Source: Polyangiaceae bacterium
GTDB taxonomy: Bacteria > Myxococcota_A > Polyangia > Polyangiales > Polyangiaceae
NCBI GenBank assembly: GCA_023150915.1
Contig: JAKLKA010000040.1
Location: forward strand, 1-51,765
Direction: 5' to 3'
Length of the DNA: 51,765 nucleotides
Shown here: one piece after another, positions 1 to 51,765 of the stretch
How the letters are laid out: each line of letters starts with the position of its first letter
Numbering within the stretch: the stretch's first letter is position 1
Position numbers and translations under genes: made by a program
Notes under the pieces: model-generated
What the model was told of the DNA's origin: nothing
Databases searched by the model: none
What the model saw: the letters and a program-made list of their open reading frames with translations, nothing else

Positions 1-2
1 GC

Positions 3-1085
3 AGCGCGGGCGCGGGCGGCACCAGCAGCGGCGGCACCAGCAGCGGCGGCACCAGCAGCGGCGGCAGCGGCGCCACGGATGGCTCGGCGGGCGGCGATGG
101 GTCGAGCAGCGACGCCAGCGGCGACACCGCCAGCAGCGACGCGGGCCCCGCAGCGCTCTGTTTCCAGAAACAGTTCGTCAATCCGCCGAAGCTGTCGCTC
201 GACTACGACCAGTTCGGCCCCACCGTGGGCACGCACTGCAAGGGCACCAACCACCAGAAGATCGAGAACATCCAGCGAGTGGTGTTCTTGGGCGATTCGG
301 TGACGGTGGGCACGCCCCCCAGCAACATCAACCCTGGCAACGTGTACCGCGCGATCTTGTCGAGCATGCTGGCCGCGCACTTCAAGATCGCCGCGCCGGG
401 TCTGGGCTGGGGCGGGGCCGATCCGGTCAAAGGCGTGGCGCTTCCGTCCGAGTCCGGTGCGTTCGTGAGCTGCGCGAAATGGGGCGCGCGCACCGACGAC
501 CTGATGAAAGACAGCCAGCAGGTCGAGACCTGCATCCCGCCGAACAAGCGCAACCTGAAGCACCTGGTGATCATGACGGTGGGCGGCAACGACATCAGCG
601 CCATCACGCAAGATGGGGGCGGAACGGCGCCGAAGAAGACCCTTCCCGAGTTGTGGCAGGACACGAAAGACTTCGTGAATCTCCTTCGGCAGACGGTGGA
701 GTGGCTGAAGAACCCGGTCAACGTGCCGGGCGGCGTCGACGTGGTGTTCGGCAACAACTACGAGTTCACCGACGGCACCGGCGACGTCACGGCGTGCCCC
801 GGCGTGCAACTGGGCGGCATTCAGCCGTGGCAAGACAAGAAGGCCCAGGCCGACATGGTGATCTGGGCCAACGAGCAGTACTTGAAGATCGCCGTCGACA
901 CGAAGTCCGACATGATCTTCATGCTCGAGAGCTTCTGTGGGCACGGCTACAAGCGCAACGATCCGACCTCGCCCTGCTACCGCGGCCCGAACCAGGCGCT
1001 GTGGTTCGACTTGACCTGCATCCACCCCAGCAACGAGGGCCACGTGGCGCTGGCCGACCTGTTCTTCAAGACCATCACCGAGTGA
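3..1085 (+). CDS. SGNH/GDSL-family hydrolase, probable lipoprotein (5' end missing)
   Basis: The open frame runs in from the left edge, so the start, signal peptide and any lipobox are missing. The first ~55 residues are a Gly/Ser/Thr/Asp-rich linker of the kind myxobacterial lipoproteins place behind the lipidated Cys. The catalytic domain carries the SGNH blocks: FLGDSVTVG (block I, nucleophile Ser), VGGNDIS (block III, Gly-Asn-Asp) and CIHPSNEGH near the C-terminus (block V, with the catalytic His). This suggests an exported esterase, lipase or carbohydrate deacetylase; the substrate cannot be read from sequence. A second SGNH lipoprotein lies at 37711-38493. A GTG at 225 is in frame, but the coding linker upstream shows it is not the start. 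Confidence 0.85.
   Translation, partial: SAGAGGTSSGGTSSGGTSSGGSGATDGSAGGDGSSSDASGDTASSDAGPAALCFQKQFVNPPKLSLDYDQFGPTVGTHCKGTNHQKIENIQRVVFLGDSVTVGTPPSNINPGNVYRAILSSMLAAHFKIAAPGLGWGGADPVKGVALPSESGAFVSCAKWGARTDDLMKDSQQVETCIPPNKRNLKHLVIMTVGGNDISAITQDGGGTAPKKTLPELWQDTKDFVNLLRQTVEWLKNPVNVPGGVDVVFGNNYEFTDGTGDVTACPGVQLGGIQPWQDKKAQADMVIWANEQYLKIAVDTKSDMIFMLESFCGHGYKRNDPTSPCYRGPNQALWFDLTCIHPSNEGHVALADLFFKTITE
21..65 (+). repeat. 15-bp tandem repeat coding a Thr-Ser-Ser-Gly-Gly linker
   Basis: Three perfect copies of the 15-bp unit accagcagcggcggc (21-35, 36-50, 51-65), in frame within the linker of the SGNH lipoprotein. The array may continue to the left of the window. Such in-frame repeats probably change linker length by slippage. 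Confidence 0.8.
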
Positions 1086-1125
1086 CCGCGGTGACTCGCG
1101 CCGGCGCCCGAGTTAGGGCGAGTGG

Positions 1126-3354
1126 ATGTCGAGGTGGAGAAAGGTCGGGGCACTGGCAGGTGTGCTGGCGGCAGCGCTGGCCGTGCTGGCGTGGGTCACG
1201 TACGGCGGCGGTAAGCTCGAGAGCGCGGGCACGCCGAGCTCGGCTCGGCCGCCGCCCGAGAGTGTGCAGGCGCGCCACGAAGCAGACTCGCAGATCTTGT
1301 TCGGCGACCTGCACGTGCACACCACGTTCTCGGCGGACGCGTTCATGCGCAGCTTGCCGTTGCTCGGTGGCGAAGGCGCCCACCCGCCGGCCGACGCCTG
1401 CGACTTTGCGCGCTTCTGCTCCCAGCTGGACTTCTTTGCCATCACCGACCACGCCGAGGGGCTGACGCCTCGGCAGTGGTCCGAGACCAAAGAGTCGGTG
1501 CGGCAGTGCAACGCCGTGGCCGGCGACCCGGCCAGCCCCGACGTGGTGGCGTTCACCGGGTGGGAGTGGTCGCAGGTGGGGCTGACGCCCGAGCAGCACT
1601 ACGGCCACAAGAACGTGGTCTTCCGCGATACGGCCGACGAGAAGCTGCCGGCAAGGCCCATCGGCGCGGGCGGCACGGTGGCCCGCGCCATGAGAAACGC
1701 GGCGCGCATGGGCGGGGGCTCCGAGGTGGATCGCCTGCTGGTCCCGGTGCGTGATTTCGCGCGCCGCCAGCGGTACGTGGACCTGCAAGAGTTCCAGCGC
1801 GAATCCGCCAAGGTCGGCGACTGCCCGGACGGCGTGGGCACCCGCGAGCTTTCGCGCGATTGCCGCGAGCTTGCCGCGACGCCGCGCGAGCTGTTCGACA
1901 AGCTCGCACAGTGGGGCTTCGACTCGCTGGTCATCCCCCACGGCACGACCTGGGGCTTCTACACCCCCCCGGGGTACACCTGGGACAAGCAGCTCAGCCC
2001 GAGCCAGGACGACCCCGAGCGCCAGCGCCTGTTCGAAGTGTACTCGGGCCACGGCAACTCCGAAGAGTACCGCTCGTGGCAAGACGTGGACGGCGAGTTC
2101 GACAAGCCCGGCGCCAAGTGCCCGGCCCCCGCTCAGGGCTACGAGCCGTGCTGCTGGCGCGCGGGTGAGATCATCCGCTCGCGCTGCGCGGGCGCGCCCG
2201 CGGCCGAGTGCGAGCGGCGGGTCGAGAAGGCGCGCGCGGACTACGTGGCGGCAGGCGCGTCGGGGCATCTGACCGTGCCCGGTGCCAGCGTCGAGGACTG
2301 GAAGGACTGCGGCCAGTGCCGCGACTGCTATAACCCCGCGTTCAACTACCGCGCGGGCGCCTCGGCGCAGTACGTGATCGCCAAGGGCGACTTCAGCGAT
2401 CCGAAAGCGCCGCGGCACGCACAGCTGGGCTTCATCGCGTCGAGCGACAACCACAGCGCCAGACCCGGGACGGGCTACAAGGAATTCGGACGGCGCAAGA
2501 TGGGCGAGGCAACGGGGCCCGAGAGCGAGGCCTGGCGCGAGCGCTTCTTCCCGAAAGCAAGGCCGCCGCTGCCCGAGAGCGAGCCCCTGCCCCCCGACGT
2601 GCTCGGCAAGATGGCGCCGTTCCAGCTGGTGCACGTGGAGCGACAAGCCAGCTTCTTCATGACCGGCGGGCTGGTGGCGGTCCACAGCCAGGGCCGCTCG
2701 CGCGAGGCCATCTGGGAGGCGCTGCGCCGGCGCGAGGTCTACGGCACCAGCGGCGAGCGCATCTTGCTCTGGTTCGATCTGGAGAACGGTCCGGCCGGGC
2801 GCGCCCCGATGGGTTCGGAAGTGACGCTGTCGGTGGCGCCGAAATGGGTGATCCGCGCGGCCGGGGCGTTCGTGCAGAAGCCGGGCTGCCCGGCCTGGGT
2901 GAACCAGCGGCTCGGCGCCGCAGACGTCGAGCGCCTGTGCTTGAACGAGTGCTACCACGCCGGCGACGCGCGGCGGCGCATCACCCGCATCGAGGTGGTG
3001 CGCATTCGCCCGCAGCGCACGCCCGACGAGAAGCTGAGCACGCTGATCGACGACCCGTGGAAGCGGGTGGCGTGCGCCCCGGGCAGCGAGGTCTGCGAAG
3101 TGAAGCTGGACGATCCCGAGTTCGCAGCAGGCGGGCGCGACGCGGTGTACTACGCGCGCGCCATCCAAGAGCCCACGCCCGCGGTGAACGCCGGCGGGCT
3201 GCGCTGCGAGCGCGACGCCGCCGGCAGCTGCGTGAAGGCCAGGCCGTGCTACGGCGACTATCGCACGGGTTTCGACGACGATTGCCTGAGCGAGAACGAA
3301 GAGCGCGCCTGGTCGTCGCCCATCTACTTGCGCTGGCAGGGGAGCAAGCCATGA
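1126..3354 (+). CDS. DUF3604 family protein (PHP-like metallohydrolase), membrane-anchored
   Basis: 742 residues. One N-terminal hydrophobic segment (about residues 6-26) predicts export with a membrane anchor or signal peptide. Metal-ligand motifs of the PHP/DUF3604 fold are visible: FGDLHVHTTFSADAF (HxH), FFAITDHAEG (Asp-His), VIPHGTTWG, and IASSDNHSARPG late in the protein. Length is in the usual DUF3604 range. The reaction is unknown; PHP folds usually hydrolyse phosphoesters with a bi- or trinuclear metal site. The stop codon overlaps the next start (ATGA), so it is translationally coupled to the isomerase gene and then to the HupE-like gene. The start is the ATG 40 bp after the SGNH gene. 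Confidence 0.9.
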   Translation: MSRWRKVGALAGVLAAALAVLAWVTYGGGKLESAGTPSSARPPPESVQARHEADSQILFGDLHVHTTFSADAFMRSLPLLGGEGAHPPADACDFARFCSQLDFFAITDHAEGLTPRQWSETKESVRQCNAVAGDPASPDVVAFTGWEWSQVGLTPEQHYGHKNVVFRDTADEKLPARPIGAGGTVARAMRNAARMGGGSEVDRLLVPVRDFARRQRYVDLQEFQRESAKVGDCPDGVGTRELSRDCRELAATPRELFDKLAQWGFDSLVIPHGTTWGFYTPPGYTWDKQLSPSQDDPERQRLFEVYSGHGNSEEYRSWQDVDGEFDKPGAKCPAPAQGYEPCCWRAGEIIRSRCAGAPAAECERRVEKARADYVAAGASGHLTVPGASVEDWKDCGQCRDCYNPAFNYRAGASAQYVIAKGDFSDPKAPRHAQLGFIASSDNHSARPGTGYKEFGRRKMGEATGPESEAWRERFFPKARPPLPESEPLPPDVLGKMAPFQLVHVERQASFFMTGGLVAVHSQGRSREAIWEALRRREVYGTSGERILLWFDLENGPAGRAPMGSEVTLSVAPKWVIRAAGAFVQKPGCPAWVNQRLGAADVERLCLNECYHAGDARRRITRIEVVRIRPQRTPDEKLSTLIDDPWKRVACAPGSEVCEVKLDDPEFAAGGRDAVYYARAIQEPTPAVNAGGLRCERDAAGSCVKARPCYGDYRTGFDDDCLSENEERAWSSPIYLRWQGSKP

Positions 3355-4183
3355 CGAAGTCGAGCAACTGGCTCTTGGCGTGCGGCGCGCTGGCAGGCGT
3401 GGTGATCGCCACCGCGGGGGTCGTTCGCGCCCCGCGCCCGCCGCTGGCAGACGACGCGGTGGCCACGGTCAACGGCTCGCCCATTCGCCGCGCGGACTAC
3501 GAAACGGCGCTGGCGGCGGTGGCTGCCGACGGCAAGCGCAAGGACCTGGACGCGGCGATGAAACGCCACGTGCTCGATCGCTTGATCGACGAAGAGCTGT
3601 TGGTTCAAGCGGCCCTGGAGCTGGGGCTGGCCCAGCGCGACCGTCGCGTGCGCGCCGATCTCTCGTCGGCGGCGCTGGCCTTCGTCAAAGAGTCGCCGGC
3701 GCGCGAGCCCAGCGACGCCGAGCTCCAGGCGCTGTTCGACGCGAACCCGGGGTTCTTCGGGGGGGGCGCGCGCTTCGAGGTCGAAGAGCTGTTCTTCCGA
3801 GGCGCCGCCGAGCCGGCGCGGCAGCGCGCCGAGGCCGCCCGACGGGCCTGGCTGCGGGGCGAGAGCGTGACGGCGGATCCGCCCGCGCTGCCGATCCCCA
3901 CCGGGCCGCTGCCCCTCGCCAAGCTCGAGCAGTATGCCGGCCCGGCCGCAGCGCGCGCGGTCTTGCCGCTGCCCCCGGGTGGCATCACCGAGCCGCTGAG
4001 CGGCGGCGACGGGGTGCGGCTCTTGCGGGTGAAGGCCCGACGTGACGGCGCCCCGCGGTTCGAAGACGTGCGGAGCGCGGTGCAGAGCGAGTGGCGGCGC
4101 CGCACCACCGAGGACGAGCTGCGCCGCTTCCTCTCGGACCGGCGCGCGCGCGCGAAGGTCTCGATGACTGCGGAGCTGGGGTC

Positions 4184-4187
<4 letters not shown>
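3351..4187 (+). CDS. SurA/PpiC-like peptidyl-prolyl cis-trans isomerase, exported
   Basis: 278 residues. An N-terminal hydrophobic segment (about residues 8-26) predicts export. The section starting AVATVNGSPIRRADYETAL and running through HVLDRLIDEELLVQAALELG is typical of the SurA_N-like chaperone segment. The PPIase-like region follows (about residues 140-255: FEVEELFF, LLRVKARRDGAPRFEDVRSA) and is short and poorly conserved, so catalytic activity is uncertain. The role is probably folding of exported partner proteins. The start is the ATG at 3351, overlapping the stop of the DUF3604 gene; the stop overlaps the GTG of the HupE-like gene. Both overlaps are 4 nt. Confidence 0.85.
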
Positions 4188-5356
<1,169 letters not shown>

Positions 5357-5510
5357 GCCTCCCGCGCTGCGTCACGTTTCGTTCAGGATGCCAGCCTCCG
5401 GTTGACCGGGAAGGATTCAAGGGTCACGCTGGAAGGCCGTAAGAACCCATGTGACGCACCCGCACCGAGTCACTCGCACCTTGGACCACCGCTTCCGTAT
5501 GAATCCGGAT

Positions 5511-5538
5511 TTGCACTACGGATCAGGGGGTCTATCGA
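5511..5538 (+). promoter_or_regulatory. candidate sigma-70-type promoter for the response regulator
   Basis: TTGCAC (5511-5516), a 16-bp spacer and TATCGA (5533-5538) lie in the 231-bp gap before the regulator gene. This gap is the least GC-rich stretch nearby. It would give a leader of about 40 nt containing the 5563-5580 palindrome. The assignment is by eye from a weak consensus match. Confidence 0.35.
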
Positions 5539-5562
5539 ACCTAGTTGGGCGCACAGAAGCTC

Positions 5563-5580
5563 GCGGTGGCGCGCCACCGC
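5563..5580. promoter_or_regulatory. perfect 18-bp palindrome just upstream of the regulator start
   Basis: gcggtggcgcgccaccgc reads identically on both strands and ends 7 nt before the ATG at 5588. It could be an operator, perhaps for the LuxR-type regulator itself, or an RNA hairpin that masks the ribosome-binding region. No good Shine-Dalgarno sequence is visible outside it. Confidence 0.5.
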
Positions 5581-5587
5581 TCCATTG

Positions 5588-6256
5588 ATGCACGCCACGA
5601 ACTCATCCAACCCTCGAGAAGACCGCCTGCGGGTCATGCTCATCGACGATCACCCGGTGGTGCTCGCGGGCCTCAAGAGCTTTCTCAAAGAGGCCAAGGG
5701 GGTCGAAGTGATCGCCACCGCGGCCAACGCCGAAGAGGCGTCACGCCGCGCGGAGCATCTGCGGCCCGACGTGTTCTTGGTGATGCTCTCGTGCGGGATC
5801 CCGAACCCGGAAGAGGTGGTGCGCGGGCTGAAGGTGAGCTTCCCCGACGTGGCGGTGATGGTGATGGGCCTCGACCCGGGGCACCCCTCGCCGAAGTCGG
5901 TGTCAGCCGCGGGCGCCAACGCGTTCTTGGACAAGACCGCCGGCAAAGACGACGTGCTGGCCACCTTGAACCAGCTGCGCGCCGACGAAGACACCGGCGC
6001 GCGTCGCGTGCTGGCGCCGAAAGAGTCGGTGCCGCCGCCCAGCTCGACCCGCGGGTCGCTCTCGCGGCGCGAGCTGCAGGTGTTGACCTTGATCGCCGAG
6101 GGCTACACCAACAAGCAGATCGCCGACGACCTGGGGATCAGCGTGCGCACGGTCGAGACCCACCGCGAGCGCTTGATGCGCAAGCTGAATGTCCAGGGGA
6201 CGGCGGCGCTGACCAAAGCGGCCATCGCACTGGGTTTGGTCACCACCAAGTCCTGA
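5588..6256 (+). CDS. LuxR/NarL-type response regulator with degenerate receiver domain
   Basis: 222 residues. The receiver domain (about 15-130) begins MLIDDHPVVLAGL, so the acidic pair D20-D21 is kept, as is the Lys in NAFLDKTAG (K116). Where the phospho-acceptor Asp should stand (PDVFLVMLSCG, compare PDLILLDLNMP in NarL), residue 66 is Met, and the switch Thr/Ser position is Gly94. Conventional phosphorylation is therefore unlikely. The DNA-binding domain is intact (about 157-220: LSRRELQVLTLIAEG, NKQIADDLGIS, TVETHRERLMRKL). No histidine kinase gene lies nearby. The ATG at 5588 is preferred over in-frame upstream starts because it begins a few residues before the conserved fold. Confidence 0.88.
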   Translation: MHATNSSNPREDRLRVMLIDDHPVVLAGLKSFLKEAKGVEVIATAANAEEASRRAEHLRPDVFLVMLSCGIPNPEEVVRGLKVSFPDVAVMVMGLDPGHPSPKSVSAAGANAFLDKTAGKDDVLATLNQLRADEDTGARRVLAPKESVPPPSSTRGSLSRRELQVLTLIAEGYTNKQIADDLGISVRTVETHRERLMRKLNVQGTAALTKAAIALGLVTTKS

Positions 6257-6328
6257 TTCGGCCGCCCGGCGACAAACCCGAGAGCCGCGGACGCCCCGGC
6301 GCCTGGTAGAACAGGCCTCTCTGCCCGC

Positions 6329-8140
6329 ATGGCTGCTCCGAGCCCGCCTCCGTCCGAGATCCCGGTCACGCTCTGGGCGCAGTTCTTGCGACAGCTGCCC
6401 CGGTACGGCGTCGGGATGCTGCTGCTCGCTGCCTATCAGGCGGCGCAGTACTGGTTCGACACCCGCCTGATGCGGGCCATCGACTGGGCCCTGGCGGGCG
6501 AGCGCTCGAGCGCGACCTGGCTCGGCTTCTTGCTGATCGCCGTGGCGCTGGGCTCGTTCGTGATCCGCGTGCTGTCGCGGGTCGCGGTCTTCAACGGCGG
6601 CCGCATCGCCGAGTACGAGCTGCGGCGTGCTCTGCTGCATCGCCTGCAAAGCCTGGGGCCGTCGTTCTATCGGAAGATGAGCACCGGCGAGATCATGAGT
6701 CGGGTCACCAACGACCTGACTCAGGTGCGCCTGCTCTTGGGGTTCGGCATCTTGAACGTGATCAACACGCTCTTCGCCCTGGCGAGCGCGCTGACCGTGA
6801 CGCTGAGCATGTCGTGGAAGTTGACCCTGGCGTCGCTCGCCACCCTCCCAATCTTGCTGCTGGTGACGCGCCACTTCTCGCGCCAGATCTTCACGCGCCA
6901 GAAGGACTATCAAGACAGCCTGGGCGCGATGAGCGCCATGGTGCAGTCGAGCATCGCCGGGATGCGGGTGATCAAGTCGTTCTCGCTCGAGGACAGCGAG
7001 CTCGGGCGCTTCGAACGACAGAACAGCCACTATTACGACAAGACCCTGGCCCTGGCGCGCCTGCGCGGCAGCATGGGCCCGATCATGAGCGCCATCACCA
7101 CGGTGGGTATCCTGGTGGTGTTCTGGTACGGCGGGCATCTGATGCTGCGGGGGGAGCTGAGCGCCGGGGGCTTCCTGGCGTTCTATCGGGCGCTGGCCCG
7201 GCTCACCTGGCCGCTGATCGCGTTGGGCTTCCTGGTCGGCCTCGTGCAGCGCGGTCGCGCGTCGTACGCCCGCCTGAAAGAGGTCTACCAGGCCGAGCCC
7301 GACATCGTGGACGGCCCACTGCCGGCACCCACGGCCTTGCGGGGCGATCTGAAGGTCCAGAACCTGTCGTTTTCTCACGGCAGCGATCAGGTGCTGTCGG
7401 ACGTGAGCTTCGAGCTGCCGGCCGGCAAGTCCTTGGCCATCGTCGGGCGCACGGGCAGTGGCAAGAGCACGCTGGCGGTGCTGCTGCCGCGCCTGCAACC
7501 GGCGCCGCGCGGCGCGATCTTTCTCGACGGTCAGGACGTCTGCGATCTTCCACTTTCCACCGTGCGCGCGGCGGTGGGCTACGCCCAGCAGAACGCGTTC
7601 TTGTTCTCGACCACCATCGGTCGAAACATCGGCTACGCGCTCGACGAGCCCGACGCGGCGCCGAGCCTGCTCACCGTGCGCCAGGCGGCCAGTGAAGCGC
7701 ACATCTTGGACGAGGTCCTGGGCCTCCCCGACGGCTTCGACACGGTGGTGGGCGAGCGCGGCGTGCAGCTGTCGGGCGGCCAGCGGCAGCGCGTGGCGCT
7801 GGCCCGCGCGTTCGTCAGCCAGCCCAAGATCTTGGTGCTCGACGACCCGCTGTCGGCGGTGGATGCCCGGACCGAGAAGGGCATTCTCGAGGCGATCGAG
7901 CGCCAGAAGCGCCAGCGCGGGCTGATCTTGATCACGCACCGCGTGGCCGCTGCGGCCCGCTGCGACCGGATCATCGTCCTGGACCAGGGAAGGGTCGTCG
8001 AGAGCGGAACGCACGACGAGCTGGTGGCCGCCGGCGGGGTGTACGCTCTGTTCGCCGAAGAGCAGCGCATCGAGCGCGAGCTCGAACGCCTGGGCGAAGA
8101 AGAGCTTCTGCCCTCGAACCGAGAGGCCCCAGCGCCGTGA
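6329..8140 (+). CDS. ABC exporter half-transporter with degenerate Walker B glutamate
   Basis: 603 residues: an N-terminal type IV (ABCB-like) membrane domain of six helices (about 25-310) fused to an ATPase domain. Motifs seen: Walker A GRTGSGKST, signature LSGGQRQRVALARA, Walker B ILVLDDPLSAVD and H-loop ITHR. The residue after the Walker B Asp is Asp where active sites have Glu, as in the non-consensus subunit of heterodimeric exporters (BmrC/BmrD, TM287/288, LmrCD type). The stop overlaps the GTG of the next half-transporter, so the two are almost certainly partners. Substrate unknown; drugs, lipids or peptides are typical. Confidence 0.92.
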   Translation: MAAPSPPPSEIPVTLWAQFLRQLPRYGVGMLLLAAYQAAQYWFDTRLMRAIDWALAGERSSATWLGFLLIAVALGSFVIRVLSRVAVFNGGRIAEYELRRALLHRLQSLGPSFYRKMSTGEIMSRVTNDLTQVRLLLGFGILNVINTLFALASALTVTLSMSWKLTLASLATLPILLLVTRHFSRQIFTRQKDYQDSLGAMSAMVQSSIAGMRVIKSFSLEDSELGRFERQNSHYYDKTLALARLRGSMGPIMSAITTVGILVVFWYGGHLMLRGELSAGGFLAFYRALARLTWPLIALGFLVGLVQRGRASYARLKEVYQAEPDIVDGPLPAPTALRGDLKVQNLSFSHGSDQVLSDVSFELPAGKSLAIVGRTGSGKSTLAVLLPRLQPAPRGAIFLDGQDVCDLPLSTVRAAVGYAQQNAFLFSTTIGRNIGYALDEPDAAPSLLTVRQAASEAHILDEVLGLPDGFDTVVGERGVQLSGGQRQRVALARAFVSQPKILVLDDPLSAVDARTEKGILEAIERQKRQRGLILITHRVAAAARCDRIIVLDQGRVVESGTHDELVAAGGVYALFAEEQRIERELERLGEEELLPSNREAPAP

Positions 8141-9960
8141 GCCGCTCGAGCGCTTCGCAAGAGCGGACCGAGGAGCTGCTCAAGGCGTTCCACGAAGAGA
8201 GCGCGCTCGGCAAGGTCTACGACCGCCGGCTGATCGCGCGGCTGTGGCCGTACATCGTGCCGCACAAGAAGCTGCTCTTCTTGGCGCTGGGCGGCGTGCT
8301 GATCACCGCCGCCACGTCGCTCTTGCGGCCGGTGGTCATGCTGCACGCCATCGATCACGGCGTGCTGGCGGGGAACGCCGGCGTGCTGCTCCAGGGCGGC
8401 CTCTCACTCGCCGGGCTGGTGATCGTGGAGCAGATCTTGCTCTACGTTCAGGTCTACACCACGCAGGTGCTGGGCGCGCGCGCCACCTCCGACCTGCGCC
8501 GCGACGTGTTCGTGTTCTTGCATCGGTTGCGCATCGGCTTCTTCGACCGGCAGCCGGTGGGCCGGCTGGTCACGCGCGTCACCAACGACGTGGACGCCAT
8601 CCTCGAGCTGTTCGCGTCGGGGGCGCTCAGCGCGGTGGGCGACCTGGTCAGGCTGTTCGGCATCGTCGTGCTGATGCTGATTTTGGACTGGCAGCTGTCG
8701 CTGATCACCTTCGCGGCGACCCCGGTGGTCTTGCTGCTGATGGTGGGCGTGCGGGGCCGCATGCGCGAAGCCTTCCGCGAGATCCGCGCCAAGACCGCCC
8801 GGATGAACGCCACCATGAACGAGCAGGTGGCGGGCATGGGCGTGACCCAGGCCTTCCGCCGCGAGGCCCGGGCGGCCGACGAGTTCGACGACATCAACCG
8901 TGCTTACCGCGACGCCAACATCGCCAGCATCAAGTACGAATCCATGCAAGACGCCGCCATCGAGATGATCACCGCGGTGTGCCTGGCGTCGATCGTGGTG
9001 GCCTTCGGCTACCACCGGGTGAGCTTCGGTACGGTGGTGGCGTTCAACGCCTATGTGGTGCAGTTCTTCGAGCCGATCAGCGCACTGGCCATGCGCTTCA
9101 CCTTGCTGCAGAGCGCCATGGCGGGCGCCGAGCGGATCTTCGGGCTGATGGACGGCGCGGGCGAGAGCGAGCGCGACGCGCCGCCGCGAGAGGCAGCGCC
9201 GCCGGGTGATCGCGAGCTGGCGCTGGCCTTCGAGCGGGTGACCTTCGCGTACAAGCCCGGAAACCCAGTGCTGAGCGAGGTCAGCTTCGCGGCTCGCCGC
9301 GGCGAGCGGATCGCGCTGGTGGGGCCCACGGGCGCCGGCAAGAGCACGGTCACGCAGCTCTTGCTCCGGCTCTACGAGGTCGAGTCGGGGGTGGTGCGGG
9401 TGGACGGCGACGACGTGGCGGGGCTCTCGCGCGCCGCGCTGCGCCGGCGCTTTGCGGTGGTCCCGCAAGACGTCTATCTGTTCCCGGGCACGGTCGCGGC
9501 CAACATCGCCGCCGGCGAAGAGCCGGACCGCGAGCGGGTGCGGCAGGCCCTCACCCGCATGGGCGCCCTGGACCTGTTCGAGCGCAGGCCCCAGGGGATC
9601 GACACCCCGGTGGACGAGCACGGAGCCAACTTCAGCGCGGGCGAACGCCAGCTGATCGCCTTCGCGCGGGCGCTGTATCGCGATGCTCCGATCCTGATCT
9701 TGGACGAGGCAACGGCCAACATCGACAGCGATACCGAAGCCCGCGTTCAGCACGCACTGGAGGCACTGCTCGAAGACCGCACCGCGATCGTGATCGCGCA
9801 TCGCCTGTCGACCATCCGACGCGCCGACCGGATCGTCGTGTTCCACAAGGGTCGCGTGGTGGAGCAAGGCACGCACGATCAGCTGATCGCCCAGGGCGGG
9901 CTGTACTCCCGCCTCCACGAGCTGCAGTTCGCCCGGGGCGCAGCCAGCGCAGCCGAGTGA
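8137..9960 (+). CDS. ABC exporter half-transporter, partner subunit
   Basis: 607 residues, GTG start overlapping the previous stop by 4 nt. The membrane domain (about 30-330) is followed by an ATPase domain with Walker A GPTGAGKST, Walker B ILILDEATANID (catalytic Glu present) and H-loop IAHR. Its signature motif is altered (NFSAGERQLIAFARA instead of LSGGQ). In a heterodimer this altered signature would face the Asp-type Walker B of the first subunit and form the degenerate ATP site, while the first subunit's canonical LSGGQ completes the active site here. The two deviations thus fit one asymmetric transporter. Confidence 0.92.
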   Translation: MSRSSASQERTEELLKAFHEESALGKVYDRRLIARLWPYIVPHKKLLFLALGGVLITAATSLLRPVVMLHAIDHGVLAGNAGVLLQGGLSLAGLVIVEQILLYVQVYTTQVLGARATSDLRRDVFVFLHRLRIGFFDRQPVGRLVTRVTNDVDAILELFASGALSAVGDLVRLFGIVVLMLILDWQLSLITFAATPVVLLLMVGVRGRMREAFREIRAKTARMNATMNEQVAGMGVTQAFRREARAADEFDDINRAYRDANIASIKYESMQDAAIEMITAVCLASIVVAFGYHRVSFGTVVAFNAYVVQFFEPISALAMRFTLLQSAMAGAERIFGLMDGAGESERDAPPREAAPPGDRELALAFERVTFAYKPGNPVLSEVSFAARRGERIALVGPTGAGKSTVTQLLLRLYEVESGVVRVDGDDVAGLSRAALRRRFAVVPQDVYLFPGTVAANIAAGEEPDRERVRQALTRMGALDLFERRPQGIDTPVDEHGANFSAGERQLIAFARALYRDAPILILDEATANIDSDTEARVQHALEALLEDRTAIVIAHRLSTIRRADRIVVFHKGRVVEQGTHDQLIAQGGLYSRLHELQFARGAASAAE

Positions 9961-9965
9961 TTTCG

Positions 9966-9999
9966 CGCAAACCGTGCAGCGGCCCAAGCGACCTTTGCG
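9966..9999. repeat. spaced inverted repeat CGCAAA / TTTGCG
   Basis: CGCAAA (9966-9971) and its complement TTTGCG (9994-9999) are separated by 22 bp, about 55-85 bp upstream of the sigma-54-like promoter. That is a position where an enhancer-binding protein could bind. The half-sites are only 6 bp, so chance is possible. Confidence 0.25.
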
Positions 10000-10052
10000 T
10001 CCATTGAGTTCGCGTGGCGGCGAGCGGTCCCAGGTTTTCTCGGGTTTTGTCG

Positions 10053-10069
10053 TTGGCACGCGACTTGTA
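10053..10069 (+). promoter_or_regulatory. sigma-54 (-24/-12) promoter
   Basis: ttggcacg-cgac-ttgta matches the sigma-54 consensus TTGGCACG-N4-TTGCA at all positions but one (C to T in the -12 GC). Spacing is exact, and the element ends 35 bp upstream of the outer-membrane protein start codon. Two genes for GAFTGA-containing sigma-54 activators lie in this window (34235-35707 and 45161-46501), but nothing links either to this site. Confidence 0.6.
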
Positions 10070-10104
10070 CTCGGCGCGCGCGGGGGCTTGGAGGTCCATC
10101 CATC

Positions 10105-11160
10105 ATGAGAGCCGTATTCGTTCCCGTCCTTCTGGTTGGTCTCGTCGCCACGAGCGTGGTCAGTGCCCAAGACGCCCCGCCGGCCGAGGGCGCACCGGCC
10201 ACCGACGCAGCCCCCGCCGCCGAGCCCGCGCCAGCGGCCGAGGCCGCCCCCGCAGCGCCCGCCGAGGCCGCGGCCCCACCCGCCGCCGCCAAGCCCAAGA
10301 AGCCGCCGTATTCGCTGCCGTGGCAGCTCAGGCCCGTGGCGCCCGGCAACGTGGCGCGGCTGGATACGTCGGTGCTGCTCACCAAGCCCAAGGGCGCCGA
10401 TTCGGGCGGCAGCGCCATCGCATCGACCTTGCTGGTCTCGTACAAGGTGATGGACAACTTCGCGCCGCTGCTCCGCCTGGGGTACGTCACCTATTCGCCG
10501 CCCGAGACCGCCGCTGCGCCCGATCCCAAGAGCGGCTCGGCGTTCTTGAACCCGGTGGTGGGCGGGCTGTACGGCATGGCCCTGAGCCCGGAGATGAAGC
10601 TGGGGCTGTTCTTGGGCGTGGCGCTGCCGCTGGGCTCGAACGGCGGCGACGAACCGAAGCCCGAGAAGGCTGCCGCGCTGGGCGCCGGCATGGCGGCGCG
10701 CCGCTACATGGACAACGCGATGTTCGCCACGAACTTCGCGACCGTGTTTCCGGGTGTGGGCTTCGCCTATGTCGCGAACGGGCTGACCGTGCAGGCCGAG
10801 GTCACGGTGCTGCAGCTGATGCGGGCCAAGGGCAAAGAGGTCGAGAAGGACAGCTCGAAGACCAACCTCACGGCGGGCCTGCACGTGGGATACTTCGTGA
10901 TCCCCATGCTGTCGCTTGGCGCCGAGCTCAACTACCAGCGCTGGCTCTCGACGACGAAGGCCCCGCCGGTCGAGACCCGGGACAGCCTGAAAGACAACCT
11001 GAGCTTCGCGGTCGGTCCGCGTCTACACATCCAGGCCGGCGAGAACCTCTGGCTGCGTCCGGGCATCGCCTACGCACGCTTCATCGACAAGCCGATGGGC
11101 GACTCCGACCGGTACGACTCGAACCACATCATCCAGGTCGACTTTCCGGTCGCGTTCTGA
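10105..11160 (+). CDS. predicted outer-membrane beta-barrel protein, unknown function
   Basis: 351 residues. A clear signal peptide (residues 1-21, cleavage after VVSA) is followed by an Ala/Pro/Glu-rich linker to about residue 60. The rest alternates hydrophobic and polar residues and is rich in Gly and aromatic residues, as in a transmembrane barrel. It ends in Phe (VDFPVAF), the usual terminal residue for BAM recognition. The start ATG has a good ribosome site (ggagg, about 12 nt upstream). Expression is probably sigma-54 dependent, and a strong hairpin follows the stop. I do not recognise a named family. Confidence 0.75.
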   Translation: MRAVFVPVLLVGLVATSVVSAQDAPPAEGAPATDAAPAAEPAPAAEAAPAAPAEAAAPPAAAKPKKPPYSLPWQLRPVAPGNVARLDTSVLLTKPKGADSGGSAIASTLLVSYKVMDNFAPLLRLGYVTYSPPETAAAPDPKSGSAFLNPVVGGLYGMALSPEMKLGLFLGVALPLGSNGGDEPKPEKAAALGAGMAARRYMDNAMFATNFATVFPGVGFAYVANGLTVQAEVTVLQLMRAKGKEVEKDSSKTNLTAGLHVGYFVIPMLSLGAELNYQRWLSTTKAPPVETRDSLKDNLSFAVGPRLHIQAGENLWLRPGIAYARFIDKPMGDSDRYDSNHIIQVDFPVAF

Positions 11161-11175
11161 GCGATCACGGGCCCC

Positions 11176-11205
11176 GGGCCGGCACCCTTCCGGGGGTGTC
11201 GGCCC
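11176..11205 (+). terminator. strong hairpin, probable terminator
   Basis: gggccggcaccc (11176-11187), loop ttccgg, gggtgtcggccc (11194-11205): a 12-bp stem with a single G-T wobble, 15 nt after the outer-membrane protein stop. There is no T-tract, which is common in this GC range. Confidence 0.65.
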
Positions 11206-11336
11206 GAGCTGCGTTCCCCGCCCGCGGCGGGAACCAGGCCCTCCGCCGTGTGCGTTTTCGCCCCTCTCGGCCGGCCGGCTGCTTGTGGTAGCGTCCCGCG
11301 GCTTCGCGGGCAGGCGCCCGCCCACTGGAGGGAACC

Positions 11337-12506
11337 ATGCGTCTCGACCGCCGCAGCCTGATCATCGCCCTAGCTTCCTCGACCCTGTTCGGAGCCGTCG
11401 CCTGCAAGGGTGGCTCGTCGGGGGGCGGCGGCAGCTCGAGCGGCGGGGGGAGCGAGATTGTCCTCGGCCACTATGCCTCGATGACCGGCAGCACCGCCCA
11501 CTTCGGGCAGGACACCGACAAGGCCGTGCGCATGGCGGTGGACGAGGTCAACGCGGCGGGCGGCGTGATCGGCAAGAAGCTGAAGGTCGTGACGCTCGAC
11601 ACCCGGGGCGACTCGGCCGAGGCGGCCAACGCGGTCACGCGCCTGATCGACGTCGAGAAGAGCACCGCCATCTTGGGCGAGGTGGCCTCGAGCCTGTCGC
11701 TGGCCGGCGGGCGGGTGGCGCAGCGGCGCAAGATCCCCATGGTCTCGCCGTCGTCCACCAACCCCAAGGTGACCGAGGTCGGCGACTACGTCTTCCGCGT
11801 CTGCTTTCTGGATCCCTTCCAGGGCAAGGTGATGGCGAAGTTCGCCAAAGAGACGCTCAAGGTCGAGAAAGTCGCGATCTTGAAGGACGTCAAGAACGAC
11901 TACTCGATCGGGCTCTCGGACGCGTTCAAAGAGAGCTTCGAGAAGCTGGGCGGCAAGATCGCCGTCGAGCAGAGCTACGGGCAGGGCGACACGGATTTCT
12001 CGGCGCAGCTCACCGCGATCAAGAACACCGACGCGCAGGCCATCTTCGTGCCGGGCTATTACGCCGAGGTCGGCGCCATCGCGCGCACGGCCGAGCGGCT
12101 TGGCGTGAAGCTGCCGCTCTTGGGCGGCGACGGCTGGGACGCGCCGGATCTGTTCAAGATCGGCGGCGACGCCATCAACGGCTCGTACTTCTCGAATCAC
12201 TTCGCGCCCGACGCGGCCACGCCCAAGGCGCAGAAGTTCGTGGCTGATTTCAAGACCAAGTACGGCATGGAGCCCACCGGGCTCGGCGCCCTGGGCTACG
12301 ACGCGGCGGCGGTGCTGGCCGATGCCATCAAGCGGGCCGGCAAGACCGACACCGACGCGCTGCGCGCGGCCCTGGCCGACACCAAGAACTTCGAAGGCGT
12401 GACCGGCTCGATCACCATCGACCCCCAGCGCAACGCGCAGAAGAGCGCCGTGGTGCTGAAGATCGAGGGCGGGAAGGCCAAGTTCGCCGCAACCGTCGCG
12501 CCGTGA
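11337..12506 (+). CDS. livK: branched-chain amino acid ABC transporter substrate-binding lipoprotein
   Basis: 389 residues. Lipoprotein signal peptide with lipobox GAVAC (Cys at residue 22), a Gly/Ser linker, then a periplasmic type I fold of the LivK/Leu-Ile-Val-binding family: IVLGHYASMTGSTAHFG, AVDEVNAAGGVIGKKL and PMVSPSSTNPKVTEVGDYVFR. It should deliver branched-chain amino acids or a related small molecule to LivHM. It is the first gene of a five-gene operon. The ATG follows a good ribosome site (ggaggga). The upstream region holds a -10-like TAGCGT (11289-11294) and a short hairpin, CCCGCG/CGCGGG (11295-11310). Confidence 0.92.
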   Translation: MRLDRRSLIIALASSTLFGAVACKGGSSGGGGSSSGGGSEIVLGHYASMTGSTAHFGQDTDKAVRMAVDEVNAAGGVIGKKLKVVTLDTRGDSAEAANAVTRLIDVEKSTAILGEVASSLSLAGGRVAQRRKIPMVSPSSTNPKVTEVGDYVFRVCFLDPFQGKVMAKFAKETLKVEKVAILKDVKNDYSIGLSDAFKESFEKLGGKIAVEQSYGQGDTDFSAQLTAIKNTDAQAIFVPGYYAEVGAIARTAERLGVKLPLLGGDGWDAPDLFKIGGDAINGSYFSNHFAPDAATPKAQKFVADFKTKYGMEPTGLGALGYDAAAVLADAIKRAGKTDTDALRAALADTKNFEGVTGSITIDPQRNAQKSAVVLKIEGGKAKFAATVAP

Positions 12507-13420
12507 GTCAGTTCCTTCAGCAGGTCATCAACGGGCTCTCGCTCGGCTCCATCTATGCCCTGATCGCTCTGGGCTACACGATGGTGTACGGCATCTTGAA
12601 GCTGATCAACTTCGCCCACAGCGAAGTGTTCATGGTCGGCGCGTACACCGGCTTCTACACCGCAGGCGCGCTGGGCATCGAAGGAATGGAACAGCGGGGC
12701 GCGGCCTTCCCCCTCTATCTGGCGCTGGTGGTGCTGATGGTGGCCATGGGGGCGTCGGCGCTCTTGGGCGTGCTGATCGAGCGCCTGGCGTACCGCCCGG
12801 TGCGGTCGGCGCCGCGCCTGACGCCGCTGATCACCGCCATTGGCGTGAGCTTGCTCTTGCAGAACCTGGGCATGCTGGTGTTCACGCCCAACCCGCGACG
12901 CTATCCGCCCATCATCAAAGAGGTGCGCTTCGAGCTGGGCGGGGTGATCGTCACCAACGTGAAGCTCACCATCTTCGTGGTCACCCTGGCGCTGATGCTG
13001 GGCCTCTGGTACCTGGTGCAGCGCACCTGGACGGGTCGGGCCATGCGCGCCGTGAGCGTCAACCTGGACGCCGCCAAGCTGATGGGCATCGACACCGGCC
13101 GCACCATCAGCGCCACCTTCGCCATCGGGTCGGCGCTGGCCGCCGCCGGCGGCATCTTGTTCGGCCTGGATCAGATCACCATCAACCCGCTGATGGGCAC
13201 GCTGACCGGCCTGAAGGCCTTCGTGGCGGCTGTGCTGGGCGGCATTGGCAACATCCCCGGCGCGGTGGTGGGCGGGCTGCTCATCGGCCTGGCCGAGCAG
13301 CTGGTGGCGGGCTACGTCAGCCCCGATTATCGCGACGCCATCACCTTCGTGATCCTGATCGTGATCTTGATCCTGCGCCCCGAGGGCATCTTGGGCGTGG
13401 TGCGGCAGGAGAAGGTGTGA
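12503..13420 (+). CDS. livH: branched-chain amino acid ABC permease LivH
   Basis: 305 residues, almost wholly membrane-embedded (about eight helices). Family features include QQVINGLSLGSIYALIALGY at the N-terminus, FAHSEVFMVGAY, and the cytoplasmic coupling segment GRAMRAVSVNLDAAKLMGID. The GTG start overlaps the livK stop by 4 nt; the stop overlaps livM. Confidence 0.93.
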   Translation: MSQFLQQVINGLSLGSIYALIALGYTMVYGILKLINFAHSEVFMVGAYTGFYTAGALGIEGMEQRGAAFPLYLALVVLMVAMGASALLGVLIERLAYRPVRSAPRLTPLITAIGVSLLLQNLGMLVFTPNPRRYPPIIKEVRFELGGVIVTNVKLTIFVVTLALMLGLWYLVQRTWTGRAMRAVSVNLDAAKLMGIDTGRTISATFAIGSALAAAGGILFGLDQITINPLMGTLTGLKAFVAAVLGGIGNIPGAVVGGLLIGLAEQLVAGYVSPDYRDAITFVILIVILILRPEGILGVVRQEKV

Positions 13421-14436
13421 TGGCCGCACCCGACCGGCTGACCACCAAAGACTGGCTGATCCGTGTCGCGATCTCGACCGCGGTGGTGGCCGGCATCTGG
13501 GGCATCGGCCAGGGCGTGCAGGTGGGCCTGATCGAGTACGTGCAGCGCATCGTGCTCTTGTGCGGCATCAACATCATCTTGGCGGTGGGGTTGAACCTGA
13601 TCAACGGCACCACCGGCCAGTTCTCCATCGGGCACGCGGGCTTCATGGCGGTGGGCGCCTACGCCACGGCGTTCTGCGGCGTGAAGCTCGCGCCCGCCGT
13701 CACCGCGGCGCTCGGCACTGGCGCCATCGCCGACGGTGTGGTGTTCAACGCGGCGCTCTTGGTGGGCGCGCTCTTGGCCGGGGTGGCCGGCCTGGCGGTG
13801 GGGGTCCCCAGCCTACGGCTGAAGGGCGACTATCTGGCGATCGTCACCCTGGGGTTCGGCGAGATCATCCGCCTGCTGTTCAACAACACCAAGGCCCTGG
13901 GCTCGGCCACCGGCTACTTCGGGGACAACCCCGCGGGGCTGCCGCCGTACACCAGCTTCTTCTGGGTCTACGTGTGGGTGGTGGTCGTGGTGCTGATCGT
14001 GCGCAACATCACCTTCTCGCAGAGCGGCCGATCGCTGATCGCCATCCGCGAGGACGAGATCGCGGCCGAGGCCATGGCCACGCCGACCACGCGGCTGAAG
14101 GTCACCGCCTTCACCGTGAGCGCCGCCACGGCGGGCATCGCCGGCGGGCTGTTCGCCCACATGCAGAGCGGCATTCGCCCCGAGGACTTCAAGTTCGAGA
14201 AGTCGATCGACATGATCGTGATGATCATCATCGGCGGCCTGGGCTCGATCTCGGGGGCGGTGATCGGCGGCATCTTCTTGGCGGTCACCCTCGAGCTGAT
14301 GCGCGACCTGCAAGAGTATCGCCTGGTCTTGTACGCGCTGCTCCTGGTCGTCATCATGATCGTGCGCCCCGAGGGGCTCTTGGGCACGCGCGAGCTGTCG
14401 CCTTCCATGTTCAAGAAGAAGGCGGGCGCGAAATGA
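13420..14436 (+). CDS. livM: branched-chain amino acid ABC permease LivM
   Basis: 338 residues from the ATG at 13420, whose A is the last base of the livH stop; an in-frame GTG directly before it (13417) would add one residue. Multi-helix permease with the LivM signatures GLNLINGTTGQFSIGHAGFM, LRLKGDYLAIVTLGFGEI and SLIAIREDEIAAEAM. It pairs with LivH to form the channel, and its stop overlaps livG. Confidence 0.93.
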   Translation: MAAPDRLTTKDWLIRVAISTAVVAGIWGIGQGVQVGLIEYVQRIVLLCGINIILAVGLNLINGTTGQFSIGHAGFMAVGAYATAFCGVKLAPAVTAALGTGAIADGVVFNAALLVGALLAGVAGLAVGVPSLRLKGDYLAIVTLGFGEIIRLLFNNTKALGSATGYFGDNPAGLPPYTSFFWVYVWVVVVVLIVRNITFSQSGRSLIAIREDEIAAEAMATPTTRLKVTAFTVSAATAGIAGGLFAHMQSGIRPEDFKFEKSIDMIVMIIIGGLGSISGAVIGGIFLAVTLELMRDLQEYRLVLYALLLVVIMIVRPEGLLGTRELSPSMFKKKAGAK

Positions 14437-15272
14437 GCGTGCTGGTGCTGGAGAAGATCGAGAAAATCTTCGGCGGCCTGCGGGCCATCGGCGGGGTCAG
14501 CTTCGCGGTCGAGCCAGCGCAGATCTTCGGGCTGATCGGCCCGAACGGCGCCGGCAAGACCACCATCTTCAACGTGGTCACGGGGGTCTACCGGCCCGAC
14601 GGCGGGCGCGTGCGCTTCGACGGCGAGGACATCAGCGGCTGGCCGCCGGCCAAGGTGGCGGCCCGAGGCATCGCCCGCACGTTCCAGAACATCCGACTGT
14701 TCCGCTCGATGACCGTCGAGCAAAACGTGATGGTGGCGGGGTTTCGCATCCACCAGGCCGGGCTGCTCTCGGCGGTCTTGCGCAACCAGCGCTACCGAGA
14801 CGACGAGCGCGAGTTCCGCCGCCGCGCCGCCGAGCTGTTGGACATCTTCAAGCTGAAAGAGCTGGCGGGCGAGCCGGCCGACAGCCTGCCCTATGGCTCG
14901 CAGCGCCGGCTCGAGATCGCGCGGGCGCTGATGCTGTCGCCCAAGCTGCTGCTCTTGGACGAGCCGGCCGCCGGCATGAACAGCCAAGAAGCGATGGAGC
15001 TCGAGAAGCAGATCCGGTTCTTGCGGGACGAGCTTCGGCTGACGGTGGTGCTGGTCGAGCACAACATGAGCGTGGTGATGGCGGTGTGCGAGAACATTCA
15101 CGTGCTCGACCACGGCGAGACCATCGCCGAGGGCCCGCCGGCCCAGGTGAAAGAGCACCCCAAGGTGCTGGCCGCCTATCTGGGTGAAGAGAGCGAAGAG
15201 CAGGCCGTGGCAGACCTCGAAGCGGTGAGCCGGCCGCTCCACGAACGACCCGAGGGGCCGGCCGATGGCTGA
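14433..15272 (+). CDS. livG: branched-chain amino acid ABC transporter ATP-binding protein LivG
   Basis: 279 residues. Walker A GPNGAGKTT, Q-loop segment ARTFQNIRLF, Walker B LLLLDEPAAGMN and H-loop VEHNM. The LSGGQ-equivalent signature is LPYGSQRRLEIARAL, as is usual for LivG. It ends in an acidic extension of about 35 residues. The start is the ATG that overlaps the livM stop (ATGA); the gene overlaps livF by 8 nt. Confidence 0.93.
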   Translation: MSVLVLEKIEKIFGGLRAIGGVSFAVEPAQIFGLIGPNGAGKTTIFNVVTGVYRPDGGRVRFDGEDISGWPPAKVAARGIARTFQNIRLFRSMTVEQNVMVAGFRIHQAGLLSAVLRNQRYRDDEREFRRRAAELLDIFKLKELAGEPADSLPYGSQRRLEIARALMLSPKLLLLDEPAAGMNSQEAMELEKQIRFLRDELRLTVVLVEHNMSVVMAVCENIHVLDHGETIAEGPPAQVKEHPKVLAAYLGEESEEQAVADLEAVSRPLHERPEGPADG

Positions 15273-15996
15273 CGCCCCGGTGCTCGAGGTGACCGACGCG
15301 CGGGTCAGCTACGGCGGCATCGCGGCGGTCAAGGGCGTGTCGCTGAGCGTGAACGCGGGCGAGATCGTCACCCTGATCGGCGCCAACGGCGCCGGCAAGA
15401 CCAGCACGCTGAAGAGCATCGTGGGCCTGGTGCCGCTCAAGACCGGCAGCGTGAAGATCTTCGGCCAGGACATCAAGGGCAAGCAGACCCACGAGATCGT
15501 GGCCGGCGGCGTGGCGCTCGTGCCGGAGGGGCGGGCCATCTTCGGCAACCTGACGGTGCGCGAGAATCTTCAGCTCGGTGGCTTCTTGCGCCGCGACCCT
15601 GCGCACCAGAAACGCGCGCTCGAGCGCTGCGTGCAGCTCTTCCCCCGGCTGGGCGAGCGCCTGAGCCAAGAGGGCGGCACGCTCAGCGGGGGCGAGCAGC
15701 AGATGCTGGCCATCGCCCGCGCGATCATGGCCGAGCCCAAGCTGCTCTTGCTCGACGAGCCCAGCCTGGGCCTGGCGCCCAAGATCGTGCAAGAGGTGTT
15801 CGCGGCCATCGCCGAGATCGCGGCGAGCGGCATCACCATCTTGCTGGTCGAGCAGAACACCCGCCTGGCCCTCAAGACGGCAAACCGCGCCTACGTGCTG
15901 GTGACCGGCGAGATCGTGCTCTCGGGGGACTGCCAGGCGCTGCAGCGAGACCCGCGCATTCGCGCCGCCTACCTGGGCGAAGACGTCCACGCCTGA
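15265..15996 (+). CDS. livF: branched-chain amino acid ABC transporter ATP-binding protein LivF
   Basis: 243 residues. Walker A GANGAGKTS, LivF-type VPEGRAIFGNLTVRENL, signature LSGGEQQMLAIARAI, Walker B LLLLDEPSLGLAP and H-loop VEQNT. It completes the importer as the second ATPase. A hairpin begins 8 nt after its stop and probably ends the operon. Confidence 0.94.
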   Translation: MADAPVLEVTDARVSYGGIAAVKGVSLSVNAGEIVTLIGANGAGKTSTLKSIVGLVPLKTGSVKIFGQDIKGKQTHEIVAGGVALVPEGRAIFGNLTVRENLQLGGFLRRDPAHQKRALERCVQLFPRLGERLSQEGGTLSGGEQQMLAIARAIMAEPKLLLLDEPSLGLAPKIVQEVFAAIAEIAASGITILLVEQNTRLALKTANRAYVLVTGEIVLSGDCQALQRDPRIRAAYLGEDVHA

Positions 15997-16003
15997 GGTG
16001 CAG

Positions 16004-16029
16004 CGCAGCGGGCTCGTGCCCCCGCTGCG
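16004..16029 (+). terminator. hairpin terminator after the liv operon
   Basis: CGCAGCGGG (16004-16012) and CCCGCTGCG (16021-16029) form a perfect 9-bp stem around an 8-nt loop, directly after the livF stop. No T-tract. Confidence 0.6.
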
Positions 16030-16112
16030 GCTTCGATCTGCCCAGCCGCCGAACACGGGGGCTTCCCGCCGCGGACAACATCGATCCCTCGCAGGCCGCG
16101 GTGGGCGTGCTG

Positions 16113-16118
16113 TATGCT
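16113..16118 (+). promoter_or_regulatory. -10-like element adjacent to start codon
   Basis: TATGCT lies 6 nt before the ATG at 16125. If used, transcription would start at or next to the start codon. No -35 match is visible. It is one of a recurring set in this window. Confidence 0.35.
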
Positions 16119-16124
16119 CCGACC

Positions 16125-16601
16125 ATGGGCTCTTGGCAGCTGACGCGCTCGGTCACCGTGGTCACCGTGGTCGCCGCGTTGGGGTTTGGGTGCTCGTCGT
16201 CGAGCGTGAACGAGGGCAGCGGCGGCACGCCCGGCACGGGCGCCACGAGCGGCGCGGGTGGCGCCAGCGGCGGCGGTGGCGGCGGTGGCTCGGGCGGCGG
16301 CTCGGGGACGTGCATGCACAAGAACGCGCAGGAGTGCGTGAGCTGCTGCCGGTCCAGCGACCCCGACGGCTACCTGGAGTTCGTCAAGACCTTGAAGAAC
16401 TTCGTCTGCTCGAACACGACCTGCACCAAGCCTTGCGACAAGATGTGCACCGAGGGCGACACCACGCCGCTCTGCGCCGAGTGCATCATCGCGCCGCCCC
16501 TCACCTCGTCGGTGTTGATCGAGGTGAAGAACAACTGCGCGCAGTACCAAGACCCGAAGTGCGTCGCCTGGGCGGCCTGCGCCGAGGCGTGCATGAAGTG
16601 A
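16125..16601 (+). CDS. Cys-rich lipoprotein, unknown function
   Basis: 158 residues from the ATG at 16125; an in-frame GTG at 16101 would put 8 extra residues before the signal. Signal peptide with lipobox ALGFGC, then a Gly/Ser/Thr linker of about 45 residues, then a compact domain with around a dozen Cys (ECVSCCRSSDP, CTKPCDKMC, CAECII, CAEACMK), probably disulphide-bonded at the cell surface. The pattern is common in myxobacterial lipoproteins, but I cannot assign a function. The gene converges on the helicase gene with one base between the stops. Confidence 0.75.
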   Translation: MGSWQLTRSVTVVTVVAALGFGCSSSSVNEGSGGTPGTGATSGAGGASGGGGGGGSGGGSGTCMHKNAQECVSCCRSSDPDGYLEFVKTLKNFVCSNTTCTKPCDKMCTEGDTTPLCAECIIAPPLTSSVLIEVKNNCAQYQDPKCVAWAACAEACMK

Positions 16602-16602
16602 C

Positions 16603-18867
16603 TCAAGCGGGCTCGAGGTACTCGGCCCGTAGCCGCTTCGAGCCATGACCCGGGAAGCGGGCCACGACGGTGACGCTGCCGTCGTGCTCGACGCGCTCGA
16701 CCACGCCACGACCGAACTGCTTGTGCCGCACACGATCGCCGGGCCGAATGGCGACCGCGTCGGCGTCGCCCAGGTCGTCGAACGCTTCGCGATCGATCAC
16801 CCGCTCGCCGGGCCGGGCCGTGCCCATGCGCGCGCGGGCCTGATCGACCGCCGCCTGCCAGGCCGGCGCGCGGGGGCGCGGCGGGGGGCTGTACTCGTCG
16901 TCCAGGTCGCGGGGGCTGCTGGAGAGGTAGGGGGTGCGTTGCACGCCCTCGCGCACCACGGCCTCGTCGGGCAGATCGCGCAAGAAGCGGCTGGCGAGCT
17001 TGTAGCTGGTGCGCCCGAACAGCGTGCGCGCCTCGGCGTGGGTGATGAACAGCCGCTCGCGGGCCCGGGTGACGGCCACATAGGCCAGGCGGCGCTCTTC
17101 CTCCAGATCGTCGATGCCGTCGGAATCCATGCCCCGATACGGAAACGTCTCTTCTTCCAGACCGGTCAAAATCACCGTGGTGAACTCGAGCCCCTTGGCG
17201 GCGTGGACCGTCATCAGCGAGATGCTGGGCACGTCTTTGGCGGCATCTACCGCGCTGGCCAGCGTCACCCGTTCGAGCCAGCCGGAGAGGGTCGGCGGCT
17301 CGCTGCGCGCCGCCGCGCCTTCCTCGTACTCGCGGATCGAGCCGATCAGCTCTTGCAGGTTCTCGAGCCGGGCATCGCTCTCGGCCGAGTCTTCTTCGCG
17401 CAAGCGCGAGCGATAGCCGGTGGCTTCGAGCACGTGGCCGGCAAGCTCGCTGGGCAAAAGGCCCGGCGCCGCGCCGGCCAGGCCCGCCATCAGCTCGACG
17501 AAGCCGCACAGCTTGGTCTTGGCGGCGCCGGTCAGGGCGCCTTCGCGAACCAGGGCCGACAGCGCCTCGAACGCCGAGAGCGAGCGCTCGGCGGCCGCGC
17601 CCAGCACCCGATCCACGGTCTTGTCCCCGATGCCACGCGCCGGCACGTTGATCACGCGCAAGAGGTCGGCGTCGCTCTTCGGGTTGTCGATCAGTCGAAG
17701 GTACGCCACCAGGTCTTTGACCTCGGCGCGCTCGAAGAAGCGCATGCCCCCGATGATCTGATAGGGCACGTTCTCGGCGCGCAGCGCCTCTTCGATCACA
17801 CGCGATTGGGCGTGCACGCGATAGAACACCGCAATGCCCTTCGGGTCCACGCCACGCAGAAGCTCGGCGCGCACGGTGCGCACGATGAAGGCTGCTTCGT
17901 CGCGCTCGGTGGGCACGGTGCGAATCCGCACCGGTTCGCCCAGCGCCGCGTCCGTCCACAGCTGCTTGGGCTCGCGCTCGAGCGCCGGCGCAATCACGCC
18001 CAGCGCCGCCTTCACGATGTTGGCGCTCGACCTGTAGTTTTGCTCCAGCTTCACTACCTGAGCGTCGGGGAAGTCCCGGCGGAAGCCGCGAATGATGCGC
18101 ACGTCGGCGCCGCGCCAGCGGTAGATCGATTGGTCGTCGTCGCCGACCACGCACAGGTTCCGCGAGCTGGCAGAGAGAGCGCGCACCAGGCGGTACTGAG
18201 TGATGTTCGTGTCCTGGAATTCGTCGACCAAGACGTAGCGAAAGCGCTCGCGCAGGTCCCGCCCGGCGGCGCTCTCGGGATCTTCGGCCACGCGCATCGC
18301 CAGCACGATCAGGTCCTCGAAGTCCACGGCGTTCGAGGCGTGCAGCGCCTTCTGGTAGCCCTTGAACAGATCGAGCCACTCGGCGTCGAATCCGGTCTGG
18401 GCGTCCAGGTCGTCGGGCCCGTGCCCTTCGCGCTTCTGGGCGTGGATCTTGGACAGCACCCAGCGCGGGGGCATGCGTCGATCGTCCAGCCCGCGCTCCT
18501 TCAGCAGGCGCGAGATCACGGCCTTCTGGTCGGACTCGTCGTAGATCACGAACCGAGGCCCGAGGCCCGCTTCTTCGTGATAACGCCGCAGAAGCCGCGC
18601 GCACACCGAGTGAAAGGTGCCCGCCCACAGATCGCGGGTGACGTCGGCGCCGGCCAGGTGCTCGAGCCGCGCCTTGAGCTCGCCGGCGGCCTTGTTCGTG
18701 AACGTCACCGCCAAGATCCGGTAGGGCGGCACGCGATGCTGCGAGAGCAGGTTCGCGATCCGGAAGGTGATGACCCGCGTCTTGCCGCTGCCGGCGCCGG
18801 CGAAGACCAACAGCGGGCCGTCGGTGTGGGCGGCGGCCTCGGCCTGCGGGGCGTTCAGCTCGGGCAT
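16603..18867 (-). CDS. pcrA: UvrD/PcrA-type ATP-dependent DNA helicase
   Basis: 754 residues, superfamily 1A helicase acting 3' to 5' in repair and replication-fork clearance. Motifs in order: LNAPQAEAA (Q motif), GAGSGKTRV (Walker A), VTFTNKAAGEL (Ia), VDEFQDTN (II), VVGDDDQSIYRWRGA (III), LEQNYRS (IV), TVHAAKGLEFTTVIL (V) and YVAVTRARERLFI (VI). The C-terminus (RPGDRVRHKQFGRGVV) is the Tudor-like RNA-polymerase-binding domain of PcrA/UvrD. The start is the ATG of MPELN; longer upstream readings lack similarity. A -10-like TAGACG lies 8 nt before the start (18876-18881). Confidence 0.93.
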   Translation of the reverse strand: MPELNAPQAEAAAHTDGPLLVFAGAGSGKTRVITFRIANLLSQHRVPPYRILAVTFTNKAAGELKARLEHLAGADVTRDLWAGTFHSVCARLLRRYHEEAGLGPRFVIYDESDQKAVISRLLKERGLDDRRMPPRWVLSKIHAQKREGHGPDDLDAQTGFDAEWLDLFKGYQKALHASNAVDFEDLIVLAMRVAEDPESAAGRDLRERFRYVLVDEFQDTNITQYRLVRALSASSRNLCVVGDDDQSIYRWRGADVRIIRGFRRDFPDAQVVKLEQNYRSSANIVKAALGVIAPALEREPKQLWTDAALGEPVRIRTVPTERDEAAFIVRTVRAELLRGVDPKGIAVFYRVHAQSRVIEEALRAENVPYQIIGGMRFFERAEVKDLVAYLRLIDNPKSDADLLRVINVPARGIGDKTVDRVLGAAAERSLSAFEALSALVREGALTGAAKTKLCGFVELMAGLAGAAPGLLPSELAGHVLEATGYRSRLREEDSAESDARLENLQELIGSIREYEEGAAARSEPPTLSGWLERVTLASAVDAAKDVPSISLMTVHAAKGLEFTTVILTGLEEETFPYRGMDSDGIDDLEEERRLAYVAVTRARERLFITHAEARTLFGRTSYKLASRFLRDLPDEAVVREGVQRTPYLSSSPRDLDDEYSPPPRPRAPAWQAAVDQARARMGTARPGERVIDREAFDDLGDADAVAIRPGDRVRHKQFGRGVVERVEHDGSVTVVARFPGHGSKRLRAEYLEPA

Positions 18868-18907
18868 CGACCTTCCGTCTAGCGCGGCGGCTCGGAGAGG
18901 ACCAGGC

Positions 18908-20512
18908 TCACGATGCCGTGATGTCGACCACCAGCTGCGGCGCGTAGGCGATGTCACCGCGTGCGATGGTCGAACGCGCGCGGGCGCCGGCCGCCGCCAG
19001 CGCGCCCTCGATGACGCCGACCAGCCACAGGCGCGCCGCCGTGGCCAGCGGCTCCACGTCGGACACGCGCAAGGTCGAGACGGGGTGCCCTTCTTCCAGG
19101 CTCCAGCTGCCGAAGGAATACAGGCGCGACAGCGCGGGGTGGATGCGCCGGAGCAACACCGTGACCTCGCCCGGGCGCAGGGCGCTCTTGAGCACGGCGC
19201 CGAGCTCACCGCCCACGGCGTGAGCCCCCGCAGTGCGAGCCCACCCCATGTTCCCCATGGCCGCATCACGGGTCACGGCGGCCGCGTAACGGTTGAGCAG
19301 CTCGACGTCGTACAGCACGATGGCCTGCATCGACCCGTATTCGAGCTCGCGCCGCAGCTCCGACGGCAGCTGGGCCAGCACCCGCCCGCGTGCGTCTTCG
19401 CCGAAGGTCTGCCGGACGTAGTGATCGATGGAGCGCAACGCCAGGCCTCGGACCTGCCGGCCTTCGTTCGCGGCCGGGCTGGCAACGGCCCGGACCGCGC
19501 CGCCCGGGGGGGTCCAGCCCGCGGGAAACGACGGGCGCGAAGGCACCGTGGGCGGCGCCGTGGGCGGGATCGGGCGCTCTCCGGTGGCGTCCCGCTGCTT
19601 GCCCAGGTGCTGCTCGGGCCGGACCAGCTCGAGCAGCGCGCGCTCGCGGTCTTCCGTCGAAGGGACCAACCGCTCGAGGTCGGCAGCCAGATCCCGGGCG
19701 CTCTGGTACCGCTCGGTGATGTGCTTGGCCAGCGCCCGGTCGACGATGGCTTGCAGCGTGGGGTCGTCGGGGCCCCCACGTTCTTTCAGCGACGGCGCCC
19801 GCTGGTGGGCCACCTTGTACGCGGTGGCCACCGCCGTGGGCGCGTGGAACGGCCTCGACCCCGTGAGCAGCTCGTACAGGACGACGCCGGCGCCGAACAC
19901 GTCGCTGCGGCCGTCGATCGCAAGCTCGCCGTTGGCCTGCTCGGGTGAGAGATAGTCGGGAGTGCCCATCACCACGCCCGTGCTGGTGCGCGCTGCAGCG
20001 CCGTTCGGCCAGAGCACCTTGGCGACGCCGAAGTCCAGAAGCTTGACGCGAACGTCGCGCGGGCCTTCGACGGAGTAGAAGATGTTCCCAGGCTTGATGT
20101 CGCGATGCACGACCCCGGTGTCGTGCGCCAGTTGCAGCGCGTGCAGCACCGGCAAGATGGTGGCCAGCGCCGCCGGCACCGAGAACCGTCCATGATCGAA
20201 CAGGCGCCGGCCCGCGCTCTCGCCCAGCAAGAAGTCCATCACCAGGTAAGGGCCGAGCTCGGATTGGCCGGCCTCGTGGACGTGGACGATACCGGGGTGG
20301 TTCATCCGCAGACCCGAGTGGGCCTCTTGGAACAGCCGCGCGACGAAGGCCGGATCTTCGAGCTTGTGCGGCAAGAGCAGTTTGACCGCCACCACGCGCC
20401 CGGTGCTGATCTGCTCCGCGCGATAGACCTCGCTCATGCCCCCGACGCCGATCCGCTCGAGCAGTCGATACTTGTTGGCCACGATCCGGCCGGGGGTTGA
20501 AACTGCGCTCAT
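18908..20512 (-). CDS. Ser/Thr protein kinase with C-terminal DUF2378/TIGR02265-like domain
   Basis: 534 residues, no membrane segment. The kinase domain (about 15-280) is complete: IGVGGMSEVY (P-loop), VAVKLLLPH (K44), HRDIKPGN (D138, N143), DFGVAKV (D160) and GTPDYLSPEQ. A Pro-rich linker follows, then a domain of about 180 residues starting VRGLALRSIDHYVRQTFG and including HPALSRLYSFGSWSLEEG. Its layout parallels the stand-alone protein at 40334-40897 and the myxobacterial DUF2378/TIGR02265 family; that match is from memory and by eye. It is divergent from the membrane protein gene at 20600. The start is the only ATG just before the conserved fold. Confidence 0.9.
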   Translation of the reverse strand: MSAVSTPGRIVANKYRLLERIGVGGMSEVYRAEQISTGRVVAVKLLLPHKLEDPAFVARLFQEAHSGLRMNHPGIVHVHEAGQSELGPYLVMDFLLGESAGRRLFDHGRFSVPAALATILPVLHALQLAHDTGVVHRDIKPGNIFYSVEGPRDVRVKLLDFGVAKVLWPNGAAARTSTGVVMGTPDYLSPEQANGELAIDGRSDVFGAGVVLYELLTGSRPFHAPTAVATAYKVAHQRAPSLKERGGPDDPTLQAIVDRALAKHITERYQSARDLAADLERLVPSTEDRERALLELVRPEQHLGKQRDATGERPIPPTAPPTVPSRPSFPAGWTPPGGAVRAVASPAANEGRQVRGLALRSIDHYVRQTFGEDARGRVLAQLPSELRRELEYGSMQAIVLYDVELLNRYAAAVTRDAAMGNMGWARTAGAHAVGGELGAVLKSALRPGEVTVLLRRIHPALSRLYSFGSWSLEEGHPVSTLRVSDVEPLATAARLWLVGVIEGALAAAGARARSTIARGDIAYAPQLVVDITAS

Positions 20513-20599
20513 CAGGGACAACTGCGGCGGTCTATAGTCCGCTCCGGTGTCGAGTCTATCAGGTTCGGCTGGCAGAGTGGCCGGCCGGAGCGCCCAGAA

Positions 20600-21610
20600 A
20601 TGGCCGCCGCGCTGCGTGTAGTGAAACTGGAGCCAGCGGCGCTGGCGACGCCGGATTTCTGCGCGTGCTGCTCGGCCACCGCGGCAACCTCCCGGTGCGA
20701 GCGGCTCGGTGCCCGCGAAATCGTGGTGCCTTATTGCGTGCGCTGCCTCAGGCATGCCAGCGCTGCGGGGACCCGGAATCTCGCGGCCGCGGTCGGATCG
20801 TGCCTGCTGGCCGTGACGCTGGCCCTGGCCCTGCCCTTGGCCTGGCCGTCGGCGTCGCTGTGGGTGCACGTGCTTTCAGTCGTCGCGGTCTCGTGCCTTC
20901 CGCTCGTGCCGCGCGCGTTCCGGCCGCGCATCGAGCCCGGGCACACCGCGGCCGAGCGTGCTGCGTGGTGGCGATCGGAGCGCGAGCTGTGCTGCACGAA
21001 CCCGAGGTTCGCCGAGGCGCTCTCGGCCCAGTCGGGAGCCGAGGTGTTCGAGCCGTCGCGCGGCGCCGAGCCGCGCTTCTTCGTCTGGCTGGTGGCGGGG
21101 CCGCTGGTGGCCGCGGTGGGCGCTCCCAGCGGCTGGATGTTCCACCACCCGGTGGTCCGGGTCCTGAACCTGACGGACGCCCGAATGACGGTCTCGATCG
21201 ACGGTCGAGCCGTCGCGTCGCTCGAGCCGAGCAGCGCCGAAAACCCGACCGCTGGCGTCGAGCTGCGCCTTCCGAGTGGAGACCACTCCATGACCACGGC
21301 GGTGCTCGGCGGCGAGGCGGTGGGGACCCGGGTGACGCTGCGGAGCGGGGCGACCCACTTGTTCGCGCCGCAGAGCGTGGGCCAGTGCTTCTGGCTGGAA
21401 GAGACGGGCTACGGGCGCCACGGCGGCCGCGGCACGGTGGTGCTGCCGCTGGCGGGCGCGGACGGCTTTTGGGTCTTGCCGCGCAGGGTGGATACTTGGT
21501 TTGCGCCGAATCCGCCGGCGACAGGCCCCGACCAGCGATCGTCGGGTGGCATTCTAGTGGCGCTCAGGCAGTCGCCCTGTGCGCGGGCTCCGCGGGGAAC
21601 GGCGCCGTGA
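20600..21610 (+). CDS. membrane protein with N-terminal four-Cys motif and PEGA-like region
   Basis: 336 residues. The N-terminus has FCACC and, 30 residues on, CVRCL, a possible zinc-binding pair. Two adjacent hydrophobic segments follow (about 65-100). After a soluble stretch, another hydrophobic segment (about 155-175) precedes VRVLNLTDARMTVSIDGRAV and VELRLPSGDHSM, which resembles PEGA-type beta-sandwich repeats (DG, then P-x-G-x-H). It is divergently arranged with a Ser/Thr kinase (87 bp between starts), so shared regulation is possible. Function unknown; I place it only as a myxobacterial-type hypothetical. Confidence 0.7.
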   Translation: MAAALRVVKLEPAALATPDFCACCSATAATSRCERLGAREIVVPYCVRCLRHASAAGTRNLAAAVGSCLLAVTLALALPLAWPSASLWVHVLSVVAVSCLPLVPRAFRPRIEPGHTAAERAAWWRSERELCCTNPRFAEALSAQSGAEVFEPSRGAEPRFFVWLVAGPLVAAVGAPSGWMFHHPVVRVLNLTDARMTVSIDGRAVASLEPSSAENPTAGVELRLPSGDHSMTTAVLGGEAVGTRVTLRSGATHLFAPQSVGQCFWLEETGYGRHGGRGTVVLPLAGADGFWVLPRRVDTWFAPNPPATGPDQRSSGGILVALRQSPCARAPRGTAP

Positions 21611-21612
21611 GT

Positions 21613-21640
21613 TTGCGACGCGGGACGATTTGGCTATAGA
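21613..21640 (+). promoter_or_regulatory. candidate promoter of grpE (near-leaderless)
   Basis: TTGCGA (21613-21618), 16-bp spacer, TATAGA (21635-21640), only 8 nt before the GTG start. The transcript would begin at about the start codon. No CIRCE inverted repeat for HrcA is visible. Confidence 0.5.
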
Positions 21641-21648
21641 ACTGCGTC

Positions 21649-22251
21649 GTGACTGACGACAGCTCGGAGACCCAGCCAGCGGCCGAACCGGTGGAGCCCG
21701 CCGGCGAGAGCGATCCCGCGGAACCGGCCGCAGAGGCCCCGGAGGCGCCGCCTCCCGATCCCGTCGCGGAGGCGAAGGCAGAAGCCGCCAAGCTGAAAGA
21801 GCAGCTTCTGCGGACGGCCGCAGACTTCGACAACTTCCGGAAGCGAACCCGGCGCGAGCTGACGGATGCGGAGATCCGTGGGCGCGAAGACCTGCTCAAG
21901 GACATGCTGCCGGTGTTCGACAACCTCGAGCGGGCCATGCAGCACGCGGACTCGGCAACCGATGTTCAGGCCTTGGCCGACGGCATTCGGATGGTTTCGC
22001 GCCAGTTCTTGGACACCCTGGGCAAGCTGGGCATCGAGCGCGTGGTGGCGGTGGGCTCACCGTTCGATCCCTCGCTACACGAGGCCATCCAGCAGCTCGA
22101 ATCCGCGGATCACGCCGCGGGTGTGGTGCTGGCGGAAGTGCAGGCGGGCTATCGGCAGGGCGACCGACTGCTGCGCCCGGCGATGGTGGTGGTGTCCAAA
22201 GGGCCCCCGCCGCCCGCGCCACCCGCTGCCGAGGCCGAAGAACCCAGCTGA
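21649..22251 (+). CDS. grpE: GrpE nucleotide exchange factor
   Basis: 200 residues. An acidic Ala/Pro/Glu-rich N-terminal tail (1-45) is followed by the long helix [20 protein letters not shown] leading into FRKRTRRE, and a C-terminal beta domain containing [11 protein letters not shown], as in GrpE (usual motif F-x-P-x-x-H-x-A). It releases ADP from DnaK, whose gene follows 45 bp downstream. Translation starts at a GTG. Confidence 0.95.
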
Positions 22252-22296
22252 TTGTCGGCTTCCCCGCGGCGCGCGACGGGGTAAGCTCGGCCCGGC

Positions 22297-24135
<1,839 letters not shown>

Positions 24136-24142
24136 AAGAACG

Positions 24143-27100
24143 ATGTCCGAAGCCGAGCCCGTGCGGACCGTCGGCCGTTACCAACTGGTCGAGCGCATTG
24201 GCGAGGGCTCGCTGGCCGAAGCCTGGCGCGCAAAGAGCTTCGGCGTCGAGGGTTTCGAGAAGACGCTGGTCGTCAAGCTGCTCTTGCCAGAGCTGGCTCG
24301 CGACGAGAAGGTCGTGTCCCGCTTCGTTCGCGAGGCGCAACGCGCCGTCCGCCTGAGCCACGCCAACGTGGTGCAGGTCTTCGACCTGGGCCGCGTCGAC
24401 GAAGGCGGCAGCCCTCAGCTCTATCTGGCGATGGAGCACGTCGCGGGGCGAAGCCTCGAGAGCGTGATGAAGCCCTGGCGAGAAACGCGAGCCCCCGCCC
24501 CGCTCGGGCTTTCGCTGTACGTCGCCTCGGAGATCGCGAAGGCGCTCGACCACGCCCATCGGCGCCGCGACGAGAAGTTCGAGCTGCTCGGGGCGGTGCA
24601 CGGCGATCTTGGCGCCGAGAACGTGCTGCTTTCCTGGGATGGCGAGGTCAAGGTCTCGGACTTCTGCGTGATGCAGGCCCTGTGGGAGCGGGGGGACGCG
24701 CGCCGACGCCACGAAGACCCGGTCCTCTCGCCCAAGCTCTGCCACGCGAGCCCCGAGCTGGCCCTGGGCCGGCCGCTGTCCCCGGCCAGCGACCTCTTCG
24801 CTCTGGGCGTGCTCTTGTACGAGCTGCTCTCGGGGTGTCACCCCTTCCAGGGCGCCACGCCGCGCGAGACCTGGGCGGCCCTGGGCAAGGGTGCTTGGCC
24901 CACGCTGACCGAGCGCCGACCCGACCTGCCCCAAGGGGTGCGAGCGCTGGTCGACCGGGCGCTGTCGGTGGATCCAAGCGCCCGGCACGCGTCGAGCGGC
25001 GAGCTGTACGAGCTCTTGGTGGCCGAGCGCTACGTCGCGGGTGCACGCTACGCCGCCGAAGATCTGGCCGAGCTCCTCGAGACCCGACGGGTGGCTCCGG
25101 TCAGCCTGCCGGATGCCGCCGAGGACTTCCTGGAGGTCACGCGCTCGGACGTCCGCCGGCCGCCCGAGCTGCCACCCGAGCTGCCACCCGAGCTGCCGCC
25201 CGCGCGCGAGCCGAGCATCTTGGGGACGCTCTCGGAGTTGAAGCACGAGCGCGAGCTGTCGGTGCTGGTCACCCGCCTCGGCGCCCGCGGCGCAAGGCCC
25301 GAAGTGCAGGGCCATCTGCGCGAGATCTTCACGCGCTACGGTGGGCGCCTGCTCGGCGGCGATTCGACCGACGTGGCCGCGGTCTTCGGCCTGGGCGCCG
25401 CCGACACGCGCGACACCGAGAACGCGGTGCGCGCCGGGCTGGTGGCGGTGCGAGCGCACTCGGCCACCAGCGATCTGACGGTGGTGGTCGATCTGGCGCG
25501 GCTGACCGTCGACGACGCGGGAACCCTGGTCGAAGACGACCGGGTCGCGGCGGCAACCACGAGCGCGCGCCGGCTGGCGGCGGCGTCGGTGCGCCGGGTG
25601 GTGGTCTCTTCCGACGCGGCGCGGAGCATTCGCGGACAGTTCGAGCTGGCGCCCACCTCCCCCGGCTCGAAGATCTGGGTGGTGGGGGAAGGTCGCTCGG
25701 TCGAAGCGGGCGTGCTCAAGTTCGTCGGCCGCAAGAACGAGCTCAGGAAGCTGGGCGATGCGTTGAAGGTGGCCGGCCGGCGCGAGCTGCAGGTGATCGG
25801 CCTGGTGGGGCCCCACGGGGTCGGCAAGACACGCCTGGTGCACGAGGCCGTCGCGCGCATCTCGCGCGGCTCGTTCAACATCGGTTGTCACATTGCGCGT
25901 TGCCTGCCGCGCGGGCGTGGCGAGCCCGAGGGCGCACTGATCGCGATGCTGCGCGCGATGTGCGGCGTGCGCGAGGGCGACCCGCCGGCAGTGGTCGCCG
26001 CCGTCGAGCCGCGCCTGCGGGCGCTGGGCCTGATCGACGTCGAGGTCGCCGCCGTGCTGGGTGCGCTGGGGGCCGCCAGCGGCGGCGAAGCTTCGGCAGG
26101 CACCCTGGCCAGCGCCGTGGCACGCATGTTTGCCAGCCTGGCAGAGGACCGGCTGCACATCTTCGTGTGGGACGATGCCCACGAGCTGGACGACGAGACG
26201 GGCGCCGCGCTGGGGGGTATTGCCGCGCGCCTGGCGACCAGCCGCGTGCTCTTGGTGTTCGCCGGCCGGCCCCGGGTGGACTCGCCGTGTCGCACCCTGC
26301 CGGGCTATTCCGAGATCGCCGTCGACGACCTGGACGAAGACGACGTTCGCCGGCTGATCGCCGCGCGTCTGGGGGTGGAAGAAGTGCCGGCAGAGCTCTG
26401 CACCTTCGTGATCGAGCGAGCAGGCGGACATCCCATGTTCGTGGACGAGCTGCTGCGCGAGGCCCTCGAGTCGGGCGCCATCACGGTGCAGGGTGGCTCG
26501 GTGGTCCGCCTGGCACTCGACGGTGTGCTGGCCGTTCCTCGACCGCTACGCACGCTGATCGTCGACCGGGTGCGCCGGTTGCCCGAGCGCGAGCGCGACC
26601 TCTTGGTGGCGGCGGCCATCCTGGGTGCCCCCGTGGACTCGTCGGTGCTGGCGGCAATGCTGGACCTTCCCATCGGCAAGGTCAGTGCGCTGACCGACTC
26701 GCTGGTCGAGCACCGACTTCTGGTTCGCGAGGACCCGGTCTCGCTGGGATTCGGCACGACCCTCTTGCCCGAGGTGCTGCTGGGCGAGCTCGAGCCCGAC
26801 GCCCGCGCCGAGCTGCACCGCAGCGCGGCCAATGCCTACCCCATGGTCCTGGCCGAACGCACCGAGCAAGAGGCGTCGCGCATCGCGCGTCACTTCGCCG
26901 AAGCCGGCGAGCGCACGCGTGCGGCGGGCTTCTATGCCACGGGCGCTTACTATCACCTGGGTGCCCAGCGGCTGGAGCGCGCAGCGGCAGACTTCACCCG
27001 CGCCATCGACCTGTCCGACTGGCGCACGCAGGCGCCCACCGAGCTTGCCGAGTGGGTCAACGCGCTGGGTCGCGCGGTGCGGCACGTGCGCGCCGGCGCC

Positions 27101-28033
27101 AAGATCCCCGACGTGGTGCAGCGCCTGTGGCTTCATCTTCAATCGGACTCGCGCTTCGACCCGGAGCTGGCGGTGCGCATCAGCATCGAGCTTTCGCTGA
27201 TCCTCGGCGCGCTCAGTCGGTACAAAGACGCGCTGCGCCTGCTGGCGAGCGCGGTGACCCGTGCCGAAGCCTGGCCCGAGGTCCGGCAGACCGCGCTCAT
27301 GGCCGAGGGGGAGCTGGCTGCGCGACAGGGTGAATTCAAGGTGGCACTCTCGGCCCTGGAGCGCGCCAAAGGCCTGGCGCTGGGCGACGCCAAGGACGAA
27401 CATCGTCGTCTGCTGGCCACGGCCCAGGCGGCGGGCGCCGCCGGTGAGCACGCGCTTGCGCTGGATGCGCTCGACCGAGCAAGCCGGCTCTTCCCGGACG
27501 GTGAAGAGCCCGTGCTCGCCCTGGAGCGCGCCAAGGTTCGCGGCCTGATCCACGGCTTCCGCGGCGACTGGGCGCGCTGCGCGGAAGAGAGCGCCGACGC
27601 CGCCGAGCAAGCCCGCGCCCTGGGCTTGCCCCACGAGGTGGCCATTCACCTGCACAACCAGGGCGACGCACTGATGCGCGTCGACGAGCTGCCACGGGCG
27701 TACGCGGTCTTGACGCGTTCGTTGTCGGTGGCCGAGCGGATTGGCGCCGAGCGACTGGTGAACCTGAACCAGATGATGCTGGCCTATCTGGACGCGCTGA
27801 ACGGGTCGGATCCGGCGCAGAAGGCGCTGGGGCAGAAGCTGGCCCACGCAGAGGCGCAAAAGTGGACCTGGGACGCGCTCAGCGGGCGCACGCTCCTCGG
27901 TCGCCTCTTGGCCCGGCGCGGCGACGCAGTCGGCGCTCGCCGCGAGCTGTCGCTGGCCAAGCGCATGGCCCAGGCAACGGCGAACAAGCTGGTGCTCGAC
28001 GACTGCGAGCGCGCGCTGGCCGACCTGAGGTAG
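24143..28033 (+). CDS. multidomain signalling protein: degenerate kinase, cyclase-like, AAA ATPase, TPR
   Basis: 1296 residues. Kinase-like domain (10-290) keeps the Lys (VVKLLLPE, K45) but has HGDLGAEN for HRDxKxxN and DFC for DFG, so activity is doubtful. A short PELP repeat follows (about 342-353). Residues 370-525 resemble a class III nucleotide cyclase fold without recognisable metal residues. An AAA/STAND-type ATPase follows (FVGRKNEL, Walker A GPHGVGKTRL about 556, Walker B IFVWDDAHELDD about 672). The C-terminal 400 residues are helical TPR-like repeats. The layout recalls cyclase/AAA/TPR and PknK-type regulators. The ATG at 24143 lies 7 nt after dnaK; an in-frame ATG at 24113 would overlap dnaK by 23 nt. 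Confidence 0.85.
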   Translation: MSEAEPVRTVGRYQLVERIGEGSLAEAWRAKSFGVEGFEKTLVVKLLLPELARDEKVVSRFVREAQRAVRLSHANVVQVFDLGRVDEGGSPQLYLAMEHVAGRSLESVMKPWRETRAPAPLGLSLYVASEIAKALDHAHRRRDEKFELLGAVHGDLGAENVLLSWDGEVKVSDFCVMQALWERGDARRRHEDPVLSPKLCHASPELALGRPLSPASDLFALGVLLYELLSGCHPFQGATPRETWAALGKGAWPTLTERRPDLPQGVRALVDRALSVDPSARHASSGELYELLVAERYVAGARYAAEDLAELLETRRVAPVSLPDAAEDFLEVTRSDVRRPPELPPELPPELPPAREPSILGTLSELKHERELSVLVTRLGARGARPEVQGHLREIFTRYGGRLLGGDSTDVAAVFGLGAADTRDTENAVRAGLVAVRAHSATSDLTVVVDLARLTVDDAGTLVEDDRVAAATTSARRLAAASVRRVVVSSDAARSIRGQFELAPTSPGSKIWVVGEGRSVEAGVLKFVGRKNELRKLGDALKVAGRRELQVIGLVGPHGVGKTRLVHEAVARISRGSFNIGCHIARCLPRGRGEPEGALIAMLRAMCGVREGDPPAVVAAVEPRLRALGLIDVEVAAVLGALGAASGGEASAGTLASAVARMFASLAEDRLHIFVWDDAHELDDETGAALGGIAARLATSRVLLVFAGRPRVDSPCRTLPGYSEIAVDDLDEDDVRRLIAARLGVEEVPAELCTFVIERAGGHPMFVDELLREALESGAITVQGGSVVRLALDGVLAVPRPLRTLIVDRVRRLPERERDLLVAAAILGAPVDSSVLAAMLDLPIGKVSALTDSLVEHRLLVREDPVSLGFGTTLLPEVLLGELEPDARAELHRSAANAYPMVLAERTEQEASRIARHFAEAGERTRAAGFYATGAYYHLGAQRLERAAADFTRAIDLSDWRTQAPTELAEWVNALGRAVRHVRAGAKIPDVVQRLWLHLQSDSRFDPELAVRISIELSLILGALSRYKDALRLLASAVTRAEAWPEVRQTALMAEGELAARQGEFKVALSALERAKGLALGDAKDEHRRLLATAQAAGAAGEHALALDALDRASRLFPDGEEPVLALERAKVRGLIHGFRGDWARCAEESADAAEQARALGLPHEVAIHLHNQGDALMRVDELPRAYAVLTRSLSVAERIGAERLVNLNQMMLAYLDALNGSDPAQKALGQKLAHAEAQKWTWDALSGRTLLGRLLARRGDAVGARRELSLAKRMAQATANKLVLDDCERALADLR
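25166..25201 (+). repeat. 12-bp tandem repeat coding Pro-Glu-Leu-Pro linker
   Basis: Three copies of gagctgcc(a/g)ccc (25166-25177, 25178-25189, 25190-25201), in frame, form the linker between the kinase-like and cyclase-like domains. Confidence 0.75.
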
Positions 28034-28049
28034 ACTTTCTCGTCGCGAG

Positions 28050-28838
28050 ATGTCACGTATTCGAGTCCACCTCGACACTCCCACCGGGAAGCAGCTCTTC
28101 CCCCTCGGGAGCTACACCATCGGTCGCGCCGACGAGTGTGACGTCGTGTTGGCGAGCGGTCGCTGCTCGCGCCACCACGCGCGGCTGGTCGTCTCGGAAG
28201 CCCAGGCAACCCTCGAAGATCTGGCGAGCGCCAACGGTACCTTCGTGAACGGCGCCCGGCTCACCAGCGCCCAGGTGCTGAGCAACGGGGACTTCGTGGT
28301 GGTGGGTGGCGAGATCGGGATCGAGGTATCGATCGAGATCGAAGCGGCGCCGTCGGAGCCGCACATTCGCGAGCGCTCGCCCAGCCGCACGGAAGAGAGT
28401 GGCCCGCACCTGCCACCCACGGCGCGGGTCTCGATGGACGAAGTGCTCGAGGCCGCGGCAGATCACCTGATCTCGAACGGGCAGGCCGAGCTGGCAGAGC
28501 GCACGCTGGGGCGCTGGCTCGAAACGGCGATGGCGGCAGCCCAGGGCGGAGAGTGGCGCGAGGACACGCTGATCGACATGTCGGTCCGCTGCGCCGCCAA
28601 GTTGGCCCGGGCGCTGCCGTCGCGCCGCTGGGTGGATTACGTGCTCGAGCTCTCGAGCGCGCTTTCGCGGCCGATGAGCGAGGATCAGGCCAATCTGTTG
28701 AACGACGCCATCGGAAGCATCGGCGTCTCGCCCGAACCCCTGGGCCGGTACATCGACATGCTGCGCGCGCTGTCGGCCCATGCAGACATCGCGCGGGCGA
28801 TGGACGAGGCCGAAGCCTGGCGCGAATGCTGTGGCTGA
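28050..28838 (+). CDS. FHA-domain protein
   Basis: 262 residues. The N-terminal FHA domain (about 1-95) has the phosphothreonine-binding signature: GSYTIGRADECDVVL (Gly-Arg), CSRHHARL (Ser-x-x-His) and SANGTFVNGARL (Asn-Gly). A helical domain of unknown family follows (about 130-262). FHA proteins bind phosphothreonine made by Ser/Thr kinases. The direct neighbour is a kinase-like protein that may be inactive, so the true partner could be elsewhere. The gene starts 16 nt after the previous stop and overlaps the PrmA-like gene by 8 nt. Confidence 0.9.
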   Translation: MSRIRVHLDTPTGKQLFPLGSYTIGRADECDVVLASGRCSRHHARLVVSEAQATLEDLASANGTFVNGARLTSAQVLSNGDFVVVGGEIGIEVSIEIEAAPSEPHIRERSPSRTEESGPHLPPTARVSMDEVLEAAADHLISNGQAELAERTLGRWLETAMAAAQGGEWREDTLIDMSVRCAAKLARALPSRRWVDYVLELSSALSRPMSEDQANLLNDAIGSIGVSPEPLGRYIDMLRALSAHADIARAMDEAEAWRECCG

Positions 28839-29661
28839 CCCCCGGGTGATCGAGCTCGGTTTTGCCGTGCGACCTCGCGACGTCGCCGCGGTGTCGGCGC
28901 GGCTGTTCGCTGCCGGGGCGGGCGCGGTGGAAGAGCGTGAAGGTCCGACGCTGGTGGTCTGGGTCGAGAGCGAGTCGGCCGCCAAGGCGCTGATCTGCGC
29001 GGCGGGCGTCGAGGTCACGCGCCGCGCGCTCGATCCGAGCTGGCAGACCGAGTGGCTGCGCCACCTGGGCCCGGTCGCCCTCACCCAGCGGATCGTGCTG
29101 CAGCCCACCGGAAACGCGACCAAGGTCCCGCGCGGCAAGCGGCGCCTCTGGTTCGCGCCGGATCAGGCCTTCGGCGACGGCAGCCACGCCACCACGCGGC
29201 TCGCGGCGCGCGCCACCGAGAGGCTGTGTCGCGAGCTCTCACCCGCGCGCGTGCTCGACGTGGGAACGGGCAACGGAGTGTTGGCGCTGGTGGCGGCGAT
29301 CTCGTGCCGCGGGCGCGTGCTGGGGCTGGACGTGGATCCGGCGGCGCTGGGCGCAGCCCGGAAAAACGCCACCAAGAATCGCCTCTCGGATCGCTGCAAG
29401 TTCTCGCGGCGACCGCTCGCCCAGGTCCGCGGCCGCTTCGACTTGGTGCTGGCCAACATCGAGGCCTGGGTGCTGCTCGAGCTCGCCGGTGACCTCGCAC
29501 GGGTGACGGCCCCGGCCGGGCACCTGGTGCTGTCGGGACTTCTGTGCGAGCGCGGCGACGAGCTGCTGGCGCGGCTGCGGGCCGAGGGCCTGTCAGAGGT
29601 CGGCCGAGATGAAGAAGACGGCTGGCTCGGCCTCGTGCTACGACCCTCGGCCCGAGCATGA
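28831..29661 (+). CDS. prmA: PrmA-like ribosomal protein L11 methyltransferase
   Basis: 276 residues from the GTG at 28831, which overlaps the FHA gene by 8 nt. Motifs fit PrmA: FAPDQAFGDGSHATTRL (usual FGTGxHxTT), VLDVGTGNGVLALVAA (SAM-binding motif I), GLDVDPAALGAARKN (motif II) and FDLVLANIEAWVL (motif IV; PrmA usually NILA or similar). The N-terminal substrate-recruiting domain is present but diverged. It would methylate L11 with SAM. Because of that divergence, another protein substrate is possible. Confidence 0.82.
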   Translation: MADPRVIELGFAVRPRDVAAVSARLFAAGAGAVEEREGPTLVVWVESESAAKALICAAGVEVTRRALDPSWQTEWLRHLGPVALTQRIVLQPTGNATKVPRGKRRLWFAPDQAFGDGSHATTRLAARATERLCRELSPARVLDVGTGNGVLALVAAISCRGRVLGLDVDPAALGAARKNATKNRLSDRCKFSRRPLAQVRGRFDLVLANIEAWVLLELAGDLARVTAPAGHLVLSGLLCERGDELLARLRAEGLSEVGRDEEDGWLGLVLRPSARA

Positions 29662-32594
29662 CGGAAGAAAACGGGAAACCGGAGGCCTCCGAGCCCGAGG
29701 CACCCGCCGCGGAGCCGGCGGAGTCGGCAGGGCCGGTGGCCGAAGCGGCCGCCCGGGCGGGCGACAACCGTCCGCACTGGGCACGCGGGGGCATCATCGC
29801 GCTGATCGGCGCTGCGGCGCCGTTCTTGCTCATGGCCACCACTCAGCGCTGGTCGTTCAGCGTGCCGGTCGCCGTGGTCGGCGGGCTGGTGGCGTTCTTC
29901 GGCATCGCCGACCTGCTGGGCACTTTCGACGACGCCGAGGCCAAGGTCAGCGCGCGTCCCGAAGGCGCGAAGCTGAGGCCCGCGGTGCTCGAGCTGATCA
30001 CTGCCGGGGCCGCCTGGTTCGTCGCGTTGCGCCTGGCCGTGGCGGGCGGGCTGCCCTTCCCCATCCTGAGCGCCGCCGTGCTGGTCACGGGCACCTTCCT
30101 CTGGATGGTCACCGCGGCCTTCCGCACCGCGCAGGCGCTGGGCGCGTGGCAGCTCGACGAGGCCGGCGCCGAGCGGCCGTTGCTGCGCCGTCACGGGTTC
30201 TGGCTGGTCACGCTCACCACCCTGCTCTACCTGCCGCTGCTCGGCAGCTACTCGCTCTCGGACCCGTGGGAGACGCACTACGGCGAGGTGGCCCGCGAGA
30301 TGCTGGTGCGCGACGACTGGATCAGTCTGTGGTGGGCCCAGGACGGCTGGTTCTGGTCGAAGCCGATCCTCGACTTCTGGATGCAGGGCGTCTTCTTCTC
30401 GGCGCTGGGCGTGCGGTACATGCCCGACCAGATGCTGTCCAGCGTCGCCTCGGGGCGCTTTCCCCAGCCCGAATGGGCGGCGCGGGTCGGCGTCTTCTTG
30501 CTGACCGTGCTCGCGGTGTATTTCTTGTACAAGGGCGTGGCGAAGGCGTGCGGGCGGCGCGCCGGGTTCATCGGCGGCGTGGTGCTCACCACCATGCCTT
30601 ACTGGTTCTTGATCGCGCACCAGTCGATGACCGACATGCTCTACGTGGCGCCGCTGTCCGCCGCGATGGGGCTGGCGCTCTTGGCGTTCCACACCGACCC
30701 AGATGAAGAGGCCCGCGTCTACGAGATCGCGGTCGGGCGGTGGAAGCTGCGTTTCTCGCTGTGGCACCTGGTGTTCGGCGCGATCGTGCTCCTGGTGCTG
30801 CCGCAGGTGCTCTACCTGCTCTCGCGCAACCTCACGCTGCACCTGAGCGGCTCGCGCGGGTTCCGCTGGCACCTAGATCAGTTCTTCTCGGGTTCGGGCG
30901 GGGGCAACTGCGGGCTGCCGGGCAACGAGGCGTGCAAGAACCAGCTGCCGATCAACAAGGCATTTCAACCCTGGCACGCGGCGCTGCTCTGGTCGGGCGT
31001 GGCCGGGGTGTTGCTGTGGATCAACCGCGGCGAGCGGCGGCTCTCGCGCCTCTACTTCCTGGCGGCGTGGGTGTTCGTAGCCCTGGCCACCATGGGCAAG
31101 GGCGCTCCGGGTCTGGTGCTGCCCATCGCCATCATCGGCGCGTACGTCGCGGCCACCCGTCGCTGGCGCGATCTGGAGCGGGTCGAGGCGCTGAGCCTGG
31201 GCTTGATCGTGGCCTGCGTGGCGCTGCCCTGGTTCGTCCAGATGTACCTGCGTCACGGCCAGCCATTCACCGATCGGCTGCTGTTCCACGACATGTACAA
31301 ACGCGCGTTCGTGCACGTGCACGACACCAACGTCGGCGACGACGTGAGCTTTCGCTATTACATCTGGCAGCTGGGTTACGGGCTGTTCCCGTGGACCGGG
31401 CTCGCGGTCGCCGGCCTGGGCTGGTGGCTGCGCCGTCCGAACGATCGTAGCGACGCCCGGGGGGACGCCGGCGCGTTCTTGGCGCTGTGGTTCGTGACGG
31501 CGTTCGGCATGTTCACCATCACGCTGACCAAGTTCCACCACTACGTGTTCCCGGTGGTTCCGCCCACGGCCATGCTGGTGGGCTTGATGCTCGATCGGGC
31601 CCTGGGCGAGCGCCAGCTGCCGAGCGGGCGCTCGCTGGCGATCACCGTCGCCGGGCTGGGCGCCGCCGTGACGCTGGCGGTGTACGGAGCGATGCGCTTC
31701 TTCCCCGGGGCCATCAGCGGCCGTTTGGTCGGCGACAAGCCGCCGGCGCCGGTGAAGTGGCTGGGGTGGGTGTGCATCGCGCTGGCGCTGGGCATCGGCT
31801 ACTGGGTGATCCGCCGCGCGGGGGCGCCCGGGGCCGAGGCGCCCGCCAGTGGCCGCGGCAGCGCACCCGGCGAGGCGTTCGCGCTGTCCGGTGCGGCCGA
31901 CCCAAGCCCCGAGGGCACGGCTCTGGCAAGCGTGGTCGACACGCGCTTCTACGACGGCCTGGTGATCGGCGCCGTGGCCATCGCGTCGGCCTTCGTGCTG
32001 GTGATTGCGGGCCGCGACATGTTCTACACCATGCAGGGTGACATCGAGGGGCAAGCCCGGCTGATGCACCTGTTCACCTACAACTATCGCCGCCCCTGGC
32101 CGACCTCCCTCGATTTCAAGGCCATCCTCACCGCCTTCACCTTCGTGCCCGCGGCCCTCAGTCTGCTGATCGCCGTCCCGCGCCTGCGCGCCCACGCCAC
32201 CGTGGCACTGCTCGCGGCCAGCGTGCTGTGGGCCGCCTGGGGCGTGAACGTCTACCTCTACAAGGCGGCGCCGCACTGGGGGCAGCGCGAGACGCTGCTG
32301 GCCTATTATCGCGATCGTCAGAGCCCGGACGAGCTTCTGATCTCGTACCAGATGAACTGGAAGGGCGAGAACTTCTACACCGGCAACAAGACGCCCGCCT
32401 TCGTGTCGTCAGGGGCGAAGTTCAAAGAGTTCATCGACGAGCAGAAGAAGAAGGGCGTCACCACCCTCTACTTCGCCACCGAGCACGGGCGGTCGCACTC
32501 GCTCAAGGGCGAGATCGGCGAGCACAAGAGCTTCGATGCCATCACGGACGAGAAGCTGAACAACAAGTTCTTCATCGCGCGCGTGCGGTTCTAG
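29658..32594 (+). CDS. GT39-family (ArnT/PMT-like) membrane glycosyltransferase
   Basis: 978 residues, long for the family. After a soluble acidic N-terminus of about 40 residues come many membrane helices. The extracytoplasmic loop LSDPWETHYGEVAREMLVRD followed by DDWISLWW and WSKPILDFWMQG matches the ArnT/PMT donor-binding loop (DE-x-x-Y, EM, W, KP-x-L-x-x-W); here the usual acidic pair is Asp-Pro-Trp-Glu. It should transfer a sugar from a polyprenyl-phosphate donor to a lipid or protein in the periplasm. The ATG overlaps the prmA stop (ATGA). A hairpin lies after the stop. Confidence 0.88.
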   Translation: MTEENGKPEASEPEAPAAEPAESAGPVAEAAARAGDNRPHWARGGIIALIGAAAPFLLMATTQRWSFSVPVAVVGGLVAFFGIADLLGTFDDAEAKVSARPEGAKLRPAVLELITAGAAWFVALRLAVAGGLPFPILSAAVLVTGTFLWMVTAAFRTAQALGAWQLDEAGAERPLLRRHGFWLVTLTTLLYLPLLGSYSLSDPWETHYGEVAREMLVRDDWISLWWAQDGWFWSKPILDFWMQGVFFSALGVRYMPDQMLSSVASGRFPQPEWAARVGVFLLTVLAVYFLYKGVAKACGRRAGFIGGVVLTTMPYWFLIAHQSMTDMLYVAPLSAAMGLALLAFHTDPDEEARVYEIAVGRWKLRFSLWHLVFGAIVLLVLPQVLYLLSRNLTLHLSGSRGFRWHLDQFFSGSGGGNCGLPGNEACKNQLPINKAFQPWHAALLWSGVAGVLLWINRGERRLSRLYFLAAWVFVALATMGKGAPGLVLPIAIIGAYVAATRRWRDLERVEALSLGLIVACVALPWFVQMYLRHGQPFTDRLLFHDMYKRAFVHVHDTNVGDDVSFRYYIWQLGYGLFPWTGLAVAGLGWWLRRPNDRSDARGDAGAFLALWFVTAFGMFTITLTKFHHYVFPVVPPTAMLVGLMLDRALGERQLPSGRSLAITVAGLGAAVTLAVYGAMRFFPGAISGRLVGDKPPAPVKWLGWVCIALALGIGYWVIRRAGAPGAEAPASGRGSAPGEAFALSGAADPSPEGTALASVVDTRFYDGLVIGAVAIASAFVLVIAGRDMFYTMQGDIEGQARLMHLFTYNYRRPWPTSLDFKAILTAFTFVPAALSLLIAVPRLRAHATVALLAASVLWAAWGVNVYLYKAAPHWGQRETLLAYYRDRQSPDELLISYQMNWKGENFYTGNKTPAFVSSGAKFKEFIDEQKKKGVTTLYFATEHGRSHSLKGEIGEHKSFDAITDEKLNNKFFIARVRF

Positions 32595-32603
32595 CGTCGG
32601 GAG

Positions 32604-32620
32604 CCCCGGGAAGGCCGGGG
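32604..32620. terminator. hairpin between convergent genes
   Basis: CCCCGG (32604-32609), loop gaagg, CCGGGG (32615-32620), in the 41-bp gap between the stops of the glycosyltransferase (+) and the J-like protein (-). It is symmetric, so it could serve both directions. Confidence 0.45.
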
Positions 32621-32635
32621 GCGGCCCCGTCGCGG

Positions 32636-33121
32636 TCAGCCCAGGCGCCCGAGCAGGTACCAGGCCGCCGCGGTCAGCGTGGCGAGCCACACCGTGTGCA
32701 AGACCCGTCCGATCAGGGCCCTTCGCCGCCGCACTCGCGCTTCGTACCGCTCGCGCGCCTCGTGTGCTTCGGTGATCGCGCGGAGCACGGGACCGTTCTC
32801 CGCCGTGGCGCGCCGGCTCATCCGCCGGGAAGCGACCCCGATTGCCCGGGCAGCCGCCACCCGGGCCCTCCCCTCGCGGCCCAGTCGGTCGTCCTCGGCG
32901 CTGCGCTCGGGCAGACGCTTCGCTTCCAACTCGGTGTCGTAAGCGCTGCGGCGCTCGGGGTCTCCGAGCGTCTCGAACGCCTCTCGCATCTGGCGCAGTT
33001 GGCTCTCGAGCGCGATGACCCGGCCTCGATGGCGAGCGACAGTCCGCCGCCGGTAGGCCCGGGCAATCTGGTCGCGACTGGCCAGCGGCGAGACCCCGAG
33101 AAGCGCGTAGTAATCGACCAT
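32636..33121 (-). CDS. J-like domain membrane protein lacking the HPD motif
   Basis: 161 residues from MVDYYALLGV. Residues 1-62 follow the J-domain pattern (YYALLGVSPLASRDQIARAY, then LRQMREAFETLGDPERRSAYD), but the HPD loop that stimulates Hsp70 is HRG (31-33). The J-like fold is followed by a charged Arg-rich helix and one C-terminal hydrophobic segment (about 140-158), so it is probably tail-anchored. Without HPD it should not activate DnaK ATPase in the usual way; it could bind DnaK or another partner passively. An ATG at 33145 would add eight residues (MLHCAIRK) that do not belong to the fold. A -10-like TACACT lies upstream. Confidence 0.75.
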   Translation of the reverse strand: MVDYYALLGVSPLASRDQIARAYRRRTVARHRGRVIALESQLRQMREAFETLGDPERRSAYDTELEAKRLPERSAEDDRLGREGRARVAAARAIGVASRRMSRRATAENGPVLRAITEAHEARERYEARVRRRRALIGRVLHTVWLATLTAAAWYLLGRLG

Positions 33122-33277
33122 CTTCCGGATCGCGCAGTGTAACACGAAGCACGGACGGGGCGGGTCGAGTCTTGGCGCGTGGACACGCCCGAACGGAGGA
33201 CTCTCGGGCCCGCCGCCCGTTTCGCGGGGTGACCCGCAACGTGGCCGCGGGGTTGTGGCGACCGCCGCGCGGCCGGG

Positions 33278-34180
33278 TCACTTCGGCTTGGCGGGCGGCG
33301 CCTTCGGCGCGGGCGTGGCCGCCGGCGCTGGCGCTTTGCCCGTGGGAGTGGGCGCGGGCGTCTTGCCGGCCGCGGGCGCCGTCTTGGCGCTGGCCGCGGG
33401 CGCCGTCTTGGCGCTGGCCGCGGGCGCGGGGGTCTTGGCCGTGGCCGCCTTCGGGTCACTCTTGGGCGCCGCCGCCGGCGTCTTCAGATCCGGCGCCTTG
33501 GGCGCGGGCGCCTCGGCCTTTTCGTCCGCAGCGCCACCGCCCGCCTTGGGTGCCACCCACTGCTTGGCCCAGCCCATCAGCGCCTGGGTGAATTCGGCCT
33601 GCTTCACGTCGCGCTCGCTCTTGAACATCCAGATCATCGGGCAGTCTTTGTCGACCTTCAGCTCGAAGGTCTTCTTGGCCACTTGCTTGCCGGTCTGGGT
33701 CTCGATCACCACCATCTCGTACGAGGCATCTTCGAGATCGAGGAAGTGCACCGGCGTCTTCGAGTCGAACTTGCACTCTTTGACCTTGGTGCTGCTCTTG
33801 GCCGTCACGCAGGCCGCCAGCTCGTAGTCCTTCGCCTCGTCGGTCTTCCAGCCCTCGAAGTCGCTGTCGTACGACTTGGTGAACTTGTCGGTGTCGTTCT
33901 TGCGCGAAAAGACGATCGTCGGGTGGATGCGCCCGGCGGCGCCGTCGTAGGCCTTGGCCTCTTTCATGGGCAGCTCGTTGCAGACCCGCGCCAGATCGAG
34001 ATCGCTGATGAAGCGGCCGGGGGTCGGCGCCGGTTCGGTCGGAACCACCGGTGCCGCGCCGGTGCTGGCCGGTCCGGTGCCGGTGGCGCCGGTGTCGGTG
34101 GCTGGCGCCTTCTTCTTGCACGCGAGCAGGGCAGAGACGACCAGGGCCAGGGTGACGAGCGTGGAAGCGCGGCGCATCAT
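33278..34180 (-). CDS. lipoprotein with Ala/Pro/Lys-rich C-terminal tail, unknown function
   Basis: 300 residues. Signal peptide with lipobox SALLAC (Cys 21) followed by Lys-Lys-Lys. A Pro/Thr/Ala linker leads to a globular domain of about 150 residues (RFISDLDLARVCNELPMKEA, CKFDSKTPVHFLDLEDASYE, VKDCPMIWMF-like end) that I do not recognise. The last 85 residues are a low-complexity tail of Ala, Pro and Lys built from short repeats; a basic tail like this may bind cell wall, LPS or nucleic acid. The first of two adjacent ATGs (34180) is chosen because GATACT sits 8 nt before it. Confidence 0.75.
   Translation of the reverse strand: MMRRASTLVTLALVVSALLACKKKAPATDTGATGTGPASTGAAPVVPTEPAPTPGRFISDLDLARVCNELPMKEAKAYDGAAGRIHPTIVFSRKNDTDKFTKSYDSDFEGWKTDEAKDYELAACVTAKSSTKVKECKFDSKTPVHFLDLEDASYEMVVIETQTGKQVAKKTFELKVDKDCPMIWMFKSERDVKQAEFTQALMGWAKQWVAPKAGGGAADEKAEAPAPKAPDLKTPAAAPKSDPKAATAKTPAPAASAKTAPAASAKTAPAAGKTPAPTPTGKAPAPAATPAPKAPPAKPK
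33371..33418 (-). repeat. 24-bp tandem repeat in lipoprotein tail
   Basis: Two perfect 24-bp copies (33371-33394, 33395-33418) plus an 8-bp partial copy, coding Ala-Ser-Ala-Lys-Thr-Ala-Pro-Ala repeats. Confidence 0.75.
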
Positions 34181-34188
34181 GGCCGCGG

Positions 34189-34194
34189 AGTATC
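34189..34194 (-). promoter_or_regulatory. -10-like element adjacent to start codon
   Basis: On the minus strand GATACT stands 8 nt before the lipoprotein ATG (34180). No -35 match is evident. It belongs to the recurring set of start-proximal hexamers. Confidence 0.35.
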
Positions 34195-34234
34195 GACCGA
34201 CTCGCCGGGCCTCTGCAACCCAGTCCGGCCGCGC

Positions 34235-35707
34235 TCACTTCTTCAGCGCGCGGCCCACGGTGTTGCGCCCCACGCCCAGTCGCTTGGCGGCCTCGGTCTT
34301 GTTGCCGCCACAGGCGTCGACGGTGGCCTGTATGTAGCGCTCGATCGCGCGCTCGAGGGTGAGGCCCGCGGGAAGGGTCACGCCGGCGTCGCGCTGCCCG
34401 GCGCTCTCCGGCGCCGGCTCGCCACCGCGCCGCGACTGGGGCCACAGCTCGTCGGCGATCCGCCCGTCGGGCGACAGCACCACGGCGCTCTCGACCCAGT
34501 GCTCGAGCTCGCGCACGTTGCCCGGCCACCGGTGACGGCGCAGCACGGCCATGGCCTCGGGCTCGAGCACCGGCACCGGCCGGCCGTAGCGATCGGCGTA
34601 CATCTCGGCGAAGTGGCGCGCCAAGATCTCGATCTCGTCGGGGCCACGCTCGCGCAGCGGCGGCACGTCGATCACCACCACCCGCGTACGAAAGTACAGG
34701 TCTTCGCGGAACTTGCCCTCGGCAACCAGCTTCTCGAGGTCGCGGTGGGTCGCGCACACCACGCGCACGTCGGCCCGCAGCGTCTCGCGCCCGCCCACGC
34801 GTTCGTAGCTGCGCTCTTGCAAGAAGCGCAGCAGCTTGCCCTGCATTTCCGGCGGCAGCTCGCCGATCTCGTCCAAGAAGAGCGTGCCCTCGTGGGCCAG
34901 CTCGACCTTGCCCCGCACGCGTCGCTCGGCCCCGGTGAAGGCGCCGCGCTCGTGCCCGAAGAGCTCGCTCTCGACCAGCTGCGCCGGCAGCGTGGTGCAG
35001 TCCACGGTGACGAACGGGCCGCCTTGCCGCGGCGAGTTCACGTGAATGGCTCGGGCAAACAGCCCCTTGCCGGTGCCGGTCTCGCCGCGCAAGAGCACCG
35101 TGGCGTCGGTCTGCGCGGCCAGGCCCACCCGCTGGTAAACCTTGCGCATGGCAGCGCTGCGCCCAACGATGCGATTGAACGGGCCGCGCAGCATCAAGCC
35201 TGGGCCCGACTCGTCGGGCGCCCGCAGCGTGGTCAGCGACAGCGCCCGCGCCAGCTGTTGCGCCAGCGCCTCCAGATAGCGCTCGTCTTCCGAGTCGAAG
35301 GGGCCGTCTTTGCGGTTCAAGAGCTGGATCACGCCGCGCACCGGCGCGCGCCCGTGCTCGCGGATAGCGGCCACCAGCATGCTCTGCGTGTGATAGCCGG
35401 TGGCGCGGTCGGCGCTGGGGTCGAAGCGCGGATCGCTGGCGGCTTCGTCCACGCGCACCGTCTCGCCCGTGCGCGCGACGTGCCCGGCCAGGCCCTGACC
35501 CATCGGCTGCCTGAGCTCGGGCACCTCGGGCAAGAGCGCCACGCGGGTGACCAGATCGCCGCGCTCGGCGTCGACCAGCCAGATGCTGGCGCGGTCGGCC
35601 CGCAGCGACTCGGCCATGCGCTCGCAGGCCGTGGCGAGCAGGGTGTCGAGGTCGACCTCGCGCCCGAGCAGCGAAGCGAGATCGATGAGCAGAGAGAGGC
35701 GGGACAT
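34235..35707 (-). CDS. sigma-54-dependent activator with GAF domain
   Basis: 490 residues. A GAF sensor (about 5-160: [47 protein letters not shown]) precedes an AAA+ domain with Walker A GETGTGKG (208-215), GAFTGA (255-260, needed to contact sigma-54) and Walker [10 protein letters not shown]. The C-terminal Fis-type helix-turn-helix is [20 protein letters not shown]. It should activate RNA polymerase-sigma-54 in response to a small ligand bound by GAF. An in-frame ATG at 35731 would add eight residues. A candidate sigma-54 promoter lies at 10053-10069, but no link is shown. Confidence 0.92.
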
Positions 35708-35778
35708 GGAGAGCGGGGTGGCCGCCAGCATACCCGAGGGCAGGCGGCCACCCGAGCCCGAGCCCAGGGGCAGCGCGA

Positions 35779-36627
35779 TCACGCAGCCACCGCGCGCGCC
35801 GGAAGCTCGATCACCATGCCCTCGCGGGCCGCCACCGAGCCGGCGAAGAGCGACTGCGCCAGGCGCTCGACGTGCGCCACCTGCTCGTCGTTGCGGCGCG
35901 GGTCGTGGTGGAACAGCACGTACTGCCCGACGTCGGCTGAGTGGGCCAGCTTGGCGCCGTCTTCGTAGGTCGAGTGACCCCAGCCCACCTTCGACGGGCC
36001 GCACTCGCCGCGGTACTCCGCGGGGGTGTACTGCGAGTCGTAGATCAGCACGTCGGCGCCCAGCGCCAGCGCCCGCAGCGCGGGGTCGACACACGAATAG
36101 TGCTCGGTGTCGGTCGCATACACCACACTCCGCCCGCCGTAGTCGATGCGGTACGCCAGCGATCCGCCGGGGTGGTTGGCCTTGGCCACGCGGATGCGCG
36201 CGCCGCCCAGCTCGAGCACGTCGCCTGCCATCACCTCGCGGGTCTCGAGGGCGCACGGCAGCTCTTCCAGCCGCACCGGGAAGACCGGGCTCGACATCTG
36301 GTGCTCGAGCACGTCGATGTTGCTCAGCCGGTCCGTCTGCGGGCCCACCACCGTGAGCTTGGTGGTCGGGATGTAGATCGGCGTGAAGAACGGCAGCCCC
36401 TGGATGTGGTCCCAGTGGTGGTGCGAGAGCAGCAGCGTGGCCTCGACCGGGCCTTGCTTCATCAGCGCGTCGCCCAGGGCACGAATGCCGGTGCCCGAGT
36501 CGAGGATGAAGCGCGATGCGCCGCACACGACCTCGACGCAGCTGGTGTTGCCGCCCACGGTCGCGGTCTCGGGGCCCGGCGCCGCAATGCTTCCACGAAC
36601 TCCCCAGAATCGAATGCTGAACGTCAT
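35779..36627 (-). CDS. MBL-fold metallohydrolase
   Basis: 282 residues. Begins FSIRFWGVRGSIAAPG and contains FILDSGTGIRALG, the metal motif LLSHHHWDHIQGLPFF (HxHxDH), VVYATDTEHYS (Asp ligand) and LLLSHH-type flanks, typical of the cyclic-nucleotide phosphodiesterase/RNase Z-like branch of the metallo-beta-lactamase fold. Substrate is not determined; a cyclic nucleotide or phosphodiester is plausible. Start at the ATG with a good ribosome site (GGAGG, 8 nt upstream). Two palindromes lie in the 146-bp gap upstream. Its stop is 47-71 bp before the sigma-54 activator starts, so they may be cotranscribed. Confidence 0.88.
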   Translation of the reverse strand: MTFSIRFWGVRGSIAAPGPETATVGGNTSCVEVVCGASRFILDSGTGIRALGDALMKQGPVEATLLLSHHHWDHIQGLPFFTPIYIPTTKLTVVGPQTDRLSNIDVLEHQMSSPVFPVRLEELPCALETREVMAGDVLELGGARIRVAKANHPGGSLAYRIDYGGRSVVYATDTEHYSCVDPALRALALGADVLIYDSQYTPAEYRGECGPSKVGWGHSTYEDGAKLAHSADVGQYVLFHHDPRRNDEQVAHVERLAQSLFAGSVAAREGMVIELPARAVAA

Positions 36628-36678
36628 CTGTGATGCCTCCTGCCCGGGAGCCACTGCGAAGGGCATGCCGGCAGAAAA

Positions 36679-36694
36679 CCGCTGAATTCTGCGG
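36679..36694. promoter_or_regulatory. interrupted palindrome, operator-like
   Basis: CCGCTGAATTCTGCGG is symmetric at 14 of 16 positions (CCGC-x-GAATTC-x-GCGG) and lies about 52 bp upstream of the MBL-fold gene start, where a regulator could bind. Confidence 0.4.
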
Positions 36695-36717
36695 TGATCG
36701 GCCGCGGACGCACGGCT

Positions 36718-36729
36718 TTGGTGCACCAA
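36718..36729. promoter_or_regulatory. perfect 12-bp palindrome, operator-like
   Basis: TTGGTGCACCAA reads the same on both strands, about 90 bp upstream of the MBL-fold gene. It lies in a locally AT-richer stretch between two GC-rich genes. Confidence 0.4.
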
Positions 36730-36773
36730 TCGGGAGCGGCTGCTCGACCGTGGGGCGCCGGAAGGGAGGGCGG

Positions 36774-37574
36774 CTACTCGGGCTTCTTGGCCGAGACCCC
36801 GAGCTTGGCCTCGAGCGCGGCGAGGCGCTCGGCCAGCTCGGCGCGCTCGTGCTCCGCGCGCAGCCGCTCGGCGCGCTCGCGCTCCTTCTCCGCGCGCTCG
36901 CGCTCCTTCTCCGCGCGCTCGCGCTCCTTCTCCGCGCGCTCGCGCAGGGCGGCCTCGTCGGCGGGCAACCACTCGTGCTCGCCGCGGGCGTCGTCACTCA
37001 CGACCAGGTGACGCCCGCGGACACTCACGAAGGCGTCGAGCCCCTCGACGTAGACCGGCCCGGGGCCCGCGTACACGCGCTCGAAGGCGCCCATGGCATC
37101 CATGCGCCAGAGCTGGATGGGGACCGGCCCACCCAGCGAGGCAGGACCGGCCAGGAGCGGATCGAAGACCACCAGCTCGGGTGTGCCCAGCGCGGCGTAA
37201 CGCTCGTGCACGTCCCGGTAGTCCTTGTGCGGGTGGCCGGCGCTCACGATCTCGAAACACACGGTGGGCGCGTGGTGCTCTTTGCGCCAGAGCCGCAAGC
37301 TGTTCGCGTCGTCGAAACCGGGCGGCGGCGGGTCGAGCACGCACACGTCGGGATCGATTCCGACCTGTGGCGTGTCTTCGACCCAGCGCACTGCCAGGTT
37401 GCGAGCGACGGCCACCGGCCGGTCGAGGCCCTTGGCCCACTCGGACAGGACCGACTCCAGACGTTTGGCAGCGCGATCGTGGGGGACGGACTCCGGCACT
37501 TTGCCCTCGGGAAGCACCCAGGCCAAAGGCTGCGGTCGAACCGCGTACCGAAGCGCGACGAAGCTCGTGCTCAC
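36774..37574 (-). CDS. Uma2-family (DUF820) PD-(D/E)xK-like protein with coiled-coil tail
   Basis: 266 residues from the GTG at 37574 (MSTSFVALRYAV); an ATG at 37604 would add ten residues. The Uma2 fold is recognisable from VGIDPDVCVLDPPPP, TVCFEIVSAGHPHKDYRDVH and RYAALGTPELVVFDP, giving the Asp...Glu-x-Val core of a PD-(D/E)xK nuclease. The usual Lys before the Tyr is replaced by charged neighbours (VHERYA). The last 65 residues are a charged coiled coil made of the repeated heptad RERAEKE. Uma2 proteins are abundant in cyanobacteria and myxobacteria; the biological role is unclear. Confidence 0.82.
   Translation of the reverse strand: MSTSFVALRYAVRPQPLAWVLPEGKVPESVPHDRAAKRLESVLSEWAKGLDRPVAVARNLAVRWVEDTPQVGIDPDVCVLDPPPPGFDDANSLRLWRKEHHAPTVCFEIVSAGHPHKDYRDVHERYAALGTPELVVFDPLLAGPASLGGPVPIQLWRMDAMGAFERVYAGPGPVYVEGLDAFVSVRGRHLVVSDDARGEHEWLPADEAALRERAEKERERAEKERERAEKERERAERLRAEHERAELAERLAALEAKLGVSAKKPE
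36871..36945 (-). repeat. 21-bp tandem repeat coding a heptad coiled coil
   Basis: Three perfect 21-bp copies (36871-36891, 36892-36912, 36913-36933) plus a 12-bp partial copy. Each unit codes one seven-residue Arg/Glu/Ala/Lys heptad, so copy-number change would lengthen the coiled coil by whole heptads. Confidence 0.85.
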
Positions 37575-37680
37575 AGGGCGGATCTTAGCGGGTTCGGGGT
37601 GCATGCGCGAGGGACTGCACGGGCCGTGCCGCGAGAGAAGCGGCAGTCTGTCAGCGATTTTCGCGGCCAGGGGCTGGCGA

Positions 37681-37703
37681 ATCGCCGGCGACAGCCCGGC
37701 GAT
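37681..37703 (-). terminator. hairpin after the SGNH lipoprotein gene
   Basis: ATCGCCGG (37681-37688), 7-nt loop, CCGGCGAT (37696-37703): a perfect 8-bp stem starting 7 nt after the stop at 37711. Confidence 0.55.
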
Positions 37704-37710
37704 GGCCAGG

Positions 37711-38493
37711 CTACTCGGCGGCCAGGGCCGCTGCGATCGACTGGTTTCTCACGGCGTAGCCGGCGGTGGTGTGGTGAATGCCGTCGCTGAACGGCGCGCT
37801 GCCCGTGGCAGCCACCTTGGCCCAGTCGTAGATCTTCAAATTGGGCCAGCGCGTGAGCGCTTCGGTGAGCGCCGCGTTCCACAGCAGCATGTTCGCGTTC
37901 GACCAGTAGCCCGTGGTCTTGGTCGTATGGGCGTTGACCCACAGTACCGGCTTCGTCCCCTTGGGGTCGATGGCCGTCATCATCTGGTCGATGGCCTGCG
38001 CGCGGGTGTACCACGCGCCGGCGGCGATGTTCGCCGTGTCGTTGGTGCCCAGCGCGACCACCCAGCAGCCCGAGAACCCGGCGGCGACGAAGTCGAGCGC
38101 CGCCTGCTTGCCCGTCTTGGGATCGGCCGGCAGCTTCTGGATGATGGCGCGACCGCCATAGGCATCGACCTGAGCGCTGATCCCGACCTTGGCATATGCC
38201 TGCTTCAGTGGATCGATGGTGTAGGCCGTCAAGCTGTCGCCGATGTGAGCGACTTCAGTGCAGCCCCAGCCCGCAGCCGCATCCGCGGACGCTTCGGCGG
38301 GCGCATCGGGCGCGGAAGCGTCGCTGCCGGCGTCGGCCGGCCCGTCGGCGACGCCCGTGTCGGCCGGCGCCTCCACCGCGACGTCCTGGGTGGCGTCGGG
38401 CAAGCTGGCGTCCTTCGCCGCGTCGCTCGCGTCGTCCGAGCCACACGCCGAGGCGATCATCAACAGTGCGCAGCCCAAGAGTGTCTTCGTCAT
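37711..38493 (-). CDS. SGNH/GDSL-family hydrolase lipoprotein
   Basis: 260 residues. Lipoprotein signal peptide (lipobox IASAC), then an Asp/Ala/Pro-rich linker of about 55 residues. The catalytic domain has HIGDSLTAY (block I), ALGTNDTAN (block III) and SDGIHHTTAGY (block V Asp-x-x-His). Predicted cell-surface esterase or deacetylase; substrate unknown. The ATG shares its A with the stop of the upstream gene (TGATG), so the two are translationally coupled. A GTG one codon earlier is also in frame. Confidence 0.88.
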   Translation of the reverse strand: MTKTLLGCALLMIASACGSDDASDAAKDASLPDATQDVAVEAPADTGVADGPADAGSDASAPDAPAEASADAAAGWGCTEVAHIGDSLTAYTIDPLKQAYAKVGISAQVDAYGGRAIIQKLPADPKTGKQAALDFVAAGFSGCWVVALGTNDTANIAAGAWYTRAQAIDQMMTAIDPKGTKPVLWVNAHTTKTTGYWSNANMLLWNAALTEALTRWPNLKIYDWAKVAATGSAPFSDGIHHTTAGYAVRNQSIAAALAAE

Positions 38494-39302
38494 CACAGCT
38501 GCCCCTGCAAGAATGCCACCGCCAAGAGGTGCACCGCCACGTCCACGTCACTCTCGTTCGAGGTGACCACGGTGCGCGACGAGCTGGTACGCGAGACCTG
38601 CAGCGAGCTGGCTGCGCGCTGCTTGAGTAAGCGGTCGTCGAACAGCGCGCGTGGCACCTGCTGTCGCAGCACCTGCGTCAGCGTGGTGAAGCTCTCGGTC
38701 GTGCTCTTCCCCATCCGCGGACCGAGCCCGGTGTAGTGCAGGCGAGTTTCACGCAAGAGCACGTGCCCGCGCCCGGTGCGGCTCAGCACATACAGCACGC
38801 GCTCGGTCTCGAGCGCCGACCCGCGCTGGGTCACGGTGGTGGTCTTCGACCTCACCAGGCCGCCGCTCAGGGCTGCGCGCGACAGGCTCAGCTTCTTCTC
38901 GCGCACCTCGCGCGAGCTGTCTTCCTCGCGGGCGTGGGTGGCCATCACCCAGGCGAGCACTTCGGCGTGCGCCACGCGCGCGGCCGGCTGCCCCGGGCAC
39001 TCGAACACCAGCGCGTCGGGCTCGAACCCGAAGCTCTTGGCGGGGAACATCGCGGCAGATGACGCGACGGACGCGCCGTCGCACGCCACCGCGCCGTGAC
39101 CACGCCCGCGCAGACCTGCGAGCAGCGCCTTGGCCCGCGCGGGGTCGTCGGTCTCGAGCAGCACCACCGGCAGCTGGCCCGAGAGCGCGAGCCTGAGCTC
39201 GTACGCCCCCACGCCGAGCAGCGGCGCGAGCACCTGCACCTCGGCCGCCACCAGCTCGGGGCTTGGCGAACGAGACCAGCGGGTCAGCGCGACCAGGAGC
39301 AC
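38493..39302 (-). CDS. conserved-looking hypothetical protein
   Basis: 269 residues, GTG start, no clear signal peptide. The N-terminal part (about 15-110: ELVAAEVQVLAPLLGVGAYE, ARAKALLAGLRGRGHGAVAC) has a two-residue-class pattern like a small alpha/beta domain that recurs in bacterial ribosomal-L7/L12-type or SPOR-like proteins, but I do not assign it. The rest is charged and contains LRETRLHYTGLGPRMGKSTT. It is coupled by TGATG overlap to the SGNH lipoprotein. Cytoplasmic localisation is likely. Confidence 0.65.
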   Translation of the reverse strand: MLLVALTRWSRSPSPELVAAEVQVLAPLLGVGAYELRLALSGQLPVVLLETDDPARAKALLAGLRGRGHGAVACDGASVASSAAMFPAKSFGFEPDALVFECPGQPAARVAHAEVLAWVMATHAREEDSSREVREKKLSLSRAALSGGLVRSKTTTVTQRGSALETERVLYVLSRTGRGHVLLRETRLHYTGLGPRMGKSTTESFTTLTQVLRQQVPRALFDDRLLKQRAASSLQVSRTSSSRTVVTSNESDVDVAVHLLAVAFLQGQL

Positions 39303-39333
39303 GGCGACAGTGTCGCAGAGCCGGCCGCGAGCG

Positions 39334-39663
39334 TCAGCAGATGGCGCCGTTGGGCAGGCAGACGAACACCGGGCCGTTGACCCCCTTGCACTCTTGGCAC
39401 GTCTCCCCCGCGCCGCAGCCCGGCGTGCAGGTCGACTTCTTCGGCACGCAAGTCTGCTTGCAGTTCGGGCCGGACTTGGCCTCCCAGCCGTCGGCGCACA
39501 AGATGAGCGACTCGGGGCACGGCATCACCGGCTTGCCCACGGCCTGCTCGGTGTCGTCCGTCGGCTCCGGCTCGGTGGGGTCGTCCGTTGCCGCGCCGCA
39601 CGCAGCCAGGCCCACCCCGAAAAACAGCACCACGCCCCTGAAAACGAGTCCCCGAATCGTCAT
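39334..39663 (-). CDS. small Cys-rich lipoprotein
   Basis: 109 residues. Lipobox GLAAC, an acidic Thr/Pro/Glu/Asp linker, then about ten Cys in 60 residues (PVMPCPESLILC, CKQTCVPKKSTC, GCGAGETCQECKG). A disulphide-rich surface domain is likely. Function unknown. Confidence 0.7.
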   Translation of the reverse strand: MTIRGLVFRGVVLFFGVGLAACGAATDDPTEPEPTDDTEQAVGKPVMPCPESLILCADGWEAKSGPNCKQTCVPKKSTCTPGCGAGETCQECKGVNGPVFVCLPNGAIC

Positions 39664-39746
39664 GGGGCGTGGTCCTATCGCGAGGTTTTCGGAACGCGCA
39701 AGCCGTGTCAGGCTGGGCGCATGACAAGGCCACGGACGCCTTCCGA

Positions 39747-40289
39747 ATGGCGCTGACCGCCACCATCTACCGCTGGCAGGTCAGCGTCTCCGACGTAGAT
39801 CGTGGGGTGTACGAAGCGCTGGACCTTCGCCTGGCGTGTCACCCCTCCGAGAGCCTGCGCTACCTGATCACCCGGGCGCTCGGCTACTGCCTGTCGTACG
39901 AAGAGGGCATCGCCTTCAGTAAGGGCGGCATTTCTTCCACCGACGAGCCACCGATCTCGGTGCGCGACCCCACGGGCCTCTTGCTGGCCTGGATCGACGT
40001 CGGCTCGCCCTCGGCCGAGCGCCTCCACAAGGCCGCCAAGGCCGCGCCGCGGGTGTCCGTATTCACCACCCTGGACCTCGACGCGCTGAGGAAGGGCGCT
40101 CAGGCGATCCACAAGGCGGCGTCGATTCAGGTGTTTCGCATCGAGCCCGAGCTGGTCGCCGCGCTCGAAGCGCGCGCCGAACGAAACCTGTCGTTCGAGC
40201 TGACCCGCAGCGAGGGGCAGCTGTACGTGACTGTCGGCAGCGAAACCTTTGCTGGCGTCGTCGAGCAGACGCAGCTCGCCGACGGCTGA
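39747..40289 (+). CDS. yaeQ: YaeQ family protein
   Basis: 180 residues, full-length. The start MALTATIYRWQVSVSDVDRG and internal segments HPSESLRYLITRALGYCL, DPTGLLLAWIDVGSP and ERLHKAAKAA align along the length of E. coli YaeQ (MALKATIY, HPSET, IELGLPDERRIKKA). YaeQ has a compact fold related to PD-(D/E)xK enzymes, but its biochemical role is unsettled. The ATG at 39747 is fixed by this match. It is divergent from the Cys-rich lipoprotein gene. Confidence 0.92.
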   Translation: MALTATIYRWQVSVSDVDRGVYEALDLRLACHPSESLRYLITRALGYCLSYEEGIAFSKGGISSTDEPPISVRDPTGLLLAWIDVGSPSAERLHKAAKAAPRVSVFTTLDLDALRKGAQAIHKAASIQVFRIEPELVAALEARAERNLSFELTRSEGQLYVTVGSETFAGVVEQTQLADG

Positions 40290-40318
40290 ATTGTCACGAC
40301 TTCACCCGGGCGCATCGC

Positions 40319-40324
40319 TAGGAT
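40319..40324 (+). promoter_or_regulatory. -10-like element adjacent to start codon
   Basis: TAGGAT lies 9 nt before the GTG at 40334. A TTGTCA (40291-40296) sits 22 bp upstream, too far for a standard spacer. Confidence 0.35.
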
Positions 40325-40333
40325 GCTCTGCTC

Positions 40334-40897
40334 GTGACAAAGACCGGCTCCATTCGGGGGAGCGTGATCCTCTCTCGCCTCGCATTCGTGCGTGGTGAGA
40401 AGGGGGATGCGGCGGTCAAACGGGTGCTGCGCGCCCTCACCGACGAGGACCGGAAGCTCTTCGCGGGCACCGTGCTGCCGAACGTCTGGTACCCGTTCGA
40501 GGCGGGTGAGCGCCTGGACGCGGCCATCGCGGAAGAGCTGGGCGGGGGCGAGGCCGCGTTCAAGCTGATGGGGGCGCGCTCGGCCGAGTTCAACCTGGGG
40601 GACACGCAGAAGCTGTTCGTGCAGGGCCGCGACCCCCACGGGCTGCTGCGCAGCGCCTCGGCCATCTATCGTCTGTACTACGACACCGGGTCGCGCACCT
40701 ATCACGCTTCGGGTGCACGCAAGGCCGTCTTGCGCACGCTGCAGAGCAAGACCTTCTCGACCTGGGATTGTCTGACGGTGGTCGGCTGGCACGAGAAGGC
40801 CATCGAGCTGTGTGGTGGGCGCAATCCTCGCGTGATCCACACCAAGTGCCGCGCCCGTGGCGACGACCTCTGCGAATACCTCTGCGAGTGGGGCTGA
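40334..40897 (+). CDS. DUF2378/TIGR02265-like protein, stand-alone
   Basis: 187 residues, GTG start. Opening IRGSVILSRLAFVRGEKG, mid-section WYPFEAGERLDAAIAEELGG and LLRSASAIYRLYYDTGSRTY, and the closing CRARGDDLCEYLCEWG fit the myxobacterial DUF2378/TIGR02265 family, about 180 residues long and of unknown function; the family name is from memory. The C-terminal Cys/Trp pattern recalls V4R/HNOB-like ligand-binding domains. The C-terminal domain of the kinase at 18908-20512 has the same layout (VRGLALRS..., then HPALSRLYSFGSW). Confidence 0.75.
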   Translation: MTKTGSIRGSVILSRLAFVRGEKGDAAVKRVLRALTDEDRKLFAGTVLPNVWYPFEAGERLDAAIAEELGGGEAAFKLMGARSAEFNLGDTQKLFVQGRDPHGLLRSASAIYRLYYDTGSRTYHASGARKAVLRTLQSKTFSTWDCLTVVGWHEKAIELCGGRNPRVIHTKCRARGDDLCEYLCEWG

Positions 40898-40961
40898 CGG
40901 CGATCGGTTGCGGTGCGCCGTGCGCCGCGCTACGAGGGCCGCACTTCGAGGAGGAGCCATC

Positions 40962-41891
40962 GTGAAACGTGTCGTACTTGCCACTGAGAAGCCATTCTCG
41001 GCTTCCGCCCGGGATCAGATCCTCGCCATCTTGAAAGAGGCCGGCTACGAAGCCGTGGCGCTCGAGAAGTACAGCGGCAAGGGGCCGTTGATCGACGCCG
41101 CGAAGAACGCCGATGCGCTGATCATCCGCAGCGACGTGGTCGACGCCGAGGTGCTGGCCGCCACCTCGAAGCTCGCGCTGGTGGTGCGCGCCGGCGCCGG
41201 CTACGACAACGTGGACGTCAAGACCGCGAAAGAGCGCGGCGTGGCAGTGATGAACACCCCGGGGCAGAACGCCAACGCCGTGGCCGAGCTGGTGGCCGCC
41301 ATGATGGTGATGTGCGCCCGCAACCAGTTCGACGGCTCGACCGGCTCGGAGCTGAAGGGCAAGACCTTGGGGCTGCACGCCTTCGGCGCCGTGGGCCGCG
41401 CCGTGGCCACCATCGCCAAGGGCTTCGGCATGGACGTGCTCGCCTTCGACCCGTTCGTGGGCGCCGCCGCCATGACGGCCGCGGGGGTCGAGGCGGCCGC
41501 TTCGGTCGACGCGCTCTACGAGCGCTCGCGCTACGTCTCGCTGCACATCCCGGCCACCGCCGAGACCAAGGGGTCGATCGGCAAAGACCGGCTGATGCGC
41601 ATGCCCAAGGGCGCGACCCTGATCAACACCGCGCGCAAGGAAGTGATCAACGAGCCCGAGTTGCTCGAGGTGCTCGAGAAGCGCGACGACTTCCGCTACG
41701 CGAGCGACATTGCGCCCTCGGCCGAGACGCTGGCAACGCTGAAAGAGAAGTTCGGCAGCCGGGTGTGGGTCACGCCGGTGAAGCTGGGCGCGCAGACGGG
41801 CGAGGCCAACGTGAACGCGGGCCTGGCCGCGGCCCGCCAGATCGTCGCGTTCTTCGAGAACGGCGAGCGGCGCTTCGTGGTCAACCCCTGA
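40962..41891 (+). CDS. D-3-phosphoglycerate dehydrogenase-like, short form without ACT domain
   Basis: 309 residues of the D-isomer-specific 2-hydroxyacid dehydrogenase family: VVRAGAGYDNVDV, TPGQNANAVAEL (PGDH-like), nucleotide loop LGLHAFGAVGRAVA and catalytic Arg in NTARKEV. Where most members have catalytic His (PHLGAST), this has VTPVKLGAQTGEA, i.e. Lys; to my knowledge the short ACT-less PGDHs of the Entamoeba type show the same change. No regulatory ACT or ASB domain. It would start serine synthesis by oxidising 3-phosphoglycerate with NAD. The GTG has a good ribosome site (gaggagg). Its 3' end overlaps the convergent transporter gene by 11 bp. Confidence 0.82.
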   Translation: MKRVVLATEKPFSASARDQILAILKEAGYEAVALEKYSGKGPLIDAAKNADALIIRSDVVDAEVLAATSKLALVVRAGAGYDNVDVKTAKERGVAVMNTPGQNANAVAELVAAMMVMCARNQFDGSTGSELKGKTLGLHAFGAVGRAVATIAKGFGMDVLAFDPFVGAAAMTAAGVEAAASVDALYERSRYVSLHIPATAETKGSIGKDRLMRMPKGATLINTARKEVINEPELLEVLEKRDDFRYASDIAPSAETLATLKEKFGSRVWVTPVKLGAQTGEANVNAGLAAARQIVAFFENGERRFVVNP

Positions 41892-42789
41892 GCGCCCACG
41901 CCCACAGCGGCACGGTCACGAGGGACAGCGGCACGCCCAGGCCCACCATGGCCGAGGCGAGACGCGGCGCGAGACCGTGCTCCATTGCGAGCAGGGCGCC
42001 GGTGATCATCGGGGCCATGGCGGCCTCTGCCACCACCACGTCGCCGCCCAGATCCGTCGAGCCGAACCCCCGCTGCACCAGCAGATAGATCACGAGCGGC
42101 GCCACGGCGAGCCGAAGGGTGAGACCAAGGAGCAGCGGGCGAGCGTGCTGGGCCAGCTCTCGCGGCTCGAAGCGCAGCTGCCAGCCGACCGCGAAGAGCG
42201 CGAGGGGCACCACCAAGAGCGCGAGCTTCTCGAGCACCCAGGGGATCACCGCGGGCGGCGTCACAGGGCGAAGCAGCAGGGCGAGCACGAAGGCGATGAA
42301 GGGCGGGAACACCAGCAAGCGGCGCACGAGCTCGGCAGCGCTGGGGCGCTGCTCGCCACGGCCGGCGCTGGCCGCCAGCACGCCCAGCGTGCTGAGCACC
42401 AGGAACTGACCCTGGTCGACCCAGATGGCCCGCGCCAGGCCTTCGCGGCCCCACAGCGCCTCGACCAGCGGAAAGCCGACGAACGACGTGTTGGCGAGGC
42501 CGGCGGTCAGCAGCAGGCACGCGCGCACCTCGCGCGACAGCCCGGCGACAGAGAGCGCGAGCCAGGTGACCCCGAAGACGATCCACGGGGTGCCGACGGC
42601 GACCGCCAGCTCGACCCAGCGATCGGAGCGGAGCGTGAGCGAGTGCAAGGTGACCAGCGTGAGCGCCGGCAGCGCCAGATCGATCACGATGCGCGTGGCG
42701 ATCTCGGGCGACCGCGCGGGCATCCAGCCGCTCTTTCTGGCCAAGACCCCGACCAACAGCCAGACGAGGACGAGCAGCGCGCCGGTCAC
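41881..42789 (-). CDS. AEC (auxin efflux carrier) family transporter
   Basis: 302 residues, about ten membrane helices. Family features: ARKSGWMPARSPEIATRIVI and LPALTLVTLHSL in the N-terminal half, the central GLANTSFVGFPLVEALWG (AEC motif N-x-x-F-x-G-x-P) and LAMEHGLAPRLASAMVGLG in the C-terminal half. Such carriers export or import organic acids such as malate or amino-acid precursors. The GTG start lies 2 nt after the stop of the preceding gene, so it ends the minus-strand operon. Confidence 0.88.
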   Translation of the reverse strand: MTGALLVLVWLLVGVLARKSGWMPARSPEIATRIVIDLALPALTLVTLHSLTLRSDRWVELAVAVGTPWIVFGVTWLALSVAGLSREVRACLLLTAGLANTSFVGFPLVEALWGREGLARAIWVDQGQFLVLSTLGVLAASAGRGEQRPSAAELVRRLLVFPPFIAFVLALLLRPVTPPAVIPWVLEKLALLVVPLALFAVGWQLRFEPRELAQHARPLLLGLTLRLAVAPLVIYLLVQRGFGSTDLGGDVVVAEAAMAPMITGALLAMEHGLAPRLASAMVGLGVPLSLVTVPLWAWALRG

Positions 42790-42791
42790 GG

Positions 42792-43547
42792 CTAGAAGCG
42801 CACCCGAAGCGCGGCGGACGACGACTTCGGGCTCACGGTCGCCGTGGCGGCGACGCCTCGCTTCTGATCGAGGATCAGCCAGGCGCCCAGACCGGTGATC
42901 ACGGCGCCCGCAGCCAGGCCGACCACGCCCAGGGTTTGCTCGCGCTTGGCGGCGTCCATCTCGCCCTGGGCCTCGGGGCTGTTCCAGTACGTGCTGCCCG
43001 GCTCGAGGTCGTGGACGTCGTCGTTGCGCGACTTCGCGGACCAGAGAAAGTACCCGCCGCCGATCATCAGCGCGCCACCCACCGCCAGTGTCACGAAGCC
43101 CAGGGTCGGCGAGTCCGCTTCCTGCGGCTTCACCGGCTGGGGCGGGGGCTCGGGGTCGGGCCGCTGCGGGGGGCTGACCGGTGCCTGGGCGAGCTCGGTG
43201 CGCAGCTTCTCGATGTGACGGGTGAGCTCCACCCGATCCGGGGCCGCGTCGCCGGCGAGCGCCAGATAGCGCTCGTACGACTCGGCGGCGAGCCGCTTGT
43301 TGCCCAGCCGCTCGGCGATCAGGCCCACCCTCAACGACACCGCAGGCTTGTCGGCAATGCGCTGCACACAGCTGAGGATCTCGAGGGCGCCGCGGGGATC
43401 GGCCGGCTCGCGGCGCAGCGCCTCGTCGAACAACGCGCGACCCTTGGCCTCCATCTGGCGCGGGTTGCCGGTGTCGACCGGGCACGCCGTCACCTCTGCG
43501 CGCGCGACGCCCGCGCACAGCAAGAGTGCGGTCAGCGCTTGAGGCAC
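42792..43547 (-). CDS. TPR-like secreted or membrane protein, unknown function
   Basis: 251 residues, GTG start overlapping the kinase gene by 16 nt. Signal-like N-terminus (to about residue 17, ending GVARA), a helical TPR-like stretch (about 30-110: ALFDEALRREPADPRGALEI, LAAESYERYLALAGD), a Pro-rich linker, and two hydrophobic segments (about 147-170 and 200-225). It probably sits in the inner membrane with its TPR part outside. Coupling to the kinase gene suggests it works with it, but nothing proves that. Confidence 0.75.
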   Translation of the reverse strand: MPQALTALLLCAGVARAEVTACPVDTGNPRQMEAKGRALFDEALRREPADPRGALEILSCVQRIADKPAVSLRVGLIAERLGNKRLAAESYERYLALAGDAAPDRVELTRHIEKLRTELAQAPVSPPQRPDPEPPPQPVKPQEADSPTLGFVTLAVGGALMIGGGYFLWSAKSRNDDVHDLEPGSTYWNSPEAQGEMDAAKREQTLGVVGLAAGAVITGLGAWLILDQKRGVAATATVSPKSSSAALRVRF

Positions 43548-45112
43548 GCCGGGTAATCGAAGCTGTCGGGCGTACAGGGTCGGGTCCCTTTGCTGGGGCC
43601 CACGACTTTAGCGGGGGTGCCCTTGATCTTGCCAGTCGGCGGCCGCTCTTTCCGGGCCGGGGCCTGGCTGGGCGGCGCCGAGGGGGGCAGAGCGGGCTCG
43701 ATGGGCAACGACTCGACGCTGGCAGGCGGCGCCTCGACCGCGCGTGGCGCGGTGCTTGGCGCCTCGGGCACGACCGCTGCCGGGGCAGGCGCGCGTGGCT
43801 TGCGCCCGGCGGCGATCACCGAGATCGAAACCAAGAGCAGGGCGACCAGACTGCCCACGATGACGCCGCCCACCACCGCAGACGATCGCTGGCTCTTGGC
43901 CGTGGCGGGCGGTGGCGGGTGCGAGGGGCGCCCCACCGGATCGAGCGTGCGCTCGGGTGGGGTGGCGGCGCTCGGCTCGCTGGGGGGCGGGGGGTAGCCG
44001 GACACCGCCACGCGACGCGTGCGGGGGCGCTCGTCTTCGCGCGGCGCGCGCGGGGTGCGCTCGCGGGCGGGGGGCCGGCGGAACAGGGTGAAGGTGCGGG
44101 TCTCGAGGCGCGGGCGCTTGGGCGACTCGTCGGCGCCGGGCGCGGCGGGCGGGTCGTCGTCGAGCATCAACTCCAGCTCGTGGCGCGCGGTGCCGGCGTG
44201 ACGCCCGGCGTACTCGCGAAGCTCGCGGATCAGGTCGTCGCCGGATCGGCCGCGGGCCGCCAGATGGTCGTCCAGCGCCCTCGCCAGCTCGGCCCCGTTC
44301 GCGTAGCGGTCCTGCGGATCCTTCGAGAGCAGTCGGTCCACGATTGCGGCGTACTCGGCGTCCACGTCGGGCACCGCCGAGCGCAGGCTGGGGGGGCTCT
44401 GGTAGGCCACCAGCTTCAAGAGCTCGAGGTCCCCCTTCGCCGCGAAGGGAACGCGACCCGCGGCCAGCTCGTACATCACGATACCCAGCGAATACAGGTC
44501 GGCGCGACCGTCCACCGGCCGCCGCAGCGCGTACTCGGGAGACATGTAGGCGATCTTGCCCTTGATGATCCCGGTGCGCGTCTGCGAGCTCTTGCCGGTG
44601 GCCTTGGCAATGCCGAAGTCGGTCAGCTTCACGCTGCCGTCGAACCCGACCAACACGTTGCTGGGCGTGACGTCGCGGTGAACGATGTCGAGGGCCCGGC
44701 CAGCGTCGTCACGCAGCGAGTGCGCGGCGTGCAGCCCCTCGGCGCAGCGCGCCACCACATACGCCGCCAGCGTGATGTCGATCGGCTCGCCGGCGCGCCG
44801 TCCGCCGCTGACGATGCGAGCAAGCGCAACGCCCTCGACGTATTCCATCACCAGGTAAGGGCCGCCGTCGTCTTCACCCCAGCCCACCAGCCCGACCACG
44901 TTGGGGTGGCTCAGCGACCCGGTGAGCCAGATCTCGTCGCGGAACATGCGGACGAACTCCGGGTCGCGCGAGTACTCGGGGTGCATGCGCTTGACGGCCA
45001 CCAGGCGCTCGCCGTCCGAGTCGGTGAGGCGCGCCAGCTCGACGGCCCCCATGCCGCCGCTGGCGATCTCGCCGAGCACGGTGAGGTCCAGCGCGGGTCC
45101 GACCACAGACAT
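43532..45112 (-). CDS. membrane-anchored Ser/Thr protein kinase
   Basis: 526 residues. Complete kinase domain (about 8-270): IASGGMGAVELA, VAVKRMHPEYS, HRDVTPSNVLV (the Thr variant common in myxobacterial kinases), TDFGIAK and AYMSPEY. A basic Pro-rich juxtamembrane region leads to one membrane helix (about 410-435: AVVGGVIVGSLVALLLVSIS) and a Pro/Ala-rich extracytoplasmic tail of about 90 residues with two Cys near the end. It likely senses envelope state and phosphorylates cytoplasmic targets such as the FHA-domain activator encoded next to it. A -10-like GATAAT stands 7 nt before the ATG. Confidence 0.92.
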   Translation of the reverse strand: MSVVGPALDLTVLGEIASGGMGAVELARLTDSDGERLVAVKRMHPEYSRDPEFVRMFRDEIWLTGSLSHPNVVGLVGWGEDDGGPYLVMEYVEGVALARIVSGGRRAGEPIDITLAAYVVARCAEGLHAAHSLRDDAGRALDIVHRDVTPSNVLVGFDGSVKLTDFGIAKATGKSSQTRTGIIKGKIAYMSPEYALRRPVDGRADLYSLGIVMYELAAGRVPFAAKGDLELLKLVAYQSPPSLRSAVPDVDAEYAAIVDRLLSKDPQDRYANGAELARALDDHLAARGRSGDDLIRELREYAGRHAGTARHELELMLDDDPPAAPGADESPKRPRLETRTFTLFRRPPARERTPRAPREDERPRTRRVAVSGYPPPPSEPSAATPPERTLDPVGRPSHPPPPATAKSQRSSAVVGGVIVGSLVALLLVSISVIAAGRKPRAPAPAAVVPEAPSTAPRAVEAPPASVESLPIEPALPPSAPPSQAPARKERPPTGKIKGTPAKVVGPSKGTRPCTPDSFDYPACLKR

Positions 45113-45119
45113 CCGGGGG

Positions 45120-45125
45120 ATTATC
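45120..45125 (-). promoter_or_regulatory. extended -10 element adjacent to start codon
   Basis: Minus strand TGGGATAAT (hexamer GATAAT, 45120-45125) has the TGn extension and ends 7 nt before the kinase ATG at 45112. It is the best match of the recurring start-proximal set and implies a leaderless transcript. Confidence 0.45.
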
Positions 45126-45160
45126 CCAGATTTCGGGGCGGCGACCGCCCGAGCGCCCGT

Positions 45161-46501
<1,341 letters not shown>

Positions 46502-46510
46502 GAGCCGCGA

Positions 46511-46516
46511 TTTATC
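46511..46516 (-). promoter_or_regulatory. -10-like element adjacent to start codon
   Basis: Minus strand GATAAA (46511-46516) is 9 nt before the FHA-activator ATG and overlaps the stop region of the upstream lipoprotein gene. It would allow expression separate from the upstream operon genes. Confidence 0.35.
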
Positions 46517-46994
46517 TCACAGCCGGCAAAGGCTGCCTAGCGGGCTCTTGCCCCGGATCGGGCAACGCCGGTTCTTGCCCCGGACCTTCGACCGTCGCGT
46601 CTTGCAGCGGTTCGTCGCTGGCGGCGTCGACCTCGAACACCCGTGCGCCGCCGCCGCGGCTCGCGAACAGCGGCCGATATGTCTTGCCGGCTCCCGCCAC
46701 GAACGCGGCCCGCCCCAGCGGGCGGCTGGCGTCGGCAAGATCGGCGAACGATAGCCGATGACGCCCCGGCAGCATCTCGACGTGCAGGCGAGCATCGTCG
46801 GCCACACGCGTCCGGATCGGTTCGCCGTCCAGGCTGACCAGCACGATGCCGCCGTCGCCGTTGACGCGCAGGACGGCGATGCTGTCGGAGGGGCGCACCG
46901 GCCCGGGATATTGCTGCACGATGAAGGTGGGCCCACCACAGCCCGACAGCAGCAGGGCCAGGCACGCGCCGGCGACGCGACTAGAACGACACAT
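46512..46994 (-). CDS. small lipoprotein with PEGA-like region
   Basis: 160 residues. Signal peptide with lipobox LLSGC (Cys 19). The following domain (IAVLRVNGDGGIVLVSLDGE, then HVEMLPGRHRLSF) resembles a PEGA-like or similar surface beta-sandwich, with an Arg-Leu-rich turn. The C-terminus is Gln/Pro/Glu-rich. The ATG overlaps the upstream kinase gene by 14 nt, suggesting co-translation; it may be an extracytoplasmic partner of that kinase. Confidence 0.75.
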   Translation of the reverse strand: MCRSSRVAGACLALLLSGCGGPTFIVQQYPGPVRPSDSIAVLRVNGDGGIVLVSLDGEPIRTRVADDARLHVEMLPGRHRLSFADLADASRPLGRAAFVAGAGKTYRPLFASRGGGARVFEVDAASDEPLQDATVEGPGQEPALPDPGQEPARQPLPAVR

Positions 46995-48534
46995 GGTAGG
47001 GGACGTCGTGCGTCTCGGTGCCGGCGTAGGCCGGCACGCGGGCGGCCGTCATGGTCGAGCGAACGCAGAGCGCCCGCCCCGATGCCGGAAACGCCGGATT
47101 GACCGTCATCTTGGCGACGTGGCCGGCAGGGGCGAACGTGACGGTTCCGCTGTAGCCGCTGCCGCCGTCCATCTGCTTGCAGGCGTGGGTCGCCCAGTTG
47201 GCCTTCACGTTGACGGCGTTGATTGCCACCGCCGAGTTGTAGGGCGGCGGCTCTTTGGGCGCCGCGCTGGCCGACGGCGCAGGCGCTGCTGGCGGCAGCG
47301 GCCGCTTGGCGGCGGTCGCCGTCGTCGGGGGCAGCGCCGACGGGCTCGGCGCGGGCGCTGCGGAAGGCACCTCTGCGGCCGAGGCGACCGCGATGGGCGG
47401 GCGGCTCGAGTCGTCGGCACCGGGGCGGAAGTAGAGATAGAGGGCGGCTGCCGCGGCCACGCCGAACAGGCCCATGAGCACGACCACCAGCCCGACCGCC
47501 AGGCCCAGCGAGCTTCGGCGCGGCTCGGCAGCGGCGGTCACGATCGGCACCGCCGTGGCGCTGGCCAGGCTGGCCGACGGCGGCGACGCCGAGGGCCAGC
47601 TCGGCCCGCTGGGGTCGGGCATCACGCTCGGCAGCGGGGCACCGCCCAGCACTTCCGCGAGCAGGGCGTTGCCTGCCTCGGTGGCGGTGGGAAAGCGCTG
47701 CGCCGGCTCCCGCGCGAGACAGCGCGCGAACCAGGCATCGAACGCCGGCGGCAAGCCGACCGGTGCACCGAGCTCGGCGGCGCGCTGAGACGCGGGGTGG
47801 ATCGGCTCGAACAAGATCTCGCGCATCAGCTGCGCGACCGATGCGCCCTGGTGCACGCCGGCCTGCCAGTAGGGCTTGCCGGTCAAGAGCCAGAACGCGA
47901 TGAGGCCCAGCGCCCAGACGTCGCTCGCCGGGGTGACGTGGCTGCGCAGCTCGGTCTGCTCCGGCGCCATCCACATCGGCGTGCCCATGGCGGCGGTGGA
48001 CGCGGTGCGCGCGTCGGCCGCCACGCGCGCGATGCCGAAGTCGAGCATCTTGACCACCACCGGGTGGGTGGTGCTCTGGGTGCGCGCCAGAAACACGTTC
48101 TCGGGCTTCACGTCGCGGTGCACCACCCCGCGCGCGTGGGCGGCGCCCAGCGCGTGGCACACGGGTCGCAAGATCTCGGCGGCCTCGGCGGCCGAAAGCG
48201 GCCCGCGGCGCGCGAGGTGATCGGCCAGATTCTCGCCGGTGAGCAGCTCCATCGCCAGCCACGGCACGCCCAGCGCCGCATCGACACCGGCCCCGACCAC
48301 CTCCACCACGTGATCGCTGGGCACCATGGCGCCGACGCGGGCTTCGCGCTCGAACCGCTCGCGCATCACCGGATCGGCCACCAGGCTCGAGTGCATCACC
48401 TTCAATGCGCGCTGCTTGCCGGTGCTGAGCTGCACCGCCACGTAAACCGCGCCCATGCCCCCAGCGCTCAGCGGGCGCTCGATGCGGAAGTCACCGCCGA
48501 GCGTGGTGCCGGGGCCGAGCTGGGTCGCATCCAC
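46981..48534 (-). CDS. membrane-anchored Ser/Thr protein kinase with extracytoplasmic domain
   Basis: 517 residues, GTG start. Kinase domain (about 15-290): LSAGGMGAVYVA, ALKVMHSSL, HRDVKPENVFLA, LDFGIARV and GTPMWMAPEQ. After a Ser/Pro-rich linker, one membrane helix (about 345-368: LGLAVGLVVVLMGLFGVAAA), then a Pro/Ala stretch and a compact terminal domain (about 420-517) with VKANWATHACKQMDGGSGYS and GRALCVRSTMTAARVPAYAG; two Cys could form a disulphide. The terminal domain looks like a C-terminal repeat type often found in myxobacterial lipoproteins, probably a ligand sensor. It begins 9 nt after the cobA-hemD stop. Confidence 0.92.
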   Translation of the reverse strand: MDATQLGPGTTLGGDFRIERPLSAGGMGAVYVAVQLSTGKQRALKVMHSSLVADPVMRERFEREARVGAMVPSDHVVEVVGAGVDAALGVPWLAMELLTGENLADHLARRGPLSAAEAAEILRPVCHALGAAHARGVVHRDVKPENVFLARTQSTTHPVVVKMLDFGIARVAADARTASTAAMGTPMWMAPEQTELRSHVTPASDVWALGLIAFWLLTGKPYWQAGVHQGASVAQLMREILFEPIHPASQRAAELGAPVGLPPAFDAWFARCLAREPAQRFPTATEAGNALLAEVLGGAPLPSVMPDPSGPSWPSASPPSASLASATAVPIVTAAAEPRRSSLGLAVGLVVVLMGLFGVAAAAALYLYFRPGADDSSRPPIAVASAAEVPSAAPAPSPSALPPTTATAAKRPLPPAAPAPSASAAPKEPPPYNSAVAINAVNVKANWATHACKQMDGGSGYSGTVTFAPAGHVAKMTVNPAFPASGRALCVRSTMTAARVPAYAGTETHDVPYHVSF

Positions 48535-48543
48535 GCGCGAAGC

Positions 48544-50070
48544 CTAGCATGCGGCGCCCGGTCGGAAATGCGCTGCCAAGGCGTCCAGCAGGCCGTCGAT
48601 GGTGTAGGTGCTGGCCGTCACTGTGGGCGTCACGCCGCGCTCTGCGAGCGCACGGCTGGTGATCGGTCCAATGCTGGCCACCGCGACCGCGGCGAGCAGT
48701 GCCGGAGCGTCGGCTCCGATCAGATCGCACGCCGACGCCACCGTCGAACCGGAAGTGAACAGCACCACTTCCACCTGGCCCCGGCTCAGCAGCTCGCGCA
48801 GCGCGCCGGCGCGCTCGGGCGGCACGGCTCGGGTCTCGTAGGCCGCCACCACCTCGACCTCTGCCCCCGCAGCGCGCAAGAGCTCGGGCAACGCGTCGCG
48901 CGCGACCAGCGCCCTCGGAACCAGCACGCGCCGCACCGGGCCGCGCTCGATCAGGGCCTTGCCCAGCGCCTCGCCCACGTACTCGTCCGCCATCAGATCG
49001 GCCAAGATGCCGTGCTCGGCCAGCGCCGACCGCGTCCTGGGTCCGATGGCGGCCACCTGGGCGCCGCCGAAACCCCGTGCGTCGCGCCCCTGGGCCGCCA
49101 GCGCCGCGAAGAAGCGTTCGACCCCGTTGGCGCTGGTGAAGACCACCCAGTCGAAGCTTGCGGCCTCGCGCGCCGCCCGCACCAGCGCGCCGGGGTCCGG
49201 CGGGTCGCAGATCTCGATCACCGGGAACACCACCGGATCGGCGCCCCGGGCACGAACCGCCCGAGCGGTGCTCTCGGCCTGGTGCGGCGCCCGCGGGATC
49301 AGCACGCGCTTGCCGAACAGCGGCTGCGAGTCGAACCAACGAAGCTCGTCGCGCAGGCTGACGACCTCGCCAACGATGATCACGGCGGGGTTGGTCACGC
49401 CGGCGCTGCGCACGCGACTCGCGATGTCCCCGAGCGTACCGGTGACCACCCGCTGCTCGGGCCGCGTGCCCCACTGAACCACGGCAGCCGGTGTCGTGAG
49501 GGGTCGGCCCCCTTCGACGATCGCGGCGGTGATCTCTTCGATCCGCCGCATGCCCATCAGCACGCAGATGGTGTCGGTCGCGGTCGCGAGCTTCTTCCAC
49601 GCGTCGGGCGACCATTCCTTGCCGGCCTTGTCGCTGCCAGTGATGATGGTGACGCTCGAAGAAAGATCGCGGTGGGTGAGTGAAAGGCCGGCATAGGCGC
49701 TGGCGCCCACCGCCGACGGAATGCCCGGCACGACCTCGAAGGGAATGCCCGCGCGGGCCAGCACCGTGGCCTCTTCAGAGCCGCGCGCGAACAAGAACGG
49801 GTCGCCGCCCTTGAGCCGCACCACGCGCTTGCCGGCGCGTGCATGGCAGATGATGAGATCGCTGATCTCGGCTTGAGACGGGCTCTCGACACCATAGCGC
49901 TTGCCGATATTGACCTTCTCGGCGTTCGGGCAGGCGTCGAGCAGCGAGGGGTGAGCAAGCGCGTCGAACAGCACCACCTCGGCCCGCGCCAGCGCCTCGA
50001 GACCGCGCACGGTGATCAGGCCGGGGTCACCGGGGCCCGCGCCCACCAGCCACACTTTGCCAACGCTCAT
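48544..50070 (-). CDS. cobA-hemD: fused uroporphyrinogen-III C-methyltransferase / uroporphyrinogen-III synthase
   Basis: 508 residues. N-terminal SUMT/CobA part (about 1-250): VWLVGAGPGDPGLITVRGLE, VVRLKGGDPFLFARGSEE, VVPGIPSAVGASAYAG and PAVIIVGEVV. The C-terminal HemD part (about 255-505) carries RVLIPRAPHQAESTARAVRA, VVFTSANGVERFF and VVLFTSGSTVASAC. HemD closes hydroxymethylbilane to uroporphyrinogen III; CobA methylates it to precorrin-2, the branch to sirohaem and cobalamin. Such fusions are known in several bacteria. It is the first gene of the minus-strand run and has a -10-like TACGCT 9 nt before the ATG (50080-50085). Other haem genes are not in the window. Confidence 0.93.
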   Translation of the reverse strand: MSVGKVWLVGAGPGDPGLITVRGLEALARAEVVLFDALAHPSLLDACPNAEKVNIGKRYGVESPSQAEISDLIICHARAGKRVVRLKGGDPFLFARGSEEATVLARAGIPFEVVPGIPSAVGASAYAGLSLTHRDLSSSVTIITGSDKAGKEWSPDAWKKLATATDTICVLMGMRRIEEITAAIVEGGRPLTTPAAVVQWGTRPEQRVVTGTLGDIASRVRSAGVTNPAVIIVGEVVSLRDELRWFDSQPLFGKRVLIPRAPHQAESTARAVRARGADPVVFPVIEICDPPDPGALVRAAREAASFDWVVFTSANGVERFFAALAAQGRDARGFGGAQVAAIGPRTRSALAEHGILADLMADEYVGEALGKALIERGPVRRVLVPRALVARDALPELLRAAGAEVEVVAAYETRAVPPERAGALRELLSRGQVEVVLFTSGSTVASACDLIGADAPALLAAVAVASIGPITSRALAERGVTPTVTASTYTIDGLLDALAAHFRPGAAC

Positions 50071-50305
50071 CGTCGCCCGAGCGTAGTGCGAGGCGCCCGC
50101 GTTGCGACCCCCGGTGGCGACAACTCCTCGATTTCACGGGTTTGGCACGGCGCGTCGAACCGCCGGCCCTTGACACGCGCTCAGGGCAAATGACAAACGC
50201 CCCTTCTTCGGGCGAGCGCCGCGTGCTTTCGCGGGCGCCACCCATGCCGGGCCTCTGGGTCCGGTGCCGAGCAAGGGGCCCGGCGTTCGTCTTGGGGGAA
50301 AGCTC

Positions 50306-51250
50306 ATGCAATTGTCATCGGAAATTGGTTTGACCGAACGACCTTCGACTCCGCCCCCCCCGGACAAGACCGATCCGTGCGCGGCGCCCACGCCGGCGCC
50401 CGGCGCCGAGCCCGAGGCCGAGGTCCCGGCAGAGCTGGTCGTGGGCCCGCAGATCTCGGGTCTGGATCGCTGGTTCGTGACGAACGGTGTCACCGCGGTC
50501 GGCCCGGTCAGCTACGAGCTTCTGCGCCGCGGGGTCGAGTCGGGGCGCATCCCGGCGGGCTCGTTCGTCCGCCACGACAGCTGGAAGGTGTGGCGCCGCC
50601 TGGAAGAGCTCGAGCAGCTGTCTGCTGCGAAGCGCGAAGAGGCCGTCGTGCATCTGGCCGCGGTGAGCGCAGCCGCCGAAGAGCGCGCCAGTAACCCCTA
50701 CAACGCGCCCCCGCCCCCGCCCACCGAAGAAGAGCTGTCGGCGCACGAGCCAGCGAAGCTGCCCTCGATGCGCCCCGCAGCCATCGACCCGGCGGGCGTG
50801 CTCGAGAGCGCCACCGATCTCGAGCAGGCCATGCTGCTGGCGCTCTCTACCGCGGTGACCGCCGCCGGCGCCCACATCGGCGTGGTGCACATGACCCGCG
50901 TCGATCTCGGCGCCACCGTCACCAGCTTCGCGCACGGGCCCGACGCCGAGGTGCTCTTGGGCGAGCGCCTGGCCCCCAACGACCCGGCCCTGCTCGCGGC
51001 CCAGGCTGGCCACACCGTGATGGGCGAGCCGCGCCTGGGCGAGGCCGGGCGATACATCGCCGGGCGCATGACGCGCTGCCTGCCGGGGCCGCGGGGCGTG
51101 GCGATGATCCCGGTGATGGTCGACGGCCACATGACCGCGATGATCGAGATCGGGCGGGCGTCGCGCCCGTTCCGCGCCACCGAGATCGCCCGCGTCGAAG
51201 AAGTGGCCGAAGCGCTCTCGAAACACATCGTCGCCCTGGGCTGGAACTGA
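50306..51250 (+). CDS. GYF_2- and GAF-like domain protein
   Basis: 314 residues from the ATG at 50306, which has a strong ribosome site (gggggaaag); an in-frame start at 50264 would add 14 residues. A disordered Pro-rich N-terminus (1-50) is followed by a GYF_2-like domain (about 52-105: RWFVTNGVTAVGPVSYELLR then SWKVWRRLEEL), known for binding Pro-rich peptides and common in myxobacteria. After a Pro-rich linker, residues 175-310 look like a GAF-type domain (AMLLALSTAVTAAGAHIGVV, VAMIPVMVDGHMTAMIEIGR). Role unknown; a regulatory adaptor is likely. Confidence 0.8.
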   Translation: MQLSSEIGLTERPSTPPPPDKTDPCAAPTPAPGAEPEAEVPAELVVGPQISGLDRWFVTNGVTAVGPVSYELLRRGVESGRIPAGSFVRHDSWKVWRRLEELEQLSAAKREEAVVHLAAVSAAAEERASNPYNAPPPPPTEEELSAHEPAKLPSMRPAAIDPAGVLESATDLEQAMLLALSTAVTAAGAHIGVVHMTRVDLGATVTSFAHGPDAEVLLGERLAPNDPALLAAQAGHTVMGEPRLGEAGRYIAGRMTRCLPGPRGVAMIPVMVDGHMTAMIEIGRASRPFRATEIARVEEVAEALSKHIVALGWN

Positions 51251-51263
51251 CAGACTGCGGGCG

Positions 51264-51656
51264 ATGAAACGGCTGCTCGGCGCTGGGCTCGCGGTTCTGC
51301 TTGCAGGGGGCGTGGCACCCGCCTGCAGCGCCCCTTGCGAGTCGGCGGACTCCGATCCCGTGTCGTTCGACGGCGGCGCGCTGAGCGCCGACGGCCAGAC
51401 CTATGCGACCTCGCCGTGGGAGGGGCCGTACCTGCACTTTCCGGCGGGGCGCCGCTTCCAGATCGCGCACCAGCTGGGCGCCACGCCGCCGGTGGTGATG
51501 ACCTATCTGGCTTTCGACGAGAACCCGCTGCCCGGAAGCAACACCAGCGAGAGCGCGGGGAACCAGGCGGTGATCGAACGGGTGGACAGCGAGATCGTCC
51601 AGGTTCGGAACGACACCTGCGCCGAGTTCTGGCTGCGCCTGGTCGCGAAGAAGTGA
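51264..51656 (+). CDS. small lipoprotein, unknown function
   Basis: 130 residues. Signal peptide with lipobox GVAPAC, then a beta-rich domain (SPWEGPYLHFPAGRRFQIAH and a C-terminal CAEFWLRLVAKK) with one pair of Cys outside the lipobox. It follows the GYF/GAF gene after 13 nt and is probably in the same transcript. Confidence 0.75.
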   Translation: MKRLLGAGLAVLLAGGVAPACSAPCESADSDPVSFDGGALSADGQTYATSPWEGPYLHFPAGRRFQIAHQLGATPPVVMTYLAFDENPLPGSNTSESAGNQAVIERVDSEIVQVRNDTCAEFWLRLVAKK

Positions 51657-51663
51657 CGCGCGC

Positions 51664-51765
51664 TCAGAGCTGGGTCGACTTGGCGGGCAACGAGCGCGGT
51701 GCGCGGGCCGGCGCCGGCAGCGCGCGACCGGTCTTTGCCCCGCCTCGGGGCACGGGCAGCTTGCC
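51664..51765 (-). CDS. C-terminal tail of a minus-strand gene (cut by window end)
   Basis: The last 33 codons of a frame that runs off the right edge and ends at TGA (51664-51666). The tail is rich in Pro, Ala, Arg and Lys (GRALPAPARAPRSLPAKS), typical of disordered C-termini in this genome. It converges on the lipoprotein gene with a 7-bp gap. Too short to identify; inferred from the open frame and position only. Confidence 0.45.
   Translation of the reverse strand, partial: GKLPVPRGGAKTGRALPAPARAPRSLPAKSTQL

Follow-up and report, generated by a model that had tools for sequence, protein, structure and literature searches.

A STAND-like kinase gene behind dnaK in the Polyangiaceae: domain architecture, derived linkage and a possible clustering output

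Introduction

The closest described relatives of the protein considered here belong to the STAND class of signalling ATPases, the scheme of which is laid out in a paper whose accessible part counts PknK-type kinases among the STAND proteins (PMC4381067). The nearest described genomic setting is the grpE-dnaK2 pair of M. xanthus, which heat reduces rather than induces according to the available portion of its report (PMC11019930). Among the matches listed in a search of open-licence papers (titles and starts of abstracts), nothing was found on this gene or on a kinase behind dnaK in myxobacteria. The accessible part of one further article (PMC8265645) makes no mention of a kinase, an operon, Sorangium or adjoining genes.

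Here we focus on a long open reading frame (ORF) that follows dnaK in a Polyangiaceae bacterium. The window, by which we mean the whole stretch of 51,765 nucleotides that was analysed, carries the following genes at this locus:

21649..22251, + strand: grpE (Pfam GrpE, E 2.6e-48)
22297..24135, + strand: dnaK (Pfam HSP70, TIGR02350)
24143..28033, + strand: 1296-aa protein with kinase, cyclase-like, STAND NTPase, winged-helix and TPR parts (ORF, Pfam, AlphaFold, Foldseek)
28050..28838, + strand: FHA-domain protein, 3' of the ORF (Pfam FHA, E 3.4e-19)

An original prediction, made from the DNA letters, had described a protein of 1296 residues at this place, 7 nt after dnaK, and all of this was borne out by the ORF check. 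The ORF starts with ATG at 24143, 7 nt past the dnaK stop at 24135; starting instead from a GTG at 24113, the protein would have 1306 aa. This grpE is the single GrpE (PF01025) match found in the genome, and this dnaK is among at least three long HSP70 genes. The FHA protein was considered as a phospho-reader partner and rejected because its position behind the gene was seen only in the window. In one relative (G021) an FHA gene pairs with prmA beyond opposite-strand genes, some 4.6 kb from the homologue, and the other fetched linked loci, several of which stop shortly past the homologue, contain no FHA gene. The FHA protein is probably outside the system.

The NTPase and TPR Half

The C-terminal part of the protein is made up of three segments:

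25718..26257, + strand: AAA_16 / STAND NTPase core, residues 526-705 (Pfam AAA_16, E 1.6e-13)
26420..26791, + strand: winged-helix or arm segment, residues ~760-883, with approximate borders (AlphaFold model of 520-1296)
26792..28030, + strand: TPR superhelix, residues ~884-1296 (AlphaFold model, VIA-align matches to TPR proteins)

The GxP motif is a hallmark of STAND ATPases. In the window protein it lies directly past the NTPase core (G762-P764), and 85 of 86 homologues have Gly at position 762 and 85 of 86 have Pro at 764. Walker A (GPHGVGKT, 556-563) and the Walker B acid (D677) are intact, as had been predicted, and remain so in all 86 aligned homologues, with the Walker B acid being Asp in 85 and Glu in one; L140, at 294 aa, is excluded from the motif and Walker counts made on long alignments. 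Pfam TPR models all stay below their cut-offs for the window protein, but TPR_12 is matched by 19 of the 36 family members aligned. A long, TPR-like helical array is present in the AlphaFold model of residues 520-1296; the VIA-align rows for this model cover mostly the TPR part and do not include 6mfv_A. This last chain is the top Foldseek match to the model (E 1.9e-12, 778 columns including gaps), with low TM-scores of 0.34 and 0.39 and a modelled NTPase that is partly below pLDDT 50. The TPR model also matches Tom71 with an Hsp70 peptide, a general TPR similarity that was left unused.

The Cyclase-Like Region

25253..25672, + strand: class III cyclase-like domain lacking the metal-binding Asp pair, residues ~371-510 (TIGR03903, profile search, alignment)

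The cyclase-like assignment is weakly supported by sequence comparison. A 12-member profile found adenylate cyclase 2w01 as its best match (E 0.024), the window protein gives no Pfam cyclase match above cut-off, and no cyclase model is among the best 25 of the 33 Pfam families matched by 36 family members. The metal-Asp positions, in columns chosen through a hand alignment to the cyclase motif, hold R378 and T409. At position 378 Asp is absent from the eight commonest letters and thus occurs in at most 3 of 86 sequences; at 409 it occurs in 8 of 86. The metal site that had been reported missing is therefore indeed absent, but as a trait of the family and not as a peculiarity of the window protein.

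TIGR03903 also raises the idea of a TOMM kinase/cyclase fusion protein belonging to a peptide-modifying cluster, since the model aligns over residues 391-1098 and gives E<=0.001 for 35 of the 36 family members. The window protein scores 163.9 bits, far under the cut-off of 705.75, and membership was rejected; no TOMM enzyme match is found among eight scanned neighbours. This identity is very improbable indeed. The AlphaFold model of residues 1-530 (mean pLDDT 41.7) was set aside as too poor and therefore tests neither the kinase nor the cyclase fold.

The Kinase Domain

24179..24988, + strand: Hanks-type kinase domain, residues 13-282 (Pfam Pkinase, E 2.4e-24)
24599..24622, + strand: catalytic loop HGDLGAEN, H153-N160 (motif in translation, alignment)
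24659..24667, + strand: DFC replacing DFG, residues 173-175, with D173 kept and the Gly of DFG changed to C175

Both unusual motifs are present as originally described. In HGDLGAEN, D155 and N160 are kept, while the Arg of HRD has become G154 and the Lys of DLKPxN has become Gly. From these changes the catalytic loop and DFG had been read as lost and the kinase as dead. Two residues, the Arg of HRD and the Gly of DFG, are replaced, but alignment places all five core catalytic residues in the window protein, namely K45 (the VAIK Lys), E64 (the helix C Glu), D155, N160 and D173, and its two congeners keep them as well. The claim of a dead kinase was overstated and is unsupported because these five residues persist. 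Nor is loss of the DLKPxN Lys a sign of death in itself, since Ser fills this position in 20 of 20 other-family homologues and in 20 of the genome's 45 matched kinases; all 47 homologues examined that lack dnaK linkage have Ser there. The idea of an ATP-driven scaffold of dead enzymes thus divides. Its ATP-driven part fits, because the NTPase/TPR part resembles a STAND ATPase with Walker motifs in every aligned homologue, and its dead kinase does not.

The same residues argue for a still-active, non-RD Ser/Thr kinase that STAND assembly turns on and whose odd motifs alter regulation alone. The commonness of Ser in place of the DLKPxN Lys also favours such a kinase, as does the kinase dN/dS within the genus (0.15-0.24). 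However, the HRD Arg and DFG Gly are replaced here while HRD is kept in 45 of 45 matched kinases of the genome (47 sampled, two having no match to the survey pattern H.D....N, which loops departing from it escape), constraint on the kinase is reduced in the clade, and some relatives have no catalytic Asp. We regard this as a real possibility, held tentatively.

The relatives point toward erosion. Eight of 40 dnaK-linked copies have lost the catalytic Asp, compared with 1 of 27 unlinked same-family copies and none of 20 from other families (1 of 47 unlinked overall). Judging from these alignments, key residues of the kinase have been lost repeatedly within one myxobacterial family. Divided by NTPase identity, mean kinase identity comes to 1.50 for other families (20 sequences), 1.30 for unlinked same-family copies (24), 1.24 for the Sorangium-like linked clade (15) and 1.02 for the window clade (11), counting only pairs below 70% NTPase identity. 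These ratios omit L058 and L065 (window clade), L069, L074, L075, L085 plus eight near-copies (other linked clade), and L140, L157 and L164 (unlinked set). The homologue tree holds 70 of 86 sequences, leaving out ten near-copies and, as short or long-branched, L058, L065, L069, L074, L075 and L085. Columns that are at least 90% identical make up 34% of the kinase and 14% of the NTPase in the other 73 sequences. In the window clade (13 sequences) the figures are 20% and 19%; the kinase there is still conserved like the NTPase, an observation that runs against our best reading.

Another reading is of a gene decaying toward loss, passively placed behind dnaK and sensing nothing specific. In the DnaK clade that holds the window (29 loci), the kinase is deviant in 12 of the 13 linked copies. 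At 16 loci no homologue was seen behind dnaK, 11 of these 16 with at least 1.5 kb to inspect. Thirteen of those 16 genomes have no match to the window query at E<=1e-20, the remaining three (G070, G097 and G098) having weak matches only, and 9 of 61 good genomes of the family likewise have no match at this threshold. Against decay stand the intact long ORFs in most linked loci, the invariant Walker motifs, and dN/dS values of 0.04-0.38 across all domains within the genus (three sequences, dS 0.56-0.92 and near saturation), lowest in the winged helix and TPR at 0.04-0.12. We consider decay unlikely.

Linkage to dnaK

Of the 183 genomes of the order, 137 have homologues, and residues 351-1296 find them in 87 of the family's 108 (E<=1e-20), which is beyond what chance would give. 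Fetching dnaK yielded 93 places from the 106 genomes with a match, 85 of them with at least 1.5 kb behind the gene. The adjacency that had been predicted is real and common to 40 genomes, being found in the window and at 39 of these 85 family loci. It is found in 0 of 40 other-family genomes with both places listed. Among 27 same-family homologues fetched elsewhere (a part of those listed), 24 show at least 2.9 kb upstream that contains neither dnaK nor grpE. The linkage is therefore derived, having arisen within the family of the window. The original prediction had counted orthologues unlinked to dnaK against its own model, and such orthologues are found in both sets; the homologue does not follow dnaK as a dedicated component of its operon would.

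That model saw a putative dedicated sensor of chaperone load or stress, acting with DnaK and GrpE. Several features of the locus are consistent with it: in the 39 fetched linked loci the homologue shares the strand of dnaK and follows it at a distance of -86 to 240 nt, and in five of them the two genes overlap by four bases; no terminator-like site was found between dnaK and the ORF; and the operon carries the only GrpE match of the genome. The ORF is probably co-expressed with grpE-dnaK, presumably through co-transcription. However, homologues are unlinked in other families and often in their own, and the comparable M. xanthus grpE-dnaK2 pair, according to the part of the report cited above, is lowered by heat. 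A weaker point is that no match to the CIRCE pattern (up to 3 mismatches) occurs in the window. Two further dnaK genes of this genome (L204 and L206) also lack CIRCE (up to 5 substitutions) within ~1.5 kb on each flank, so its absence cannot separate the dnaK genes and carries little weight. A sigma-70 scan of 20400-30000 gave no promoter-like site, which is uninformative as only 0.3 sites were expected by chance. The idea of a TPR clamp for a special DnaK tail was dropped, as no such tail was found among the DnaK C-termini inspected (12 linked, 6 unlinked). Such a dedicated sensor appears highly doubtful.

A Proposed Mechanism

We give about even chances to the reading of this protein as a signalling ATPase of the STAND class, arranged like PknK, with an eroded kinase and an output that is probably clustering or recruitment. 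At rest, the NTPase would be ADP-bound and the protein monomeric. The C-terminal TPR superhelix would be the docking site of an inducer (probably a peptide or protein), after which the switch would open and ADP be swapped for ATP. A multimer could then form, in which the N-terminal kinase and cyclase-like domains are gathered together. The ancestral effector may have been a working kinase with HRDxSPQN and DFG, motifs that the Sorangium-type homologue carries as HRDISPQN and DFG, and in the window lineage it would have been partly freed from constraint, being now non-RD, DFC-bearing and weakly active or inactive. With a weakened kinase, the output in this lineage would probably lie in clustering and recruitment rather than in strong phosphorylation. 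The gene would have moved behind grpE-dnaK within the family, and dnaA lies within the fetched stretch behind the homologue in 28 of the 39 fetched linked loci; any contact of the protein with DnaK would be putative. An observation on the other side is that the window kinase, with all five core residues, may phosphorylate normally.

A bolder version, which we think quite unlikely, is that the grpE-dnaK operon of Polyangiaceae-like myxobacteria captured a STAND kinase that turned several times independently into a pseudokinase scaffold, with a putative chaperone or client state sensed by the TPR driving assembly.

The earlier picture is thus corrected on two points: it is not clear that the kinase is dead, and loss of the cyclase metal site is a family trait. 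What emerges is a derived linkage of a signalling ATPase, grpE, one dnaK and often dnaA, kept in 40 genomes. One STAND protein also offers a natural series from an intact kinase to lost catalytic residues, with NTPase motifs and repeat sensor retained, so that the role of a STAND kinase without its kinase can be tested by comparing orthologues.

Comparison with Known Systems

At the level of gene order, M. xanthus MXAN_6672-MXAN_6671 has grpE directly 5' of a second dnaK, as at the window locus. That pair is described as bicistronic (PMC11019930), and M. xanthus has two GrpE proteins, in contrast to the one match in the window's genome; the likeness is one of gene arrangement. At the level of structure, the best Foldseek match over the modelled NTPase-to-TPR part is 6mfv, a STAND protein of solved structure whose sensor is built of TPRs, at 14% identity and with low TM-scores; its chain has 641 residues. 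The closest likeness is to the PknK-type STAND Ser/Thr kinases and MalT, which, like the window protein as modelled, join an effector to a P-loop NTPase with GxP, a winged helix and a helical-repeat sensor; in PknK, as here, the effector is a kinase, a likeness drawn from the class description in the accessible part of the source and not from the PknK sequence (PMC4381067). The window protein differs from PknK and MalT in its added cyclase-like domain between kinase and NTPase, its HGD and DFC motifs and its place behind dnaK.

Gene and domain architecture

The protein of 1296 residues is encoded directly behind dnaK, at the position and spacing originally given, and an alternative GTG start at 24113 would lengthen it by ten residues.

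24143-28033, plus strand: ORF of 1296 residues, starting 7 nt after the dnaK stop at 24135
Residues 13-282: protein kinase domain (Pfam, E 2.4e-24)
Residues 526-705: AAA_16 (Pfam, E 1.6e-13)

Pfam calls no TPR on the window's protein itself; TPR_12 is found in 19 of 36 aligned members of its family, and residues 520-1296 form a long array of helix pairs in the AlphaFold model (mean pLDDT 69.2). In the cyclase-like region, the missing metal site was noticed correctly, the conserved Asp being absent at both metal positions, but this is a trait of the whole family alignment and not of this protein. A distant relationship to class III cyclases is weakly suggested by a profile match to 2w01 (E 0.024), the best such likeness, and by TIGR03903, which matches the region with a score under its cut-off. 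Further downstream, an FHA-domain gene overlaps prmA (28050-29661), and this pair is retained in genome G021 (locus L046), though distant from the kinase gene.

An unusual kinase domain

The motifs HGDLGAEN and DFC are present as described, with Gly154 in place of the HRD Arg, Cys175 in place of the DFG Gly and Gly157 in place of the DLKPxN Lys. The last change is uninformative because this site is Ser in all 47 homologues from other families (20/20) or from unlinked positions in the same family (27/27). For comparison within the genome, 47 kinases were sampled from about 144 other places (147 matches, less the window's own and two that fall elsewhere than the kinase domain), a possible undercount since 150 of 260 candidates were scored. 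HRD is found in 45/45 matched loops, the two remaining kinases giving no match to a pattern that is blind to loops without H.D....N. At the Lys site, 22 of these 45 have Lys and 20 have Ser; the motif further downstream is DFG in 42, the rest being one DLG and two pattern artefacts. The motif changes from which a dead kinase was originally predicted are confirmed, but death does not follow, since all five core residues (K45, E64, D155, N160 and D173) are kept. With this core intact and HRD in every matched kinase of the genome, the domain is unusual and not demonstrably dead. A second kinase gene, with a normal HRDIKPGN/DFG core, lies near grpE (18908-20869, minus strand), and G021 has a similar gene on the same side of grpE.

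Distribution and linkage to dnaK

At E<=1e-20, the window query finds homologues of the post-kinase part in 87 of 108 genomes from the family Polyangiaceae, and a Sorangium-type query finds homologues of this part in 137 of 183 from the order Polyangiales; the weakest of these matches may be paralogues. Among 93 fetched dnaK loci, 85 have at least 1.5 kb behind dnaK, and in 39 of these a homologue of the same orientation adjoins dnaK, with a spacing of -86 to 240 nt; the window brings the linked copies to 40. Neither dnaK nor grpE accompanies any of 27 family homologues from other places (upstream sequence of at least 2.9 kb in 24, under 1 kb in loci L138, L140 and L151), nor any of 20 loci fetched outside the family (at least 1.4 kb upstream in 18). 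In the 40 genomes of other families with both places listed, compared by hand, the gene is always apart from the best dnaK, on different contigs in 39 and about 2.1 Mb away on one contig in genome G180.

Linked copies fall into two clades, the window's and a Sorangium-like one, in trees of both the NTPase-TPR part (quick method, 70 sequences) and DnaK (94 sequences); unlinked lineages branch between these clades or alongside them. The minimum number of linkage changes is two in the former and five in the latter, and the trees alone permit either one gain or two. Taken together with a shared dnaA neighbour, found behind the gene in 28 of 39 linked loci (within the fetched stretch, at distances reaching about 3.3 kb) and close to dnaK in 12 of the 54 loci where the gene does not adjoin it, the tree pattern favours a single gain of linkage followed by losses.

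Five loci in which the gene is absent beside dnaK (L051, L064, L067, L089 and L096) have a different ORF behind dnaK instead, roughly 236-320 aa long and unrelated to the gene; these ORFs are mutually alike, lipoprotein-like by eye, and precede dnaA in four of the five. The unlinked homologues L152 and L153 lie about 22 kb from the start of contig 1 in genomes G081-G083, where a second type of DnaK, 56-57% identical, is the sole one to pass the threshold applied.

Erosion of the kinase

All five core residues are kept in 30 of 40 linked copies, 26 of 27 unlinked ones and 20/20 from other families; for the catalytic Asp the counts are 32/40, 26/27 and 20/20. HLD replaces HRD in seven unlinked copies. 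On the DnaK tree, parsimony gives six changes of the catalytic Asp, at least three of them forced by well-supported branches. All eight copies that lack the Asp (L049, L052, L058, L065, L069, L074, L075 and L085; alignment unsure for L069, L074 and L085) also have a replaced or unaligned helix C Glu, but seven of them still carry the VAIK Lys and the DFG Asp. Judged by these residues, such copies resemble pseudokinases and may have retained ATP binding.

The mean kinase/NTPase identity ratio, from non-independent sequence pairs, falls from 1.50 in other families through 1.30 (unlinked copies) and 1.24 (Sorangium-like linked copies) to 1.02 (window clade). A complete release of the kinase is argued against by columns at 90% identity, whose share in the window clade (13 sequences) is still equal for kinase (20%) and NTPase (19%), the other 73 sequences giving 34% and 14%. 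Simple decay of the gene is a live rival, as no homologue lies behind dnaK in 16 of the 29 loci of the window's DnaK clade (at least 1.5 kb to inspect in 11 of the 16), and in 13 of the 16 genomes nothing matches at E<=1e-20. The dN/dS values from the three sequences of the window genus (winged helix and TPR 0.04-0.12, NTPase 0.08-0.31, kinase 0.15-0.24, cyclase-like part 0.13-0.38), at synonymous distances close to saturation (0.56-0.92), indicate purifying selection on the protein, with the sensor end most constrained in this genus.

Relation to the chaperone

The genome, whose completeness is rated at 98.8%, has a single GrpE match, the one in this operon (21649-22251). It has at least three long HSP70 genes, the operon's dnaK included, so the same exchange factor may serve several DnaK paralogues. 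Against 2kho, an E. coli-type DnaK structure, the HSP70 copy at C286 scores 747 bits and the window's dnaK 703. No CIRCE element was found in the window, which is of little weight because two other dnaK genes of the genome also have none nearby. No terminator-like site was found between dnaK and the ORF, and from the spacing, co-expression of the two is likely. Sensing of chaperone load, as also proposed, is a putative role with no direct support. By gene arrangement, the operon is comparable to the grpE-dnaK2 pair of M. xanthus, of which the window's dnaK is a putative counterpart only; that pair is described as lowered by heat and favouring membrane proteins (PMC11019930).

A small J-domain protein (32636-33145, minus strand; Pfam DnaJ, 41.5 bits) carries YRRRTVARHRGRV at the site of the HPD tripeptide. 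Because this tripeptide is missing, the protein should lack the usual stimulation of DnaK.

Comparison with STAND proteins

The Walker motifs are intact, as originally noted: 86/86 homologues keep both Walker A and the acid of Walker B. The GxP proline is kept in 85/86. The protein is real and conserved and belongs to a known class; its effector is unusual and eroding, and its place behind dnaK is derived. From its STAND likeness and the scheme outlined in a published account (PMC4381067), in which resting STAND proteins are ADP-bound monomers and an inducer on the repeat-built sensor leads to nucleotide exchange and scaffold assembly, a mechanism can be proposed: an inducer would bind the repeat-built sensor, the NTPase would switch from ADP to ATP, and the protein would assemble into a scaffold. 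VIA-align of the model for residues 520-1296 returns TPR and other helical-repeat proteins, 6mfv not among them. The top Foldseek match for these residues is 6mfv_A (E 1.9e-12 over 778 columns, TM-scores low), a STAND protein whose sensor is built of TPRs, and the same account counts PknK-type kinases within the STAND class (PMC4381067).
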